Positions 1 to 64,000 of a stretch of 64,000 bases of DNA are shown here, piece after piece; position 1 is the first letter of the stretch, and each line of letters opens with the position of its first letter. The translations under genes were made by a program, and so were the position numbers. Below the pieces are notes generated by a model. That model saw nothing but the letters and a program-made list of their open reading frames with translations. It ran no database searches and was not told the origin of the DNA. The stretch comes from Hyposmocoma kahamanoa (taxonomy: Eukaryota; Arthropoda; Insecta; Lepidoptera; Cosmopterigidae), in assembly GCF_003589595.1 (NCBI RefSeq), contig NW_020653993.1:4140963-4204962 (forward strand), written 5' to 3'.

Positions 1-228
1 ACTTCGGCAAAATTAACCAGAACACCCAGACCCAAAACTGGAATGATCTTCCGTTTAAAGTATTTCCTTACATGGGGTTCTTTAAAAAGCGTGTTTACAG
101 GGCTCTCAAAGGCTGGCAACGCATAGGCAGCTCATTTGATATTGCAAATGTCCATGGGCAACGATGACCACCTCCTATCAAGCGGCTCGTTTGATCGTTT
201 GCCTTCTTTTTATATTCTTAAAAAGTAA
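1..228 (+). mobile_element. LINE 3' end: ORF C-terminus and 3' UTR
   Basis: An open frame runs from base 3 to a TGA at 165-167 and reads as the end of a non-LTR retrotransposon ORF2, with the typical C-terminal pattern WNDLP followed by a hydrophobic stretch and FKKRV. The following 60 bases have the form of a lepidopteran LINE tail (ATCAAG-CGGCTCGTTTG-TCGTTTGCC) and end in an A-rich run near 224. The element enters from the left edge, so its 5' part is not visible. The exact clade is not resolved here. Confidence 0.6.
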
Positions 229-257
229 TGTACAAAATTTCATTTTGTAAATTGGTC

Positions 258-332
258 GTTCCGGGAATCAAATTCGGGATATCCTCATCCAACGCCCACA
301 GTGCAAGCCGTTGGGCTAACGAGACGTTTTAC
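258..332 (-). repeat. tRNA-like SINE relic
   Basis: On the minus strand the segment reads like a decayed tRNA: a box A-like TTAGCCCAACGG near the start and a box B-like TTTGATTCCCGG near the end, about 50 bases apart. No intact cloverleaf is evident, so I call it a SINE head relic and not a tRNA gene. Confidence 0.35.
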
Positions 333-540
333 TGCAGACATTCTTGATAATAATTATACATTAGCCTGTTTTTGTATCTTATAACTCCTAAATTTGGACT
401 TAATAAAAAAAAGGATAATAGTATTGTATGTTGTTATAGCGGGTAATGAAACCAACGAATCTTTATTCTATTGTCGTGCGAAAAAGTATTCAGGCTCATA
501 GTTCCTAACTCGATTAAAGAATTCTCTATTTCTTGCTGAA

Positions 541-775
541 CTGCCTCCGTGGCCGAACGGTTACCATGCCGGACTGCCACGCAAAGGCCCCAGGTTCGAT
601 TCCCGGGCCGGGAGAAATATTTGTATGGCCTACATTTATTTCTCTCGTGAGTTTGGGTGTAATTTGTGGTTGTCTATGTGTGTGTCCATGGCACCCTCGA
701 CACAGGGTTTCCCTAGTGCGGGGCTATGTTGAGTGTGTGCGTTATTATTATTTATTATTTATTTATTATTTATTT
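541..775 (+). mobile_element. tRNA-Gly-headed SINE, family A, copy 1
   Basis: Full-length copy. The head starts CTGCCTCCGTGGCCGAACGG (box A) and has box B GGTTCGATTCC at 591-601. Between them the anticodon-loop-like CTGCCAC is followed by ACGC, as in tRNA-Gly(GCC). A conserved body of about 140 bp follows (it contains TGTGTGTCCATGGCACCC and CCCTAGTGCGGGGCTATGTT) and the tail is (ATT/ATTT)n. The reading frame across this copy recurs in other copies only because the repeat recurs. Confidence 0.88.
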
Positions 776-1558
776 ATTGCTTCTTTAGACGACTTTAGAC
801 TTCGACTTTAGAACCTTTATCAGATTTAAAGTACAATTTACAATGAGATAAAAAGGCATATTCTATACTTAACTATATCAAACTAATTGACACATCCATA
901 CGAATATAACGTTAAAAGTTAGCGACGACTTTGCCGGCGGCGTGTGGCGCCACGACTCTTGCGCAACTCGTTTCCAAATTTGAATTATTGAATAGTTTTA
1001 AAACTGTATAAACTCTATAAAGGGATTTCATAAAATGCTATTGTTTGACAAGTATGGACTGAGGAATCCTTAGATGGCTAAGTGGCATAATTTTTATGAT
1101 GACAATCATGAGGCTACATTAGTTTATTAAAGCCCACTTATGGAACCTTTTTGCACCTAAGTTAATGACATATTCATTACTTTAATAAACATATTGTATA
1201 CTACTTATGTGGTTCTCTAAGGTAAGCATTTTCAGTATTAATTTAGAAGCAACTATCGCTTGCGGTTTTATTGTGGTGGCCTCCTAAGTAAGCGATTAGG
1301 AAGACTGTTGACCTGACTGCAGCTGTCTGCACCATTGCCGGGAAACATCGCCTCTCCCATTTTAAATTTCACTGCTTGTCAAGAATACTGATCCAATCCA
1401 AAAAAGTTCCTTTGTTTACTTATTACTATGTATGAGACGTCCGACTATTTCAATCTTGTGCGGCAAATAAGTTTCAGGTTTTTTAAACCATCTTCCTGGT
1501 GAATGGCATGCTTTTGAAACCATCACCACCATTGTAGAAACCCATCGATTTTTCTTTT
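776..1558. other. no recognised feature
   Basis: AT-rich sequence. I see no coding region, RNA gene or repeat from the families found elsewhere in the window. A short CpG-rich stretch at 920-965 stands alone. Confidence 0.5.
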
Positions 1559-1559
1559 A

Positions 1560-1850
1560 GCAGTAGAGCTCCTCGTGAAAGTGTTCGTCCAGGGAAGAAC
1601 TGCCATCTTACCTATTTCTGCCGCCAAGCAGTAATGTAAGCATTACTGCGTTCCGGTTTTGTAGGGTGAGGGTGCTGGTGAAATTACATGCATATGGGAG
1701 TTGTTAACTTATGTCTCAGGGTGACAAACGCAGTGGCAGTTCTTCTCAGAACTTTGCGATTTAAAAGCTCTGCGTGACACTGCAACTGTCATGGATAGGA
1801 GAGTCGCTTACCGTCAGGCGCACGACTTGTGACCGAAATTAATAATAACG
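1560..1850 (+). mobile_element. SINE-like repeat, family B, copy 1
   Basis: Nearly full-length. The family runs from a CAGTAGAGCTCCT-type start, through a palindromic core (GCAGTAATGT-AGCATTACTGC near 1628-1650), to a 3' end of the type CTTACC-TCAGGCGCACGACTTG followed by an A-rich tail. About 25 copies occur in the window in both orientations, and this copy is oriented with its A-rich end to the right. No protein is encoded. Confidence 0.85.
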
Positions 1851-1896
1851 ATATGATACAGAGATCGAACAAACGAAAATAAAATAAATAAAAAGA

Positions 1897-1968
1897 AAAA
1901 CTCCTTCGATCTGATTTGACTCGAACCAGTGTCTGTTGCCATGCTAGGGTAACTGCTCTAGTGTAAAC
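1897..1968 (-). repeat. relic of tRNA-headed SINE, family C
   Basis: CTCCTTCGATCTGATTTGAC then TCGAACCAG matches, in reverse, the box B end of the family C copies at 45.9 kb and 49.7 kb. The head is degraded. Confidence 0.4.
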
Positions 1969-2008
1969 TAATGAAGTATTTTGACAATAATTGTAACTTT
2001 TTTATTAC

Positions 2009-2190
2009 AAAAACCGACCTCAAACTCCGGATTCATTCATTCAACTAGGGATAGTTTGCCGCCCTTATAGGTGGAATATTTTCTTCAAATTTAAACAAGA
2101 CTGACTGGTTCACAAGTGAAAGAGTTACCGCGCAACATACATGCAAAAAAATACAGTCAAATTGGGAACCTCCTCTTTTTTTAAGTTGGT
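2009..2190 (-). repeat. dispersed repeat, family D, copy 1
   Basis: Starts AAAACCGACCTCAAA and contains GGTGGAATATTTTCTTCAAA and a block of the form TTACCGCGCAACATACATGC. The same blocks recur at 9.4, 16.2, 35.8, 37.1, 37.4 and 54.9 kb. Better copies have opposed ends of the type ACCGACTTCAAA, which suggests terminal inverted repeats of a non-autonomous DNA element. Confidence 0.55.
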
Positions 2191-2249
2191 TAAAAATATA
2201 TAAACATCATAGTAGTAAGAAGTCATGATATCCAACAGCATTAAGTTTC

Positions 2250-2400
2250 CACATTTATGTGGCAAACAGCTATGGAGTGGAATTTCTCGCTTTGAAAATA
2301 GACAATTTATAGTTTGAACTCTATAACTTCTGTATTTTCAAGGCGAGAGTGAAAGGTATTAATTATTTAGGTGTGCATGCTCCACCATCGACCTTTTTAG
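2250..2400 (+). pseudogene. LINE 3' fragment, family K
   Basis: Short match to the C-terminal codons and 3' UTR of the LINE at 28.5-28.9 kb: ATGTGGCAAACAGCTATGGA, then AAGGCGAGAGTGAAAGGTAT and TTTAGGTGTGCATGCTCCA. Frame is lost. Confidence 0.6.
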
Positions 2401-2956
2401 CACTTTTGCTCAGATGAGTTGGAGGTCAAATGCGCACTATTTTTATTATAAAAAAAGAAAAAATATGACAATGTTATTTTTAGAATATGTTAAAACTAAA
2501 CAATATGTTGGCCCACAAGTTTGTGAGATTTAGTAATTTACAATTACGTTATTTAAAGCGTACTGTCAGTCGTTCTATACATATAGTCTATGGGTCAACT
2601 GCATCCAAAAACCTCTTTGTGTCTATATAGAAAGTTGAAAAAAAAATCCAATTCTTTTTAAAAGTTGTAAGAACAATAATTTTTTATTATAGCAATGCCG
2701 TGATGGCGTAATGGCGATTACTTACCTACAACAACAACAAAAATGTACAAGAATAAATAAAACTCTAACGACTAAATAGAGTCGCTTTACCTATTACTGA
2801 AACTTGTTAACTCCTTACCTATTCCATAGTATGATAATAAAAAGTAATAATGTGCTACACCCATACCTGGTCTCAGACTAGGGTATTCCCTATGAGTAAC
2901 AAAATAACAAATTTACTCTGGGGGTAATACCCCAAAAAACAATTTAGTTTTTTTTT
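2401..2956. other. mostly unassigned
   Basis: AT-rich. The only hint is 2690-2735 (ATGGCGTAATGGCGATTACT), which resembles a lepidopteran LINE 3' tail. Nothing else is supportable. Confidence 0.3.
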
Positions 2957-3225
2957 AAATCGTGAGACGGGACGAACAAGTCCTGGCCATAACAGTTGCA
3001 GTGCCACTCAGAGTTTTAAATCGCAAAGATCTGAGGGGCACTGCCACTGCGCCCGTCACCTTGAAACATAAGTTGACAAGTTCCAATTACCTTTAATTTC
3101 GTCAGCACCCTTACACTTCAAAACCGGAAACACTTCAAAAACTAACTATTGCTGACCTTACTTCCCAAATGGCAGTACTTCCATGGACGAACTCGTTCAC
3201 AAGGAGCTCCACTGCTGCTCAATAC
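2957..3225 (-). mobile_element. SINE-like repeat, family B, copy 2
   Basis: Reverse-oriented copy from GAGACGGGACGAACAAGTCC to GGAGCTCCACTGCTGCTCAA. The palindromic core is missing (deleted between 3125 and 3150). Confidence 0.8.
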
Positions 3226-3545
3226 TAAAAGATAAGTTCAATTGAAATAAGGTATAAATTGTAATTCTCTTGAGACCGGCGTCGGAGCATCGCGGCGCAT
3301 TTCACTCTGCGTCTCAGAGCATTGGAATTTGTACCGTATTTAAATTGCAATGGCATAAAATATACATTGATAAATTTAATGTCCTCTGCCTTGCCGTTGA
3401 CCGGTTTGCCCTGGACTTTAGACTTTATTCTAGCATGAGTCTTTTTATCGCATCGATGGTATGTACTATAATGCTTGCCACGGTGGTGACAGGATTTGGC
3501 AATCGGCGTAAGTTACTCGTCAATTACTATCGGGGTACACCAGAC
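3226..3545. other. unassigned segment with an open frame
   Basis: A 93-codon frame spans 3270-3551 on the plus strand and begins in a CpG-rich patch. It has hydrophobic stretches but no motif I recognise, and it abuts repeats on both sides. I do not call it a gene. Confidence 0.2.
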
Positions 3546-3660
3546 GCATGACGTTCCTACCTCTTTCATCGTCATTCCACTTTTTTATCACACTTTTCTC
3601 TGGTTCCCTAATTCTTTTTCTTCGTCACTTTTACTTCGCTCCGTGTCGTCGTCACTCTAA
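3546..3660 (-). repeat. dispersed repeat, family G, copy 1
   Basis: Shares the blocks CTTTCATCGTCATTCCACTT and TTCTTTTTCTTCGTCACTTT with 19.93-20.11 kb (opposite strand) and 37.79-37.95 kb (same strand). Read on the minus strand it is rich in Glu, Lys and Asp codons, so it may be a fragment of a coding repeat. Function unknown. Confidence 0.45.
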
Positions 3661-3679
3661 TCAAAATTCTTGAAGAGAA

Positions 3680-4135
3680 AAACGTGTCTTTCAATTATGA
3701 TAATCTAATTGCTTATTTTTTCATTAAGACAGAAGATATCCATAATATTAACCTAAGAACTAAGTCCACACTCATGGTACCACGATTTCGTTTAACTAAG
3801 GTAAACGATTCTTTTGTGGGGAATATATTAAGATTATTATTTCAAAAGTTTAACACTTACATTAAAAGTATTTTAATTGAAAAGTCATATTACAAAATTG
3901 AAGAGTATGTCTTAGATAAAGAAATATGGAAAGACAACAAGAATCTAGATTCCACACAATTATGATTCAAAGTGTATTCCGTAGCATTTAAGTTTATTTG
4001 AAAAGAGCAATCCCTAGTGTTTCCTGCTCGTTTTTCTCAAGGGAGGTCAGCGTAGCGAACGAGCAGTAGCTTAAAAAATGACTTTTTCAGGTGTAAAAAT
4101 GTTACCTATGGAATAAATGATTATTTTAGTTTGAC
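3680..4135 (+). pseudogene. LINE C-terminus and 3' UTR, family P, copy 1
   Basis: The frame 3684-3965 is the last 90 or so codons of a non-LTR retrotransposon ORF2. It shares RLTKVN-S with the copies at 30.6, 42.2 and 51.7 kb, together with an IEKSYYKIE-Y motif (clear at 42.2 kb, degraded in the others). The 3' UTR (GAGCAATCCCTAG, CGAACGAGCAGTAGCTTAAA) runs to a GGAATAAATGATTATTTTAG-type end near 4135. 5'-truncated at about 3680. Clade not resolved (CR1-like or jockey-like). Confidence 0.7.
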
Positions 4136-4149
4136 TTTGGCTTAGTAAA

Positions 4150-4654
4150 CATCGAGAATATAATCAGAAATAGAGACGACATGTCATTTAATTTGTTATA
4201 AAACTAATGCCAAATTATTCCGGTGACAACTGCGCTCCGATTGGTCAGCCAGAATCCGAAACAATAGATGGGTGTCGTCAATTGTTTCACTTCAAAACGA
4301 CCAGTCCAACTTGAGCTTTGCTATAATGGACAAAAATGGAAAAATTACGTAGCTAATATTTAATTACCGATGAACTGTGAATGCGTTTGTTTTGTAATTA
4401 GATGTTTTGCTATTTTTCCCACACCACTGAAAGGAACAGCCCACCATAGTTAGAGATATTATCTTTATTACAATAAATACTGAATATTTTTGGAATATTT
4501 GGAGACGTACGAGACACAGGTCAGTTGTTGGCACTGTAGTATTTCATCTTCCTATTTAGTGATTTCAATGCAAACGAGATTTGATATTTAAAAGTGATGT
4601 AAGGCTCAATTGCCCGTATTTCGTCTCTATTTCTGGTTATGTACCTACTCGATA
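4150..4654. mobile_element. hAT-like MITE, family F, copy 1
   Basis: A 505-bp element with terminal inverted repeats of the type CATCGAGTATATAACCAGAA...GAAATAGAGACG and its reverse at the right end. It is flanked by the exact 8-bp direct repeat TTAGTAAA (4142-4149 and 4655-4662). The duplication fits the hAT pattern nTnnnnAn. There is no transposase. It shares its 5' half with copies 2 and 3 but has its own internal deletion. Confidence 0.85.
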
Positions 4655-4662
4655 TTAGTAAA

Positions 4663-5085
4663 GATGCAATACACCTTTCTTCACTTTCTCTTTGTTTCTA
4701 CCTCTACAGTATAAATCTTGCAATAAAAATTATGTGGACCAATCCTTCTCATTAATTTCGTCAAAGCTAGGCGACAGACGTACAGGAATGTAAGTTGTCG
4801 TAGACGTAGTGCGGGGAGGCTCCTTTCGTGCACCCTATAGTGTAAAGTACTTAACATCGTATGTACTTAACATCTATATCTTTGAAACATCTATTAGATT
4901 TGAAAATAGAATACAATAATACTTTAAATTAAAGCAATGGTAATCTAGTGGTATGAAGGACGGAACTCTATCCGCTCACACGATGCGAAAGCCTTGGCCA
5001 CAGCCGTTTCAGCCACATAGCGATGCGCGATATGGGCGTCTCTCGTTGCCTAGCAAACCAAGAGGTGCCCGGCGATGATTTTATG
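4663..5085. other. no recognised feature
   Basis: AT-rich. A possible degraded tRNA-like stretch lies near 4936-5000 (AATGGTAATCTAGTGGTATG), but I cannot pair a box B with it. Confidence 0.3.
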
Positions 5086-5087
5086 TC

Positions 5088-5990
5088 GATTTATCTGATA
5101 TCAAAGGTATAATAGGCAAAATAACTAATATTAATTGGTATTTCGTTAACTACTCTAGCAAACCACAGATTTTTAGAATGTCTATCTTTGACCGAATTAA
5201 TAGAATGAAATAGTTTTAGGTCATCCGAAAACAATAAACACATAGCTGTGTTAAGAACCTTGGGAAGATCGTTTATCATGAGTAGGAATAAGGTTGGTCC
5301 TAAAATGCTACCCTGACTCACCCCGGACCTTGTAAAATAACGGTCAGATTTATAATTTTTCAATTTAACATAATGTTTGCGGTCACCAAGATAGCTAGAA
5401 ACAGCTTTTAACAAGCCAGGTGCAAATCCTATCGCGGAAAGTTTTTCCAACAGAATATCATTGTCCACTAGGTCAAACGCCTTCTTAAAATTTAAGTAAG
5501 CGGCATCCACCTATCGACCTACATCTATTTGGGATGATATATAGTCAACAAATGAAATAAGGTTGGTAGTGGTGGATCGACCACTCCAAAATCCATGTTG
5601 AACGATATCTAAACGATTACTAACTTGCAGTTTTACGTGAACATTTAAGATGTGCTCAAAAACTTCACAGAATGCACTTAAAATTGCGATAGGCCTGTAC
5701 ATTGTGATTTCTTTAGAAGTGCCTTTTTTCGGGACAGGTGGTACCCATGATACTCTCCATGTACTTGGAAATTGTCCTTTCTGGATCGAGGTTATATATA
5801 TGGAGAAGTGGTAGTTTTAGTACAGACCTACAGTCCATTACTAGGAATGTAGGAATATCATCGGACCCAGCAGGCGAACTGGATTTAAGGCGACGGATTG
5901 CACGGCGCAAATCGTCCACCGAGACATGAGTAATGCGTACAGTAGCAGCATCACTAGCACCACCCGCACGTCATCGCAGGTCATAGGTCT
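5088..5990 (-). pseudogene. broken LINE reverse transcriptase
   Basis: Three minus-strand frames in order (5713-5919, 5511-5702, 5091-5510) together cover the N-terminal half of a non-LTR RT. They show AIRRLKSSSPAGSDDIP, then YRPIAILS-FCEVFEHIL and HGFWSGRSTTTNL, then a motif A of the form FKKAFD, motif B SGVSQGSILGPTLF and motif C FSDDLKLF. The motif A position expected to hold the first metal-binding Asp reads Asn, and motif C is FSDD where FADD is usual. There are at least two frame changes. The C-terminal domain is absent. It is dead. Confidence 0.8.
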
Positions 5991-6830
5991 GTCATATTAT
6001 AAAAATAAACAATTTCAAAAATACATCACGACCATCGCGTGAGTATGATTATTTGGGCTGATGAGTTTGGTGTTTATTTGTTGAAAACATACCGAAAATA
6101 GTGTTTTTTTTTATGAATTTGATTGATTATATTTTTATTGGTTTATTGATTATTGCGGTATGTACCCATGAATTTATTTTTTAGTAATACTTCTTACCGA
6201 ACATGAAAAACTTCGTAATGAAACCTGCCGCATGTCGAAGAAAATTCATAACTCTTGATATATTCACTACCTACGTAATATTTATCGGCAATGCGAATAG
6301 AAAATTCGCGAAGTCATGGCGTTCCATAATATTGATATAATAAATCTGTATATTTAATACATACATACATATATTACTCTGCAGTAAATAAATGAAGAAA
6401 ATAATAACTGAATGAGTCTCAGACATAGGTTTTTTTTACTTACTTCGTTTCATCTTTCGGAAAATGATGATAAACAGTCGTACACAGCACAATTCACGAC
6501 CAATATAAATAGTAACGTAAAATGATCTTTTATGTTAACGTACAAGTTTCGTTATTAATAAATGAAAACGATATTCAAATATCAAAGCCGTCTTCGCGCG
6601 AAAACGGCTCGCCGGCAGCCTTGTTGTCGTTCAGTCAATGTGACCGGCAATGTGCAGGGCGTGGTGCGGTATCTAAAACTAGGGAGGGGCGAAAAGTGTC
6701 CGTTATTCTTTATTCTCTGGTAACATTGTCACTTCACGCACACATTTGCGCGTGTGCAGATAGCGCCTTGCGGTATGTAGTAGTAGTAGGCAAATAACGT
6801 TCGACCGTTGTATGGAGTTTCCGAAATGTG
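5991..6830. other. unassigned; AT-rich, then a CpG-richer patch
   Basis: 5991-6520 shows nothing. 6590-6790 has higher GC and a 91-codon frame (6522-6797, plus) with no recognisable domain. I see no splice or promoter evidence that would make it a gene. Confidence 0.3.
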
Positions 6831-6833
6831 CTA

Positions 6834-6902
6834 TTATGGGCAGGCGTATCGCTTACAACCCACACGACTTGTTCGGCCCGTCACTTAGTATCATAAAAAA
6901 AA
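6834..6902 (+). mobile_element. SINE-like repeat, family B, 3' fragment (copy 3)
   Basis: Only the last 65 bases of the family are present: GGGCAGGCGTATCGCTTACA through CACGACTTGTTCGGCCCGTC and ATCATAAAAAAAA. Confidence 0.75.
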
Positions 6903-7525
6903 TGTTAGTATCATCTCAATAGACAGAGAAAGTTTACAACAGCTGTACCTATAACCAACTATTATGTTACTACAGACCTTCAAATGTACGCTCTTATTAA
7001 AATTCAAAAATTTTAATGGCCACCTTGGTGTATTATTGATCTAAACAATCTCCTCTGACGAGACCAGTTCCCAGCAGGGGGACATACAATGAGCGGATAC
7101 ATAGATACCATCGCGTCTCTCTTCACATATATCTCTCGTTTCGCCATTCGCAACTGTCTAATCATGCACGTCAGTTTATTCTTGTTAATTTTGATCTGGC
7201 CTTTTTTAAGAACCTACATGAACTTATAGGAAGTTACTAGAAATCTATTGGTCAATACCTTATTCGCTGATGACACTAACAATTTTACAAGATAAATGAG
7301 TTTGAACGGCCATTTTGTTTATTTTTAAATTTTAATTTTTTTTTTTTTTTAATTGGCTAAGGTGTACAACAAATGTAATGTAAATAAGCCAAATATATGC
7401 GCTTATAAATATACACATTAATATCATATTTCCTAGTAATTTCACAAATATGTATATTTGTTTTTGTTGAACATTCCGTTCCATATACAGCTTAGTATAT
7501 CATGATAGTTTATGGGGTCATTCTA
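6903..7525. other. no recognised feature
   Basis: AT-rich with poly-T runs at 7330-7350. A short block at 7066-7095 (CCCAGCAGGGGGACATACAA) resembles the end of a lepidopteran LINE/SINE but is too short to classify. Confidence 0.3.
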
Positions 7526-7527
7526 CA

Positions 7528-7660
7528 TTCCTAAGCGACACGCCTGTCAACAGTAGTTGTAGTGCCATTCAAAACTTTAAATCGAAAAAATGAAAGGGCT
7601 ACTGCCACTGCGCCCGTTACCCTGAGATATAAGCTAACAAGTTCCATGTGCATAGGTTTT
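7528..7660 (-). mobile_element. SINE-like repeat, family B, fragment (copy 4)
   Basis: Covers the 3' half of the family, from TAAGCGACACGCCTGTCAAC to GATATAAGCTAACAAGTTCC. It lacks both the extreme 3' tail and the core. Confidence 0.75.
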
Positions 7661-8125
7661 TTAAAAAGATCCGTGGGACATATAAATTGGTTGATGATGT
7701 AAGTGTTTAACCGTGAAATCGCTTTTATTTTAAGACCCCCCACTGAATATAAATTTAATATATATCGAGTACTATAGCTTTTGCAGAGGAAATTCCTATT
7801 TAAAACAAAGTATCTCTAATAGCAACTCTACACAGAGGCCCCATAATGTGGTGCTAACGGCTGTTGCTAAAGTACCTAATTACAAGTGATGAAAAATTAT
7901 TACCCCAGCTTGATTTGTGGTTTATGTTACCCTACTTGTTAGGAAAGTTAGGGTGTTGAAGACTAATTTCATCAGTTTTGTCTACAACACACAGGGTTTA
8001 TTGGACAGTTTAGCTAGCGCGTCAGTTTCGTCCTATTCTGGATAATAATTAGACAAAGTTAATAAAATTTTATTAATACTATCTAGACCGCGGTTCATCA
8101 GTTTCCTGTTAAATTGGATTGTTAC
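7661..8125. other. no recognised feature
   Basis: AT-rich, no coding or repeat signal found. Confidence 0.35.
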
Positions 8126-8185
8126 AAACCGGGAAACTCAGCCCGGTTTCGAACCCACGGCGTCTGCTTGAAATATGGTAGGTTT
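8126..8185 (-). repeat. tRNA-like SINE relic
   Basis: Contains on the minus strand the box B-like GGGTTCGAAACCGGGCTGAG. No box A is recognisable. Confidence 0.3.
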
Positions 8186-8429
8186 CTATTAATAACATGT
8201 CATACAAAAACTCACTGACAAATTTTAATTGTTGTACATTTAAGTAACTTCTGAATGTAATTTAATTGTTTATTTTTACATAAAGAAGTTCGCGTTTATT
8301 CAGAATATCATCTGATAAAAGGTAAAAATATGGACAAGGAAGATATAAGTTCGCCTAGAAATACTACGCACAATTGTACAAACGACCAGTCCTTTCTCTA
8401 GTAGTTAGCTTTATAATATTCGCAGAAGT

Positions 8430-8590
8430 ATTGAGTTCTTTTTTAGTTTTCGGGATTGACACTTATTGGAAATGAAACCATTTTTTTTTTCAGATCTAAA
8501 ATCCCTTATATTTCTTTGTTTTTTTTTTTTTTCAAATAAACCATCGTTTTTACAAGTCCTATGGGTCCTGTAAAAAGCCAATTAGTGAAC
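8430..8590 (+). repeat. dispersed repeat, family E, copy 1
   Basis: Shares with 35.60-35.73 kb and 25.49-25.65 kb an ordered set of blocks: TTTTCGGGATTGACAC, GGAAATGAAACCAT, a TTTGTTTTTTT-CAAA-AAACC run, and ACAAGTCCTATGGGTCC. Non-coding. Class unknown. Confidence 0.5.
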
Positions 8591-9180
8591 GTCACTTATG
8601 ATTTTGATACAAATGAATTATTAGATAACAAATTATAATATGAATTTCTGTATCGAAATACATAAATAACTTTATTCCGTCAAAACCGGATTTATTTCAA
8701 TACAAAGAGTTATATATACGTTTTAGAGTTTACAAGATTTGTACTACAACTTTTAAAATTATATAATCACTTGCCAACTCACACCTAACCACCGTGAGTA
8801 GTATTTTATCTTTTAACCTCCCTGGAAAGGAACAAAAACTTGGAAAAGAAGTTTCGTTATCGATTCGAGTCACAGACCAATACTGTTGTGAAATGCACAG
8901 ATGTAACAACTTTCCTGGAAATGGCAAGTTCTATATTAAATTATCATTCACTTCAATAATTAAAGAAACTATTACGAGAGAAATTTATGTGTTTTCTGTA
9001 AGCTTATAAATCTCAGGCGTATAAGATATAGTGGTCTATACAAATTTGTTCGGAGTGATATATTATAAGGTTTATAGTTAAGGGCTGTGTAAGGGTCATG
9101 TATCTAGTGTACGTATATAGCTAGAGTTTATACAGTTTATAGTAATTTCAAAAACATACTTAAGTCCCTAATACGCTGCC
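8591..9180. other. no recognised feature
   Basis: AT-rich. Two overlapping short frames on opposite strands near 8730-9009 show no domain and look like chance. Confidence 0.3.
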
Positions 9181-9199
9181 ATTTTGCTGAGCTGATCAC

Positions 9200-9330
9200 T
9201 ATTTGCACAGTATGCATTGTGGACACTGGACCAGGAGGCCCCAGATTCTATTCCCGGTATGACCAATTGGTTCTGATATGGGTGTTCTGGGTAGTGCTCT
9301 GGAGTGAATTCGGTTTCTTAGGTACTCATC
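9200..9330 (+). repeat. SINE-like relic, family H, copy 1
   Basis: Contains GACCAGGAGGCCCCAGATTC and GGGTGTTCTGGGTAG. Related blocks occur in reverse at 25.9, 52.6 and 56.5 kb. A box B-like centre (CCCCAGATTCTATTCCCGG) suggests a tRNA-derived head. Confidence 0.4.
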
Positions 9331-9364
9331 GTAATATTTTATTTTCATTATAATGACGCGTGTC

Positions 9365-9625
9365 AAGTTCTATTGAAATTGGTTAAGGGAAAGAGGACGA
9401 AATTCTGTAAACCGGATTCAGCCCCTAATTTGCCACTACAAGGAATGGAATATTTTATTCAAATTTCAATTCCTATTATTGAAGTGGTCCCTTTCCAACA
9501 GAAAAATAATAAACTAAATCGGTACATAAGTGTCGGAACAATCGATCAGAACAATAACATACACAGAAAAAAATACAGACGAATTAAGAACCATCTATTT
9601 TGAATTCGGTTAAAACGGATTAAAC
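9365..9625 (-). repeat. dispersed repeat, family D, copy 2
   Basis: Contains ATTGAAATTGGTTAAGGG, CCGGATTCAGCCCCTAATTT, GGAATGGAATATTTTATTCA and a right end AGAACCATCTATTTTGAATTCGGTTAAAA, read in blocks. The 76-codon frame inside it is an artefact of the repeat. Confidence 0.55.
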
Positions 9626-9780
9626 ACAAAGTTTTGTTTGTTTAAACAAGTACAAAATAAAATCTTATTTAAGAAAATGTATTCTGCAATCTTAATAAGT
9701 TTTAAAACAAATCATTTTTATATTAAAATTGCTGCAGACACATTTGTTGAAACAAAAGGCATCTTCTAAAATAGCTTTTT

Positions 9781-10035
9781 TTATAATAATATCAAGTGAC
9801 GGGCCGTACAAGTCGTGCGTCTGATGGTAAGCTACACGCCCGTATAACATAGCTTTTGCAGTGCCACTCAGAGCTTTAAATCGCAAAGATCTGAGTCCCA
9901 TGTGCCTGTAATTTCACCAGTACCCTTACGGTTTCTAAACCGGAACGCAGTAATGCTAACATTAAGAGAAATAGGTAAGGTGGCAGTACTTCACTGGATG
10001 ATCTCTTTCACAAGGAGCTTTACTGTTGCCATGGC
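9781..10035 (-). mobile_element. SINE-like repeat, family B, copy 5
   Basis: Reverse copy from ATCAAGTGACGGGCCGTACA to GGAGCTTTACTGTTGCC. The region around the transition to the core carries a small internal deletion. Confidence 0.8.
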
Positions 10036-10539
10036 TTTTCGGCTGTACATATATTTGTAGAAGCAACATACCCACTTGATATTTTAAAACATTTTATTAC
10101 TTCAGAAACTTTTGTTGCTGTAGACCAACCAACTCGCGAAACTTTGTCACATGAATAGTATGTAGAAAGAGAGTCTCTTCTAGATTTTTAAATGGCAACG
10201 TGACCAAAATTCCCGGGGCCCGGGAACTTTTCCCGTGAACTCCAATTAATTATATCGGATAATGAGTCGACCCGGTACCAAGTTCGCTACGTGATTCAGC
10301 GGTCAATTCTTCGCTTTTCACTTTGTGATTGCACTTCGTGATTTTCACTTTTTTTTTCGGGAAAAACTGTTTTACTAAGTATCAAGTTAATGCTATTAAC
10401 TTCCGTAAAGGGTAGGGAATTCGGGAATTGGATGACTTGCAGTAAAAGTGTTCACGTCTGTATCTGACAAGTTTGATACGTGTAAACAAATGCTGGTTAC
10501 CTTACCTACTTTCCTGCAACTGGTGTGCCTTTATACGCA
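10036..10539. other. no gene; one short perfect palindrome
   Basis: AT-rich except 10210-10232, where TTCCCGGGGCCCGGGAA reads the same on both strands around its central base. I see no further feature. Confidence 0.3.
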
Positions 10540-12615
10540 TGCTAGTTTATTTTATTTTTATTTATTTATTTTATCTTAGGAAGACCAACAGCTTTAAAGT
10601 AAATTAGTCGTTAACAGTAAAAACTGAAGGCCAATTATAGGTCCTCACAAACAACAACACAATAAAATGAACCTTAACAGATACACGGTGCACAATTAAA
10701 TCTATGACATACAAAGAAAAGGGAAAAAAAAACGAAGAAATTACTCACTATGACTCAAAAAAATGCCTACTTAGTGCATTCCTTGCCGTAGCCACGCTAG
10801 TATTAAATAGATCCAAATCGAAGGTCATACAAAGAATATTAAAATTATCGCTAGCACGCCACATAAACTCGTTTTGCCTGTAATTAGTATGGGCCGGGGG
10901 TAGAAATAAAAGGAAATTATTTCTCAGTGACTTGGTGGGCACTTTTAGAGATATCTTTGATAGAAGTTCTGGGCAGTCTATTGAACCTGAAGCTATTTTA
11001 ATTAATAACATCAAGTCACTAATATTACGACGCGTTACTAGTGGTAAAAGATGGTGTTTCTTACAGAGACTGTAGTAATTGGAGGAAATGTAAGACTCAT
11101 TCATGCGGTAGCACAGAAAACGAATGAACTTCTTTTGAACATTCTCGAGCCGTGAAATATAGACATCATATCGCGGGTTCCAAATTTGGCTGGCGTATTC
11201 TAGAATGCTACGAACAAATGAGCAAAACAGTATTTTTATAGTTTTTACCTGGACGAAATCCCTAGCACAGCGCATTACGAACCCAAGCGACTTGGACGCC
11301 TTAGACACTATGTTGTCAATATGCTCATCAAATAACAATTTAGAGTCATGTTGAACTCCTAGATCTCGTACAGAAGATTGGCTCTGCAAAATCACGCCCT
11401 TAAGAGAATAATTAAACAGCACTAGGTTACGTTTTCGACTGAAAGTAACCAGGCAACACTTTGAAGGATTAAGATCAAGATCATTAACTTGACAGTACGC
11501 TTCAAGTCTATCCAAGTCAGACTGCAAAGCCACCGCATCATCTCGTGTCCTTACTTGCGCAAAAATCTTCATGTCATCCGCAAAGCAAAGTAGATGTGAG
11601 TGCTTAAAGCATCGGTTAATGTCCGCAACAAAGATCACGAATAGCAGTGGGCCAAGCAGCGAGCCTTGAGGAACACCACTAGGAACTTTAACCCAACTAG
11701 ATATATGATTACTCACAACTACCGCCTGGGATCTGCTGTCTATGTAAGACGAGAACCATCTAAGAAGGTCACCAGCGATACCAATACGCGCAAGCTTTAA
11801 AATAAGTGTCACGTGATTAATTCTGTCGAACGCTTTACTATAGTCGGTATAAATGACATCTACTTGCCCTCCCGAGTCCATTGCACTTGCAAGAAAGCTG
11901 TTAAATAAAGCAAGATTAGAAACAGTAGACCGCCTCTTGAGAAAACCGTGCTGATATTGGCAAAATGAGTGACTAAAAGTGAAGTACACTTGGTTATAAA
12001 CGATTTTCTCAAGGACCTTAGAAATGATACAAAGTTTGGAGATTGGTCTATAGTTAGACACATCAGCCTTATTACCTTTTTTGAAAACTGGCGTTACATA
12101 GGCTCTCTTCCAAATATCCGGGACAATACACTCCGTTAGAGATCTTTTAAATAGTATGGAGATTGGAAGGGCAATGGTATCAGAGCACCTAATTAGAAAT
12201 ATTGCTGGGAGCTGATCAGGCCCAGCTGATTTAGCCGGGTCCAATTGCTTGAGTAAGCGGCGCACTTGTGCCTCTACAACCGATATAGTACTCAGTGACG
12301 CTACAGTCTCAGAAGGTACACCAACTACAGGCGAAGAATGAATACTAGATGGCGCTAAAAAAGTAGAATGAAAATAATCCGAAAAAGCGTCACAAATAGA
12401 ATTACCCGTATTAAATGTATTCGCGCGATTTAGTTGTGTTACCTCTCCTTGGTTCTTGCATACAAGCGTGCCTACTACAGATATATTATATGATTTTTGA
12501 CCTTTTTCCTAATATCTTGTCATACCTGTTTTTAATCGCCGTTTGCGTTACCTCCCGACGCAAAAATAGGGGAGTTATAAGTTTAAAAGCTTGTTCTATA
12601 GACCTGAGTGTTAAG
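10540..12615 (-). mobile_element. jockey-like LINE, 5'-truncated
   Basis: The element includes the end of the region upstream of RT, the RT domain, the C-terminal domain and a 3' UTR of about 200 bp ending in an (AAATA)n tail at 10,540-10,575. A short piece upstream of the RT reads in another frame between about 12,510 and 12,615, where the similarity stops. It is therefore 5'-truncated and lacks the endonuclease and ORF1. I could not identify a target duplication. Confidence 0.85.
10748..12508 (-). CDS. reverse transcriptase of jockey-like LINE (partial ORF2)
   Basis: RNA-directed DNA polymerase used for target-primed reverse transcription of the element. The frame is open from a TAG at 12,509-12,511 down to the stop at 10,748-10,750. 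Counting from the GTG codon at 12,265, motif A (YTDYSKAFD) carries the Asp at residue 141. Motif B is SGVPQGSLLGPLLF at 196-209, and motif C is FADD at 228-231, so the catalytic aspartates are all present. The C-terminal region (about 330-505) has the Cys-x-His-poor form usual for jockey-clade enzymes. About 80 further open codons lie before 12,265. A frame change at about 12,508 detaches the upstream portion, and the endonuclease is missing, so it cannot be autonomous. Confidence 0.88.
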   Translation of the reverse strand, partial: EKGQKSYNISVVGTLVCKNQGEVTQLNRANTFNTGNSICDAFSDYFHSTFLAPSSIHSSPVVGVPSETVASLSTISVVEAQVRRLLKQLDPAKSAGPDQLPAIFLIRCSDTIALPISILFKRSLTECIVPDIWKRAYVTPVFKKGNKADVSNYRPISKLCIISKVLEKIVYNQVYFTFSHSFCQYQHGFLKRRSTVSNLALFNSFLASAMDSGGQVDVIYTDYSKAFDRINHVTLILKLARIGIAGDLLRWFSSYIDSRSQAVVVSNHISSWVKVPSGVPQGSLLGPLLFVIFVADINRCFKHSHLLCFADDMKIFAQVRTRDDAVALQSDLDRLEAYCQVNDLDLNPSKCCLVTFSRKRNLVLFNYSLKGVILQSQSSVRDLGVQHDSKLLFDEHIDNIVSKASKSLGFVMRCARDFVQVKTIKILFCSFVRSILEYASQIWNPRYDVYISRLENVQKKFIRFLCYRMNESYISSNYYSLCKKHHLLPLVTRRNISDLMLLIKIASGSIDCPELLSKISLKVPTKSLRNNFLLFLPPAHTNYRQNEFMWRASDNFNILCMTFDLDLFNTSVATARNALSRHFFES

Positions 12616-12995
12616 GTGGTTTTCCCCTGGCAAGGCGAGACGAAACGAGACGAGATAAGAATCGAAATATCACCGGTCTATTTCCACCATTAATTGTCAT
12701 AATGTGACTGTGTTTGTGAAATTCAGTGCTGTTCTGTTCGCCTAGCGATAAATACGCTGCTGGAGGTTACTCCAGCATGTTATATGTTAATGTCCTGTTA
12801 ATGTTTTTTTTATTAAATGTTTACGGAAGATGAATCAGAAAAAGCCATCTTTTTTAAATCTCAAATCGTATGTACTCCACAATCTAGCGATTAATAGTAA
12901 TAACCACTGCGAGCTCGCACGAGATCGTGCACTTTTGTCATATAAAAAAAAAATAAAAAATCAAAGTTAGGGCGCGGTTAGTGAAATCTTTTTTT
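12616..12995. other. unassigned
   Basis: Contains a tandem-like GAGACGAAACGAGACGAG run at 12,637-12,656 and a small inverted repeat (GCTGGAG...CTCCAGC) at 12,762-12,779. No gene recognised. Confidence 0.3.
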
Positions 12996-12996
12996 T

Positions 12997-13150
12997 ATTA
13001 TACCAAGTGACGGGACGAACAAGCTGTGCGCCTGGTTACAGTGCCATTCGGAGCCTTAATCGCAAACATCTTATGTGCACTGCCACTGCGCCCGTCACCG
13101 TGGGACCTAAGTTGACAAGTCGCAAGTGCCCGTAATTTCACCAGCTCTTA
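12997..13150 (-). mobile_element. SINE-like repeat, family B, copy 6
   Basis: Reverse copy covering the 3' two thirds of the family. It begins TATACCAAGTGACGGGACGA and breaks off after TTTCACCAGC at about 13,145. Confidence 0.8.
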
Positions 13151-13480
13151 AATAAGAAAAACGGTAAGGAGAAGGCCGTATATGTTCATCATGAGTGATG
13201 AATATATTAAAAGGTTTAATTTTTGAATATCGCCTTACAGACTGAAAACTTTGTGAACGCTGCTTTCAGAACATTTAAAGGATCGTTCTAAATTACAAAA
13301 CAAATTACAGTCACGTTCATTCATACTTTAACTGAAAGTTAAAATCTGGGTACATCACGTCTCACAAGTTTATTTGACACGATTTTATATATGAATTTAA
13401 ATATTTGTTACGGACTCTTGTTGGGTGTACACCTAATTACAAGAACCCTTATGATACTAATGGAGGAGAGTTTAAATGAT
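13151..13480. other. no recognised feature
   Basis: AT-rich. Nothing supportable. Confidence 0.3.
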
Positions 13481-13539
13481 ATAAAAAAATCAGACCATAA
13501 CATACGAGAGATATAGTATAGTATAATTATTTCTGATGC

Positions 13540-13790
13540 TCAGCAGTATTATGAGTATTTTATCTCTTAATAGTAGTTTACGATTGAGAGTTGATACTAC
13601 CTCAGTAGCAGGGACACTGGCTTTATCACAGATTTTATTTTTACAAAAGAAATTAAAGCCATTTGAAAAATATGTCCTATAGTATACGTGTTCTATATAA
13701 TTCAGTTGATATAAAGAGGTTGAGGTTGTATCGACTCTTAAAACATATAAGACGAAGCTGAGTAAGGACATATTTCTATGCAATTACAGT
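13540..13790 (-). repeat. dispersed repeat, family N, copy 1
   Basis: Blocks GTTGATACTACCTCAG, GCAGGGACACTGGCTTTAT and GAGGTTGTATCGACTCTTAA recur at 21.42-21.57, 41.90-42.05 and 42.98-43.06 kb. Non-coding. Class unknown. Confidence 0.45.
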
Positions 13791-13829
13791 GACAAAACGA
13801 AAGTTCGAAGTAACTCTGCAGCTGTTGGT

Positions 13830-13893
13830 GTCGATTAGTGTCGCTGCTCACCAGGCGCACGACTTATTCGTCCCGTTACTTGATATTAATAGA
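13830..13893 (+). mobile_element. SINE-like repeat, family B, 3' fragment (copy 7)
   Basis: Only GTGTCGCTGCTCACCAGGCG through CTTATTCGTCCCGTTACTTG is recognisable. Confidence 0.65.
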
Positions 13894-14109
13894 CACTAAA
13901 AATTAACCAATATGTATTTGAAATTATCCGTAATTTAATAAATAATCCGAGAACCGAACGACTATTTGCAAATGTGAGAATACGATTCTTACTATAGAAC
14001 TGTTTTTATAATTTACAGAAGTCGTTTTCAGGACGCGATAAGAATGAAAAATTGTCGCTAATGTTGAATGTTTTTTTTTTTAATTAAAAAATAAGTGCGT
14101 ATGTCACTA

Positions 14110-14645
14110 CCATCTCACTCGATGGAAAGTGACGATGACGTCGACAATGCAGCATGCACACCCAAATAATGCCTATTTACTGTCGCCTTTCAATTTCAAG
14201 TTATAACGTTCAGGGAACAAGTCTGCAGGCAGGGAACTCCACTCCATAGCCGTTCGTCGTATAAATGTGGAAGCGTAACGCTTCGTGTGAATTCTCGGAA
14301 TACCCACAACATAGGGGTGGAACCCCAGCCAACGGCCCCCGATGATAGAAAGGGGAAGGCGGAATTAATTCGTGCAAATCCCTCGCAAACTCTCCGTGAT
14401 ATATCCTGTAGAATACTGAAAAGCGGGCAACTTTTTGCAGCTTCGCCTCTACTAATTTTGATTTACCTATAAGCCTCTTGGCAAACTTGTCGATTGAAGG
14501 AGCCAGTTGGTATGTAGCAGAGCCATCCCATAGGTGGCAGCAGTACTCCATACACGAACGAACTTGTGCTTGAAGCAATTGTCCCGATGTGAAGTAACAT
14601 CTCACCATGGAGAGGATGCCGAGCTTTGGCTGCATTTTTGGCCAC
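14110..14645 (-). pseudogene. LINE C-terminus, family K, copy 2
   Basis: The frame 14210-14635 is the region after the RT domain of the same LINE as at 27.8-29.0 kb. It shows KLGILSMVRCYF, AQVRSCMEYCCHLWDGSA, KRLIGKSKLVE, FSVFYRIYHGE and LIPPSPFYHRG. Downstream the last codons (EFPACRLVP) and the 3' UTR are degraded. It is 5'-truncated at about 14,645 and lacks the RT active site. Not functional. Confidence 0.78.
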
Positions 14646-15189
14646 GGATTATATGTATCTGCCGAAGTTCAAATTGGACAGGACACGTCGATTGCAACTA
14701 GCTGGAGACAGTCAGTGGAAAATGTATACGTGTATTCTTATATAACATACTAGAAACCAGTTGAAAATATATCTCTCACTGCCCACATACCTAAAGCGTC
14801 GACCTTTTGCCACGAAGAAACTGTAGTTCTCACTTACATATAATAGAATACAAACAATACCATCAAAACTTACTCAACTGAAATGCTACAAATCATTACC
14901 ATAGCTGTCATCGCATTCATTAATGAATTATTGTTTTCATTCAATGAAATTAATTAACGGTATTTTGAATTCTACTTAGGTGGGTTCTGCTTTGAACTCG
15001 TGTGTTGCTTCTAATTAATACAGTGTATAATTTAATTAATACACAAAATTTTAGGTATTGATACAATGTAGTCTTAAATTAATAACTGTTGCTGTTGAAG
15101 CCTCTCAATCGAAATGAAAAGAAGCCTGAAAATGGCTTTTGAAAATGGGTTTTTTGATATTGACAAATACTGTCATTATTAGTTAAAAT
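14646..15189. other. no recognised feature
   Basis: AT-rich. Nothing supportable. Confidence 0.35.
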
Positions 15190-15510
15190 AAATTCCTCGT
15201 GAAAGAGTTCGTCTAGGGAACTAAAGCCCCCTTTACCTATTTCTGCCGTCAAGCAGTATTGTTAGCATTACTGCGTTCCGGTTTTCAAGGATAAGGGTGA
15301 TGCAGTCTTTAAAGGTACTTGTGACATAAGTTGACAAGTCCCATGACTTGTCAACTTATGTCACAAGGTTATGAGCTTAGTGACGGTGATCCTCAGATAT
15401 TTGCGATTTTAAGTCCTGAGTGGCACTGCAATTGTGTTGAACAGGCGTGTCGCTTACCACCAGGCTCACGACTCGTTCATTCCGTCATTTAGTAGCTTAA
15501 AAAATAAACA
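15190..15510 (+). mobile_element. SINE-like repeat, family B, copy 8, with internal palindrome
   Basis: Nearly full-length copy, from TTCCTCGTGAAAGAGTTCGT to CAGGCTCACGACTCGTTCAT and an A-rich tail. It is altered in the middle: the segment normally reading once as ACAAGTTGACAAGTC-type sequence is present as two opposed copies at 15,318-15,367 (see the hairpin entry). Confidence 0.85.
15318..15367. repeat. perfect 23-bp inverted repeat, 4-base loop
   Basis: Left arm 15,318-15,340 starts CTTGTGACATAAGTTGACAA. Right arm 15,345-15,367 is its exact reverse complement. The loop is CCAT. It lies inside a family B repeat, where other copies have the unit only once, so it looks like a local inverted duplication. 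Confidence 0.9.
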
Positions 15511-16184
15511 AGTTCTGTTGGATGTACCCTTTGCCAATGATACCTTTTTTAGAAAAAAACTATAATTTCTCTTCACAAGTAGTATTATGGTTCACCCCAT
15601 GTACACAGTACGGTACCGAACGAACAGTATCTCCCCGTACCGAAGCTTAACTCCGTAAAGAAAAATGTGCGTGGTAGTAACCAAAATGCCTTGTGTGGAT
15701 CAAAACAATGGTACTACAATGCAAGGTCAGGCAAAATAGAGCAAGCTCCGGCATTTGATTCACGGCCTGGACATGGAGTTATGAAAAATAAAACTGTTAG
15801 ATAAGGCATTCGAACAAAAGTGAGCTCCTGTAATCGTTCAAACTGGGAAGCAGTCTCTCTGACTACCTGACTAATGTGAAGAATCTTTACTCAAATGCCA
15901 GTGACTGCATTAGTTCTCCTGGTGTTTCCTTACGGAACACAGCAGTGATGATTTGCTTAAGAAAAAGGTGCCTAGGCAGGGTTGCCAACATCGTAATATC
16001 AGTGAAAATAAAAGAAATTACCATCGATTCAAAAACAAATAAATACTTTTAAAAAAGTTTAAATGTGCTTCGACATTGCAGTATCTTCAAAAAATGATAA
16101 CGTCATAATTTTAAGCCAAAGTTCGTTTTATGACAGCGTTTGGCTATACCACATTATGTATTTAACAAATAAAGTTCTTATTTT
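15511..16184. other. no recognised feature
   Basis: No gene, and no match to the window's repeat families. Confidence 0.35.
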
Positions 16185-16430
16185 TAACCGACATCAAAAA
16201 AAGAGAAGGTTCTCAATTCGACGGTATGTTTCTTTGTATGTATGTTACAAATTAACTCCGGCATTAGCATTTGTGAACCGATTTTGGTGATTCGTTTTTT
16301 GCTAGAAAGAAGATAATAATATCTCAATAGTGGCTTCATTTAAATTTGTAGAAAATATTCCACCCCTATTGATGGCAAACTAGGGGATGAATGACTTTAG
16401 AGGTCGGAGATTATTTTGATACCTTGTGAC
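16185..16430 (+). repeat. dispersed repeat, family D, copy 3
   Basis: Good copy. It starts ACCGACATCAAAAAAAGAGA, then has GGTTCTCAATTCGACGGTAT, ATTTGTGAACCGATTTTGGT, AGAAAATATTCCACCCCTAT and GGCAAACTAGGGGATGAATG. It ends AGAGGTCGG at about 16,424. Confidence 0.65.
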
Positions 16431-16431
16431 G

Positions 16432-16930
16432 GGACGAATAAGTTGTGCGCCTGGTCGTAAGCGACACACCTGTTCATAAAAGTTGCAATACCACTTAGAG
16501 CTTCAAATCGCAAAGATCTGAGGGGCACTGCCAATGCGCCTGTCACCATGAGACGTTATATCGACAAGTCCCATGTGCCTGTAATTTCACCAGAACCGAA
16601 ACCCAGTATAAATAATAAATAACGGACACACTCAACATAGCCCCGCACTAGGGAAAACCCTGTGTCGCGGGTGCCATGGACACACACATAGACAACCACA
16701 AATTACATCCAAACTCACGAGAGAAATAATTGTGGGCCATACAACTATTTCTCCCGGCCCGGGAATCGAACCTGGGACCTCTGCGTGGCAGTCCGGCATG
16801 GTAACCGTTAGGCCACGGAGGCAGTTAATTGCAGTTAGTATTGCTCATTTTACTGCTTGGCGACAGAAATATGTAAGGTGGCAATACTTTCCTGGGCAAA
16901 CTCTTCCAAGAAAATCTCTACTGTAACTCT
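16432..16930 (-). mobile_element. SINE-like repeat, family B, copy 9, split by a SINE
   Basis: The 3' part lies at 16,432-16,600 and the 5' part resumes at about 16,835-16,925 (TACTGCTTGGCGACAGAAAT to AAAATCTCTACTG). The interruption is the family A SINE at 16,605-16,824, so this copy is the older of the two. Confidence 0.85.
16605..16824 (-). mobile_element. tRNA-Gly-headed SINE, family A, copy 2
   Basis: Full-length reverse copy with (ATT)n-type tail at the left (AATAATAAATAACGG) and the tRNA-like head at the right, ending GGCCACGGAGGCAG. Box B is intact as GGAATCGAACC. It is inserted in family B copy 9. Confidence 0.88.
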
Positions 16931-17334
16931 CTACAAACAACATTAAAACTTAAATAAAAGAAAACACGACGGGCGCACAGATACGCATAAAAAGAATAAT
17001 TTACGTAGACTAAGCCGTTATTTACCCATTTCATATGTTCAATTTAAAAGTTACCGCATCCAAACCACAACATTGGTTCTACTAAATGATAAAAAATGGA
17101 ACGAAACTTTGCGCTCTGCTTACTGACGTGGGAGTTTCTAAAAGCTTACAAGTATTGTAAAAAGTGAAGTTAACGTTGAAGTTAATGTACGGAAAGTGTA
17201 AATTATTGCTAATGCCCAGGTCGTAGTCTTTGAATCATTGGGGTAGGCAGAGACTACGGAGCGTTACTTTGGACGATCCTGGCAAACCTCTCGTGCTTAA
17301 CTTTCATTCAACAGTCCCTTTCTTATGATAGTAA
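16931..17334. other. no recognised feature
   Basis: Nothing supportable. Confidence 0.3.
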
Positions 17335-17420
17335 GTGACATCACGAATAAGTCGTGCGCCTGGTGGTAAACGTCACGAACGAGAACTCTTTCACAAGAAG
17401 CTCTACTGCTACGTAGTTTT
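17335..17420 (-). mobile_element. SINE-like repeat, family B, internally deleted (copy 10)
   Basis: The 3' end (ACGAATAAGTCGTGCGCCTG) is joined directly to the 5' end (CGAGAACTCTTTCACAAGAA). About 200 bp of the interior is missing. Confidence 0.75.
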
Positions 17421-17440
17421 TCCACATAAGCCATCTTTAT

Positions 17441-17882
17441 TGCCTCTGTGGCCGAATGGATACCATGCTGGTTTGCTACGCAGAGGTCCCGAGTTCCATT
17501 CCCAGGCCGGGAGAAATATTTGTGTGACCAACATATAATTTTTTTTTCTTTTTTTTATAATAATAAGAACGCTCACAATCAACATAGCCCCGCACTAGGG
17601 AAACCCTGTGTCGCGGGTGCCATGGAGACACACATAGACAACCACAAATTACACCCAAACTCACGAGAGAAATAAATGTAGGCCATACAAATATTTCTCC
17701 CGGCTCGGGAATCGAACCTGGGACCTCTGCGTGGCAGTCCGGCCTGGTGATCGTTCGGCCACGGAGGCAGTTTTTATATATTCTCTCGCATGTTTGTGGT
17801 TGTCTATGTGTGTGTCCATGACACTCGTGACATATCGTTTGCCTAGTGCGGTGTTATTGTACAGTGTGTGCGTTATTTATTT
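17441..17882 (+). mobile_element. tRNA-Gly-headed SINE, family A, copy 3, split by copy 4
   Basis: The head and first part are at 17,441-17,545 (TGCCTCTGTGGCCGAATGGA...GGCCGGGAGAAATATTTGTG). The body resumes at about 17,778 (TTCTCTCGCATGTTTGTGGT) and ends GTGTGTGCGTTATTTATTTA near 17,882. Copy 4 lies between them. Confidence 0.85.
17556..17770 (-). mobile_element. tRNA-Gly-headed SINE, family A, copy 4
   Basis: Full-length reverse copy inside copy 3, with tail ATAATAATAAGAACG on the left and the head ending CCACGGAGGCAG on the right. A short direct repeat of the type TTTTTATA on both sides is a plausible target duplication. Confidence 0.88.
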
Positions 17883-18319
17883 ATGTGTCTTATTCTAAAT
17901 TATTTTAAGTTTTTTTTGTAATCAATTTGAAAATTGCCTAGACAATGCTAGGATTGCATTGTTTCCGGACATTAACCGTGTCACCTGTACAGTTACCGGC
18001 ACGGAATGCATCGCGTGAGGTGTTCATATTAAAATTGTCAGTAAGTGTAATTAAGGCCGATCTTATACTTTGTGAGAGTACTCCTAAATTGCGTTTAATT
18101 GTTGGTGTCTAATCTTGATTGTGGTTCGCAAAATTTGCATTAGATGTTTTTTTTAAATGCTCTATGGTGGGAAAACGGTATTGAAAATGTTTTGTTTAAG
18201 TAAAATACAACGACTAGACGTGAAATAAATTTATTTCTATTTGCAAACAAACATGGTATCAAAATACAAAGTAATAAGTTCCACCGTCATATCTTCATGA
18301 TCTTAGCACAGCAGTCAGC
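17883..18319. other. no recognised feature
   Basis: AT-rich. Nothing supportable. Confidence 0.35.
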
Positions 18320-18560
18320 TCATCTGCATATCGTACCCGTGGTATAATAAAACCACATCTGGTCATAAGTGTGAAAGTCCATTAGAAAGTCATAAAAATA
18401 ATACAAACTACGCGACCGCCCGTCCTGTCCCGCCCTTCTCGCGCCCGCGCTCTGTGTGTTGTTGTCCATATAAATACACGGAATCAGACCCGCCGCGGTC
18501 GCGACCCGACCTACGCCCGACCCGTGCCCGACATGCACTCGCTCTCTGTGCATTTCACGC
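18320..18560. other. GC-rich patch with a TATA-like motif, unassigned
   Basis: 18,400-18,550 is CpG-rich against an AT-rich background and contains ATATAAATACACGG at 18,467-18,480 on the plus strand. That could be a core promoter or just part of an old element. A 77-codon minus-strand frame across it shows no domain. No transcript features follow. Confidence 0.25.
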
Positions 18561-19282
18561 TTTACTGCGCTTTACGTAGCATGTCCAACGTACTCATATT
18601 TTTAATTATCCTACATTAATTTATACTACACTTTCAGTAATAATCAGGAACCCATCAAAGCAGCAGATTATTTTGAATTAAAAAAAACTATTCGTAATTC
18701 TGTTGCATTTCCGGTTCAGTATTAATGGCGACGAAAGGTGACAGATTGCAGTTTAATATATTTTTTTAAATGGTTTTTACGGCTCTGTGTACTTTTGAGC
18801 CAATTGTCAAAATAATCACAAATTTTTTAACGAACATATTACATGTAAAATGTAAACTGAAAACACTAAATTTCGTTCACTGCGTTAAATATAAAATTAC
18901 ACATAACAATTTTTTCTTGAGAGTAATGATTGCACGTTTTTTGGAACATCACTATCACTGTCATCATCCGAAAGGTCCTTTACTTCTACTACAAGTATCA
19001 GAGTGAAAAGCGTGTCACGCACTGCTGGCACCGCTTAAGCGTGTCCAGTAGATTTTAAAGTAGCCTGGAGAGTCCTGTTGACGTATTTATAGATTAATTA
19101 ATTATTTTTTTTATTGAATTGATATTCAGTTATTTTTTGTGAAATTACTAGTATTTATAGATGTTTGTCATTTCTAGACTCTCAGAGCTTCGACATTATT
19201 TAACTTGTTCAGAAAATGTGTGCGATATATGTGAATAAACACGTTACATCGTTTATATGTTGAAACTATTGTATTTGTAATT
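18561..19282. other. no recognised feature
   Basis: AT-rich. Nothing supportable. Confidence 0.35.
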
Positions 19283-19285
19283 TAC

Positions 19286-19921
19286 AGTACCGGCACGCTA
19301 TGATGGCCGTTTTGACAGATTACAATAGTGGGGTCAAATATCAATTCATTATCGAAAAAAATATAATCAAATGCGAGTCGGATCTATAAGTTTTTAGATT
19401 CATAACTAGTATTGCAAGGGTAACTGATTAAAAAGGTTTTAATAAAAGGAAAATAAAAATGTTTAGGTAAATTCATTGACTTACAATTATATGGACGTCG
19501 GGTCCGCGCTAAAAAGTGTCCGCACTTGTAAGGCGCTAAAATCGTATACAGAGCGCGACACTCCGCTTTAGTCTTCATTTGTTCTACTGACAGCGCGATA
19601 CTGCGATGACATTACAATTTCAATTTCGAATAGGTTGACTTGGGACATTTTTTTCGTGGTTTTTGTATTAGACCCGTCGTCCATTTATTTGTAAGTCAAT
19701 GGGTAAATTGCTTTGTTTTGCATTGAGCTTTGACGCGAGTTTGCCGGAGGTAGTAATTGTGCTGGACAGCGATCCTATAAATGACGATTGTGTTAGGTTT
19801 CAATTTTAAAAATTTCGAATTTTGAAAAACAAGTGCCGAGCCGAGCTCCTTCAATGTAGTTATGAATTAATACGAAACTTGATGACAAACGTGGAAATGG
19901 CCATCATAGCGTGCCGGTACT
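19286..19921. mobile_element. MITE with perfect 23-bp terminal inverted repeats
   Basis: Left end 19,286-19,308 begins AGTACCGGCACGCTATGATG. Right end 19,899-19,921 is its exact reverse complement. TA dinucleotides lie one base outside both ends (19,283-19,284 and 19,923-19,924), consistent with a Tc1/mariner-type TA target. The roughly 590-bp interior encodes no transposase. Confidence 0.75.
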
Positions 19922-19928
19922 ATAGTAC

Positions 19929-20112
19929 GATGAAGACGAACAGGAGTGCTCGCTTCAGAGATTAAGCAGAGAGAGACGACGGAGTGAAACAAAATGAGAA
20001 AGAAGAGGCAAAGGAATTAAAGAACGATTCAAAATTTGAAAATAAGTGGCCAGAAACCAGAGCAAAGGTGATAAAAAGGTGGAATGACGATGGAGGAGGT
20101 GGCATCGTCACA
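19929..20112 (+). repeat. dispersed repeat, family G, copy 2
   Basis: Opposite-strand copy of the family at 3.55 and 37.8 kb: ACAGGAGTGCTCGCTTCAG, GGCAAAGGAATTAAAGAACG, TTTGAAAATAAGTGGCCAGA and GGTGGAATGACGATGGAGGA. It begins 7 bases after the MITE above. Confidence 0.5.
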
Positions 20113-20570
20113 AGGCGATGAAAACGGTGTTGATCACTGTTGAAAATTATGTGTTGTAAGTATGTGTTCAGAGCTGCCAGATATGTGAGTTGCAATATAT
20201 GCAATATTTTAAGGAAAAATTTCCGTAGAGCACTAAGCGGAAGTTCTTCCTTACTTAAACGCGGGTAGATGCTAAAGTACAACTAGAAATTTTTTTCCAA
20301 TATATAATGTAATTCTATAACTTTGTTCTATTATTAGACAGTTAAAGGTTAGGAAAAGTAATTTTTTATTATTAAATATATAAAAATCCGATGCTTTAAA
20401 TGAAAATCGAGGAATAGATTCAGAATCTAGGTTTTATGTACTTTAAAATACGGCATGTGAAGCTTGTGAACATGCCAGCTTAAGGTCAGGGCATGCCTCC
20501 ATATTGCATCGGTCATCGTCATTTTATAACTTTGTATTTAAGCATTAGAGTTTAGTAGCAGTCCAGGTTA
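20113..20570. other. no recognised feature
   Basis: Nothing supportable. A 106-codon minus-strand frame at 19,962-20,282 overlies the family G repeat and has no domain. Confidence 0.3.
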
Positions 20571-20574
20571 CTGT

Positions 20575-20800
20575 GAAATTACCTATTTCCGCCGCCAAGC
20601 AGTAATGTGAGCATTACTGCGTTCCAGTTTGGAACGGTGAGGTTACTGGTGAAATGGGACTTGTCACTTTTGTACCAGGGCAGTGAACCTAGGATCTCTG
20701 CGATTAAAAGCTAAAAGCGCCACTGCAACTGTTATGGATAGGCGTGTCGCTTATCACCAGGCGCACGACTTGTTCGTTCCGTCACTATAAAAAAAAAAGA
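20575..20800 (+). mobile_element. SINE-like repeat, family B, copy 11
   Basis: Lacks the first 40 bases. The core palindrome (CAGTAATGTGAGCATTACTG) is intact, and the 3' end GGCGCACGACTTGTTCGTTC is followed by an A9 tail. Confidence 0.83.
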
Positions 20801-21088
20801 TGAATTATTAAAAGCCATGGTATAAAAGTTGAGACAAGAAGAAGTTGTTAGGTAGTATTTTAGAATAACCCTCAGAACGAAATATTCTGTCCTTTTTCAA
20901 CTAATAACTGACAATGGAAAGATGCACTGAACTAAGTAATATTTAATATAGTAAAGAAATGAAATACACAATCGGCATCTATTTTCCCCAAAAACTATAA
21001 TTTGGGCCTATTCAAGGCTTGAATGTTTTAGACAAACTCGTACCACCGTCTCGTACTACCTCATCTCGAATCAAATTTTTTCCCGTAC
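20801..21088. other. no recognised feature
   Basis: Nothing supportable. Confidence 0.3.
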
Positions 21089-21319
21089 TAATAATAATAA
21101 CAACAATAATAATAATAACGCACACACTCAACATAGCCCCGCACTAGGGAAACCCTGTGTTGCGGGTGCCATGGACACACACATAGACAACCACAAATTA
21201 CACCCAAACTCACGAGAGAAATAAATGTAGGCCATACACATATTTCTCCCGGCCTGGGAATCGAACCCAGGACCTTTGCATAGCAGTACGGCATGGTAGC
21301 CGTTCGGCCACGGAGGCAG
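21089..21319 (-). mobile_element. tRNA-Gly-headed SINE, family A, copy 5
   Basis: Full-length reverse copy with a long (AAT)n tail on the left and the head ending CGGCCACGGAGGCAG on the right. Confidence 0.88.
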
Positions 21320-21417
21320 TTGAAGGAAGGTTCTTTTTAAGTAAGTAAGATCGTATTTTTTTTCGTGTCGTGTTTTCTACCCGTGTACATCCTTAATTTT
21401 ACCATAATTTTTTTTAA

Positions 21418-21570
21418 AGTGATTGATCCAACACTTTCAATGTTATGCGGCATCAACCAAAGCCATTCGAGGTTGTATAGACTCTTAACATCAGGTGAAA
21501 TCATGGTCAAGCATTTGTCTATTTTATAAAATACATAGACCATGTAAACATGATGGTACAATGAAAGCCG
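21418..21570 (-). repeat. dispersed repeat, family N, copy 2
   Basis: Shares GTGATTGATCCAACACTTTC, TTATGCGGCATCAACCAA, GAGGTTGTATAGACTCTTAA with copies 1 and 4. Confidence 0.4.
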
Positions 21571-22250
21571 CACCTAAAGATAATGTTATATCTAACATTA
21601 TTACATTGAAATTCCAAGTTTTAAACAGTTTGTAATAGTTTAATCTGTAGTTTGCGTTTACCGGATTCAAAGCCACTAAACCTTTGACTATCTAGATGTA
21701 GTTCCACAAAATACTCGACTACCTAAGTGAAACCTGCAGATATACCTAAGGGGAAAACAGTAGGGCGTTTATGCTCGTATTTCCTACCTAATTAAACTTA
21801 AGGAAACTTTGTCTAACTACACGCTCATTTTCTCTGGCTAATTTTGCAAACGACTGGAAAATTAAGCTACAGGATATAAAATGGAGTGAACAATTTCGTC
21901 CTCCATTATTTTACCGAGGATCTCAAGTACAACCTGTGTATAAAAAGGGAACGTAGGTCCTAGGCTGTCCCGTATAATATACTAGCTCGCTAAATTGCAC
22001 GTTCTACTGGACAAGTAAAAATTTAAAGCATACTGTCACACATGCAGTCTGTGGATCTATATAGACTCCTTTGTAGGGCATTCAACGACTTACGTGTCCA
22101 ATGCAATAACGCGTTCAGGATGCTAGCGTTAATATTAATATTTATACTAGCACATAAATTAAAATTGTTACTAACGCTATATGGATTTTATCTGAATTAA
22201 ATTGACTGAATTATTATGTAAATGTTATATGTGGCAGCCTAATGTCTTAA
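21571..22250. other. no recognised feature
   Basis: Nothing supportable. Confidence 0.35.
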
Positions 22251-22418
22251 CTGACTCCGTGTTCCAACCATTATCATGCTGGACTGGCGTGGCGTCAATT
22301 CCCAGACTGGGAGAAATATTTGTATGGCCTATAATTATTTCTCACGTGAGTTTGGGTGTAACTTGTTGTTGTCTATGTGTGTGTCTATAGCGTGTGTGCG
22401 TTATTATTATTATTATCT
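22251..22418 (+). mobile_element. tRNA-Gly-headed SINE, family A, copy 6, degraded
   Basis: Head decayed (CTGACTCCGTGTTCCAACCA), with box B reduced to GTCAATTCCC. The body is intact up to GTGTGTCTATAG, then about 45 bases are deleted before CGTGTGTGCGTTATTATT. Confidence 0.8.
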
Positions 22419-22423
22419 CAAGC

Positions 22424-22625
22424 AGAGGCCGTGAGTTCGAATTCGAGCTAGCACCTCTGAGTTTTTCGGAATTTATGTGCGAAATTTACCACGAGCTTTT
22501 CGGTAATGAAAAACACCGTTGAAAAAGGTTCCTGGCGGGCTATGACCTAAACCCTAGCCTGAGGGGGAGAACCGTGACCAGCAGTAGGACGTATAAAAGG
22601 GTTGACCATGGTGAATTATTTTTTA
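22424..22625 (+). repeat. lepidopteran-type LINE/SINE fragment, family Q, copy 1
   Basis: Contains the ordered blocks CGTGAGTTCGAATTCGAGC, ACCACGAGCTTTTCGGTAAT, CCTGGCGGGCTATGACCTAA and AACCGTGACCAGCAGTAGGACG. A related fragment is at 49.4 kb in reverse. Confidence 0.5.
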
Positions 22626-23212
22626 AACAGAACTCGTAGGGTGCTAAGAACTTTTTTAGTGTAGGTAGTTGACTCAAAGGCTGCATGTAAAGAATAATTG
22701 CTGGGCTTGTTGATACATGTTGGCTTTGTCTGTACGGATGGGAATGAGGGCATGGCGGTAGTAAGTATAGCGTGTAGGATTCCGGTGAATGGTTGAATGA
22801 GAAAAGCATAGGAGAGATGGTTTTCAAAGATTTGCCATAATCACCACGCTTCGGAGAGCTTGATAAATGTGAAAAAAAATAAAGATTCTGAAAAACAAAC
22901 GAAATTGCAACGGGATGTGGCTAATTCTCATACTAAGTTGCGTTGTAACGAATTACTAAAAAATAAACACGGAATATACTGACAAAATTAGTCATATTAG
23001 ATGCTGATTAGCAAGCAACAAACTATCAAAAACAACGTAAAATCTTTAGTTGCCAATTTCACAAAACTATGGTCACGTTTGTTGACACGTTATTTACATA
23101 AGTAAATAACAAACAACAATGCTAATAATAGCATCCATATAGTCAACAATCAAGAGCAGAGTATGGGCTAGGCACTGGTGTGGGACGCTAAGTGTACCGA
23201 CTCACTTTTTTT
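22626..23212. other. no recognised feature
   Basis: Nothing supportable. Confidence 0.3.
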
Positions 23213-23495
23213 AAATAATATCTAGTGACGGGACGAACAAGTCGTGCGCCTGATGGTAAGCGACCACGCCTGTCCATAACGTTTGCATTGCCACTAAGAG
23301 CTTTAAATCGCAAATATCTGAGGGGCACTGCCACTGCGCCCATCACCCTGAAACAAAAGTTGACAAGTTCCTTCAAAACCGGAAAAAACTAATCCTGACA
23401 GTAATGTCAGCAGTAATGCTTGGCGGCAGAAATAGGTAAGGTGGCACTACTTTTCTGAACGAAATCTTTCACAAGGAGCTCTACTGCTACTTAAT
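23213..23495 (-). mobile_element. SINE-like repeat, family B, copy 12
   Basis: Reverse copy from TATCTAGTGACGGGACGAAC to AAGGAGCTCTACTGCTAC, near full length, with a partly duplicated core (AGTAATGTCAGCAGTAATGC). Confidence 0.85.
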
Positions 23496-23605
23496 AAAAT
23501 AACCACTGAATATATAACGACAAAATTAATCATATTTAGCAAACAATCAAGAGCTAGTTCAAATTACAATTACATTCCACGTTAAAATAGTTTTATATTC
23601 ATAAC

Positions 23606-23810
23606 AACGAAACGTACACACTCAACATAGCCCCGCACTAGGAAAAGTGTGTCGCGGGTGCCATGGACACAAACATATACAACCACAAATTACACCCAAA
23701 CTCACGAGAGAAATAAATGTAGGCCATACATTATTTCTCCCGGCCCGGGAATCGAACTTGGGATCTCTGCGTGGCAGTCCGGCAAGGTAGCCGTTCGACC
23801 ACGGAGGCAA
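23606..23810 (-). mobile_element. tRNA-Gly-headed SINE, family A, copy 7
   Basis: Reverse copy. The tail is lost (ends at AACGAAACGTACACACTC). The head ends ACCACGGAGGCAA. A three-base gap lies in the body at AGGAAAAGTGTGTCG. Confidence 0.85.
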
Positions 23811-24150
23811 TTATTAATAACTATTGTATATACATAATATTGGAGTTTTTGTGTTGCCAATTATAAAAGAATTTCCATTACGACGAAATAATTCAAAACC
23901 ACTTAATAATTTAGGTTTCAATTTTATTTATATTTATTTTTAGTTTTTTAGTAAACTTTAATTTAACCAATTTAGCAACAAATTTAATGAAATATAGGAA
24001 GTCTCTTTCAAATTTTTGTTATATTGTGTGGTATTCGATGAAAATGGCTAACAGTAATTTACGGTAAAATATAAATTAAATTGGTTGAGTAGATTAACAG
24101 TTCAAATGTATGTGGCCTATTGATGACTACAATTTCTAAGTCACGTATTC
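23811..24150. other. no recognised feature
   Basis: AT-rich. Nothing supportable. Confidence 0.3.
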
Positions 24151-24151
24151 T

Positions 24152-24338
24152 TATAATACCAAGCGATGGGGACGAACAAGTCGTGCGTCTGGTGGTAAGC
24201 GACACGCCTATCCATAACAGTTGCAGTGCCTTTCACACAGAGACATAAGTTGACACAATTATAATTTCACCAGCACCCTTAAGGTATTTCTCTGGACGAA
24301 CTCTTTCACAAGGTGCTCTACTGCTACTAAATGTTACT
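24152..24338 (-). mobile_element. SINE-like repeat, family B, copy 13
   Basis: Reverse copy with two internal deletions (after GTTGCAGTGCC and after ACCCTTAAGG). The tail-side end AATACCAAGCGATGGGGACG and head-side end AAGGTGCTCTACTGCTACTA are both present. Confidence 0.78.
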
Positions 24339-24585
24339 ATTAGTAGACTGTGATTGATCATGCCGCCGTCAGCCGTGACCATGGGACCAGTAAAGGGTCT
24401 GAATCGTTGTTTTGTTTTAAAAAACAAGTAAATGCGATTCAGAATCTAAAGAAAGAAAAAAATCTTGGAATTCCGGGCTGTTCCGATGCTCTGGTATTCA
24501 TCGTACAGGAAATTTCCTGATTCGAGACCTAGTAATTTGTGTGGATGTCTGTCCGTCACAATATTATTAATCTTTACTTTCTGTA
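24339..24585. other. no recognised feature
   Basis: Nothing supportable. Confidence 0.25.
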
Positions 24586-24589
24586 CCTA

Positions 24590-25085
24590 GATTTATTTTT
24601 TATTTATTTATTAAGTAACCGCTACAAAAAGAAGTACTAAAATCTAGGCTGCTAACGGTCTAATATAAACCATTTTTTGTTTTACCGTAAAATTAAAAGT
24701 TACGAACTAAGCGAATAAAAAAAAAACAGTAGAGAAGAATACAAACAAAAAATTATATTAATAATCACGCTAACTTATCTCATTTGTAATATTAACTAAA
24801 TTCTTGCCATTTAAATTGCAAGTAAAATAACAATAAAGAAAAACAAAAATGTGGGCAGGTATCTATCCCATCTAGAACTTCTATCAATTATTAACACTAA
24901 GTGCCTTTGTTTGTCGACTACTTCAACAGGTGTACATGAACAGTTCTGTAAATTAGCATGGATACATGTGTGATTGTGAGCAATCAGTTGCAAATTATGA
25001 GGTCTTCTGTTCTGGCTAGAGCTAATATACATTAATTTAAGATAGAACTAGGATCGAGACTAATAAACGATGTCAACACAAACAT
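24590..25085 (-). pseudogene. LINE RT C-terminal fragment
   Basis: The minus-strand frame 24,811-25,032 reads like the segment after the RT palm of non-LTR elements. VEVVDKQRHLVLIIDRSSRW matches the pattern in which a Lys-x-Leu-Gly-Leu-x-Ile-Asp block is followed by Trp. The 3' side (24,590-24,700) is AT-rich with an ATTTATTTATT run that could be the 3' tail. Truncated on both sides. Confidence 0.45.
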
Positions 25086-25485
25086 ATCTCAAAGAAGAAA
25101 TTATACGATCAAACTACTTTCTAATGTCAAATGCGTGTTACAAAAATACTTTAATTAGAATAATAAAATGTTAGACCATGTTTAAGTAGTTTTGCCTGAA
25201 GCAAAAACAAGCGTCTGTTTTACTTTTTTGCCTGTTTTATGTAATAAGTTCTTTTGGTTCATAATGACCCGAGATACATGTGCTACCATTATGACAACTA
25301 TGGGACTTGTTATTTTAAGACAGATTTCGCCATAATTATACGAATTAATTTCTCAGTCAAAACTCTTCTACGTATGTATTAGACGTAATAAATATTGTTT
25401 GGTAGATTTGTTACTTAATAACAGAAGAATGGATAACTATCCTGGCAGTTGGAAGGCATGAATAAAGTCACGTAGAACTGACAAA
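25086..25485. other. no recognised feature
   Basis: Nothing supportable. Confidence 0.3.
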
Positions 25486-25487
25486 AC

Positions 25488-25650
25488 AAATTTATATCTA
25501 TTCTCCAATAATCGTATTGTATTGGAAACCATTTTTTAACAGATCGATATTGCGTGTATTTGTTTTTCAAACAAACAAACGTATCGAGCACCTATACAGG
25601 TTCCAAGGTCACGGTCATAGATATTTATTTGATTGGACACGGTTGACTGA
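25488..25650 (+). repeat. dispersed repeat, family E, copy 2
   Basis: Shares TTTGTTTTTCAAACAAACAA, CACCTATACAGGTTCCAAGG and TCACGGTCATAGAT with 35.60-35.73 kb. Confidence 0.5.
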
Positions 25651-25859
25651 ACTAGTGGTTTTTTACCAGTGATGTCTAATATTAATGCAAACCACCGAAT
25701 TCTGGACTTTATTTACTGAAGTTATTATTTTTTAAATATAGAATAGGGTAGTTTATTTTATGTATATTTAAACCTAATTAATAATAATAACAAATAAATA
25801 AATATTAGATAATATCACATACGTTGCTCTGATCCCAAAGTAAGTAGTTATAGCACTTG

Positions 25860-25985
25860 TGTTATGGAAATCGGAAACAACGACGGTACCACAAACACCC
25901 AGACCCGAGACAATATAGAAAAGTTACTTTTCTTCGGCCGGGTATCGAACCCGGGACCTCAGAGATGGCGACAGAGGCCGTCTTT
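25860..25985 (-). repeat. SINE-like relic, family H, copy 2
   Basis: Contains ACCACAAACACCCAGACCCG and, on the minus strand, a well-preserved box B context CCCGGGTTCGATACCCGGCC. The head side is degraded. Confidence 0.5.
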
Positions 25986-26468
25986 GGTTTTTAGTCTTTT
26001 AATTATGTTTAATTAGGTCTATTTTATTAGTAATCCTTTTTATGATATGTGTGATATTCCATATTTGGTCTGTTGCTTCTGTCTGCTCACTTCATACTGT
26101 CACTTCACTTTATATTGCTAAATTATCTGGGTGTTTAGTTTGATCTCCCATGATATAAACAACCTGTATAATACATAAAATACATTTAGTTTACCAATAC
26201 TTAACTAATAATCCGATTAAGGTGGTTTGGTAAGTATTTATAGCTTTTTAAATATACCAAAAAACATTCCAATTTACAGTATACAATTTGCAAAATATTT
26301 TTTAATATAATTTTTTAATGATTGTTTGATATGAATTAAATTTATTAATATAAAAGGAAATTAGAAATACAATAAAACATATTAACGAGTAGCAGTCTGC
26401 AGTTTTATGTTCTTAAAGACTTTACCATCTCATTCGGCCGTAACCATTAGAGTTGTAAAGAAATGTTT
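25986..26468. other. no recognised feature
   Basis: AT-rich. Nothing supportable. Confidence 0.35.
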
Positions 26469-26469
26469 C

Positions 26470-26735
26470 TAGTAACAGTGGATCTCGTTGTGAACGAATT
26501 CGTCCAGGGAAGTATTGCCGCCTTACCTATTTCTGCCGCCAAGCATTCACATTACTGTGCGCCGGTTTTCAGGGCAAGGATGCTGGTGACGTTACAGACA
26601 CGTGGGACTTGTCAACTCATGTCTCACGGGTGACAGGCGCATTGGCAGTGCCCATAACATCTTTGCGATTTAAAGCTCTGAGTGGCACAACAACTGTTAT
26701 AGATATCCCATCACTTGGTATTATAAAATAATAAT
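26470..26735 (+). mobile_element. SINE-like repeat, family B, copy 14
   Basis: From GATCTCGTTGTGAACGAATT to CATCACTTGGTATTATAAAA. Two short deletions, one of them removing CTTACCACCAGGCGCACG near the 3' end. Confidence 0.82.
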
Positions 26736-27835
26736 AAAAAATCTTCTATTAGCACGAGCACAACCTGCAAAATATTGTCAAAGGCATCGAAATTGTTCCT
26801 GTACTTCCTAAAAACGAATCTTCTAGTGTAGAAACAGCAAATTATCGTTGCCACACTTATTCTAAGAACATGATATTATTTTAAGAACATGACGCATTAC
26901 TCCAATGCATTATCAGCTGTTGCGTCTATATTAAATCTAAATGACATAATCCTGTAAGAAAATGTGGGATATTCTTCACTCTGTCCATGTGCAGAAAAAT
27001 GAATTCGGACATATGGGTAACTCCGAAAATACGTTGCCCTGAAAAGTTTACCTTATAATTCAGTTTAGAGAAGAGAGAACAATGTGTTAAAGTTTTTTCG
27101 AGAAAATACCAATATACAGGCATCTTCATCACAAAGTAAACCTATATTAAGATTAGTGCAATTGTGCAATTGCAATTGGATATAAATGATTATAATTACA
27201 ATAACAAAAAGTTTAACATTTGTGGCATAGCGTTTGTGAACATTTTGTTTTATTTTATTTCCCGAACCCGAACAATTATATCTGAATCAATCTTTTCGAA
27301 TCTAGACGTGTATTTAAACATATAGTGTGTTTATAAAAAAAATGCTCGCTATAAAATAGGATGATTAATTTGTTAACGCCCTACAAATTGTAAGATTGTA
27401 AAGCCATGTCTATTATTTATTTAGATGCTTTTATTTTTCACGATTCACTTGATTAGGTTTGTTATCCAGTTAAACTTCAACAAGAACAATTGTAATCTGC
27501 AGTAGGTGCAGATTTCCCAACCAATTCACTCGATTCTTATCTACAATTTGTGTAATTTTTTCTTTACTACATTTTAGCATGTAATTTGTTCCCCGTCAAT
27601 ACTAACAAATTTTATTAACTCTCCATTGACTTCAGCTGTTGCATACTTAATGATCGTACCTACTCAAACAAAATATATGGGACAGATGATTTTGTTGTTT
27701 TCCTCATTGTAGACATTTTTTGTAAAATAAATAAATGCCACCCGGTATATTTATCGTAATACATACATTACGGGGACAAGGATAGGACAAATTTATAATA
27801 TGATTGTAAGTACATTTTATGGACCCTTGCCCAAC
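26736..27835. other. no recognised feature
   Basis: About 1.1 kb, AT-rich, with only short frames lacking domains. I see no repeat match. Confidence 0.4.
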
Positions 27836-28965
27836 GAGCGTGTATAAAAGCATTGATGCATCTTGATGAGGCAGATGAAGCGACCAGATGGAATTCCAGC
27901 AACAGTCCTGCGTAACTGTGCGCCTGAGTTGTCTCCTATCCTCACACGCTTGTACTGCCCCTCACTTGAGACTGGTGTAGTTCCCATGTTGTGGAAGTTT
28001 GTAAACGTGCAACCTGTGCCAAAAAAGGGAAGTAGAGCTGACCCTGTCAACTATAGACCTATCTCAGTCACTTCCATACTCTGCAAGGCTATGGAACGAG
28101 TACTCAACAACCGACTCCTATCGTACCTTGAAGACAACGACCTCCTCAATGATCGCCAGTACGGATTCCGACGAGGGCGATCTACTGGGGATCTTCTTGT
28201 GTATGCCTGTCACATATGGAGCGAGGCTATAGAAAAGCAAGGCGAAGCACTTGCACTTGCAGTCTTTGGACATTTCTAAAGCCTTTGACAGTCTGGCACG
28301 CAAGCCTTTTAAGCAAGCTTCCATTTTATGGGCTTCCCACTGACCTTTGCAATTGGATCTCGGATTTCTTGAGCTAGGCTACTCTTCGGAACATATGGCG
28401 ATAGATTATAGATAGATAGTTCTTTAAGGTTCCATACTGTCTGCAATTGACAACCATGCCAAGAGGCTTATAGGTGACTCGGAATTAGTGGAATCGAAGC
28501 TGCAGAGCCTTGAACACCGCCGTAAAGTTGCCTGCTTATCGGTATTTTACATGATATATCACGGAGAGTGTGCGATGGAATTACACGATTTAACTCCTCC
28601 TTTCCCTTTCCGTCACCGAGGAACTAGGCGTAGGCTTGGGTTCCACCCGTATGTTGTGCATATTCCAAAGATTTGCACGAAGCGTTACGCTTCCATATTT
28701 ATATGGCGAACGGCTATGGAGTGGAATTCCCTGCCTGCAGATTTATTCTCTGAACGTTATAACTTGGGCCTTTTCAAGGCGAGAGTGAATAGGTATTATT
28801 TAGGTGTGCATGCTCCATCGTCCATCTCATCGCGTCGCGTCCTGTTTTCCAACTACAACACCTGGCGACGCGCGACGACGCTCGCATTAGTGCGTCCGGA
28901 TCACAGTGTGGTCAGCGTCTGACGCCCCACTGCGCTCAAGTAACTAATAAAATAAAATAGTTAAT
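27836..28965 (+). pseudogene. LINE family K, copy 3, RT active site deleted
   Basis: 27,863-28,279 encodes the N-terminal RT region: DGIPATVLRNCAPELSP, PVPKKGSRADPVNYRPIS, YGFRRGRSTGDLL. A frame change near 28,265 precedes motif A (ISKAFDSLA). At about 28,370-28,440 the sequence jumps to the region after RT, and 28,488-28,922 encodes the C-terminus: CLSVFYMIYHGE, EWNSLPADLFSERYNLGLFK. Roughly 700 bp, including the expected YADD-type motif C, is missing, so this copy cannot encode RT. The 3' UTR ends near 28,965. Confidence 0.82.
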
Positions 28966-29385
28966 TATGGGAAAATAGAGATGAATATGCTATAAGCGAA
29001 AAACACGACGCGTCACGACGCTTCGACTCTGCGCCAGTGTGAAACTATTTTCTACATCTAAAATTGCGTATATTTGGTTTACAAAAATTTTATTTTATTA
29101 TCTTTTCAAATCCGATCAAAATGGATGAGATACTTTGTATACTTTATCCAGGAGTAACTGTTTAGGTTTCGTCATCGATTTGAATATGTTGGGGAAAATG
29201 GCTAAGCTATACAGATTAATGGATAGATATGACGAAATTGACAATTTATTTACTTGAAAACCGGTTACTTGCGCAATAACTTACGAAAACATTATAAGAT
29301 TCATCTTCTTAAAATTTCATCTCATGACTTCAAATTCCTGTAGATTTAAATGTCTTCTAGTATCCAATACAGCTACGATAGTCAA
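28966..29385. other. no recognised feature
   Basis: Nothing supportable. Confidence 0.3.
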
Positions 29386-29390
29386 GTTAT

Positions 29391-29640
29391 TTATAATTGA
29401 CTTCGATAATAAAATGATCCGAACTGAATCTTGGCCTTATGTAATAGATTCCACTTCATCCCCCATTCCCGCCAGTTTCTTAGGTATTTTTGGACTTCAT
29501 CACTCCAGTGGTACCGGGGATGTCGGATCGGAGTATGCTTTCCCAATTTCTCTACGTCTTCGAACCAGTGAAGTCTCGATGTGTTTAATCTTTTCAACAA
29601 CCAATTGTCAATTTCTAAGTTCTTCTTTACTCACAGTGCA
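29391..29640 (-). pseudogene. LINE C-terminal relic (RTE-like)
   Basis: The minus-strand frame 29,391-29,600 has the C-terminal pattern of RTE-type ORF2: RLHWFEDVEKLGKH, then RYHWSDEVQKYL and NWREWGMKWNLLHKAK. The long plus-strand frame across the same bases is its shadow. Truncated upstream by the adjacent repeat. Confidence 0.5.
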
Positions 29641-29735
29641 CTGCAGATCTTTGCGCAACAGCACAACTGTCATGAGTAGGCATGTCGCTTACCACCAGGC
29701 GCGCGATTTGTAACTCTCATCACTTGATATCAATG
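29638..29735 (+). mobile_element. SINE-like repeat, family B, 3' fragment (copy 15)
   Basis: From CTGCAGATCTTTGCG to GCGCGCGATTTGTAACTCTC and CATCACTTGATATC. Only the 3' third is present. Confidence 0.72.
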
Positions 29736-30165
29736 AAAGAACCCACAAGGTTTTTCTGCCTCTAGCAACTTATTCTTTTTTTTAAAGACAAAGTAATAAT
29801 TCATACGCCTACTTAAACTTTATGCCCATCTGGAGTAAATATGCATGATGCTTCTTATTTTCTTTTTCTAACTATAATATCTTTCATCACAGCTTCAAAT
29901 ATCTCATAGTTTCCACTACGATCAATCCTTAACGCAACAATAGCTCCAGGCGAGGCACGTGGTACGTATTTTTTCGGACAGTCATGCGTAGTTCAATTTA
30001 CATGCAAGCACGCAACTCTCTGTTTACCATGTCGACGTTTACAAATTATTACCATTTTGTCGTGAGCGAAGAATTTTGTTGTTTTGGTAATTTTGTCACA
30101 GTTTCTTTGGAATACATCTTTGTCTCGCAGTTATGCTCCCTTACAAATGATTTCACACAGATCGT
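29736..30165. other. no recognised feature
   Basis: Nothing supportable. Confidence 0.3.
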
Positions 30166-30167
30166 TC

Positions 30168-30960
30168 CTCTCGTTAGCAAGAAACTCAAAGGGTTGCTCT
30201 TTGCAAATAAAGTTAAGTGTAATACATTTTGAATAGCCTTTATTGCATCTGGAATGATCACAGATGCTGTTGTGGACAATTTCTATGCCATCATGTATAG
30301 AAATTGTCCACAGCAGCATCTATGTAAAACATGGAACTCAATTTCTATGTAAAATGTTAATATCAATAGTACGAAGAGTGAGGGGTAGCAGCAACGAGAT
30401 CCTGAAGACGATAGCGGACAGAATGGATTCAGCAGTGTTCCGGAGGTTCACTGAGTTACGTGTTTTACGTGTGAGTCAGTGAGCTGCGCCGGGAGGAGCT
30501 GCATTCGTCCTGTTTGATGTACTTATAATAATATGTAATTTGTCAGCCTGTAGAGTGACTGTACCGTACTAATCCTTATACTAACATAGTTATAAGGTGT
30601 GTTATGTTACTAACCTTCGTAGTCTTCAATTTTGTGATATGACTTTCAATTAAAATGCTTTTAATGTAAGATTTAAGCTTAGGAAATGATAATCTTATTT
30701 TATATATCCATATCCAAAATCTTATTGTAAAAATGTATACAGTGCCTCTAAAAGAATCATTTAACTTTGTTAAACGAAATCGTGATACCATGAGTTTGGA
30801 CTTAGTTCTAAGGTTAATATTATAAATATTTTCTTTCTTATTGAAATTATGTATACTTTTACGGGCGTACAAAATATTTAAGTAAACATACTGTGATGCC
30901 ACAGTCCTGATACTAGTCTCCTTAAACTTTTGTCTTAGAAAAAGTTGTAACAAGCGGCAT
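30168..30960 (-). pseudogene. LINE family P, copy 2, split by about 360 bp of unrelated DNA
   Basis: The 3' UTR portion is at 30,168-30,238 (CAAGAAACTCAAAGGGTTGC). The ORF portion, the C-terminus with VASQYVYLN, NIYNINLRTKSKLMV and RFRLTKLND, is at about 30,605-30,955. The 360 bp between them do not belong to the family and include the hairpin below. The frame is interrupted after the KLKTTK-type end. Confidence 0.7.
30262..30321. repeat. 60-nt hairpin, 25-bp arms with one mismatch
   Basis: Left arm 30,262-30,286 starts AGATGCTGTTGTGGACAATT. Right arm 30,297-30,321 is its reverse complement at 24 of 25 positions. The loop is the 10 bases GCCATCATGT. The size and pairing fit a pre-microRNA-like or fold-back structure, but nothing in the sequence proves transcription. 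Confidence 0.85.
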
Positions 30961-31527
30961 ATTTACATAAACATGAAGGACGTAATATTAATAATAGCTG
31001 TAGTACTCATAGCACATGGAATTACCTAGTCAGAGACTAGGTAATTGGAGTGGTTGTCTTAATAAATAAAATAAAAAAATTAAAATGTCAAATGAAACTT
31101 TTAACTACTAAAACTTTAAAGAAAATTACTGGAGCAACATAAATCTGTCATGTGTTATCGCGACCTAAGCTAATTATTAAAAAACAACACAGAAAAATGT
31201 TGCACATAATTTGAAAAGTTCGAAGAAAATGCAAAATAAAAATTACTGGTACAGTTTTAAGTTTGAATTTAGGTGCACGAGAATAACAATGGCATGTTTT
31301 CGAACCTTAATATTTGTACACGAAACTTTAACTGTGAAACCTAGATATGAAAGCATATACATTTCTGTATTTATATGTACATAAGGTATATTTTATTTGT
31401 GTTCTGTAGAGTTCTTTGACTTTTAGGTGACGTCACCAATCTGCAGTGAAAACTTCAAGTCTCTTATAATATTAAGTTTATTTAATATCACGATCTTGTA
31501 CTCCTCTAGTTTGTTATAATTATTAAT
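30961..31527. other. no recognised feature
   Basis: AT-rich. Nothing supportable. Confidence 0.35.
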
Positions 31528-31604
31528 ACAAAGAACGAATATAAAGAAAAACTCTTTCGATCTGGCTAGATTCGAACCAGCCTCTATGGCTGACCCTGTC
31601 TAAG

Positions 31605-32427
31605 TTATTTTTTTTATTACCCAAGGGAATCTGCTTACAGATACCCTGGCCCTGCGGACGCAGAGCCGGGGTTATCTGAGACTGGGCTGAACCCTGAAGG
31701 GGAGCAACCCGACCGCACCAAACCCCCGGGGTATTAATCCTCTCCGCTGCAGGTAGAGGCACGGGTACGCTTTCACTCGTCCGCGCCTCCACCAGCGGCA
31801 GGCCGCGCCCAGCGCAGCCCCAGCCCAAGAAGGGGGACACAACAGTTCCTCGACTCCAAATGTAAGGCTCGTCGGACACCAGACGAGCCTTCCATCTCGG
31901 GCCCCTTCATGCTGCAGCGAACTCCTCCGACTCCGCTACCCAGGGGCCATGGGGCCAGGACAACATCCCCTCAACTGTGAAGTTCAGAGGATGCTTTTGC
32001 AGCCCCCGCGGCGGATCTGTTGGTAGCGTCCGCAGCAACACTCTACGCGCATCCACGTGGACTGTCCGTAGAGAGTCCTTTGGAGCGCCCACCGCATGGG
32101 CCACCCGCTCAAATTCAGCCGCGGAGGACAGGACGAGCGGCAACGACACACCGACACGTCTCTTCCCCTGCGGCCCCACAGTCACTGCAGCTGCACCCTA
32201 AGCGGTGCAGCCCCGCCAGAGTCGCGAAGAATAGGACGAGCGGCAACGACACACTGACACGTCTCTTCCCCCTCGCGACCCTCCCCCCGCATGTGTCCAC
32301 GCGAACCCGCTCAGCCTAGCTCCATCGGCCGGCCCGTGATTTCCTCTTAGCTTCACCGTGGGATGAAATCGACCATGGCTACTAGAGCCCTCCCGCCACG
32401 ACAAGGCGGGAACCCATTCGGGAGGGG
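31605..32427 (-). mobile_element. GC-rich retroposon with 13-bp target duplication
   Basis: An 823-bp block of high GC content with a minus-strand poly(A)-like 3' end (TAATAAAAAAAATAA at 31,605-31,620). It is flanked by GACCCTGTCTAAG (31,592-31,604) and GACCCTGTCCAAG (32,428-32,440), 12 of 13 identical. The A tail and duplication show retroposition. It has no RT. The longest minus-strand frame (31,907-32,185, 92 codons) has no domain I know. It is probably a non-autonomous derivative of a LINE or a LINE 3' segment. Confidence 0.75.
32125..32282 (-). repeat. two direct copies of a ~50-bp unit
   Basis: 32,127-32,177 and 32,228-32,280 both contain GGACGAGCGGCAACGACACA followed by GACACGTCTCTTCCCC. 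The period is about 101 bp. The unit lies within the GC-rich retroposon, suggesting a 5' repeat array. Confidence 0.8.
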
Positions 32428-32460
32428 GACCCTGTCCAAGCTAAGCTAAGGAACAAACTA

Positions 32461-33757
32461 GCCGACCTTACAAATTTCTCTAATGCTTGTTGCAGATCTT
32501 TGTTTTTAACAGCTTTTTGCCATATAGCGCCATCTATGACAAGCACTTGAAAAGACTGTGGTTCAAGTCCGTTATTTTAAAAAGTTCACACAGTGCCAGG
32601 TTAACTGTAACCAACCGTACTAAAGTGGTACCATACGACAAGTTTACATTTAAACTATTAGAGTGGTCCATGCAGTCGCTCCCATGAGAACTGAACACCT
32701 AGAAACAAATCGATAGTGCTAATGTGTCTCATATAATTTAAATTCTGTCGAGGAGTCAACATTCTAGGGAATGTCTAAACACCGCGATGCAGAATTTAGT
32801 TAAAATGGTTCAATGCCATCTAGCGGATTTTTAGGGTACCATATGATGAGCTAAGTTACTTAGAGAAGTCTATTGTATATAATTAAAACTCACAAAATGG
32901 AAGTCCTCGTCAAAACAATAATATGAGCCCAAATACAAGGCAATTGCTGTACACTGTACCTGGAGTTCCTCTCATCTGTCTGCCTTTTCCATCATCAGAT
33001 CTGCTCTTAGTGACCATAAGACTTTAATTTTAATTACATCTATGTACCAAGTTTTTATTGAAATCACCATGATCAATATAATCTATTTTGCGTCTTTTGA
33101 TAGATGGCATCATTTTCCGGGACACGTGAACGCATTCAACCACGGTTTCGTTTGTAACCTTCTGTGTCCAACCAATGTGCAACATGCAACGGTAGCACCA
33201 CATCTCGAATGCCACATTTATATGCAGAAATATTAAAAAAACCTCTCCTGTAAAATTAGTTTTTTGTCGCTTACAATAAGTTGGCTGTAATGGCTCCACA
33301 TGCCAATGTCAAATCTCCTTTCGACGTTCACAAGCCGCAAGCAAAGAAATTATGAAATAGGATATGATAGCATAAAGATGCATGTATCAAAAATATAAAT
33401 AAGTTTCGCATCTGCAATATAATCAGTCGTCTACCAATCAATAACCCAATCATTTCTATATACGACCTTCACCTTGCACCTTAGTACAAATAGCATTAAA
33501 CCAATTATTAACTGCCTCTTAGCTGTTCAAAGATAAGCTGAAATGCTGAACGTAATCCGTTTATGCGATAAGCTCCTCTTTGTCGAATAGTTTGAAGTTA
33601 TTTTATTGTATTCGCCCTTTTTCCTAATCTCAATTGTTCATTTATTCAATCGTAATTTGCTTCTATTATAAATTCAATTCAATTTTATGTTATGATAATT
33701 ATCAGTACTAATATAGACCACGACTTTATTTTTTTGTAACTAACGTCTATGGGTATG
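32461..33757. other. no recognised feature
   Basis: About 1.3 kb. Overlapping short frames on both strands at 33,030-33,299 have no domain. No match to the window's repeats. Confidence 0.4.
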
Positions 33758-33765
33758 GTCTGAAA

Positions 33766-34257
33766 CACCGAGTATATATATAACCAGAAATACAGACGAA
33801 ATGTCATTTAATTTGTTTGAAAACTATTCTGCCATATCATTACCGTGACAACTGCGCTCCGATTGGCTAACCCGAGTTCGAAACTATTGACGGGTGTCGT
33901 CAATGGGTGTTGTCAACTGATTTACTTCAAATCGACCAGTTAACTTGTGCTTTGCTATAATGGACGAAAATTATAATTTAATATGTAATTACCGATGAAA
34001 TGTGGTTGCGTTTGTTTTGTAATTAGATGTTTTGCTGTTTTTCCTACACCACCGAATAAAACAGCACGGCATTGTTAGAGATTATTATCTTTATCTTCTA
34101 TCTATCTGTATTACAATAAATACAGAATATTTTTTGGAATATACGGAGACGTACACACAGGTAAGTAGTTGGCCTGTCTATATTTCAGTGCAAACGAATG
34201 TGTTACCAGGAATATATGGCCCTTATTTCGTCTCTATTTCTGGTTATATACTCGATG
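33766..34257. mobile_element. hAT-like MITE, family F, copy 2
   Basis: A 492-bp element flanked by the exact 8-bp direct repeat GTCTGAAA (33,758-33,765 and 34,258-34,265). The left end reads CACCGAGTATATATATAACC and the right end is the reverse of CATCGAGTATATAACCAGAA. It has an internal deletion between GTTACCAGGAAT and ATGGCCC relative to copy 3. Confidence 0.88.
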
Positions 34258-34265
34258 GTCTGAAA

Positions 34266-35595
34266 TAAATGAAGTTTTGAATTTAGAATTTGAAAGGTTT
34301 ATTATAAATAAATCGTTGGTTCAGATGAACAGGGCTAATCTCAAAAACAGATTTTTCAGGAGACCAATTTTATAGTTTCTTCTAGCATTATGTCAGCCGC
34401 TATTGATATTTGGTTCTCCTCACCTATATGTATTTAAAGACCACAGATTTAACAGTATTTTCAAATACTTCTTATGCTTATTCAGTTCCGTAGCTTTGAC
34501 AAAGTCCTGAAATTATTCAGAGAGGTCTACAATTATCTTTTTGAACATTTTTATGTTCAAAAGGGCTTTTGAATCACAAACATTTTTATTTATGATTCAA
34601 AAGAAGGATTAATATTCAATTCGATAAAACTTTGAGGAACATAGGAACATACAACAAAAATCTCAAAAAAATCGGCTTCATGTGTAATACTGAATACGAC
34701 TGTGTTGCTCAATGTTCGGAGTCAAAACGCGCAAAAAGTTCAAAGATGTACCCTGCCTCCCGCGCCATTTCACGTCCGATCGTTACATGACCTTGTTCAT
34801 TAGAAAGATCTCGATTTTTTTTATACCCTGTTCATCCAAGGTAACGGAATGTTATGCTTTACAGTTGTTTTTAAATATTTTCCGCTTATGAAAAGGCAAA
34901 GGTAAAAAACCATACAGCCAAGGCGTTAAGCCTTGTTTTTAGTGGGTCATCATTTCTGATTATTTCAAACGTACATAAATTAAATTTGAAATTGTGAACC
35001 AGGTTAAACAAAGACTCCTCGGATTTCTATGACAGAATCCCTTGTGAGGAACGAATAAGAAAGTATAGGGGTTATTCTAATGTTTATAAAAAATTTCATA
35101 GGTACAACTAATGTAAAATAAATAAATAGATCTCTGCTATAGATTTTTGTCATCCAAGCAGCGACAAATTGTAAAATAATAAATATTAAAAAAATGTTTA
35201 TGAATATCAATAGAAATCTTATTATGCAAACGTATACATTCCGGTTTAATTTTGTGACGTTATGGAGACAACTATCGAGGACGGGCATGTACATTTTTGT
35301 ACCTTACTTAATTGGATCATTATGTTCCATCATTACGATACCTCCAATGAACACAACGCCAACTAAATTTTTGGACCTGTTCTGTTTTTATTTTGTTCTT
35401 TGTTCCTTTTTTTCACAATTTTTTTTTTCGAATTTTCTTTTTTGTTCCTTTTTTCACAAAATCCGGGGACTAAAATAACTAATATTATAGTAAATAAATA
35501 TGGTATGGTATTGCAGGTACCGATTAGATTTTTTTTCATATATTTTAGGGTCAACGATTTATACCAAGTTGAAGAAGTTCTAAGTTTAGCTTACG
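34266..35595. other. no recognised gene; one small inverted repeat
   Basis: At 34,565-34,607 CTTTTGAATCA and TGATTCAAAAG form an 11-bp perfect inverted repeat. AT-rich frames at 35,004-35,609 on both strands are low-complexity and not supported as genes. Confidence 0.35.
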
Positions 35596-35597
35596 TA

Positions 35598-35738
35598 TCG
35601 ATTTCTTAGGTTTTCGCGATTGTTACACATGGGAAATGAAACTATTTTTCCGGATTTAAATCGCGTATATTTGTTTTTTCAAACAAACCGACGTTTCGGG
35701 CCCTTTACAGGTCCCATGGTCACGGTTGACATTTAGCT
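35598..35738 (+). repeat. dispersed repeat, family E, copy 3
   Basis: Best copy: TTAGGTTTTCGCGATTGTTA, GGGAAATGAAACTATTTTTC, TTTTCAAACAAACCGACG, TTTACAGGTCCCATGGTCAC. Non-coding. Confidence 0.55.
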
Positions 35739-35794
35739 TACGTCTTTTTTGTCACTGCAAAAGTAACTTATTAAATTATAATTATAACTTTAAT

Positions 35795-36335
35795 TTTTTT
35801 AAAAACCGACCACGAAAGTTTGTGGAATTAAATCTATTTGTCAAATTTTATTAAAATCTGTTAGTAGAAAGTGGATGAAATCCAATGAACCGGATTCATC
35901 CCCTAATTTACTACCCTTAGAGATGGAATATTTTAACTGCCTCCGTGGCCGAACGGTTACCATGCCGGACTGCCACGCAGAGGCCTCAGGTTCGATTCCC
36001 GGGCCGGGAGATATATTTGTATGGCCTACGTTTATTTCTCTCGTGAGTTTGGGTGTAATTTGTGGTTGTTTATGTGTGTGTCCATGGCACCCGCGACACA
36101 GGGTTTCCCTAGTGCGGGGCTAGGTTGAGTGTGTGCGTTATTATTATTATTATTATTATTATTATTTTCTTCAAGTTTCAATGGGATGACAACTGAGGTA
36201 CCCCCTTTACAACTAAAAGGAATCATCGGAATTGGTTGACAAATGTGGGATTAACGCGTAACACACACACACACAAAAAACAGACGAACTAAGAACCTCT
36301 TCCTGTTTTGAAGTCGGCCAAAAAGACTTTTCTAC
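35795..36335 (-). repeat. dispersed repeat, family D, copy 4, split by a SINE
   Basis: Left part 35,795-35,936 (AAAAACCGACCACGAAAG, CCGGATTCATCCCCTAATTT, GAGATGGAATATTTT). Right part 36,168-36,330 (CTTCAAGTTTCAATGGGATG, ATCGGAATTGGTTGAC, ACAGACGAACTAAGAACCTC, TTTTGAAGTCGGCCAAAA). The two ends are opposed, as expected for terminal inverted repeats. Confidence 0.65.
35937..36167 (+). mobile_element. tRNA-Gly-headed SINE, family A, copy 8
   Basis: Full-length, and one of the best-preserved copies: CTGCCTCCGTGGCCGAACGG, box B GGTTCGATTCC, tail of about nine ATT units. It is inserted in family D copy 4, with a short TATTTT-type duplication on both sides. Confidence 0.9.
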
Positions 36336-37084
36336 CTGTAATCATTACTATAAAAGCATTAAATAAATAAATAAATGGCGATGTTTGTCTTATATTTTTT
36401 TCGTGAATTTTCGATTTCGATTCCAAGTAGGACCAATTTGAGAAAATATATTTTCTATATTGGTTCTAGTCTATCCGAATACCCAGTTGTGGATATCGCA
36501 CCAAAGTGATATTCCACTGCTGGGGTACTTATAGTACAAGTAATACCTTAATTTGAAACCAGGTAGGTAATTGATATAGTTATGTAGCACAGTAAATAAT
36601 CTTATTTCTACTGATTCATTTCATCATACAATGTTTGGAATGTGTATACGTATTGTAAGATACACAAATGTGCTGGTAAAAATGTTTAATTATTCAAATT
36701 GATGAATCATTATCATTTATACACGAAGTAGGTTAATAAAGCTCTATTCAGAATGACGTTAATGATAGGTTGGTTAATGATGAAATGGAACTAGGATAGC
36801 CCAATCGTGAGTAACAGCCATAAAGGCGGAACTAAAACTAAACTCCGAGTTAGCTCTATTTGTCTGGGCTAACATGAATTACCACTATATACACCGAAGA
36901 GAATTTTTGTAATAATTTCGACAGGAATTGCAATTTTATCCAATTTTTAGGTTACATGAACTGCTACATGAACACATGAACTGAATGGAAAAAGATAGAA
37001 ATGAGGAAAAATGCAGTTAGGGAGTCAAGGAAAGAACAGAAATGAGAGCAATTATTTATGTTAAGAAACAAATAATGATAACTT
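36336..37084. other. no recognised feature
   Basis: AT-rich. Nothing supportable. Confidence 0.35.
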
Positions 37085-37295
37085 TTCCAAAAAACAACCT
37101 ACTTCAAAAGTTTGCTTCTTGACCTTTTATTGGAATTACACCGATTTGCCAAATTTCATTGAAATTGGTTAAATTTAAATGAGCCCAATACTAATGTACC
37201 CCATTTCCAGCAAAAAAGAATCATCAAAATCGGTTCACAAATGAGTAATTGCGTAACATACAAAAAAGTGGCCATCTTGAATGTTTGACAACCAA
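37085..37295 (-). repeat. dispersed repeat, family D, copy 5
   Basis: Blocks ACAACCTACTTCAAAAG, TTTCATTGAAATTGGTTAAA, AAAATCGGTTCACAAATGAG and TTGCGTAACATACAAAAA. Confidence 0.55.
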
Positions 37296-37424
37296 CTAAA
37301 TGATATATAGCGTCTTCACCGCATATCACATAATCACAGTGTGTGTATGGAACGCCGCATCTCGGCATGACATGCTAGTATGACCTTTATAACCCAATTT
37401 AAAAAACAGGATTGGGCTCTTAAT

Positions 37425-37645
37425 TAGTCTGTATGTTTCTTTTTTCTTTTCTTGTACGTATGTTACGCGATAACTCCATTTGCGAACCGACTTTGATGAT
37501 TTTTTTTGTTAGAAAGACTTCAGTAGTAGTCCCATTTAAATTTAAAGAAAATATAAGGGTGGCAAAGTACGGGATGAATCCCGTTTCGCGCACTTTCCGG
37601 TAACCAATTTCAACAAAACTAGGCAAATAGATGTAAAAACACGAA
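37425..37645 (+). repeat. dispersed repeat, family D, copy 6
   Basis: Opposite orientation to copy 5, 130 bp away: TGTTACGCGATAACTCCATT, GCGAACCGACTTTGATGATT, GTGGCAAAGTACGGGATGAA. Copies 5 and 6 form a loose inverted pair. Confidence 0.5.
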
Positions 37646-37784
37646 CTTCTGAGGTCCGTTTGTTTTAGTACTGAGATTATTTGGAACATGTAGTTGCTGT
37701 GAATGTTCTGTTCTATAGATTGAAGTCGTTGGATATGACCAATAAGAATTGTGTGTATTGGTAGTCATAATTAGACAGCATTAT

Positions 37785-37955
37785 GACGATACGAACTCCT
37801 CCATCGTTCCACTTTTTTGTCACTTTTCCTGGCCACTTATTTTCAAATTTTGAATCATTCTTTAATTCCTTTGCTTCGTCATTCTCACTTTGTTGCGTCG
37901 TCACTCTTGCTTAATGTTTGAAACGAGCACTCCTGCTTGTCTTCACCATTAGTTT
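37785..37955 (-). repeat. dispersed repeat, family G, copy 3
   Basis: Same blocks as 19.93 kb in reverse: TCCTCCATCGTTCCACTTTT, CTGGCCACTTATTTTCAAAT, TTCTTTAATTCCTTTGCTTC and CGAGCACTCCTGCTTGTCTT. Confidence 0.5.
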
Positions 37956-38307
37956 TGATCCGTTTACCAGTTCCGATTGAAATCGTGTAACGAACCTATC
38001 TAACGTCTTTAAAATCAAGTAACCTAACTAATATTTGTAAAGTACATCCCGTTCGTGGTAAGTTATTTACTGTCATTACACATGTTTCGTAGTATTTAAC
38101 TACGGAGTGTTTTTTAATATTGTACCTGTTTTTTATACTATTTTTATTGTTACAGCTTTTCGTCCGTTCTTCACGTTTACTGTATACAATAAATTCATGT
38201 GGATTATTGGCGGTTTACAACTCTTTTCAGCATTGACACCTTATAGACAAATTTGCTCGACTTAAATAATAAACTACAATCTCGCTCAAAATATAAAACA
38301 AATGTTA
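37956..38307. other. no recognised feature
   Basis: AT-rich. Nothing supportable. Confidence 0.3.
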
Positions 38308-38315
38308 TATTTAAT

Positions 38316-39114
38316 CATCGAGTATATAACCAGAAACAGAGACGAAATGTCATTTAATTTCTTTGAAAACTATTCTGCCATATCATTACTGTGACAACTG
38401 CACTCCGATTGGCCAGCCCGAATTCGAAACAATTGACAGGTGTCGACAATGAATGAAAATCACGTATTTATTTCATTACCGATGAAATTTGAGTCAGTTT
38501 GTTTTGTAATTAGATGTTTTGCTATTTTTCCCCACCCCACCGAATGCAACAGCACGCCATTGTTAGAGATATTATATTTTTTACAATAAATACAGAATAT
38601 TTTTGGAATATACGAAGATGTACACACAGATCAGTTGTTGGCGCTGTCTATATGTCAGTGCAAACGAGAGTTGATATTTATAAGTGATTTATCACTGATG
38701 AGTTACCGGGAATGTTTGACGGGAAAGGCGGAGGCGTGCGAGGAGACGGTTTACGAGGCTCGACCGGCTGAACAGAACGCTGATACAAATGAGAATAACT
38801 ATCGAAGTACTGCAAACGCTGTCAGTTCGTTCGTGCGCTCTATGAGGTCAAGAAAACCTGTTACTTATAAGATGTATTTTTAAGTAAGTACGTACCTAGT
38901 GTAACGTTTATTAATGTAATGTAAAATGCCCTTTGTCTATTGTTACAGGTATCCGAATTAATGATGGAGGGATGTACTATATTGATATATGTGTTTTGTG
39001 TGTAATACTGTGGGTAAGCAGTAATAAACTAGCTACTGAGTAAGACGGACGTTTTATTGCTAACGGACTTTCCAATGGCCCTTATTTCGTATATTTCTGG
39101 TTATATACTCGATG
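38316..39114. mobile_element. hAT-like MITE, family F, copy 3 (longest)
   Basis: A 799-bp element flanked by the exact 8-bp direct repeat TATTTAAT (38,308-38,315 and 39,115-39,122). The ends CATCGAGTATATAACCAGAA and its reverse are near perfect. It carries about 300 bp absent from copies 1 and 2. The extra segment includes an open frame (38,635-38,883) and splice-like signals (GTAAGTACG at 38,884-38,892, TTGTTACAG at 38,941-38,949). It may be closer to the parent element, or may have captured a host fragment. Confidence 0.88.
38698..38883 (+). CDS. open segment inside MITE copy 3, possible exon fragment
   Basis: The frame runs from ATGAGTTACCGG to TAA at 38,881-38,883 (it is open back to 38,635). 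It encodes charged, Asn/Ser-rich sequence (NADTNENNYRSTANAVSS, then SFVRSMRSRKPVTYK) without a domain I recognise. GC content is higher than the flanks, and a GT donor-like site follows at once. I infer either a remnant of the parent transposon's gene or a captured exon. Neither is proven. Confidence 0.3.
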   Translation: MSYRECLTGKAEACEETVYEARPAEQNADTNENNYRSTANAVSSFVRSMRSRKPVTYKMYF

Positions 39115-39122
39115 TATTTAAT

Positions 39123-39605
39123 TAATCAATAAGAACCGACGTAAATCACTTTACGCACACACCACACGGCATACCACTGAACAAAATTAATTTCACATTG
39201 CTTATTTGATAAATTAATTTTAATTATTACGACATTAATTTAATTTAATTTTAATCTCAATTTTAATATTTGCGCGCCTGTACCTGGTGCAACACGTGTT
39301 CATGACACTTTGTATAATATTATCTTTTGTACCGGGTTTGCCTGCGACTAAATATTATTTCTATTTATTTACTTAAAAAACAAAAAATATACAAAAGCAA
39401 GGAGTTAGCAACGCTAAATATTGGGAATTAAACTTTCTCTTTTCTGAAATTTAAAGATAAACTGCGTAAAGTGCACCACTCTGAACGATGCGGGTTTAGA
39501 ATTTATCAGCGTTTTTCATAGGCTTTCCTAGGCTTTTGAATATTCTTCAACGTGCAAGTATATAGCATTGTATACATAATCATACTTTTCCTTTTTTTAG
39601 CGAGA
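39123..39605. other. no recognised feature
   Basis: AT-rich. Nothing supportable. Confidence 0.3.
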
Positions 39606-39610
39606 GGTAT

Positions 39611-39780
39611 TTAAACCACTTCAGCCCCCGTAGCATGGCTACGCATGATAGTCGCGAAGTGCGCGATAAAATTGAAATAAGCGCGCGCTATTGGCTATCT
39701 AAATTAGATCTGATTGTGACAGCCAATAGCGGGCGCTTATTCCAATTTTATCGGGCGCGTCGTGACTAAAATGCGGTTAA
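39611..39780. mobile_element. fold-back (palindromic) MITE, TTAA-flanked
   Basis: Two long imperfect inverted arms: 39,651-39,697 (GTCGCGAAGTGCGCGATAAA...GCGCGCGCTATTGGCT) and 39,721-39,766 (AGCCAATAGCGGGCGCTTAT...CGCGTCGTGAC). They are extended outwards by TTAAACCAC on the left and GCGGTTAA on the right. TTAA at both extremes is the piggyBac-type target, but could be part of the arms. Non-coding. Confidence 0.7.
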
Positions 39781-40195
39781 GTGACAAATCGTCAAATATC
39801 CGTTTTAATTAGCTAAAAATAGAGCACAGAATTCTCTTTTAAAAACACTTAAAATTAATTAACGTTTTCGTATTATCGGACGAAAACGTTAACTAACTTA
39901 CCTCAACGACACATAGCTGAAATATCATTACATAATTTCACTATTCTAAAACAGGGTTTTGGTTTATGATATCTCAAAAATATATTTTGTCATTTAGCCG
40001 TATTTTAATTAGTGAACGGCAGATTTATTTACCACACACAATCAACACAATGGAACAACAAAATACAAAACAGGACATAATAATAATATTATCGGAACAA
40101 CGACAGTGCGTGGAAGGAACAGGCTTGTTTAATCCTTGTGGCTGTGTGCCACGCGGTACTGATTTTCAGCCTGGCTTTGTTGACTCATTAATAAT
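39781..40195. other. no recognised feature
   Basis: A TTAACGTTTTCGT...ACGAAAACGTTAA inverted repeat lies at 39,858-39,892. No gene. Confidence 0.35.
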
Positions 40196-40197
40196 TA

Positions 40198-40406
40198 ATA
40201 AATAATAACGCGCACACACATATCCCTGCGCAAGGGATATCCTGTACCGCGGGGGCCATGGACACACACATAGACAACCACAAATTACACCAAAACTCAC
40301 GAGAGAAATACATATAGGTCATACAAATATTTTTCCCGGCCTGGGTATTGAACTCAGGACCTCTGCGTGGCAGTCCAGTATGGTAACCGTTTGGCCATGG
40401 AAGCAG
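40198..40406 (-). mobile_element. tRNA-Gly-headed SINE, family A, copy 9
   Basis: Reverse copy, older than most (CATATCCCTGCGCAAGGGAT in place of CATAGCCCCGCACTAGGGAA). The head ends GGCCATGGAAGCAG. Confidence 0.85.
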
Positions 40407-40555
40407 TTCTTAGAAACAAAAACCAATTCAGTTATACCACCGTCATTCACGATATACTGCGAATATCAATACTTCCATCTGTTGAACTTATTCCAATAAC
40501 TATAATAAAATTAATATATACAATTCATAAAACATTTTTCTTTTTTAATTTTTTT

Positions 40556-40850
40556 TATAATACCAAGTGACGGGACGAACAAGTCGTACGCCTGGTGATA
40601 AGCGACACGCCTATTCGTAACAGTGCTACTCAGAGCTTTAAAACGCAAAGATCTTAGGGGCACTGCCACTGCGCCCGTCACCCTCAGACAAGTTGACAAG
40701 TCCAATGTACCTGTAATTTCACCAGCACCCTTATTCTTTTAAACCGGAACGCAGTAATGCTCCCATTACTGCTTGGCGGCAGAAATAGGTAAGATGGCAG
40801 TACTTCCCTAGAAGAACTCTTTCAGAATTAGCTCTACTGCTACTAAATTA
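40556..40850 (-). mobile_element. SINE-like repeat, family B, copy 16 (near full length)
   Basis: Reverse copy from ATAATACCAAGTGACGGGAC to TTAGCTCTACTGCTACTAAA. It shows every block of the family in order and is a good reference copy. Confidence 0.88.
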
Positions 40851-41900
40851 AAACTATGGGCTCTTTCAGAGAGCAGGCGCCGGCACGGCGGCGGATGCGG
40901 ACGCGGTGGCGAATGCGGGCACGCGAGTCTTGGCGTCTTCCCTTTCACAGTGTCAAGCGGGTATACTCACACGTTTTTGGTCTCATTTGTATACGGATAC
41001 ATATATTTTCGCGATATTTCATTACTTGGCTCTAGATTGAGATTATATTTAGTGCGCCCGGCACTTTAACCCGGCGCGTTCTAAACGCAAATAATTATTA
41101 CGTTTAGGCCGCGCCGGTTGCAATGCCAGGAAGAGTATGTACACGTAATGTTCATTCTATGTTTACCTAAAAGTGACGTACGTCTTCAATTTAAGATTGA
41201 CATTTCACATTAACCATTTTTTTGCTTATTTTGTAACTTTTAAATCCAATTTGAAATTTAAGTAATTTTTTTTTATTCCAAATGTAAATATACTTTTTCC
41301 TCTTAGTCTACAAAAGTACGTATGCCATCAAAAATCCTAAGAACCAAGTGGCAACAGCAGTTACTTGGTCAATCAGGGTCACGCCGGTCATGTTATATGG
41401 CTAAATATGTAGCGTTTGCCAAATGGGCGTGAAATAGTATCGCAAAGTTAGGTGCGCCGTGTCGGTCATTTTAACCCCCCTCGGCCCCAATAGGTAGATG
41501 AGATGCCGGTCATTTACCCACCACGACGATGAACGTGTTAATTACTAACTTACAAAGGTACATGCAGTATTCTAACCGTAGGCCTCTCTACTATAGTTTG
41601 CAAATTATTTTCATAAATCTAATAACACAGCACGCTACGGTGTAATAAAAGCTCTTTGGTAGTAAATATTTGAAACTAACAAAACTTTGCCGTTTACACT
41701 CAGTGCGATTACAGTTAAATGAAGACTGCGGTTTAAAACGCCGCGCTGCAGATATTCGGAGTCAATGAATTAGAAAGTTGTAGAACTATTATTTTTTAGT
41801 TATGATAAAAAAAACCAGAAATACACTATTTGTTTCTTAAAGTCTATAAAGTTTCAATATTCAACGTTAGAGTGAGTAGGCAGTTTTAAACCTAGGAAGT
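40851..41900. other. unassigned, locally GC-rich
   Basis: 40,870-40,935 is CpG-rich with a GCGGATGCGGACGCGGTGGC repeat-like run. 41,440-41,530 has a second GC-richer patch. No frame or RNA gene is supportable. Confidence 0.3.
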
Positions 41901-41904
41901 CACT

Positions 41905-42050
41905 TATTAAGAGTTGATACTACCTCAGCTCAAATTTAAATTTCTCTCGTACTGAATCGGTACTATTGCGCAGGACGAACGGCAGGGATACTGGGTTTAT
42001 ATGAGATTTTTTTTTACAAATGAAATTTAAAAATGTATAAAAAAAATCGG
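41905..42050 (-). repeat. dispersed repeat, family N, copy 3
   Basis: GAGTTGATACTACCTCAGCT, GCAGGGATACTGGGTTTAT and TTTTTTACAAATGAAAT recur from copy 1. Confidence 0.45.
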
Positions 42051-42061
42051 GAAAATTTTTA

Positions 42062-42960
42062 AAGTCAAAATCAAAGTCAAAATCAAAAATTATTTATTCC
42101 ATAGGTAAAATAAATTAACACTTGAAAACGTCGCATTTAAGGTACTGCTCGTTCACTACGCTGACCTCCCTGAGAAGAACGAGCAAGAAACTCTAGGGAT
42201 TGCTCTTTTCAAATAAACTTAAATGCTATGGAATACACTTTGAATCAAATTTGTGTAGATTCTGGAGCCATGTCGTCTTTCCATACATCTTTACCTAACA
42301 CGTAGTCTTCAATTTTGTAATATGATTTTTCGATCAAAATATTTTTAATGTAGTTTTTAAACTTAGGAAATGATCTTAATATATGCTCCGGAATCTTATT
42401 GTAAAAACGTATACAGTTCCCCATTAAAGAGTTATTAACCTTGGTTAAACGAAATCGTGATACCATGAGTTTGGACTTAGCTCTAAGGTTAATATTATGG
42501 ATATCTTCTTTCTTATTGAAATTATGTATATTTTTACGGGCATATAAAATATTTGAGTAAATGTACTGTGATGCCACGGTCATGATACCAGTCTCCTTAA
42601 ACTTTTCTCTGAGAGAAACCCGAGAGCCGAGACGGTACACAGATGGAATCGCTCGTTTTTGCAATACAAATATGGTTTGAATATCTGCCGCTTCTGCCAC
42701 ATGAGAATCCCGTAGGACATTATACTATGGAAGTAACTAAAGTAAACTAGTCTAGCAGTACTAACATCGGTAAGCTCACGTATTCTGCGGACTGCGTATG
42801 CAGCGGAGCTTAATCTGCTGGCCAGGGCAGATATATGTGGAAACCATTGAAGTTTACTATCTTAGGTCACTCGCAAGAAGACTGCTTTATTAACAAGGTC
42901 TAACTTTTCTCCGTTTATTTCTATGCTTGGACTAGTCGATTTTACATTAGGTAATTTTAG
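42062..42960 (-). pseudogene. LINE family P, copy 3 (longest)
   Basis: 3' end with a degenerate (TTTGAC)n-like tail at 42,062-42,095, 3' UTR, then an open C-terminal frame 42,245-42,700: IQTIFVLQKRAIPSVYRL, FKETGIMTVASQYIYSN, RFRLTKVNNSLMGNCI, IEKSYYKIEDYVLGKDVW. A frame change at about 42,700 leads into upstream codons (KLQWFPHISALASRLSSAAY, LTDVSTARLVYFSYFHSIMS) up to about 42,900. The RT active site is not included. Broken and 5'-truncated. Confidence 0.8.
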
Positions 42961-42979
42961 AAATCATATTTTTTACAAA

Positions 42980-43062
42980 ATCAATGATTCAGCACTTCCA
43001 CTGCTATGCGAAGTCAACCAAATTCATTTGAAGTTGTATTCGACTTTTAACGCGGCTTGAGC
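42980..43062 (-). repeat. dispersed repeat, family N, copy 4
   Basis: ATCAATGATTCAGCACTTCC, CTATGCGAAGTCAACCAAAT and GAAGTTGTATTCGACTTTTA match copy 2. Confidence 0.4.
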
Positions 43063-43312
43063 GGTCAAAAAATCTTTATAATCATACAATAGGAGCTTAA
43101 AAGATTTAACGCGCTTCGCTTCCATTGATTATTTTTTATATATCACACATAGCGTGTAATAAGTGAATAGATTATTATAGATTTTTCTGTACACAGCTGT
43201 TTATTATATTGTCATTAATAAACACAAATATGTGGGTAATAAGATGCAACCGATTATTAATAATTCATTCTTTGTGGAAGTGTGATTAAGACATTCTTTT
43301 TATTATAAATGT
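43063..43312. other. no recognised feature
   Basis: Nothing supportable. Confidence 0.25.
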
Positions 43313-43314
43313 AA

Positions 43315-43395
43315 CTTTAGTTGCCTTAGAGTTCCTTGTGAAGAGTTTGAGAAATACTGCCATCTTACCATTCTGCCGCCAAGGCGCAATGCGAC
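43315..43395 (+). mobile_element. SINE-like repeat, family B, 5' fragment (copy 17)
   Basis: Contains AGTTCCTTGTGAAGAGTTTG and TTCTGCCGCCAAG, then stops. Confidence 0.65.
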
Positions 43396-44048
43396 GTCAA
43401 GTGGCCAAAAATTTTCATTTCTTCACCCAAATATTTCCTTTTTCTGTTTGTCTTCTTCTTCTGCTTCACAAATAAGCGAAACTAATAAAAATAATAACTA
43501 AGTCCACCACACTCCATAGATTAAACGACTCAACACATACGCTTCTGTAGAGAGAGAATTCTCGCACATTCTTGCGAATTCACCCGCCTACTCGCGCAAC
43601 GAGATGAAACTGACGCTTTCGTTCCATTACGATCCAAGAAGTAAATTGAGCCTTATTTCGTGAATAAAAATTAATGCCTCGTAACATATCGACAAAAGGT
43701 ACCTTGTAGTACGCCTGTAGGTACCTTTTTATCAGTTGGATACATACTTGTTTGATAAGTAGGATTTGTATTTTTTTTTTGTTTTGTCTCAACATTTTAT
43801 TTTTGTTTATCTCGGTTTGATCTCAGAACATCCTAGTGTTAAGCTAAAGCGAAGTCGACGGTAAAGCGAGCTTACCCACCAGGAGATTGCAAAAAATCTC
43901 ATAAAATTAATTTTTTGTTTTGTTGAGTGGCAAAAGAAACAAACGCTTTATCTACTTATCTTTTCTTTTGTTTCGCTTTTTGAATAACTAAAATAATCTT
44001 TACAGAAATTAAATAGGGTCATTATCAGCGTACGGCATCCAATTACTG
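43396..44048. other. no recognised feature
   Basis: No coding or repeat signal. A GGTACCTTGTAGT...GGTACCTTTT near-repeat occurs at 43,699-43,733. Confidence 0.3.
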
Positions 44049-44049
44049 G

Positions 44050-44710
44050 AAAAAGATTTACATATTGGTTGCGGTTTTGAAGGACAAGCGCGTTTGTGAA
44101 CTTCATTCGATTCGTACAAGTTCAGAATCCGAGACTATAAATCTAGAAAACTCAGACCCACTTCGGATATCCGATTCGTATCCGAGAAGATGCGAATATC
44201 GCTAATACATCTAGAGACAAAATAATCCCTGTGACATTTCGGATCGTCATTTTGATTGGATATCATTCTCGAATCGAAAGGTGCTTTCCGAGCTATTCAG
44301 AACATTCGAATTAAACGTTCAATTCGGATTCGGGTACGATATCGTTATCCAAAAGCGTTTACGAGGCTAGTAGTGAAATAGATTATGAGAAAAATTAAAA
44401 TAATTTTGTATTAATTTTTAAGGCTCTAAAGGCCTACAGGATACAGGAATGCATCAGTCTTGCATTAAAGTAATTATTATTACTAATTTTTTTTTATTAA
44501 AATAATAAGACATTTCCATATTATATTCTTGCTTTGTAAACAATAGAACGTTGGGCCACTTTGTATGTTCTGAATAACGTTTGTAACGTTTGCCGGTCGA
44601 GAAGCTCGAGTAAACGTGACGACAGTTTGACGTTCGTATCGGTAATTGTGAATAAAAATGAAAAGAAATCGTACAATATCAAATCGAATCGGTCGACAAC
44701 CGAATTATCG
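44050..44710 (+). repeat. dispersed repeat, family R, copy 1
   Basis: About 650 bp matching, in reverse, the sequence at 57,085-57,562. Shared blocks are GATTGGATATCATTCTCGAA, TCGAATCGAAAGGTGCTTTC, CTAAAGGCCTACAGGATACA, GGAATGCATCAGTCTTGCAT, TTCCATATTATATTCTTGCT and GAATAAAAATGAAAAGAAAT. No protein is recognised. A minus-strand 108-codon frame overlies it. Confidence 0.7.
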
Positions 44711-44754
44711 TAAGTTTCTAAATCAACCCCCTGATACGAATCGGCCGTAGCAAA

Positions 44755-44925
44755 CTCTCCAAGGGGACTGGTGAAATTGCAGGCACACGAGACTTGTCGA
44801 CTTATGTCTCGGTCGTCACGGACGTAGTGCCTCGCAGATACTTGCAATTTAAAGTTCTGAGTGGTACAGCAACTGCTATAACAAGTCGCTTACCACAAGG
44901 CGCAAGACGTATTACAAAAAAAAAA
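44755..44925 (+). mobile_element. SINE-like repeat, family B, 3' half (copy 18)
   Basis: From ACTGGTGAAATTGCAGGCAC to CACAAGGCGCAAGACGTATT and an A10 tail. The 5' half is missing. Confidence 0.78.
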
Positions 44926-45405
44926 TATTTGATGGCCAGCGTTCTATTCTAACACCTATACACGTTGAAGGGTGAGTATAAGTCCAGAAGCTATAACGTA
45001 AGCCACATGCATTTTCTCTGTCAAACATTAAACGAGTGGTCGGGGCCTAACTTTGATCTATTGACAGAATAATGACACGGTAAGGTAAGGGCACAATCGC
45101 GTGAGCTAGTAAAAAATTAAAGATCGTTTTATACATTTTTATACCACACGCGAGGATGTGTTGAAAAATGTAAAGGAATTCCAAGAAGGCTCTTGTTATG
45201 GTTAAGTTAATGGATAAGAAATTGCTTTTTTATTTTTAGAGTAAACACATGCTTGAGTCTTATTGACAGACAGGGAACCTTGTTACAGAAAAATGTTGAA
45301 TAGAAAATAATACCTTTCAATATAGTGATAGTGTTAAACAAATATTATCACAAATTACTTGGAAAGTCGCGATACAACAGGACTATATTATGAATTATGA
45401 ATACA
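44926..45405. other. no recognised feature
   Basis: Nothing supportable. Confidence 0.3.
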
Positions 45406-45408
45406 AAG

Positions 45409-45482
45409 ACCCGGTGGAACTTGAATTCACATCCATGCTGCACCGTAGCATTGCTCTTACCAAATGAGCTACGGGTCCGGTC
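45409..45482 (-). repeat. tRNA-like SINE head relic
   Basis: On the minus strand, GGACCCGTAGCTCATTTGGT resembles a tRNA 5' arm with box A, and TTCAAGTTCCACCGGGTC the 3' arm with box B. The 3' arm can pair with the 5' arm (GGACCCG/CGGGTC). The spacing of about 73 bases is tRNA-sized, so a decayed tRNA is also possible, but the box B is weak. Confidence 0.45.
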
Positions 45483-45658
45483 ACCGAGCCGTCGAAATTA
45501 TCCTATGTGTTTTTCTTATAGATCTTTGTATTGACTTTCGGCATTTGTCGCCACTAGTGACATCTAGTGAGAGATTTTTGAATAACCTTCTCACCGCAGC
45601 CTCAGTTCAGCAGTTCGATCATTATATTCATAATCATAACAAATTGTTAATATTTTAT
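45483..45658. other. no recognised feature
   Basis: Nothing supportable. Confidence 0.2.
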
Positions 45659-45660
45659 TA

Positions 45661-45827
45661 CTGCCTCCGTGGCCGAACGGTTAGCATGCTGGTTTGACAC
45701 ACAGAGGTCCCGGGTTTGATTCCAGAGCCGGGAGAAATATTTGTAGGAAACAAATGTAGGCCATACAGATATTTCTGGGACCTCTGCGTGCCAGTCTGGC
45801 AAAGTAACCGTTCGGCCACCGAGGCAG
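45661..45827. mobile_element. inverted pair of family A SINE heads (copy 10)
   Basis: 45,661-45,747 is a plus-strand family A head (CTGCCTCCGTGGCCGAACGG...CCGGGAGAAATATTTGTAGG). It is joined directly to a minus-strand head ending at 45,827 (TTCGGCCACCGAGGCAG). The two heads meet around AATATTTGTAGGAAACAAAT and make a head-out palindrome. The bodies and tails of both are absent. Confidence 0.85.
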
Positions 45828-45907
45828 TTAACAAATACGCACTACGACATAAAAAGTCGTGAAAAACCATAAAACACATAAAAACCATGGCAACAGCACA
45901 GAGGTGC

Positions 45908-46075
45908 TCTGGTTCGTTCCGTGGCTTGATTTGAATGGCGCTGGCACGGTATGCTTGAAGACGTCGGTTCGAATACGGTCGGATCGAAGGAATTTTTTTA
46001 GTGTTCGATCTTTATTATTAATAATTATAAGAAATTAGTAGAGCAATTTCACTAAAATTAATTGAATATTTGGCC
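45908..46075 (+). mobile_element. tRNA-headed SINE, family C, copy 1
   Basis: GGTTCGTTCCGTGGCTTGAT start, box A-like region, GCTGGCACGGTATGCTTGAA, box B GGTTCGAATACGG. Then GATCGAAGGAATTTTTTTAG and an AT-rich body that is shared with the copy at 49.74 kb down to ATTAATTGAATA. Confidence 0.75.
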
Positions 46076-47820
46076 GCTATTGAAAAGTATTCTACAACTG
46101 AATTTAAAATTAATGTAACGAACAATTATAACACTAGGCGAGCCTGTGAAAATAAATATGTATGTCGACGAGTAAATAACTAATATGGTAAAAGAACAAA
46201 ATAGACATCTTTTGCCAATTATACCTAATAAATGCGATTCTTTGAGAGGCAGAGATTTGTTAGTAAATTCACATTGAAGAAAACAATAAAAATTATGCTT
46301 CTTGAAAGCATGTATATGTAGTAGTAAAGTCTACACTGGTTTTGTTAAATGTACTCGTACTATAGTTTTGTGATTGTGAGCGCAACCTCGCCAACAAACT
46401 GCTGGTGAGAAATTGTATTATGTTCTTTTGTATGCCCTTTTTTGTATGAAATAAATATAAACACCGTTACGTTGAAAAAAAACTTGAGAAATTGTAATAT
46501 AATTATTTAGGTTGTATTTGAAGTACGATGTCACCTGAAAGTACAATCCGTAGGAGGAAATAGCAAGCACTGATAAAATATAATAATGTGAGAAAGGGAA
46601 AGAAGCAAAGAAAATCAACTGGATGCTTACAAAGGAATTCCCTGTACAATTAGTGCCGAGGTAGTGAACATTCTTGTTGCAGTATCTAGAATAGCTACAC
46701 CAAAACTAATTTAAAATCCGTTTTCTCAATGGGTTCTCCTACCATTGGAACGCAAGCGAGATCAGTTCAGCTATTTACCTTAACCATTACCAATACCTCA
46801 CAAGGACTGCTAATTTTTGTAATACAGGGGGCCTGCCATAACCTTTTCAAAAACAATCTTATTTCAAATGAAATCTATAGCAAGTCTAATTGATCTAAAA
46901 TTAAAAATTAATTAATTTAATAACTGCTTCGGTCGCATTCTGGGTACGGTGGCGGGCAGCGCCACTCTCAATCAATGATTTTCCTTGAATACGATGAGTT
47001 AACTAGAGTCAAGATGGTTTTTTTATGGAGCCATTGGAAGTGTGAAAAAAACACCCAACGTTCAGAACTTGCCCTCTTTAAAAACGACGCGTTAGCACTA
47101 TTATTAACATCAGCTGTTTATGTGTGCGTTGTTTTAGACGCCATAGCTACTTCAAGAAAATTTGACACAAGTACGAGTCAATAAAAAATAAAAATGGTAC
47201 TTGGTTGCGCCACTCAGCTGTTTGAATTGACGGGTAGAGGGGCAGACGCAAAGGTGGTTTTCATTACATTTATACAAGTGCTTTAGTATGATAATAATGA
47301 AAGTGTTGTAAAGCGGCTTCCCACGGTCCGCGATCTTACCAATTGCCTCGTAGAACCCACAAACAAGCGCCATCCCCGCCTATTTCATAACAATAATTAA
47401 CTAATTACGGAATGACATCGCATCGGCCATTTTTCGCTATGCATTTATCCATGCACCGCTACGAACGCGTCTGTGTTACCTCGGGCAAACCCCTTCTAAT
47501 TATATTACTAGCTAATTGTATTTCAAGTTTCTGCGTCAAATTGTTTCCAAGAACACCTTCTATGATAGACAGACCTACAGATTGACATGCGATCTTATTT
47601 TTTTATTTAAACTTTTTTTTAAAGTACAGTCGTATACATGAGATACCTGACCTCCTAACATCCCCAAACCAACCTTTTGATTCTGAGAGCCGTCTTACTT
47701 CTATTGAACAAAGAAAAAGCAATTTCAACTTTATTGTTCAAGCAATACAGAGTGTTGCTTGAAGATGATTACATAACATATTTTTAAAATAAATACTAAA
47801 TTTCGTCATTTAATATCCCA
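46076..47820. other. no recognised feature
   Basis: About 1.7 kb with only domain-free short frames. 46,925-46,970 (CTTCGGTCGCATTCTGGGTA) could be the start of another tRNA-like SINE, but I cannot follow it. Confidence 0.35.
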
Positions 47821-47821
47821 G

Positions 47822-47890
47822 TAAATTGGTCGAGCGGCTTATTGTATGGACTGCCAGTTACAATACCTGTGGTTCGATCCCACGAGCTCA
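47822..47890 (+). repeat. tRNA-like SINE head relic
   Basis: TTGGTCGAGCGGCTTATTGT fits box A, and GTGGTTCGATCCCACG fits box B with a T-arm-like stem. About 40 bases between the boxes. No acceptor-stem pairing is evident. Confidence 0.45.
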
Positions 47891-48199
47891 ATTTAACGTT
47901 ATATTTTTAACAGTAATGTTTCACTTTTTAATGTTAACATTGACAAGTCAAAATATTTGCTCACTAGAAATTGCCTATAGTGGGTGGGCAGATATTATTA
48001 ATAAAGTGAAATCTCTGCAGTTTGCATACAATCATGTCTTCTGTGATTACGCATTGCCGCACTTAACCGAATTATTAAAATTAGAAATTATTGTTGGTAT
48101 GAACAAGACTTAGACGTTCCTTACACCTATCCAGGGGATAAAAACAAAAAAAAACCATAATATTCTTATAGTCATAGCAAAATAATATTTTATTTTTAA

Positions 48200-48276
48200 T
48201 GTGTCTCGAACCATGGTTGCTCAACTTGAAAAGCAACCCTTATACCGCTAGACCACGACGCCTCTCTATAGCTGGT
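48200..48276 (-). repeat. tRNA-like SINE head relic
   Basis: On the minus strand, GGCGTCGTGGTCTAGCGGTA carries a good box A. An anticodon-arm-like pairing (GTTGCTTTTCAAGTTGAGCAAC) follows, then ATGGTTCGAGAC as box B. The acceptor stem is not conserved. Confidence 0.5.
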
Positions 48277-48620
48277 TGAAATTTGTATTCTGTATTTAAG
48301 TAATAACTATACGTTAAAAATGAAATTGGTTTAAAAACTTTCTTACAATGTCATTCACTAATGAAACGATCAGGGATTCATACCAAAAGAAATTTTACGG
48401 CTCACAAGTTGAAGATTAAGTTTGTTCAACAGTTTTCTCCACATTTTTTGTATCCTGAACCAAAAGGCCGACAAAGTTGGCTTGGTGGTCAGGTATCTTA
48501 TGTATATGACTGTTCATATAGCAGACTTTATGCCATAAGGCTTTCTATATCATTCTATCATTAAGTTAAGAGATTCCCACAAATGACAAGTGCACAATTT
48601 TCAGTTTCCTTTAAATATGA
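48277..48620. other. no recognised feature
   Basis: Nothing supportable. Confidence 0.25.
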
Positions 48621-48621
48621 A

Positions 48622-48888
48622 ACTAAGTGATGACAAGAGCAAGTTGTGGGCTTGGTAGTAAGCGGCACACCTGTCCATAACAGTTACAGTACCACTTAGA
48701 GCTCTAAAGAATCTGAGTGACGTAAATTGACAAATCCCACGTGCCCGTAATTTCACCAGCACCTTGTCCTTCAAAACTGGAACGCAGTAATGCTCATATT
48801 ATTGCTTGGCAGCAGAAATAGGTAAGATGGCAGTACTTCCCTGGGTGAACTCTTTCACAAGGTGCTATACTGCTACTAATGTACTTTA
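48622..48888 (-). mobile_element. SINE-like repeat, family B, copy 19
   Basis: Reverse copy from GATGACAAGAGCAAGTTGTG to AAGGTGCTATACTGCTACTA. It has an internal deletion around TAAAGAATCTGAGTGACG. Confidence 0.82.
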
Positions 48889-49405
48889 AATAGATTATAT
48901 ACAATAGTATACGCATCTTAGCAACGTTACGTACGTATTTATTCAGGGTCAAGACCAAGGTGAATATTGAAGGTCAAGATTGAAATTCAGCTCTATGCCG
49001 TGGACATAGAGCTCCGGTACGGTTCAAAGTCCATAATGTCAAATTTAATGTGACTTTTGATTGTACAATATCCATTACATCCATCCAATACAGAATCCAA
49101 ATAAATTTGATAGCTTCCTTCATTTACAAGTCTGTGACATTATAGTCTGAGTCGAGTCTTGTCTACTCTAGTCTCAAGTCTTTAAGCATTAAGTCCGCCT
49201 TTTAACATTATGTGTTGTGGTCGATAAAGTTTAACAAATAAATAAACAATACAGAAAAAATATACAGGCTTCAGAAAAGGGTCGGAGATGGATGCTTTGG
49301 ACCAGAACCTATAGTATCCCTACCCTGCCAATAACCAAGATCAATTTGTACATAAAGGCACAAAAACTTTTCACACATGGACAATCCTTACGGTTTTTAG
49401 ACAGC
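48889..49405. other. no recognised feature
   Basis: Nothing supportable. Confidence 0.3.
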
Positions 49406-49409
49406 GTCA

Positions 49410-49565
49410 TCATTATGAACCAATTTATAAGTCCCACTGTTGGGCACGGGTTTCCCCTCAGGTGAGGGTTTCTGAAGGTTGTGAAACTTCTTCAGTGTGC
49501 AGGTTTCATACTTAAATTCAGTAAAACTCAGAGGTGTGATCCCGGGTTTGAGCCCATGGCTACCA
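49410..49565 (-). repeat. lepidopteran-type LINE/SINE fragment, family Q, copy 2
   Basis: GTCCCACTGTTGGGCACGGG, CCCCTCAGGTGAGGGTTTC, AAACTTCTTCAGTGTGCAGG and TCCCGGGTTTGAGCCCATGG follow, in reverse, the order seen at 22.4-22.6 kb. Confidence 0.5.
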
Positions 49566-49571
49566 CAGTTT

Positions 49572-50005
49572 AGTTAGCAGTAGAGCTTCTTGTAAAAGAG
49601 TTAGTCCAGGGTACTGCCACCTTAACAATTTCTGCCGCCAAGCAGTAATGTCGGCATTACTGTGTTCCGGTTTTTAAGCTCAAGGGTACTGGTGAAATTA
49701 CAGGCTTAGGACTTATTCGTGATTCGTGAGTTCCGTTGGTTCGTTCCGTGGCTAAGCGTCTGGCACGGTTTGCTAGAAGACGTCGGTTCGAATCCGGCCG
49801 GATTGAAGGAACTTTTTCTAAGAATTCGATTTGTGTATTATTAATTATAACAAAACTAGTGGAGTAATTTCATAAAAAGTAATTGAATACCGTGGTGGTA
49901 AAACACCCTATACAGTGCCCCTCAGATCTTTACGTTTTAAAGCTCTGAGTGGCACTGTAACTGGCGCGTAGCTTACCATCAGACGCACGAAAAGAAAAAA
50001 AAGTT
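49572..50005 (+). mobile_element. SINE-like repeat, family B, copy 20, split by SINE C
   Basis: 5' part 49,572-49,720 (AGCAGTAGAGCTTCTTGTAA...TGGTGAAATTACAGGC). 3' part 49,905-50,000 (ACAGTGCCCCTCAGATCTTT...TTACCATCAGACGCACG, A-rich). Between them is the family C SINE. Confidence 0.82.
49736..49893 (+). mobile_element. tRNA-headed SINE, family C, copy 2
   Basis: TTGGTTCGTTCCGTGGCTAA, TCTGGCACGGTTTGCTAGAA, box B GGTTCGAATCCGGCCGG, then GATTGAAGGAACTTTTTCTA and an AT-rich body ending AAGTAATTGAATACC. It is nested in family B copy 20. Confidence 0.8.
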
Positions 50006-50412
50006 TCTTTTTCAACATAGTGGGCCTAAAACCTAAACAGCTAGACGTAATGGTTGAATAATGTTTGTATTATTGTTTGTGTAAAATTACTGTCCAATAG
50101 TATGCTGGAACTCAACAACATAGTCAGACATCATTGTACTTCGTGCGAACTAACCTGAATATCAAGATTCCGTTCCGATTGTGTCGATAGTGTTGTATTT
50201 CATTCACCGCAATCTACTAATGCGGAAAACGTGACACAGTGATACGTATCTTTTTGTTTGTATAGTTTTTATTGACATATTTTTTTAAAGTCAACTCGCG
50301 ACGTCTGTATGAAGACATTTCGTCATAAGCGATTATACTTAATGAATGTTGTTACGTGAATTGATAGTATTTTGATATGACTGTGTTTCGGTGAATTGGT
50401 GTTTTACTTTGG
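50006..50412. other. no recognised feature
   Basis: Nothing supportable. Confidence 0.25.
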
Positions 50413-50414
50413 GG

Positions 50415-50775
50415 AGCTTTTTGGGCAGTTTAAGGGTGCTTTCAAATTAAATGCTTGTAAGTGTCGTATCTTGTGTACTTAAATGAAGTTGTTCACATAT
50501 AGAACAACATGATTAACTGTCGTTCACGAGTTTTTTGATGATACGACGACAGCTTGTCGTAGGTAATATGGGAAGAGCTAAAACGACAGTCGTCTCACGA
50601 AAAATAAAACTTCACGATAAAAATGTGACAACAGATAAACGCAGCGTCCAACGATAAATAAAACCCTAAGGGCGCGTTCCCATTATATCATGACGACAGA
50701 TAGTCGTTCAATTTAAAGTGTCGTGACTTGTGAATTTAAATGAAGTTAAAAACCTGTTCTACAAATAAAGAAAGC
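50415..50775. repeat. repeat with internal direct copies, family S
   Basis: GTGTCGTATCTTGTGTACTT plus AAATGAAGTTG (50,461 on) recurs as GTGTCGTGACTTGTGAATTT plus AAATGAAGTTA (50,719 on). The left end AGGGTGCTTTCAAATTAA and the later AAGGGCGCGTTCCCATTA look like the two ends of adjacent copies of one MITE-like element. CGACGACAG/CTGTCGT words are frequent. Non-coding. Confidence 0.45.
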
Positions 50776-50825
50776 AAAAAAGCGAGTTTCACCGAAATTA
50801 CAAAGACTATGATAACGATACAGTA

Positions 50826-51050
50826 GCAGTAGACCTCCTAGTGAAGGAGTTCATCCAATGAAGTACTGCCACCTTACTAATTTCTGCTGCTAACCAGTAA
50901 TGTGAGCATTACTGCGTTCCGGTTTAGAAGGGTAGAGGTGCTGGTGAAATTATGGGCACATGGGACTTGTCAGCTTATGTCTCAGGGTCGTTTACCACCA
51001 GGCGCGCGACTTGTTCATCACGTCACTTAGTATTATAAATTAAAAAAAAC
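50826..51050 (+). mobile_element. SINE-like repeat, family B, copy 21
   Basis: From GCAGTAGACCTCCTAGTGAA to CAGGCGCGCGACTTGTTCAT and CACTTAGTATTATAAATTAA. It lacks the GCAGTGGCAGTGCCCC block. Confidence 0.83.
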
Positions 51051-51109
51051 ATCAGTCATATTCATCTTTTCATTGAGAAATACAGATTGTAGAAATAAAA
51101 CACAAAGGC

Positions 51110-51385
51110 ATTATTTATTAATTTTGGCTAAAACTGACTTACACTTCGAGGAAAAGTGTCATATCTATCATTTAAGGTTCATTTTCTCTTGACAGTACTT
51201 TCTTGGTATCGTTTGAAGTTTCAAATAACCCGACCGCAAACGAAGGAAGTTCTGTAAAAAATAGTTTGTCAAACTTGTTTGACGGGTTGAATGCTACTCG
51301 AGCGATCGTGACCATGATGTATGAAAAAGAAAACATTGAAAGATATGGCAGGTAATACAGGAGCATGTCTGTGATTCCTTGTGTT
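51110..51385 (-). CDS. possible terminal exon of an unrecognised host gene
   Basis: A minus-strand frame encodes about 65 residues: a hydrophobic start (LLYYLPYLSMFSFSYIMV, possible membrane segment), then TIARVAFNPSNKFDKL and a charged end. The stop is TAA at 51,172-51,174. The codon pattern is varied and it matches no repeat in the window. An acceptor-like AATCACAG lies just upstream (AG at 51,370-51,371), and AATAAA is found about 53 bases past the stop (51,114-51,119). This arrangement is what a 3' exon with a short UTR would look like. I do not recognise the family. Confidence 0.35.
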
Positions 51386-51490
51386 ATTTATTAATTACAT
51401 CTTAATCGTTATAAATAACCTTTGTAACAATAATCAAGTATATAATAATAACAAAGATAAAATATTATTAATAAAATAAAATAATCTTTT
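51386..51490. other. no recognised feature
   Basis: AT-rich spacer. Confidence 0.2.
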
Positions 51491-51491
51491 T

Positions 51492-52295
51492 TTTGTAATA
51501 TCAAGTGACAGGACGAATAAGTCGTATTACGTGTGCTAAGCGACACGTCTATCCATAATCAATTGCAGTGCCACTAGAGCTTTTAATCGCAAAGATCATA
51601 GGGGCACTGCCACTGTGCCCGTCACCCTGAAATATAAGTTGATGAGTCCCATGTGCCTGTAATTTCACCAGTACCTTTCAAAACTGGAACGCAGTAATAC
51701 CCATCATATCACAGTACATTTACTCATATATTTTATATGCCCGTAAAAATATACATAATTTCAATAAGAACGAAGATACCCATAATATTAACCTTAGAGC
51801 TAAATCCAAACTTATGGTACCACGATTTCGTTTAACCAAGGTTAACGACTGTTTTATGGGGAACTGTATACGTTTTTACAATAAGATTCCGGAGCATATA
51901 TTAAGATTATCATTTTTTGAGTTTAAAAACTACATAAAAATATTTTGATTGAACAGTCATATTACAAAATTCAAGACTACGTGTTAGATAAAGATATATG
52001 AAAAGACGGCATGGTTCCAGAATTCACACAAATTTGATTCAAAGTGTATTCCATAACATTTAAGTTTATTTGAAAAGAGCAATCCCTAGAGTTTCTTGCT
52101 CGTTCTTCTCAGGGAAGTTAGCGTGGTGAACGAGCAGTAGCTTAAATGTGACGTTTACAAGTGTAAATTTATTTTACCTATGGAATAAAAGATTATTTGA
52201 GTTTGACTCACATTACTGCTTGGCGGCAGAAATAGATAAGGTGGCAGTATTTCCTGGACCAACTCTTTCACAAGGAGCTCTACTGTCACTAAATA
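51492..52295 (-). mobile_element. SINE-like repeat, family B, copy 22, split by a LINE
   Basis: 3' part 51,492-51,705 (ATATCAAGTGACAGGACGAA...AACTGGAACGCAGTAATACC). 5' part 52,209-52,290 (ACATTACTGCTTGGCGGCAG...GGAGCTCTACTGTCACTAAA). The break falls in the palindromic core, and LINE P copy 4 fills it. Confidence 0.85.
51708..52208 (+). pseudogene. LINE family P, copy 4
   Basis: 5'-truncated at ATATCACAGTACATTTACTC. Coding similarity to copy 3 (NINLRAKSKLMVPRFRLTKV) persists with at least two lesions, including a stop-like TGA at 51,947 and another at 51,999. The 3' UTR ends AATAAAAGATTATTTGAGTT, then TTGACTC. Inserted into family B copy 22. Confidence 0.78.
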
Positions 52296-52565
52296 GTGTA
52301 ACCTAATACTTGGTGGGTACGGAATTGCATGTGTGAAAATCCTACTGTTCTATCTTTAATATACCACATCGGAGAATGTTCGTATATCGAAAATTATGGT
52401 ATCACAATACATAGTCCGTTAACGCGTATTAGCCACTTGATCGATCTACTTCGGCGCCGTAAAAGTCATACGAGTTAAGGGCAAGCTTCGTGCTTTGTAG
52501 CCATAAAATATTATGCCAATAATTTAGTTGTCGCGTAACAAAATAATTATGCGTCCTACTGGACG
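52296..52565. other. no recognised feature
   Basis: Nothing supportable. Confidence 0.25.
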
Positions 52566-52567
52566 AC

Positions 52568-52775
52568 AGAATTCCTTTTTGTTTGCTAACTATAGCAATC
52601 AAACTAGGAAATTCCTTGTATTATGAGTACCAGACAAACGAAATTCACTCAGAACACGCATACCAGAAACAGTTTAGAAAAGTTCATTTACCAGATTGGT
52701 TTTACTGAGAATGGAACCTTTGGCATCTACATCAAACGCTACAGTACAAACCGTTGAGCTACCGAGGTCATTTTT
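52568..52775 (-). repeat. SINE-like repeat, family H, copy 3
   Basis: ACTAGGAAATTCCTTGTATT, ATGAGTACCAGAC and AGAAAAGTTCATTTACCAG are shared with 56.45-56.59 kb. The right end on the minus strand (GACCTCGGTAGCTCAACGGT) is a good tRNA box A, so the head is tRNA-derived. Confidence 0.5.
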
Positions 52776-53325
52776 ATGCAATATACTGCTATAACCAATA
52801 TAAGGATTTTATAGTTCCCTAAAAGGCGCTAGATAGCGTTGATCAATTTTATGGAAACATTGAATCGTGACCTTACCTCTACAGGATCTTACCTCAACGC
52901 AGCTATTATTGGCCTTAGCAGAGTTTCTATGGTTCTCACTATGCCACTGTATAATAAGAGAAGCAGTCCTACTCTAGCTTGTTCAGGGCCTATACTCAGA
53001 GCGTAGGGTTGTCACATTATTATTTATTTGTATAAATTAAAATATTTATCACAGTATTCTTTTACTGTATTGAAATAGCCTTCGTCAAGTGTACTATTTA
53101 TATTATTGACATTTTTATACCAGTATCGCGTATTACTACTTATCTCGATAAAAAGCGATACATACTTCTCTTATCTGGCATTAGTATAAAATGGAATAGA
53201 AAAAAATATTCACGCTTTCCTTAACACTCAAAGAAATATGTATTTAAATTATTTATATTTTACTTTTGTTAGTCACAAAAGCATAAAATATTTTTTATTT
53301 ATGATCTGGTTACAAAGACCCATAA
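52776..53325. other. no recognised feature
   Basis: AT-rich. Nothing supportable. Confidence 0.3.
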
Positions 53326-53327
53326 AC

Positions 53328-53630
53328 ACATTTATTTATTTATTTATTTATCAATACTTATAAACTACTATTACAGGAAAAATCCTTAGGTAAAAACCTA
53401 ATGCGATAGTAAGCTACATATGAAATATCTGCCTATAACTAAACTAATCTATATATTTTCATAACATTTACAAACAAAGTTACCATTGTGAGTTCACTCA
53501 AAGAACAAAAGAATATGTCTACGTCATTGGCCACCAAATTGAGAATGCGAAGCGCGTGTGTCAACGGCGCCTTGTTCAGCAGCAAAAGGAATCTTTCCTC
53601 TACATACCTTATAGACTAGCATACATAATA
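53328..53630 (-). pseudogene. jockey-like LINE 3' end relic
   Basis: An (ATTT)n run at 53,328-53,352 would be the 3' tail. On the minus strand, LLLLNKAPLTHALRILNLVA near 53,540-53,600 and VDIF nearby resemble the last codons of jockey-type ORF2. Truncated upstream. Confidence 0.4.
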
Positions 53631-54570
53631 ATGTAACAACACTATTTATTTATTTACACGTATGGACTTCGGCGTCTGACCCAACGTGGGTGTCCGGTAA
53701 CCGTCCTCGGAAACGTCAGAACATACCCTTCGGCCAAAAGTCCTATTTCGTGAAGGTCAACTGATGTTGAGTTGGTAGTTTTACTTATTTTACCTTAACA
53801 CTTGAACTTAAACAGATTTGTCTCAATGTTGCAAGACCTCTAACTATAATATCTAATAATACGAAAGGAAATATCAAAATATATAAGACTATTTAGCACG
53901 ACAAATCGTTATATAAGCTGTTGGCTCACCGATTTAGGGTACTGAGTAATTAGGTATAAATACTTAATCAAGGTAATGTGTTACAAAAAATAAGGCATAA
54001 CTCACGTAATTAAGTCGAATTTTTGCTCGACATATTTCGAACCAATTCGTGGTCCTTAATCATGAGAATCTCATCCATCATTATCCCTTATTTTTAGTTA
54101 ATATGTCTGAATCTCACGGTGGTTTTCTATTTAAAACGTGTTACAATCATGAAAAAGCATTACGATATTAATTTGGTATGGCAAAGGCCTGCAGGCGGCG
54201 GTTACGACATTTCATCAAGAGGATCATCTCTCTGTTTTACGTATATTTGGTTGTAGAACTTTACGACGAGGCCAGACGAACGATCCGTTTTTATCACTTA
54301 ATTGACATTGCATTCGGTTTCATATTAAAGTGCGGTCTGTGTCACACGTCGACGCAGAATAATTCAAGAGCGCAATTACGACTGAACTTCGATCGCACTG
54401 TGTGACGTGCTCGTGCGGCTGGAGAGAGGTATGAGGGAAGGTATGTGGTAGTATTTTACAAATTGATCTGGATGTGTACATAAACTTTCATAGCGTATGA
54501 AACTGCTCACCTAATGAGAGCAGTTTGAGTAGAGGAAGAATGTACTCAGCTTCCTTTTCCTTTTCTAACA
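53631..54570. other. unassigned
   Basis: 53,650-53,765 has higher GC (GGACTTCGGCGTCTGACCCA) and may be an old repeat. The 75-codon frame at 54,178-54,405 is basic and Cys/His-poor, with no domain seen. Confidence 0.3.
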
Positions 54571-54586
54571 TCATCTAATACTTCAT

Positions 54587-54869
54587 CATCATCATCATCA
54601 TCATCATCAGCCTATTGCAGTCCACTGCTGGACATAGGCCTCCCCTAATGCACGCCATTTCGCCCTGTTCTCGGCTTGACGCATCCATTTCCTGCCAGCA
54701 ATCTTCCGCAGATCGTCACTCCATCTGGCTGGAGGGCGTCCCACACTACGTTTGCCAAGTCGTGGTCTCCACTCAAGAACTCGTTTACCCCAGCGGTTGT
54801 CGGTTCTTCGGCAGATATGTCCAGCCCACTGCCACTTCAGCTTGCTTATCCGAAGAGCTATAATAATAA
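54587..54869 (-). mobile_element. RTE-type LINE 3' end with 11-bp target duplication
   Basis: The minus-strand element ends at its left in (CAT)n, which is (ATG)n on the element strand, the usual RTE tail. CAGTCCACTGCTGGACATAG and CGTGGTCTCCACTCAAGAAC are hallmark blocks of this lepidopteran LINE. The exact duplication TAATACTTCAT flanks it (54,576-54,586 and 54,870-54,880). Only the last ~270 bp are present. No intact frame remains. Confidence 0.85.
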
Positions 54870-54897
54870 TAATACTTCATATATGCACACTATTTTT

Positions 54898-55125
54898 AAT
54901 CGACTTCAAAGAAAGAGTAGGTTTTCTATTCGACTGTATTTTTTTTTGTATGTCTGTTACGCATTAACTTTTATTTGTAAATCGATTTTGATGATTCTTT
55001 TTTTTGTTGGAAAGATGGTACCTCAGTAGTGGTTATTTCGTATTTGGAGAAAATATTCCACCTCCAAGGGTGGCAAACTAGACAATGAATGTCTTTTGAG
55101 GTCGGTTCTTTTAGTATTCTGTACA
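54898..55125 (+). repeat. dispersed repeat, family D, copy 7
   Basis: ATCGACTTCAAAGAAAGAGT, GGTTTTCTATTCGACTGTAT, TAAATCGATTTTGATGATTC, AGAAAATATTCCACCTCCAA and TTTTGAGGTCGGTTCTTTTA. Confidence 0.65.
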
Positions 55126-55490
55126 GAGATTATAATTAGAGATGTTCATTATTAATGGATCCATTACACTACTTATGTGATACAAACACTTTTAAGAGCC
55201 ACTGAATAAAATAGGTTAGTCTGATGCCCTAGCCGTATTTAAGTAGACCGTAAACAACAAGATTCAAATAACCCGACTCACAAATTAATACAAAGTTGTA
55301 ATAGGGCACTGCTACAAATAGTAACATAGATGTGTAAGTACACAATGTTGCCGCCACGCTGCCCAATGCGGATTAGAGACTTCCGAGAACACTGCCTATT
55401 TTTTTAAATATTCTTTATATTGATTATCATGATGTTTTAAATACTATATTCATATTTTTTTTAGTAATACCAACTGTATTTCTTATTATT
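55126..55490. other. no recognised feature
   Basis: Nothing supportable. Confidence 0.3.
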
Positions 55491-55492
55491 GC

Positions 55493-55742
55493 AGCAGTAG
55501 TAATGCCACGTTACCTATTTCTGCCGCCAAGCAGTAATGTCAGCATTGCATTCACAGCATTGTTGGCGAAATTATAGGCACATGGGACTTGTCAACTTAT
55601 GTCTTTGGGTGACGGGCACAGTGTCAGTGCCCCTTTGCGATTTAAAGCTCTGAGTGCCACTGCACCTGTTATGGACAGGCGTGTAGCTTACCATCAGGCG
55701 CACCACTTGTTCGCCCCGCCACTAAATATTATAAAAAAACCG
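55493..55742 (+). mobile_element. SINE-like repeat, family B, copy 23
   Basis: From GCAGCAGTAGTAATGCCACG to CATCAGGCGCACCACTTGTT and an A7 tail. The first 30 bases are missing. Confidence 0.84.
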
Positions 55743-56190
55743 GAAAATCATTTTTTCAGTTCATTTTCAAACATTAAAACTTGATACTAATAAAAAATGC
55801 CATTCAAACATCGCCTTAACACTTAAAAGAAATTGGTCATTTAATCCGCTTAAGAAAGCATAAGTTGAAACCATTTAACGGTAGATCGAAATCACTGATA
55901 ATTCATCTTAAAACTTAAGACATGGACTTATGTCTCCCCGTATATGGATATCGGCTGTCAATTATTAATTTAGATTTAAGTTTTGGTTGATAAGGTGATA
56001 AGAGTTGGTATTGACGCATTGAACTGTGAGAAATAGAATTAAAACTGAAACTATTTAGTTATCACCAGAGAAAGCAATAGGCGTACATTCATATAGAGTG
56101 GTTAATACCTCCCTCTGTATCTGAATATTTTTGATGTGTGACTTATCAAAACTTTACTACGATTGTGTACTTAGGATACACTTTGTAATT
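55743..56190. other. no recognised feature
   Basis: Nothing supportable. Confidence 0.3.
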
Positions 56191-56192
56191 TA

Positions 56193-56405
56193 CTAGTAGT
56201 AGAGCTTCTCGTGAAACAGTTCGTCTAGGGAAGTACTGCATCCTTACTTACTGTTTTGAACGGTGCTGATGGTATTACAGACACATGGCACTTGTCAACA
56301 TATGTCTCAGGGTGACGGGCGCAGTGACAATGCCCCTCAGATAGGTTTAAAGCTCTAAGTGGCACTGCAACTGCTATGGGCAGGCGTGTCGCTTGCCACC
56401 AATTG
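56193..56405 (+). mobile_element. SINE-like repeat, family B, copy 24
   Basis: AGTAGTAGAGCTTCTCGTGA start. The core is deleted (ACTTACTGTTTTGAACGGTG). It ends truncated at GTGTCGCTTGCCACCA, so it lacks the tail. Confidence 0.8.
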
Positions 56406-56446
56406 TTGATTTTTGTGTCTTTTGTTTATAATAATAATAATGTTTC

Positions 56447-56592
56447 AAACAACCACACCAATTCCCTGGAATTAAACTAGGAAATTCCCTGTACTATGAG
56501 TACAGCGGGATCCATCTAGGGCATTTGCCAGGACACCCAGACCAGGGGGTCGATTCGGAATGGGAAAAGTTACAAGTAAACTAGCTTTTCAG
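56447..56592 (-). repeat. SINE-like repeat, family H, copy 4
   Basis: ACTAGGAAATTCCCTGTACT, CCAGGACACCCAGACCAGGG and GGTCGATTCGGAATGGGAAA match copies 1-3 in reverse. Confidence 0.5.
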
Positions 56593-56594
56593 AG

Positions 56595-57048
56595 AATACT
56601 GACTATGTCTATGCATAACAGTTACGGAGCTTTAAATCGCAAAGATGTTATGGGCACTGCCACTGCGTCCATCACCTTGAGACTATAAGGTGACAAGTCC
56701 CATGTACCTGTATTACCACCAGCGCGCTTACTCTTCAAAACTTGAACGAAATGGTTTTCACAAGGTGCTTTCATCATTCAGCCATACGACGCCCACTGCT
56801 GGGCATAGGCCTCCCCCAACGATCTCCACGACGATCGGTCCTGCGCTGCCCGCATCCATCGGCTTCCCGCGACCTCCACCGCGATCGTCGGTCCACCTGG
56901 TGGGGGGCCTACCCACTGAGCGTCGTCCGGTGCGCGGTCGCCATTGAAGAACCTTTCCGCCCCAACGGCCATCGGTTCTCCTAGCTATGTGCCCCGCCCA
57001 CTGCCACTTCAGCTAAGGTGCTTTAATGCTACTAAATTACTCTAAATA
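56595..57048 (-). mobile_element. SINE-like repeat, family B, copy 25, split by an RTE end
   Basis: 3' part 56,600-56,771 (GCATAACAGTTACGGAGCTT...TCACAAGGTGCTTT). The last few bases resume at 57,015-57,045 (AAGGTGCTTTAATGCTACTA). Confidence 0.82.
56772..57014 (-). mobile_element. RTE-type LINE 3' end with 10-bp target duplication
   Basis: Flanked by AAGGTGCTTT on both sides (56,762-56,771 and 57,015-57,024). The minus-strand frame 56,778-56,972 is the ORF2 C-terminus: EVAGSRWMRAAQDRSSW and LGEAYAQQWA. The tail on the left is short (CATCATTCAG). 5'-truncated after about 240 bp. Confidence 0.87.
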
Positions 57049-57084
57049 ATAAAATAAAAAATATTTGGATTCAGAGGGAGGTCT

Positions 57085-57562
57085 CAGTTGTCGACCGATT
57101 TCTTTTCATTTTTATTCACAACATCCGAAACGAACTTCAAACTGTCATATTCGAAACCGAATCTAAATGACGTCGCACCCCTACGATTACTCGAACTTCT
57201 CGACCGGCAAAGGCTACAAATGTTATTCAGATCACAGTTATCGAATGAAACGTACCGAAGGTCCCACTGTTTACAAAGCAAGAATATAATATGGAAATCT
57301 CTTATTGTTTTAAATAAAGTCTGGATTTTGTTCAATTTTATTAATTTATTTTAATGCAAGACTAATGCATTCCTATATTTTAGGCCTTTAAAGTCTTAAA
57401 AAAGGGTTTTCCTTTTTTATAATCTATTTCATCGAATAACTCCGTAAACGCTGTTGGACAACGATATTGTATCCGCATCCGAATAGAACGTTTAACTCGG
57501 AATGTTCTAAACAGCTCGGAAAACGCCCTTCGATTCGAAAGCGATATCCAATCGAATGATTC
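57085..57562 (-). repeat. dispersed repeat, family R, copy 2, interrupted by the BEL/Pao element
   Basis: Reverse copy of 44.05-44.71 kb (GTCGACCGATTTCTTTTCAT, TTACAAAGCAAGAATATAAT, ACTAATGCATTCCTATATTT, TCGGAAAACGCCCTTCGATT). It stops at the LTR boundary while the reference copy continues, so the remainder should lie beyond the other end of the LTR element, outside the window. Confidence 0.7.
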
Positions 57563-57769
57563 TGTACGGTGCTCCATACACTTATAAATGATAGTATTAT
57601 AACTGTTAAGAATGTTTATTAGTTTTGATTCACAACTAATAAAGATACATTTGATACATATGAGTACACTGCGCGATGGCTGATTGTGAACTAAATATAA
57701 ATTATAACTAAATGTCGCATGAATACGTAAAATGCCGCATAAACACAATGTACGATATTGCACCGTACA
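57563..57769 (-). repeat. 3' LTR of the BEL/Pao element
   Basis: On the element strand the segment starts TGTACGGTGC and ends GCACCGTACA, a perfect 10-bp inverted terminus of the TG...CA type. It lies about 130 bp after the envelope stop. It contains an AATAAA (on the element strand, near 57,625). The length, 207 bp, is short for Pao-type elements. The pairing partner (5' LTR) lies outside the window, so the boundary rests on the termini alone. Confidence 0.65.
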
Positions 57770-57901
57770 TGCTCCGGGCAGGAGAAAAATAACAATGAAA
57801 AATAAGTAAATATAAAAGAAAGTAGTAAGAAAAAATAAGTATTACATTACATGACATGAGTAAAACATTATACAAACAAAGCGAATACTTATTAAAATCT
57901 A

Positions 57902-60900
57902 CTAGTTAAAATGTTTGCGAAAGACAGGCGAGGTTGCCTTATTAAGTGCGCATGCACTAAGTCGATTCGTGTGACGCGCGGAGTCACGTTGCGAGACAGC
58001 GCTTCCTTCGGGGACAGCGACGGTGGCAAGGGAGCGGCTCGGTGGCGTCGGTGTGGGCAGCTCAGGTGTCGCAAAGTCAGCGGCGGCGAGAGGTCCGTGG
58101 GTACGAACTAATGACGACATGCGTGCGATGCATGCAGAGCGGCGACGTCGATCCCGCAGGCGGCGCCATGCGTAGATCGCGCCTGTGCATACAACAGCAG
58201 CTACTAACACATATATGACAACGTACTGATGTACGTCATGGTAGGATGTGTGATCTTCAAGTATATCCTGGGATTCTTCCATCTTCATTTGCTGTATCTG
58301 CTCTTCTAAGACCTTTATCTGCTTTTTAAACATTTGATCGCTGTCTTTTTCTGCGTTATAGTCGTTGACTGAGACGGAAATGTTGATGATATGATTGAAA
58401 GGAGGAATTTCGACCTTCAAGATGTCTGCTTCAGCGTTCAAATCATTGTTTCGTGTTTTGTGAGAGTATATTGTAAAGGCTTTGTCCTTGATAATGCAGC
58501 CTTCACCCAGTGATATAACTCCAGCAGCATTAAGCTGTTCGGCAGTAACTTGACTCCCACAAATTATGCGTACGGTACATTGACCGCAACAGAAAAATAG
58601 GTATGTATTGACCTTACTGAGTTCTAACCACATGGTCTTGCACTTGACAGTGGTTACAAGACATTGTTTAGCTTCGTTATCCCGTATGCAGAGACTGTTA
58701 TCCGACTTCATCAGGTACGTTGGTCTTCGCAAAGGACACAGGTAAGTATCTACTTCGAATGGAATACATTTGTGAAGATCATCTTCGTTCATTGTTAAGT
58801 ACGAATCTTTGTGCATGTTTATGGCTATAAGACTGGCTATCGGTGTTAGGGTGACCATATTTTCTTGCGCCTTTATTGGGACGGCGATTGTCCTGTAGAT
58901 TTCAAACTGCTCTCGAAAGATTAGAGGTATTTTTATTTCAAATATAAAAAATGACTTAGTCATTTTTGCTCTGACTTTCAGCAAGTGGTAGATCTTCCGT
59001 AATTCAGACTGCATGTTGCTTATAGGTAGTGTTAGTTCCTTTGACAACTGTCCTGATACTATGTTCAGTTCATCTCGTAGTTGTTCAGGTGTAATGAGAT
59101 GAATATTGAACGTGCCATAATGAGTATTTGAGATTGTGTCCAATAACGTATCTTGAATGCTCTTCAGATTAATCAAAACGTTGTTAGCGATGATAGCTGC
59201 TAATACAAAGTCGTTGTTGTTTGATACATTGGATATCTCTGCTTGGAGAGTGTTCATTGCTTTTTCCAAGTCATTTATGTGCTGATTGACGAGCTTGTGT
59301 TGTTTGTCAAAAGTGGACTCTACTCTTTTCAGTAGGTTAAATTGGGCTTCTACTACAGAAGTTTGATTTTTCCATAATTGGGCGAGATGCTTCTCATTGT
59401 CTCTAAGTAATTCGATATCCTTTTGATATTGTTCGGCGAACTGGTTGTCGAGTACTCCGAATAAGGAATGTGCAATGTTGCCTATGCCATTGATAAGGCC
59501 ACGGCGCACGCGCACGCGAGAGTTCATAGTGTCGAATTGCTGTCCGAGCAACATATGATCGTAGTACTCCAGTTCCTTGAATGAGTGACGTAATTGTAAT
59601 GTGACTACGTCACATTGTGCGGGCTTCTTGGCTTTGTAGCATATGTTCGCTAAGTTATTCATATGAGTTGTAAATAGTGATACACCTTGCCAATAAGGAT
59701 TCATATCATAGTAGACAATTAGTTTCCATTCGTCGCGAATTAAATTCATATTCGAAATCTTGTCGAAATAAATCCCTTGATTAGCTTTCAGGCTTTCTAA
59801 ATTGTAGGCACCGTGGGACGGTGATATAAGCATAAAGGTGAGCAGCGCTACAGCCATTGTGATAAGGCTATTTGATAATTTGCCGCGCGCTTTATTTGTT
59901 TTGTTATTTGAAACTTGCGATGTTTTTGGTTTCAGATGGTTTTCTACTTCGCCGCTGCAAGTGTTGATAGGCAATGGTGACAATTTAGTGATAGGTCGTC
60001 GGATAAAACCGTTTTTTGTTTTTATTGTCACCACGCGGACTAGTCCGTCCCTGCCGGGATGAAGTTCAGTAACCCTGCCGAGAGCCCACTTCCCAGGGGG
60101 TAAGTTAGCATCATGGACTATGACAATGTCGTTCACTTGCTGATTTTGCTGCGGGCGATGCCACTTACTGCGTGCGGATAATTGACATAGGTATTCTACT
60201 TGCCATCGTCTCCATATGTCATTAAAAATTTTCTGCGTTAGCTGCCATCTGGTTCTTTCGTCATGTTCTGTCTCAATAATAGTGAGAGTGGGACCGCTCG
60301 CTAGAAAATGGGATGGAGTTAAAAAACTCATTTCATCAGTGTCTTCTGACAATGCGCATAGAGGTCTTGAATTTAGACAGGCTTCTAACTGTGATAGTAA
60401 TGTAGTGAACTCTTCAAAAGTCAATTTTTGTTCACCGATGACTCGTCGCAGATGATATTTTAAACTCTTTACTGCGGCTTCCCAGAGTCCTCCAGCGCTA
60501 GGCCATGACGGTGCGTTGAAGTGAAATTCGATCTGCATGTCTGTTATTTGTGTTAAGAACTCGTCGAGTTTTTCTTGTAGGTTGATGTAGTTTTGTTGTA
60601 GAATTCTGTTCGTTCCTACAAAATTTGTACCATTGTCGCAGTAGACGTGACGTGGTGCTCCACGACGTGCTGCCATCCTGCGCAAGGCTGCTATGAATGC
60701 TGTTGCTGATAGGTCGGAAACAAGTTCTAAATGCACGGCCTTTGTCACCATGCAAACGAATACAGCAATGTAGCCCTTTGTTGTTTTGACGCCGCGACCT
60801 TTGTTAGCCTTTACGTCTACAAAGCCTGTGAAGTCGACACCTGTGTTGTAGAATGGTCTTGTTGGGTTTGTTCTCGCGGCTGGTAAGTCACCCATTTGCT

Positions 60901-62339
60901 GTGTTTGCTTAAGTGGATCATGTCTTCTGCACGTTACGCAATTACGTAGATGCTTTTTCACAGCTCGGTTTCCCCCCACAACCCAATAGTGCTGTCGCAG
61001 GCGAGCTTGAGTTAGACGGGCTCCTCCATGAAATGTGTCTCTGTGGGCTTGATCAATTAGCAAGTTTGTCAGATGACTGCTGTGTGGAATCACCAATGGG
61101 TGTTTCATGCTATCATCAATATTAGCATGTTTAATCCGTCCACCGACTCTTAACAACCCAGTATGATCTATATATGGATTTAAGTTAAAAATCTTGCTCT
61201 TTGACGATAACTTGTCTTGATTTCGTAGGCTGCTGATTTCGGAGGTGAATTCTGTTTGTTGAACTCTCTCTACGATTTTGATTTTTGCTCTCTCAAGTTC
61301 CTCGATTGATAGATAAGATTGCTTGGGTCGGTTGCGTGTTACGGCTCGCAGTACCCAGCCCAGCACTCGAGTGGCGCGTGTAATGCTGCTGTACTTATGT
61401 ATTATGTCATTTACGATGTCGGCGCGTTGCTCCGTCGCGACGTTTGATAATAATGATGTTTTAATTTCTTCATCAGTGACGTAGATATGACGTTCAGCTG
61501 GTTCTTGGTTTTGTGCAAATGATTGTAACCACGACGGCCCAGTCCACCACAATGGATGCTGTTTCAGTTGATCTACTGAGATGCCTCTGCTCGCACAGTC
61601 TGCTGGGTTGTCACCTGATTTGACGTGCTGCCAGCATTCTGCAGGCATTACTACAGTTATTTGTTGAACCCTGTTCGCTACGAATGCTTTCCAGCGGTTA
61701 GGATCACCTTGGAGCCAACCAAGTGCTGCTGTAGAGTCTGTCCACCCAAACACAGTGATATGATGGCCAGATAGACTGTCTTGAACTGTCTTCATAAGCT
61801 TTGACAGCAAAAGACATGCAGTTAGTTCTAAACGCGGAAGGGTCACAGTCTTTTTGACAGGAACTAGTCTAGCTTTTGCCGCTGCTATCACGATCGAGGG
61901 CTGTTGATTGGAGTTGCATGGTTGCTTATTGATTTTGCAGTATATTACACAAGCATAAGCTTTTGTAGACGCGTCACAAAACCCATGTAACTCAATGCTT
62001 TCGTTCCGGCTACTTCCAAACCATCTTGGAATTTTTATTTGATTGATATCTTCTAGTTCTTTTCTGATTTTATGCCATTCCATGCTCATGTTGTCTGGTA
62101 ACTGGTCATCCCATTGCACGTCTTCCAGTAGCCATACTTTTTGAAATAGAAGTTTCAGTGTGGTAGTTACGGGAGAGAGCCACCCCAATGGATCGAAAAC
62201 CTGGGATATTTCAGATAATAGGATTCTCTTGCTTATTGGCTTTGATGATGATGGTTTCAGTATTATTTCAAATGAAAACTGATCACGTTGTGGATTCCAT
62301 CGGAGCCCTAATGCTTTGGTGGAGTCCTGGTGTTTGAAA
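57902..62339 (-). CDS. pol C-terminal half fused in frame to an envelope-like protein
   Basis: The frame is open from about 62,339. Residue numbers here count from the TTG codon at 62,188 (1428 residues to the stop at 57,902). RNase H: D72, E121, D151, D197. Integrase zinc domain: H382, H387, C417, C420. Catalytic core: D452, D518, E570. DUF5641-like domain at about 655-740 (ends RRPITKLSPLP). Envelope part: internal Met 778 with a signal-like hydrophobic stretch 775-793, furin-type site RVRVRR at 891-896 followed by a Gly-rich hydrophobic fusion-peptide-like segment, a coiled-coil-like region 915-990, Cys-rich region 1140-1235, membrane segment about 1321-1340 and a basic tail of about 88 residues. 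No stop separates integrase from envelope. The layout resembles the F-type fusion proteins of baculoviruses and errantiviruses; this is family knowledge, not a search result. Confidence 0.85.
59954..59956 (-). promoter_or_regulatory. candidate splice acceptor for a subgenomic envelope mRNA
   Basis: On the element strand, ATCAACACTTGCAG followed by CGGC places an acceptor-like AG at 59,955-59,956, about 100 bases upstream of the envelope Met codon (59,855-59,857). Envelope genes of insect retroviruses are made from spliced RNA, so an acceptor is expected near here. Position only; no proof of use. Confidence 0.3.
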
Positions 62340-64000
62340 TCAAATGGCTGCTGCTGATTGCTGCCATTTTCGGAGATTGAATCCTCCCGATTTGAGTAAA
62401 TTAATCAAATCTGCTTGTAATTGCCTAGCAGCCTCAATGCTGTGGCTTCCACTGAGGAGGTCATCCATGTAAAACTCTTCCTCTAGTGCTTTTGCTGCAG
62501 AAGGATACTTGAAGCCTTCATCTATTGCCAATTGCTTTAATGTCCTCATGGCGAGAAAGGGTGCTGCCTTAGTGCCATAAGTTACAGTTGTTAGTACGTA
62601 CTCACGTAACAGTTGATCTGTAGAATCTCTCCAAATGATTTTTTGAAGATGTTGATCCTTTTCGTGAACGAGTATTTGTCTAAACATCTTCTCGATGTCA
62701 GCTGTGAAAGCAATCTTATACTGCCTCCACCTTAAAATCAATGATAGTAAATCTGACTGTAAGTTAGGTCCACAGTACATTAAATCATTCAAGCTGCGGC
62801 CAGATGACGTAGGCGATGACGCATTGAATACGGCGCGCAATCCCGTTGTAGTGGACTCAGAACGAATTACGCAATGATGTGGCAGGTAGCAACTTGGTGT
62901 CTCGTTACTTGTACACTCACACATGTGGCCGAGATTGATATACTCATTCATAAAGTCCCTATAATCCTTTGCTATGTTTGGATTTCTTTTGAGTTTTTTC
63001 TCCAACTGAAGAAATTGTGCTACGGCTCGTCGCTTTGATTCTCCAAGTTGTTCCTTGGCATCAGGTTTCATTGGGAGTCGTACGACGTAGCGACCATCTT
63101 CTTGGCGGGTCGTTTGCTGTTCGTAAAGCTGCACACATGCGTAGTCTTCTGATGACATATTAAGGGTATTATCGCCAATATCTTCAATAGACCAAAATCT
63201 GTGAATGTCTTCCATGTTGTTCAAAACTACGTTGCATTGATATGTTTTCACATTTCCACAAAGTAGCCAACCTAAATGCGTCTGCTGAGCTATAGGTTGT
63301 GATAAGTTGTCGCCTTTGATGACACCGCCCAACACGATAAGCGAATAGATGTCAGCTCCGAGGAGCAGGTCTACAGGACGACTGTTGTAAAACTCAGGGT
63401 CAGCTAGAGTTATATTTTGTATGTGTGACCAAGACGGTTTCTCAAAAGTTTGGTTTGGTAAATTGTTGATGAGATTTCGCATAATAAATACATCTGAAGT
63501 GAAAGTGAAATCTCCATGCAATGCGGACATGGTTATCTCCATGACGCCCTTGCAGTTGTTTTCTCTTGCTCCGAGGCCTAAAACTACACCTTTACAGCGG
63601 CGTCGTGGTAAAGCTAACTTTTGAGCAGCATTTTCCGTGATGAGAGAAACCTGAGAGCCTTGATCAATAAGCGCTCTCATGGTGTAACGTGTACCATCTG
63701 CGCCTTTAACTGCAATCAGCGCTGTAGCTAATAAAATTTCAGCTGATTGATTTCTAGAAACATGTGCTGTGCTGTGTGATATAACTTGCTCGTTGTTAAT
63801 TTTCGAAGTCGGCGGTTGCTGTGCCTTTGTAAAAGCGTCATGTAACAAGGTGTTGTGTAACGCTGAGCATTCTCGACACGTTTTTGTAGAAAAACATTTA
63901 TTGTCGGTATGATCATAAAGACAATTGGTGCAAAGTTTCAATTTATTTGCAGTTTTCAATTTCATGTCGCTTGTTAGCGACAAAAAGTTTTTACAATGAA
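62340..64000 (-). CDS. gag end, protease and reverse transcriptase of the BEL/Pao element (partial)
   Basis: Open from the right window edge to a TGA at about 62,338-62,340. Numbering from the TTG codon at 63,983: zinc knuckle-like C18, C21, C30 then C36, C39, H43, H48; aspartic protease with Asp 107 in LIDQGS (Pao-type, with Gln where most retroviral enzymes have Ser or Thr); RT motif A FTADIEKMF (D429), and YMDD at 505-508. The frame then ends seven residues after LRKW, where the usual Pao polyprotein would continue. The continuation (codons beginning PFDFK) is in the adjacent frame, so a single-base indel near 62,340-62,365 is the likely cause. A programmed shift is unlikely inside a domain. 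The frame is also open upstream of residue 1 to base 64,000. Confidence 0.88.
   Translation of the reverse strand, partial: HCKNFLSLTSDMKLKTANKLKLCTNCLYDHTDNKCFSTKTCRECSALHNTLLHDAFTKAQQPPTSKINNEQVISHSTAHVSRNQSAEILLATALIAVKGADGTRYTMRALIDQGSQVSLITENAAQKLALPRRRCKGVVLGLGARENNCKGVMEITMSALHGDFTFTSDVFIMRNLINNLPNQTFEKPSWSHIQNITLADPEFYNSRPVDLLLGADIYSLIVLGGVIKGDNLSQPIAQQTHLGWLLCGNVKTYQCNVVLNNMEDIHRFWSIEDIGDNTLNMSSEDYACVQLYEQQTTRQEDGRYVVRLPMKPDAKEQLGESKRRAVAQFLQLEKKLKRNPNIAKDYRDFMNEYINLGHMCECTSNETPSCYLPHHCVIRSESTTTGLRAVFNASSPTSSGRSLNDLMYCGPNLQSDLLSLILRWRQYKIAFTADIEKMFRQILVHEKDQHLQKIIWRDSTDQLLREYVLTTVTYGTKAAPFLAMRTLKQLAIDEGFKYPSAAKALEEEFYMDDLLSGSHSIEAARQLQADLINLLKSGGFNLRKWQQSAAAI

What the first reader, a model, noticed from the sequence alone, without database searches (positions are those of the whole stretch)
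57902..62339. BEL/Pao element with integrase and a fusion-type envelope in one uninterrupted frame
The minus-strand frame continues from RNase H and integrase straight into a protein with a signal-like hydrophobic segment, an RVRVRR furin-type site followed by a Gly-rich hydrophobic stretch, a coiled coil, a Cys-rich domain, a C-terminal membrane segment and a basic tail. Most BEL/Pao elements lack an envelope, and where one exists it is usually a separate frame. The intact catalytic residues argue for a recent insertion. This is the strongest candidate for an undescribed retrovirus-like lineage in the window.
Basis: partly seen in the sequence, partly recalled or inferred. Interest (0 to 1): 0.88.

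Follow-up and report, generated by a model that had tools for sequence, protein, structure and literature searches.

The report
Moth retrotransposon with baculovirus-type envelope gene

Summary
Minus strand 57902-62188 is one open frame: RNase H, integrase, then a full-length envelope (signal-like segment, RVRVRR|GLINGIG site, long helices, Cys-rich part, membrane segment, basic tail). The envelope is Pfam Baculo_F (E 2.3e-32); named top matches of its moderate-quality model are baculovirus F proteins. Two corrections. (1) The copy is not intact: protease-RT lies in another frame, and the frame changes within 62343-62404, so pol is broken between RT and RNase H. (2) A single-frame envelope is not unusual here: Drosophila roo, also BEL/Pao with an errantivirus-related env, has one gag-pol-env ORF (PMC3087523, PMC5408687; passages). 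Of 120 listed relatives, 66 carry gag, pol and Baculo_F in one polypeptide; the named hosts are Lepidoptera (a search biased toward fused proteins). Integrase and envelope trees agree (Mantel r 0.87), so the envelope has long travelled with pol. Of 127 fused relatives, 65 lack any Met just before the envelope, which points to polyprotein or spliced expression. Verdict: a decayed new member of a known kind. Recent insertion is not shown.

The parts
62343..63998 (-). Protease and reverse transcriptase part of pol (with a Cys-His-rich stretch, probably the end of gag), open to the window edge; stop codon 62340-62342
   Evidence: RVT_1 29.4 bits (cut-off 29.6, just under) and weak Asp_protease_2 (19 bits, cut-off 24.3); YMDD and LIDQGSQ motifs; RT end matches 95 of 207 relatives
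62343..62404 (-). Overlap of the two frames, in which pol changes frame: pol is broken here in this copy
   Evidence: stop maps of the three minus frames; 94 of 207 relatives carry RT end and RNase H start in one polypeptide
61583..62188 (-). Pao peptidase A17 / RNase H region (lower end by the last motif, approximate)
   Evidence: PF05380 E 6e-39 over residues 1-152; FCDAS, LELTA, GWTDST and GDNPADCASRG at 61981-61583
59972..61075 (-). Integrase: H2C2 zinc finger, rve core with D-D-E, DUF5641
   Evidence: PF17921 8.1e-11, PF00665 2.4e-07 (under its cut-off), PF18701 3.3e-34; motifs
59867..59971 (-). Polar linker between DUF5641 and envelope, in frame, no stop, no Met
   Evidence: translation; 34 residues to the hydrophobic core in the window, median 36 in 127 relatives
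57905..59866 (-). Envelope (654 aa), baculovirus F-type fusion protein, full length
   Evidence: PF12259 112.8 bits, cut-off 24.1; all 24 members of A1 match PF12259; PDB sequence hits 9w4c/9w4d E 9.4e-41 and 7.3e-41 by profile; Foldseek to baculovirus F models
59480..59518 (-). Furin-type site and fusion peptide RVRVRR|GLINGIG
   Evidence: RX(K/R)RG(L/I) in 112 of 137 relatives with this stretch
58166..58222 (-). C-terminal membrane segment (Env residues 549-567)
   Evidence: highest hydropathy window of the envelope, mean 2.27, followed by a basic tail
57563..57769 (-). Candidate 3' LTR, 207 bp, TG...CA with 10-bp perfect terminal inverted repeat and an AATAAA
   Evidence: inverted pair 57563-57572 / 57760-57769; sequence, AATAAA by eye; not confirmed by a second LTR

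Best explanation
A decayed endogenous copy of a Lepidoptera lineage of BEL/Pao elements (Belpaoviridae) that encode gag, pol and a baculovirus F-type envelope in one long frame. Shown: the domain order, the envelope family, the in-frame junction here and in relatives, the break in pol of this copy, and the agreement of integrase and envelope trees. Inferred: the host; and that in intact members the RNA is translated into a Gag-Pol-Env chain, or spliced so that Env is joined to an upstream start. The internal hydrophobic segment then sends Env into the secretory route, furin cuts at RVRVRR, and the class I protein fuses membranes so that particles can pass between cells, as errantivirus Env is thought to do. 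This copy cannot make a continuous Gag-Pol-Env product because of the frame change.
For: Pfam Baculo_F 2.3e-32 and BEL/Pao pol families. 86 relatives of Env, of which 26 carry DUF5641 and Env in one polypeptide. 66 of 120 listed relatives (of 1514 hits) have gag PF03564, pol families and PF12259 together, many from contigs of about 8 kb (counted by hand from the table). INT and Env trees agree: Mantel r 0.867 against at most 0.29 in 999 permutations, 38 of 75 splits shared (77 of 206 relatives used, FastTree, no support values). Furin site kept in 112 of 137. Class I fusion fold. 65 of 127 fused relatives have no Met up to the fourth residue of the signal-like core, against a conserved local start codon. 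roo precedent.
Against: The host is inferred only from named relatives. The 5' half, most of gag and the 5' LTR lie outside the window. No RNA data. The model is of moderate quality (mean pLDDT 69.3, pTM 0.48) and its TM-scores are low; glycoproteins of many negative-strand RNA viruses also match it. The search behind the architecture count used the junction as part of the query and scored only the candidates sharing most words, so it favours fused proteins. Some NCBI proteins are gene models with possible introns. 16 of 137 relatives lack even the looser furin pattern. P0188 and P0193 end 32 residues after DUF5641, which may be a stop before Env or a contig end. P0163 and P0166, long and covering 92-93% of the query, have no Baculo_F listed.
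Confidence: 0.85

Rival explanations
1. Env is expressed only from a spliced subgenomic RNA, as in errantiviruses, and the shared frame with integrase has no function. (This concerns the expression step only; the filing as an enveloped BEL/Pao element stands either way.)
For: Errantivirus Env is made from spliced RNA, in one subclade with the donor inside gag (PMC12992720 passages). Several database gene models join gag or protease parts directly to the linker or Env (P0008, P0063, P0073, P0077, P0078, by eye). In this window an acceptor-like CTTGCAG lies at 59961-59955, upstream of the signal segment (by eye).
Against: The joined gene models use different upstream points, which looks like prediction around broken copies rather than one donor. 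Many relatives keep the whole gag-pol-env frame open, which splicing alone would not require; that sample is biased toward fused proteins.
Confidence: 0.45
2. Env in this locus has been taken over by the host as a cellular gene (Iris-like) and the pol part is debris.
For: Env is open over its full length while pol is broken; one relative is named Iris-A; host-adopted F-type Env genes are known in flies (recalled).
Against: RNase H and integrase are also open with intact motifs, so Env is not preserved selectively; the window's nearest rows in both trees also carry integrase. Promoters were not searched for.
Confidence: 0.05
3. The frame change at 62343-62404 is an assembly or sequencing error and the copy is intact.
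For: The two frames match relatives on either side of nearly the same point (gaps of at most 23 residues in the 25 rows printed), and the rest of what was checked is open.
Against: Nothing in the window supports an error; small lesions are the usual first decay of such elements (established knowledge).
Confidence: 0.2

Closest known systems
roo (B104), Drosophila, Belpaoviridae/Semotivirus
   Same: BEL/Pao pol; one ORF with gag, pol and env; env homologous to errantivirus env (PMC3087523 and PMC5408687, passages)
   Different: The relatives here are from Lepidoptera. roo env is said to have been gained after Drosophilidae separated (PMC5408687), which would make the moth case a separate gain. 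Not tested: no roo sequence was available. [quoted passage not shown]
Anakin elements (mosquito Pao with chuvirus glycoprotein)
   Same: Pao-type element that captured a viral glycoprotein (PMC7642597, passages)
   Different: Glycoprotein from Chuviridae, called a type III fusion glycoprotein (PMC13172572, passages); here a baculovirus F-type, class I-like protein
Errantiviruses (gypsy, ZAM, idefix)
   Same: F-type Env with furin site, fusion peptide and conserved Cys; Pol and Env trees mirror each other (PMC12992720, passages)
   Different: Gypsy-type pol; env is a third ORF made from spliced RNA; LTR ends AGT/AnT, whereas BEL elements have TG/CA (PMC5408687) and the candidate LTR here is TG...CA
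Tas and Cer7 (nematode); Atlas virus (hookworm)
   Same: retrovirus-like elements with an env-like gene
   Different: Env of phlebovirus or herpesvirus type; the two papers seen disagree on which belongs to Tas and which to Cer (passages). Atlas: Phenuiviridae-like, from its abstract start in the listing only

Membership tests
Belpaoviridae (BEL/Pao) | BEL/Pao-type pol families (Pao peptidase A17, DUF5641) with order PR-RT-RH-INT | tested here: met
   PR and RT by motifs and sub-cut-off Pfam matches, and in another frame in this copy
Belpaoviridae (BEL/Pao) | LTRs of 0.2-1.2 kb at both ends (PMC8742986) | tested here: inconclusive
   candidate 3' LTR of 207 bp with TG...CA and 10-bp inverted ends; 5' LTR outside the window
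Belpaoviridae (BEL/Pao) | gag with capsid and nucleocapsid domains; tRNA primer site | not testable with these tools
   beyond the window end; only a Cys-His-rich stretch before the protease is inside (by eye). Many relatives carry PF03564
roo-like BEL element | gag-pol-env in one ORF | tested here: not met
   in this copy pol changes frame in 62343-62404; met in 66 of 120 listed relatives
roo-like BEL element | groups with roo in the pol tree | not tested
   no roo sequence held; superfamily (BEL or Pao) of this element unresolved
Baculovirus F / Env-F family (PF12259) | profile match over nearly the full length above the curated cut-off | tested here: met
   112.8 bits, cut-off 24.1, profile 8-592 of 609
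Baculovirus F / Env-F family (PF12259) | furin site followed by fusion peptide; class I fold; C-terminal membrane segment | tested here: met
   model confidence moderate
Errantivirus | gypsy-type pol and AGT/AnT LTR ends | tested here: not met
   pol matches Pao families; candidate LTR ends TG/CA
Infectious retrovirus | Env mediates cell entry of particles | not testable with these tools
   no experiment

The most novel reading that the evidence does not exclude
Lepidoptera host a broad, long-lived clade of BEL/Pao retroviruses that gained a baculovirus F-type envelope independently of roo, kept it fused in frame to pol while it diversified with pol, and make Env without a start codon of its own, from a Gag-Pol-Env chain released at an internal signal sequence.
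Probability: 0.3. Interest if true: 0.55.

Novelty: new member of a known kind. Interest (0 to 1): 0.3.

Why it matters
It adds a set of enveloped BEL/Pao elements from many Lepidoptera beside roo, Tas, Cer7 and Anakin. That makes it testable how often and from where BEL/Pao elements gained envelopes, and whether a retroelement can make a working envelope from one continuous Gag-Pol-Env frame. My paper searches listed no title or abstract start describing this moth lineage. They cover open-licence papers only and no repeat libraries, and I read passages of a few papers only, so this is weak evidence of absence.

Tried and rejected
Rejected: host or non-fusion origin of the C-terminal part (Pfam, PDB and structure matches point to F-type fusion proteins); Env starting from a conserved AUG of its own (65 of 127 fused relatives lack one there; the core was found by a crude hydrophobicity rule without a control); the idea that the listed relatives without a full Env are truly env-less (of the 22, 14 match Env by BLAST, P0199 runs into the signal-like segment by eye, and 7 end within 32 residues of DUF5641, so nothing can be said about loss).

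Led nowhere: the envelope profile search (94 proteins) listed no named baculovirus or errantivirus protein, so no envelope tree with these could be made (only the candidates sharing most words were scored); the viral-contig scan for Env relatives (49 pattern matches, none confirmed); reading splice donors from gene models (different join points); looking for a second LTR (window self-comparison found only a 72% repeat at 44251-44671 and no other copy of the element); a pol tree with named BEL/Pao references (none held). I first read as showing a lesion without net loss of residues; the alignment ends are too loose for that and the size of the lesion is left open.

Full report
What is there. 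On the minus strand a single frame runs without a stop from 62404 down to the TAG at 57902-57904. In the 4,500 bases 57905-62404 the other five frames hold 65 to 113 stops, and 200 base shuffles had at least 64, so the frame is real. Its first part matches the Pao peptidase family (PF05380, 6e-39), the integrase zinc finger (8.1e-11), the integrase core (2.4e-07, 31.4 bits, just below its curated cut-off of 32.6) and DUF5641 (3.3e-34). Its last 654 residues match Baculo_F, the baculovirus F protein family, over profile positions 8-592 of 609 (2.3e-32). RNase H, integrase HHCC and D-D-E motifs are all present (motif meanings recalled).

The envelope. It has a hydrophobic signal-like start, RVRVRR|GLINGIG at 59518-59480, long helices, a Cys-rich part, a membrane segment at residues 549-567 and a basic tail. 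In the alignment of 24 proteins Cys 367, 377 and 393 and two Pro are invariant, and all 24 match Baculo_F. By profile the only solved sequences found are two distinct 'fusion protein' chains (9w4c, 9w4d; E 9.4e-41 and 7.3e-41); I do not know which virus they come from. The predicted structure (mean pLDDT 69.3, pTM 0.48) is closest in the viral library to an unnamed entry and then to four baculovirus envelope fusion proteins (ranks 2-5), followed by glycoproteins of several negative-strand RNA viruses. In the PDB the top matches are pneumovirus and paramyxovirus F. TM-scores by query length are low (0.39-0.43 for the first five viral matches, 0.31 for the first PDB match), so this supports the class, not details.

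What is broken. Protease and reverse transcriptase are in a different minus frame, 62343-63998, which ends at a stop at 62340-62342. The two frames overlap only in 62343-62404. Of 207 relatives in the box, 94 carry the RT end and RNase H start in one polypeptide, with gaps of at most 23 residues in the 25 rows printed. So this copy has a frame change in pol between RT and RNase H, or the assembly has an error there. Most of gag and the 5' LTR lie outside the window.

The 3' end. A 207-bp stretch 57563-57769 begins TGTACGGTGC and ends GCACCGTACA in element orientation, a perfect 10-bp inverted pair, and holds an AATAAA. This is a fair 3' LTR candidate, of the TG/CA type reported for BEL elements, not the AGT/AnT of errantiviruses (PMC5408687, passages). 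It could also be a small inverted-repeat insert. The sequence beyond it (57096-57556) is 72% alike to 44251-44671, a diverged repeat without the element.

Relatives. An envelope search gave 86 proteins, of which 26 carry DUF5641 and Env in one polypeptide by BLAST and 60 match the Env part only. A profile search gave 94, with no named baculovirus or errantivirus protein. A search with the integrase-Env part gave 1,514 hits, 120 listed; by my count of the table 66 of 120 carry gag (PF03564), pol families and Baculo_F together, at 2,021 to 2,499 residues, the upper value being the tool's length limit. Every named species that I read is a moth or butterfly (taxonomy recalled); many sources are unnamed. 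The query held the junction and only the candidates sharing most words were scored, so this count is biased toward fused proteins. It shows that the arrangement is common, not how common.

Joint descent. For 77 of 206 relatives with enough of both parts, plus the window, tree distances of integrase and envelope correlate at 0.867 (best of 999 permutations 0.29) and 38 of 75 splits are shared; mean envelope distances are 2.2 times those of integrase (FastTree, no support values). The two nearest rows to the window are the same in both trees (P0102 Manduca sexta, then P0006 Spodoptera frugiperda). This fits one old gain, or few, followed by descent together. I could not test loss: of 22 relatives with full integrase but little or no Env, 14 match Env by BLAST, P0199 runs into the signal-like segment by eye, and 7 end within 32 residues of DUF5641. 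Two of the seven (P0188, P0193) end 32 residues after it, about where Env would begin, which may be a stop or a contig end.

Mechanism. In 127 fused relatives the linker has a median of 36 residues before a hydrophobic core (crude rule, no control). Only 62 of 127 have any Met between DUF5641 and the fourth residue of that core, 95 if the whole core is allowed. So a start codon of its own just before Env is not a conserved feature. Env is then more likely made as part of a longer chain or from a spliced RNA that brings an upstream start, as shown for errantiviruses (PMC12992720, passages). The data do not choose between these. RX(K/R)RG(L/I) is kept in 112 of 137 relatives that span that stretch, and a looser RXXR form in 121, in keeping with furin processing. 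Cell entry is inferred from the family, not shown.

Against the literature. The ICTV profile (whole text) says belpaovirids have one to three genes and that some carry an env-like gene of unknown function. roo is a BEL element with one 7,083-nt ORF holding gag, pol and env (PMC3087523, passages), and its env is described as homologous to errantivirus env (PMC5408687, passages; PMC7642597, passages). So both the single frame and an errantivirus-type envelope in BEL/Pao are known in kind. Silkworm and wild silkmoth surveys report env-bearing elements related distantly to baculovirus F (PMC6085415, PMC6563192, passages); the first finds two silkworm elements close to roo by RT, but in the passages read I saw no BEL/Pao assignment of the env-bearing ones. 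My searches listed no paper on this moth lineage.

Verdict. What remains open and worth work is whether the moth envelope was gained apart from roo's, and how Env is released from a single frame.

Noticed in passing
window 57096-57556 and 44251-44671: Two stretches 72% alike over 475 columns, in opposite orientation in the window; the candidate 3' LTR abuts the first one, so the element seems to lie in or beside a diverged repeat.
   Followed up: partly
window 10748-12265(-), 5091-5510(-), 27863-28279(+): Open frames matching RVT_1 (2.8e-30, 3.6e-13, 2.2e-09), possibly LINE-type reverse transcriptases.
   Followed up: no
window 56900-57017(-): Short open stretch KWQWAGHIARRTDGRWGGKVLQWRPRTGRRSVGRPPTRW next to the element, which looks like the end of a LINE protein (recalled resemblance).
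   Followed up: no
window 50939-50988, 55561-55610, 56264-56313: Family of short direct repeats with inverted partners nearby, possibly a MITE or other small repeat.
   Followed up: no
relatives P0188 and P0193: Polypeptides with gag and pol that end 32 residues after DUF5641, about where Env would begin; if a stop, some relatives have env as a separate frame.
   Followed up: partly
relatives P0008, P0063, P0073, P0077, P0078: Database gene models that join gag or protease parts to the linker or Env at differing points (by eye); either predictions around broken copies or hints of splicing.
   Followed up: partly
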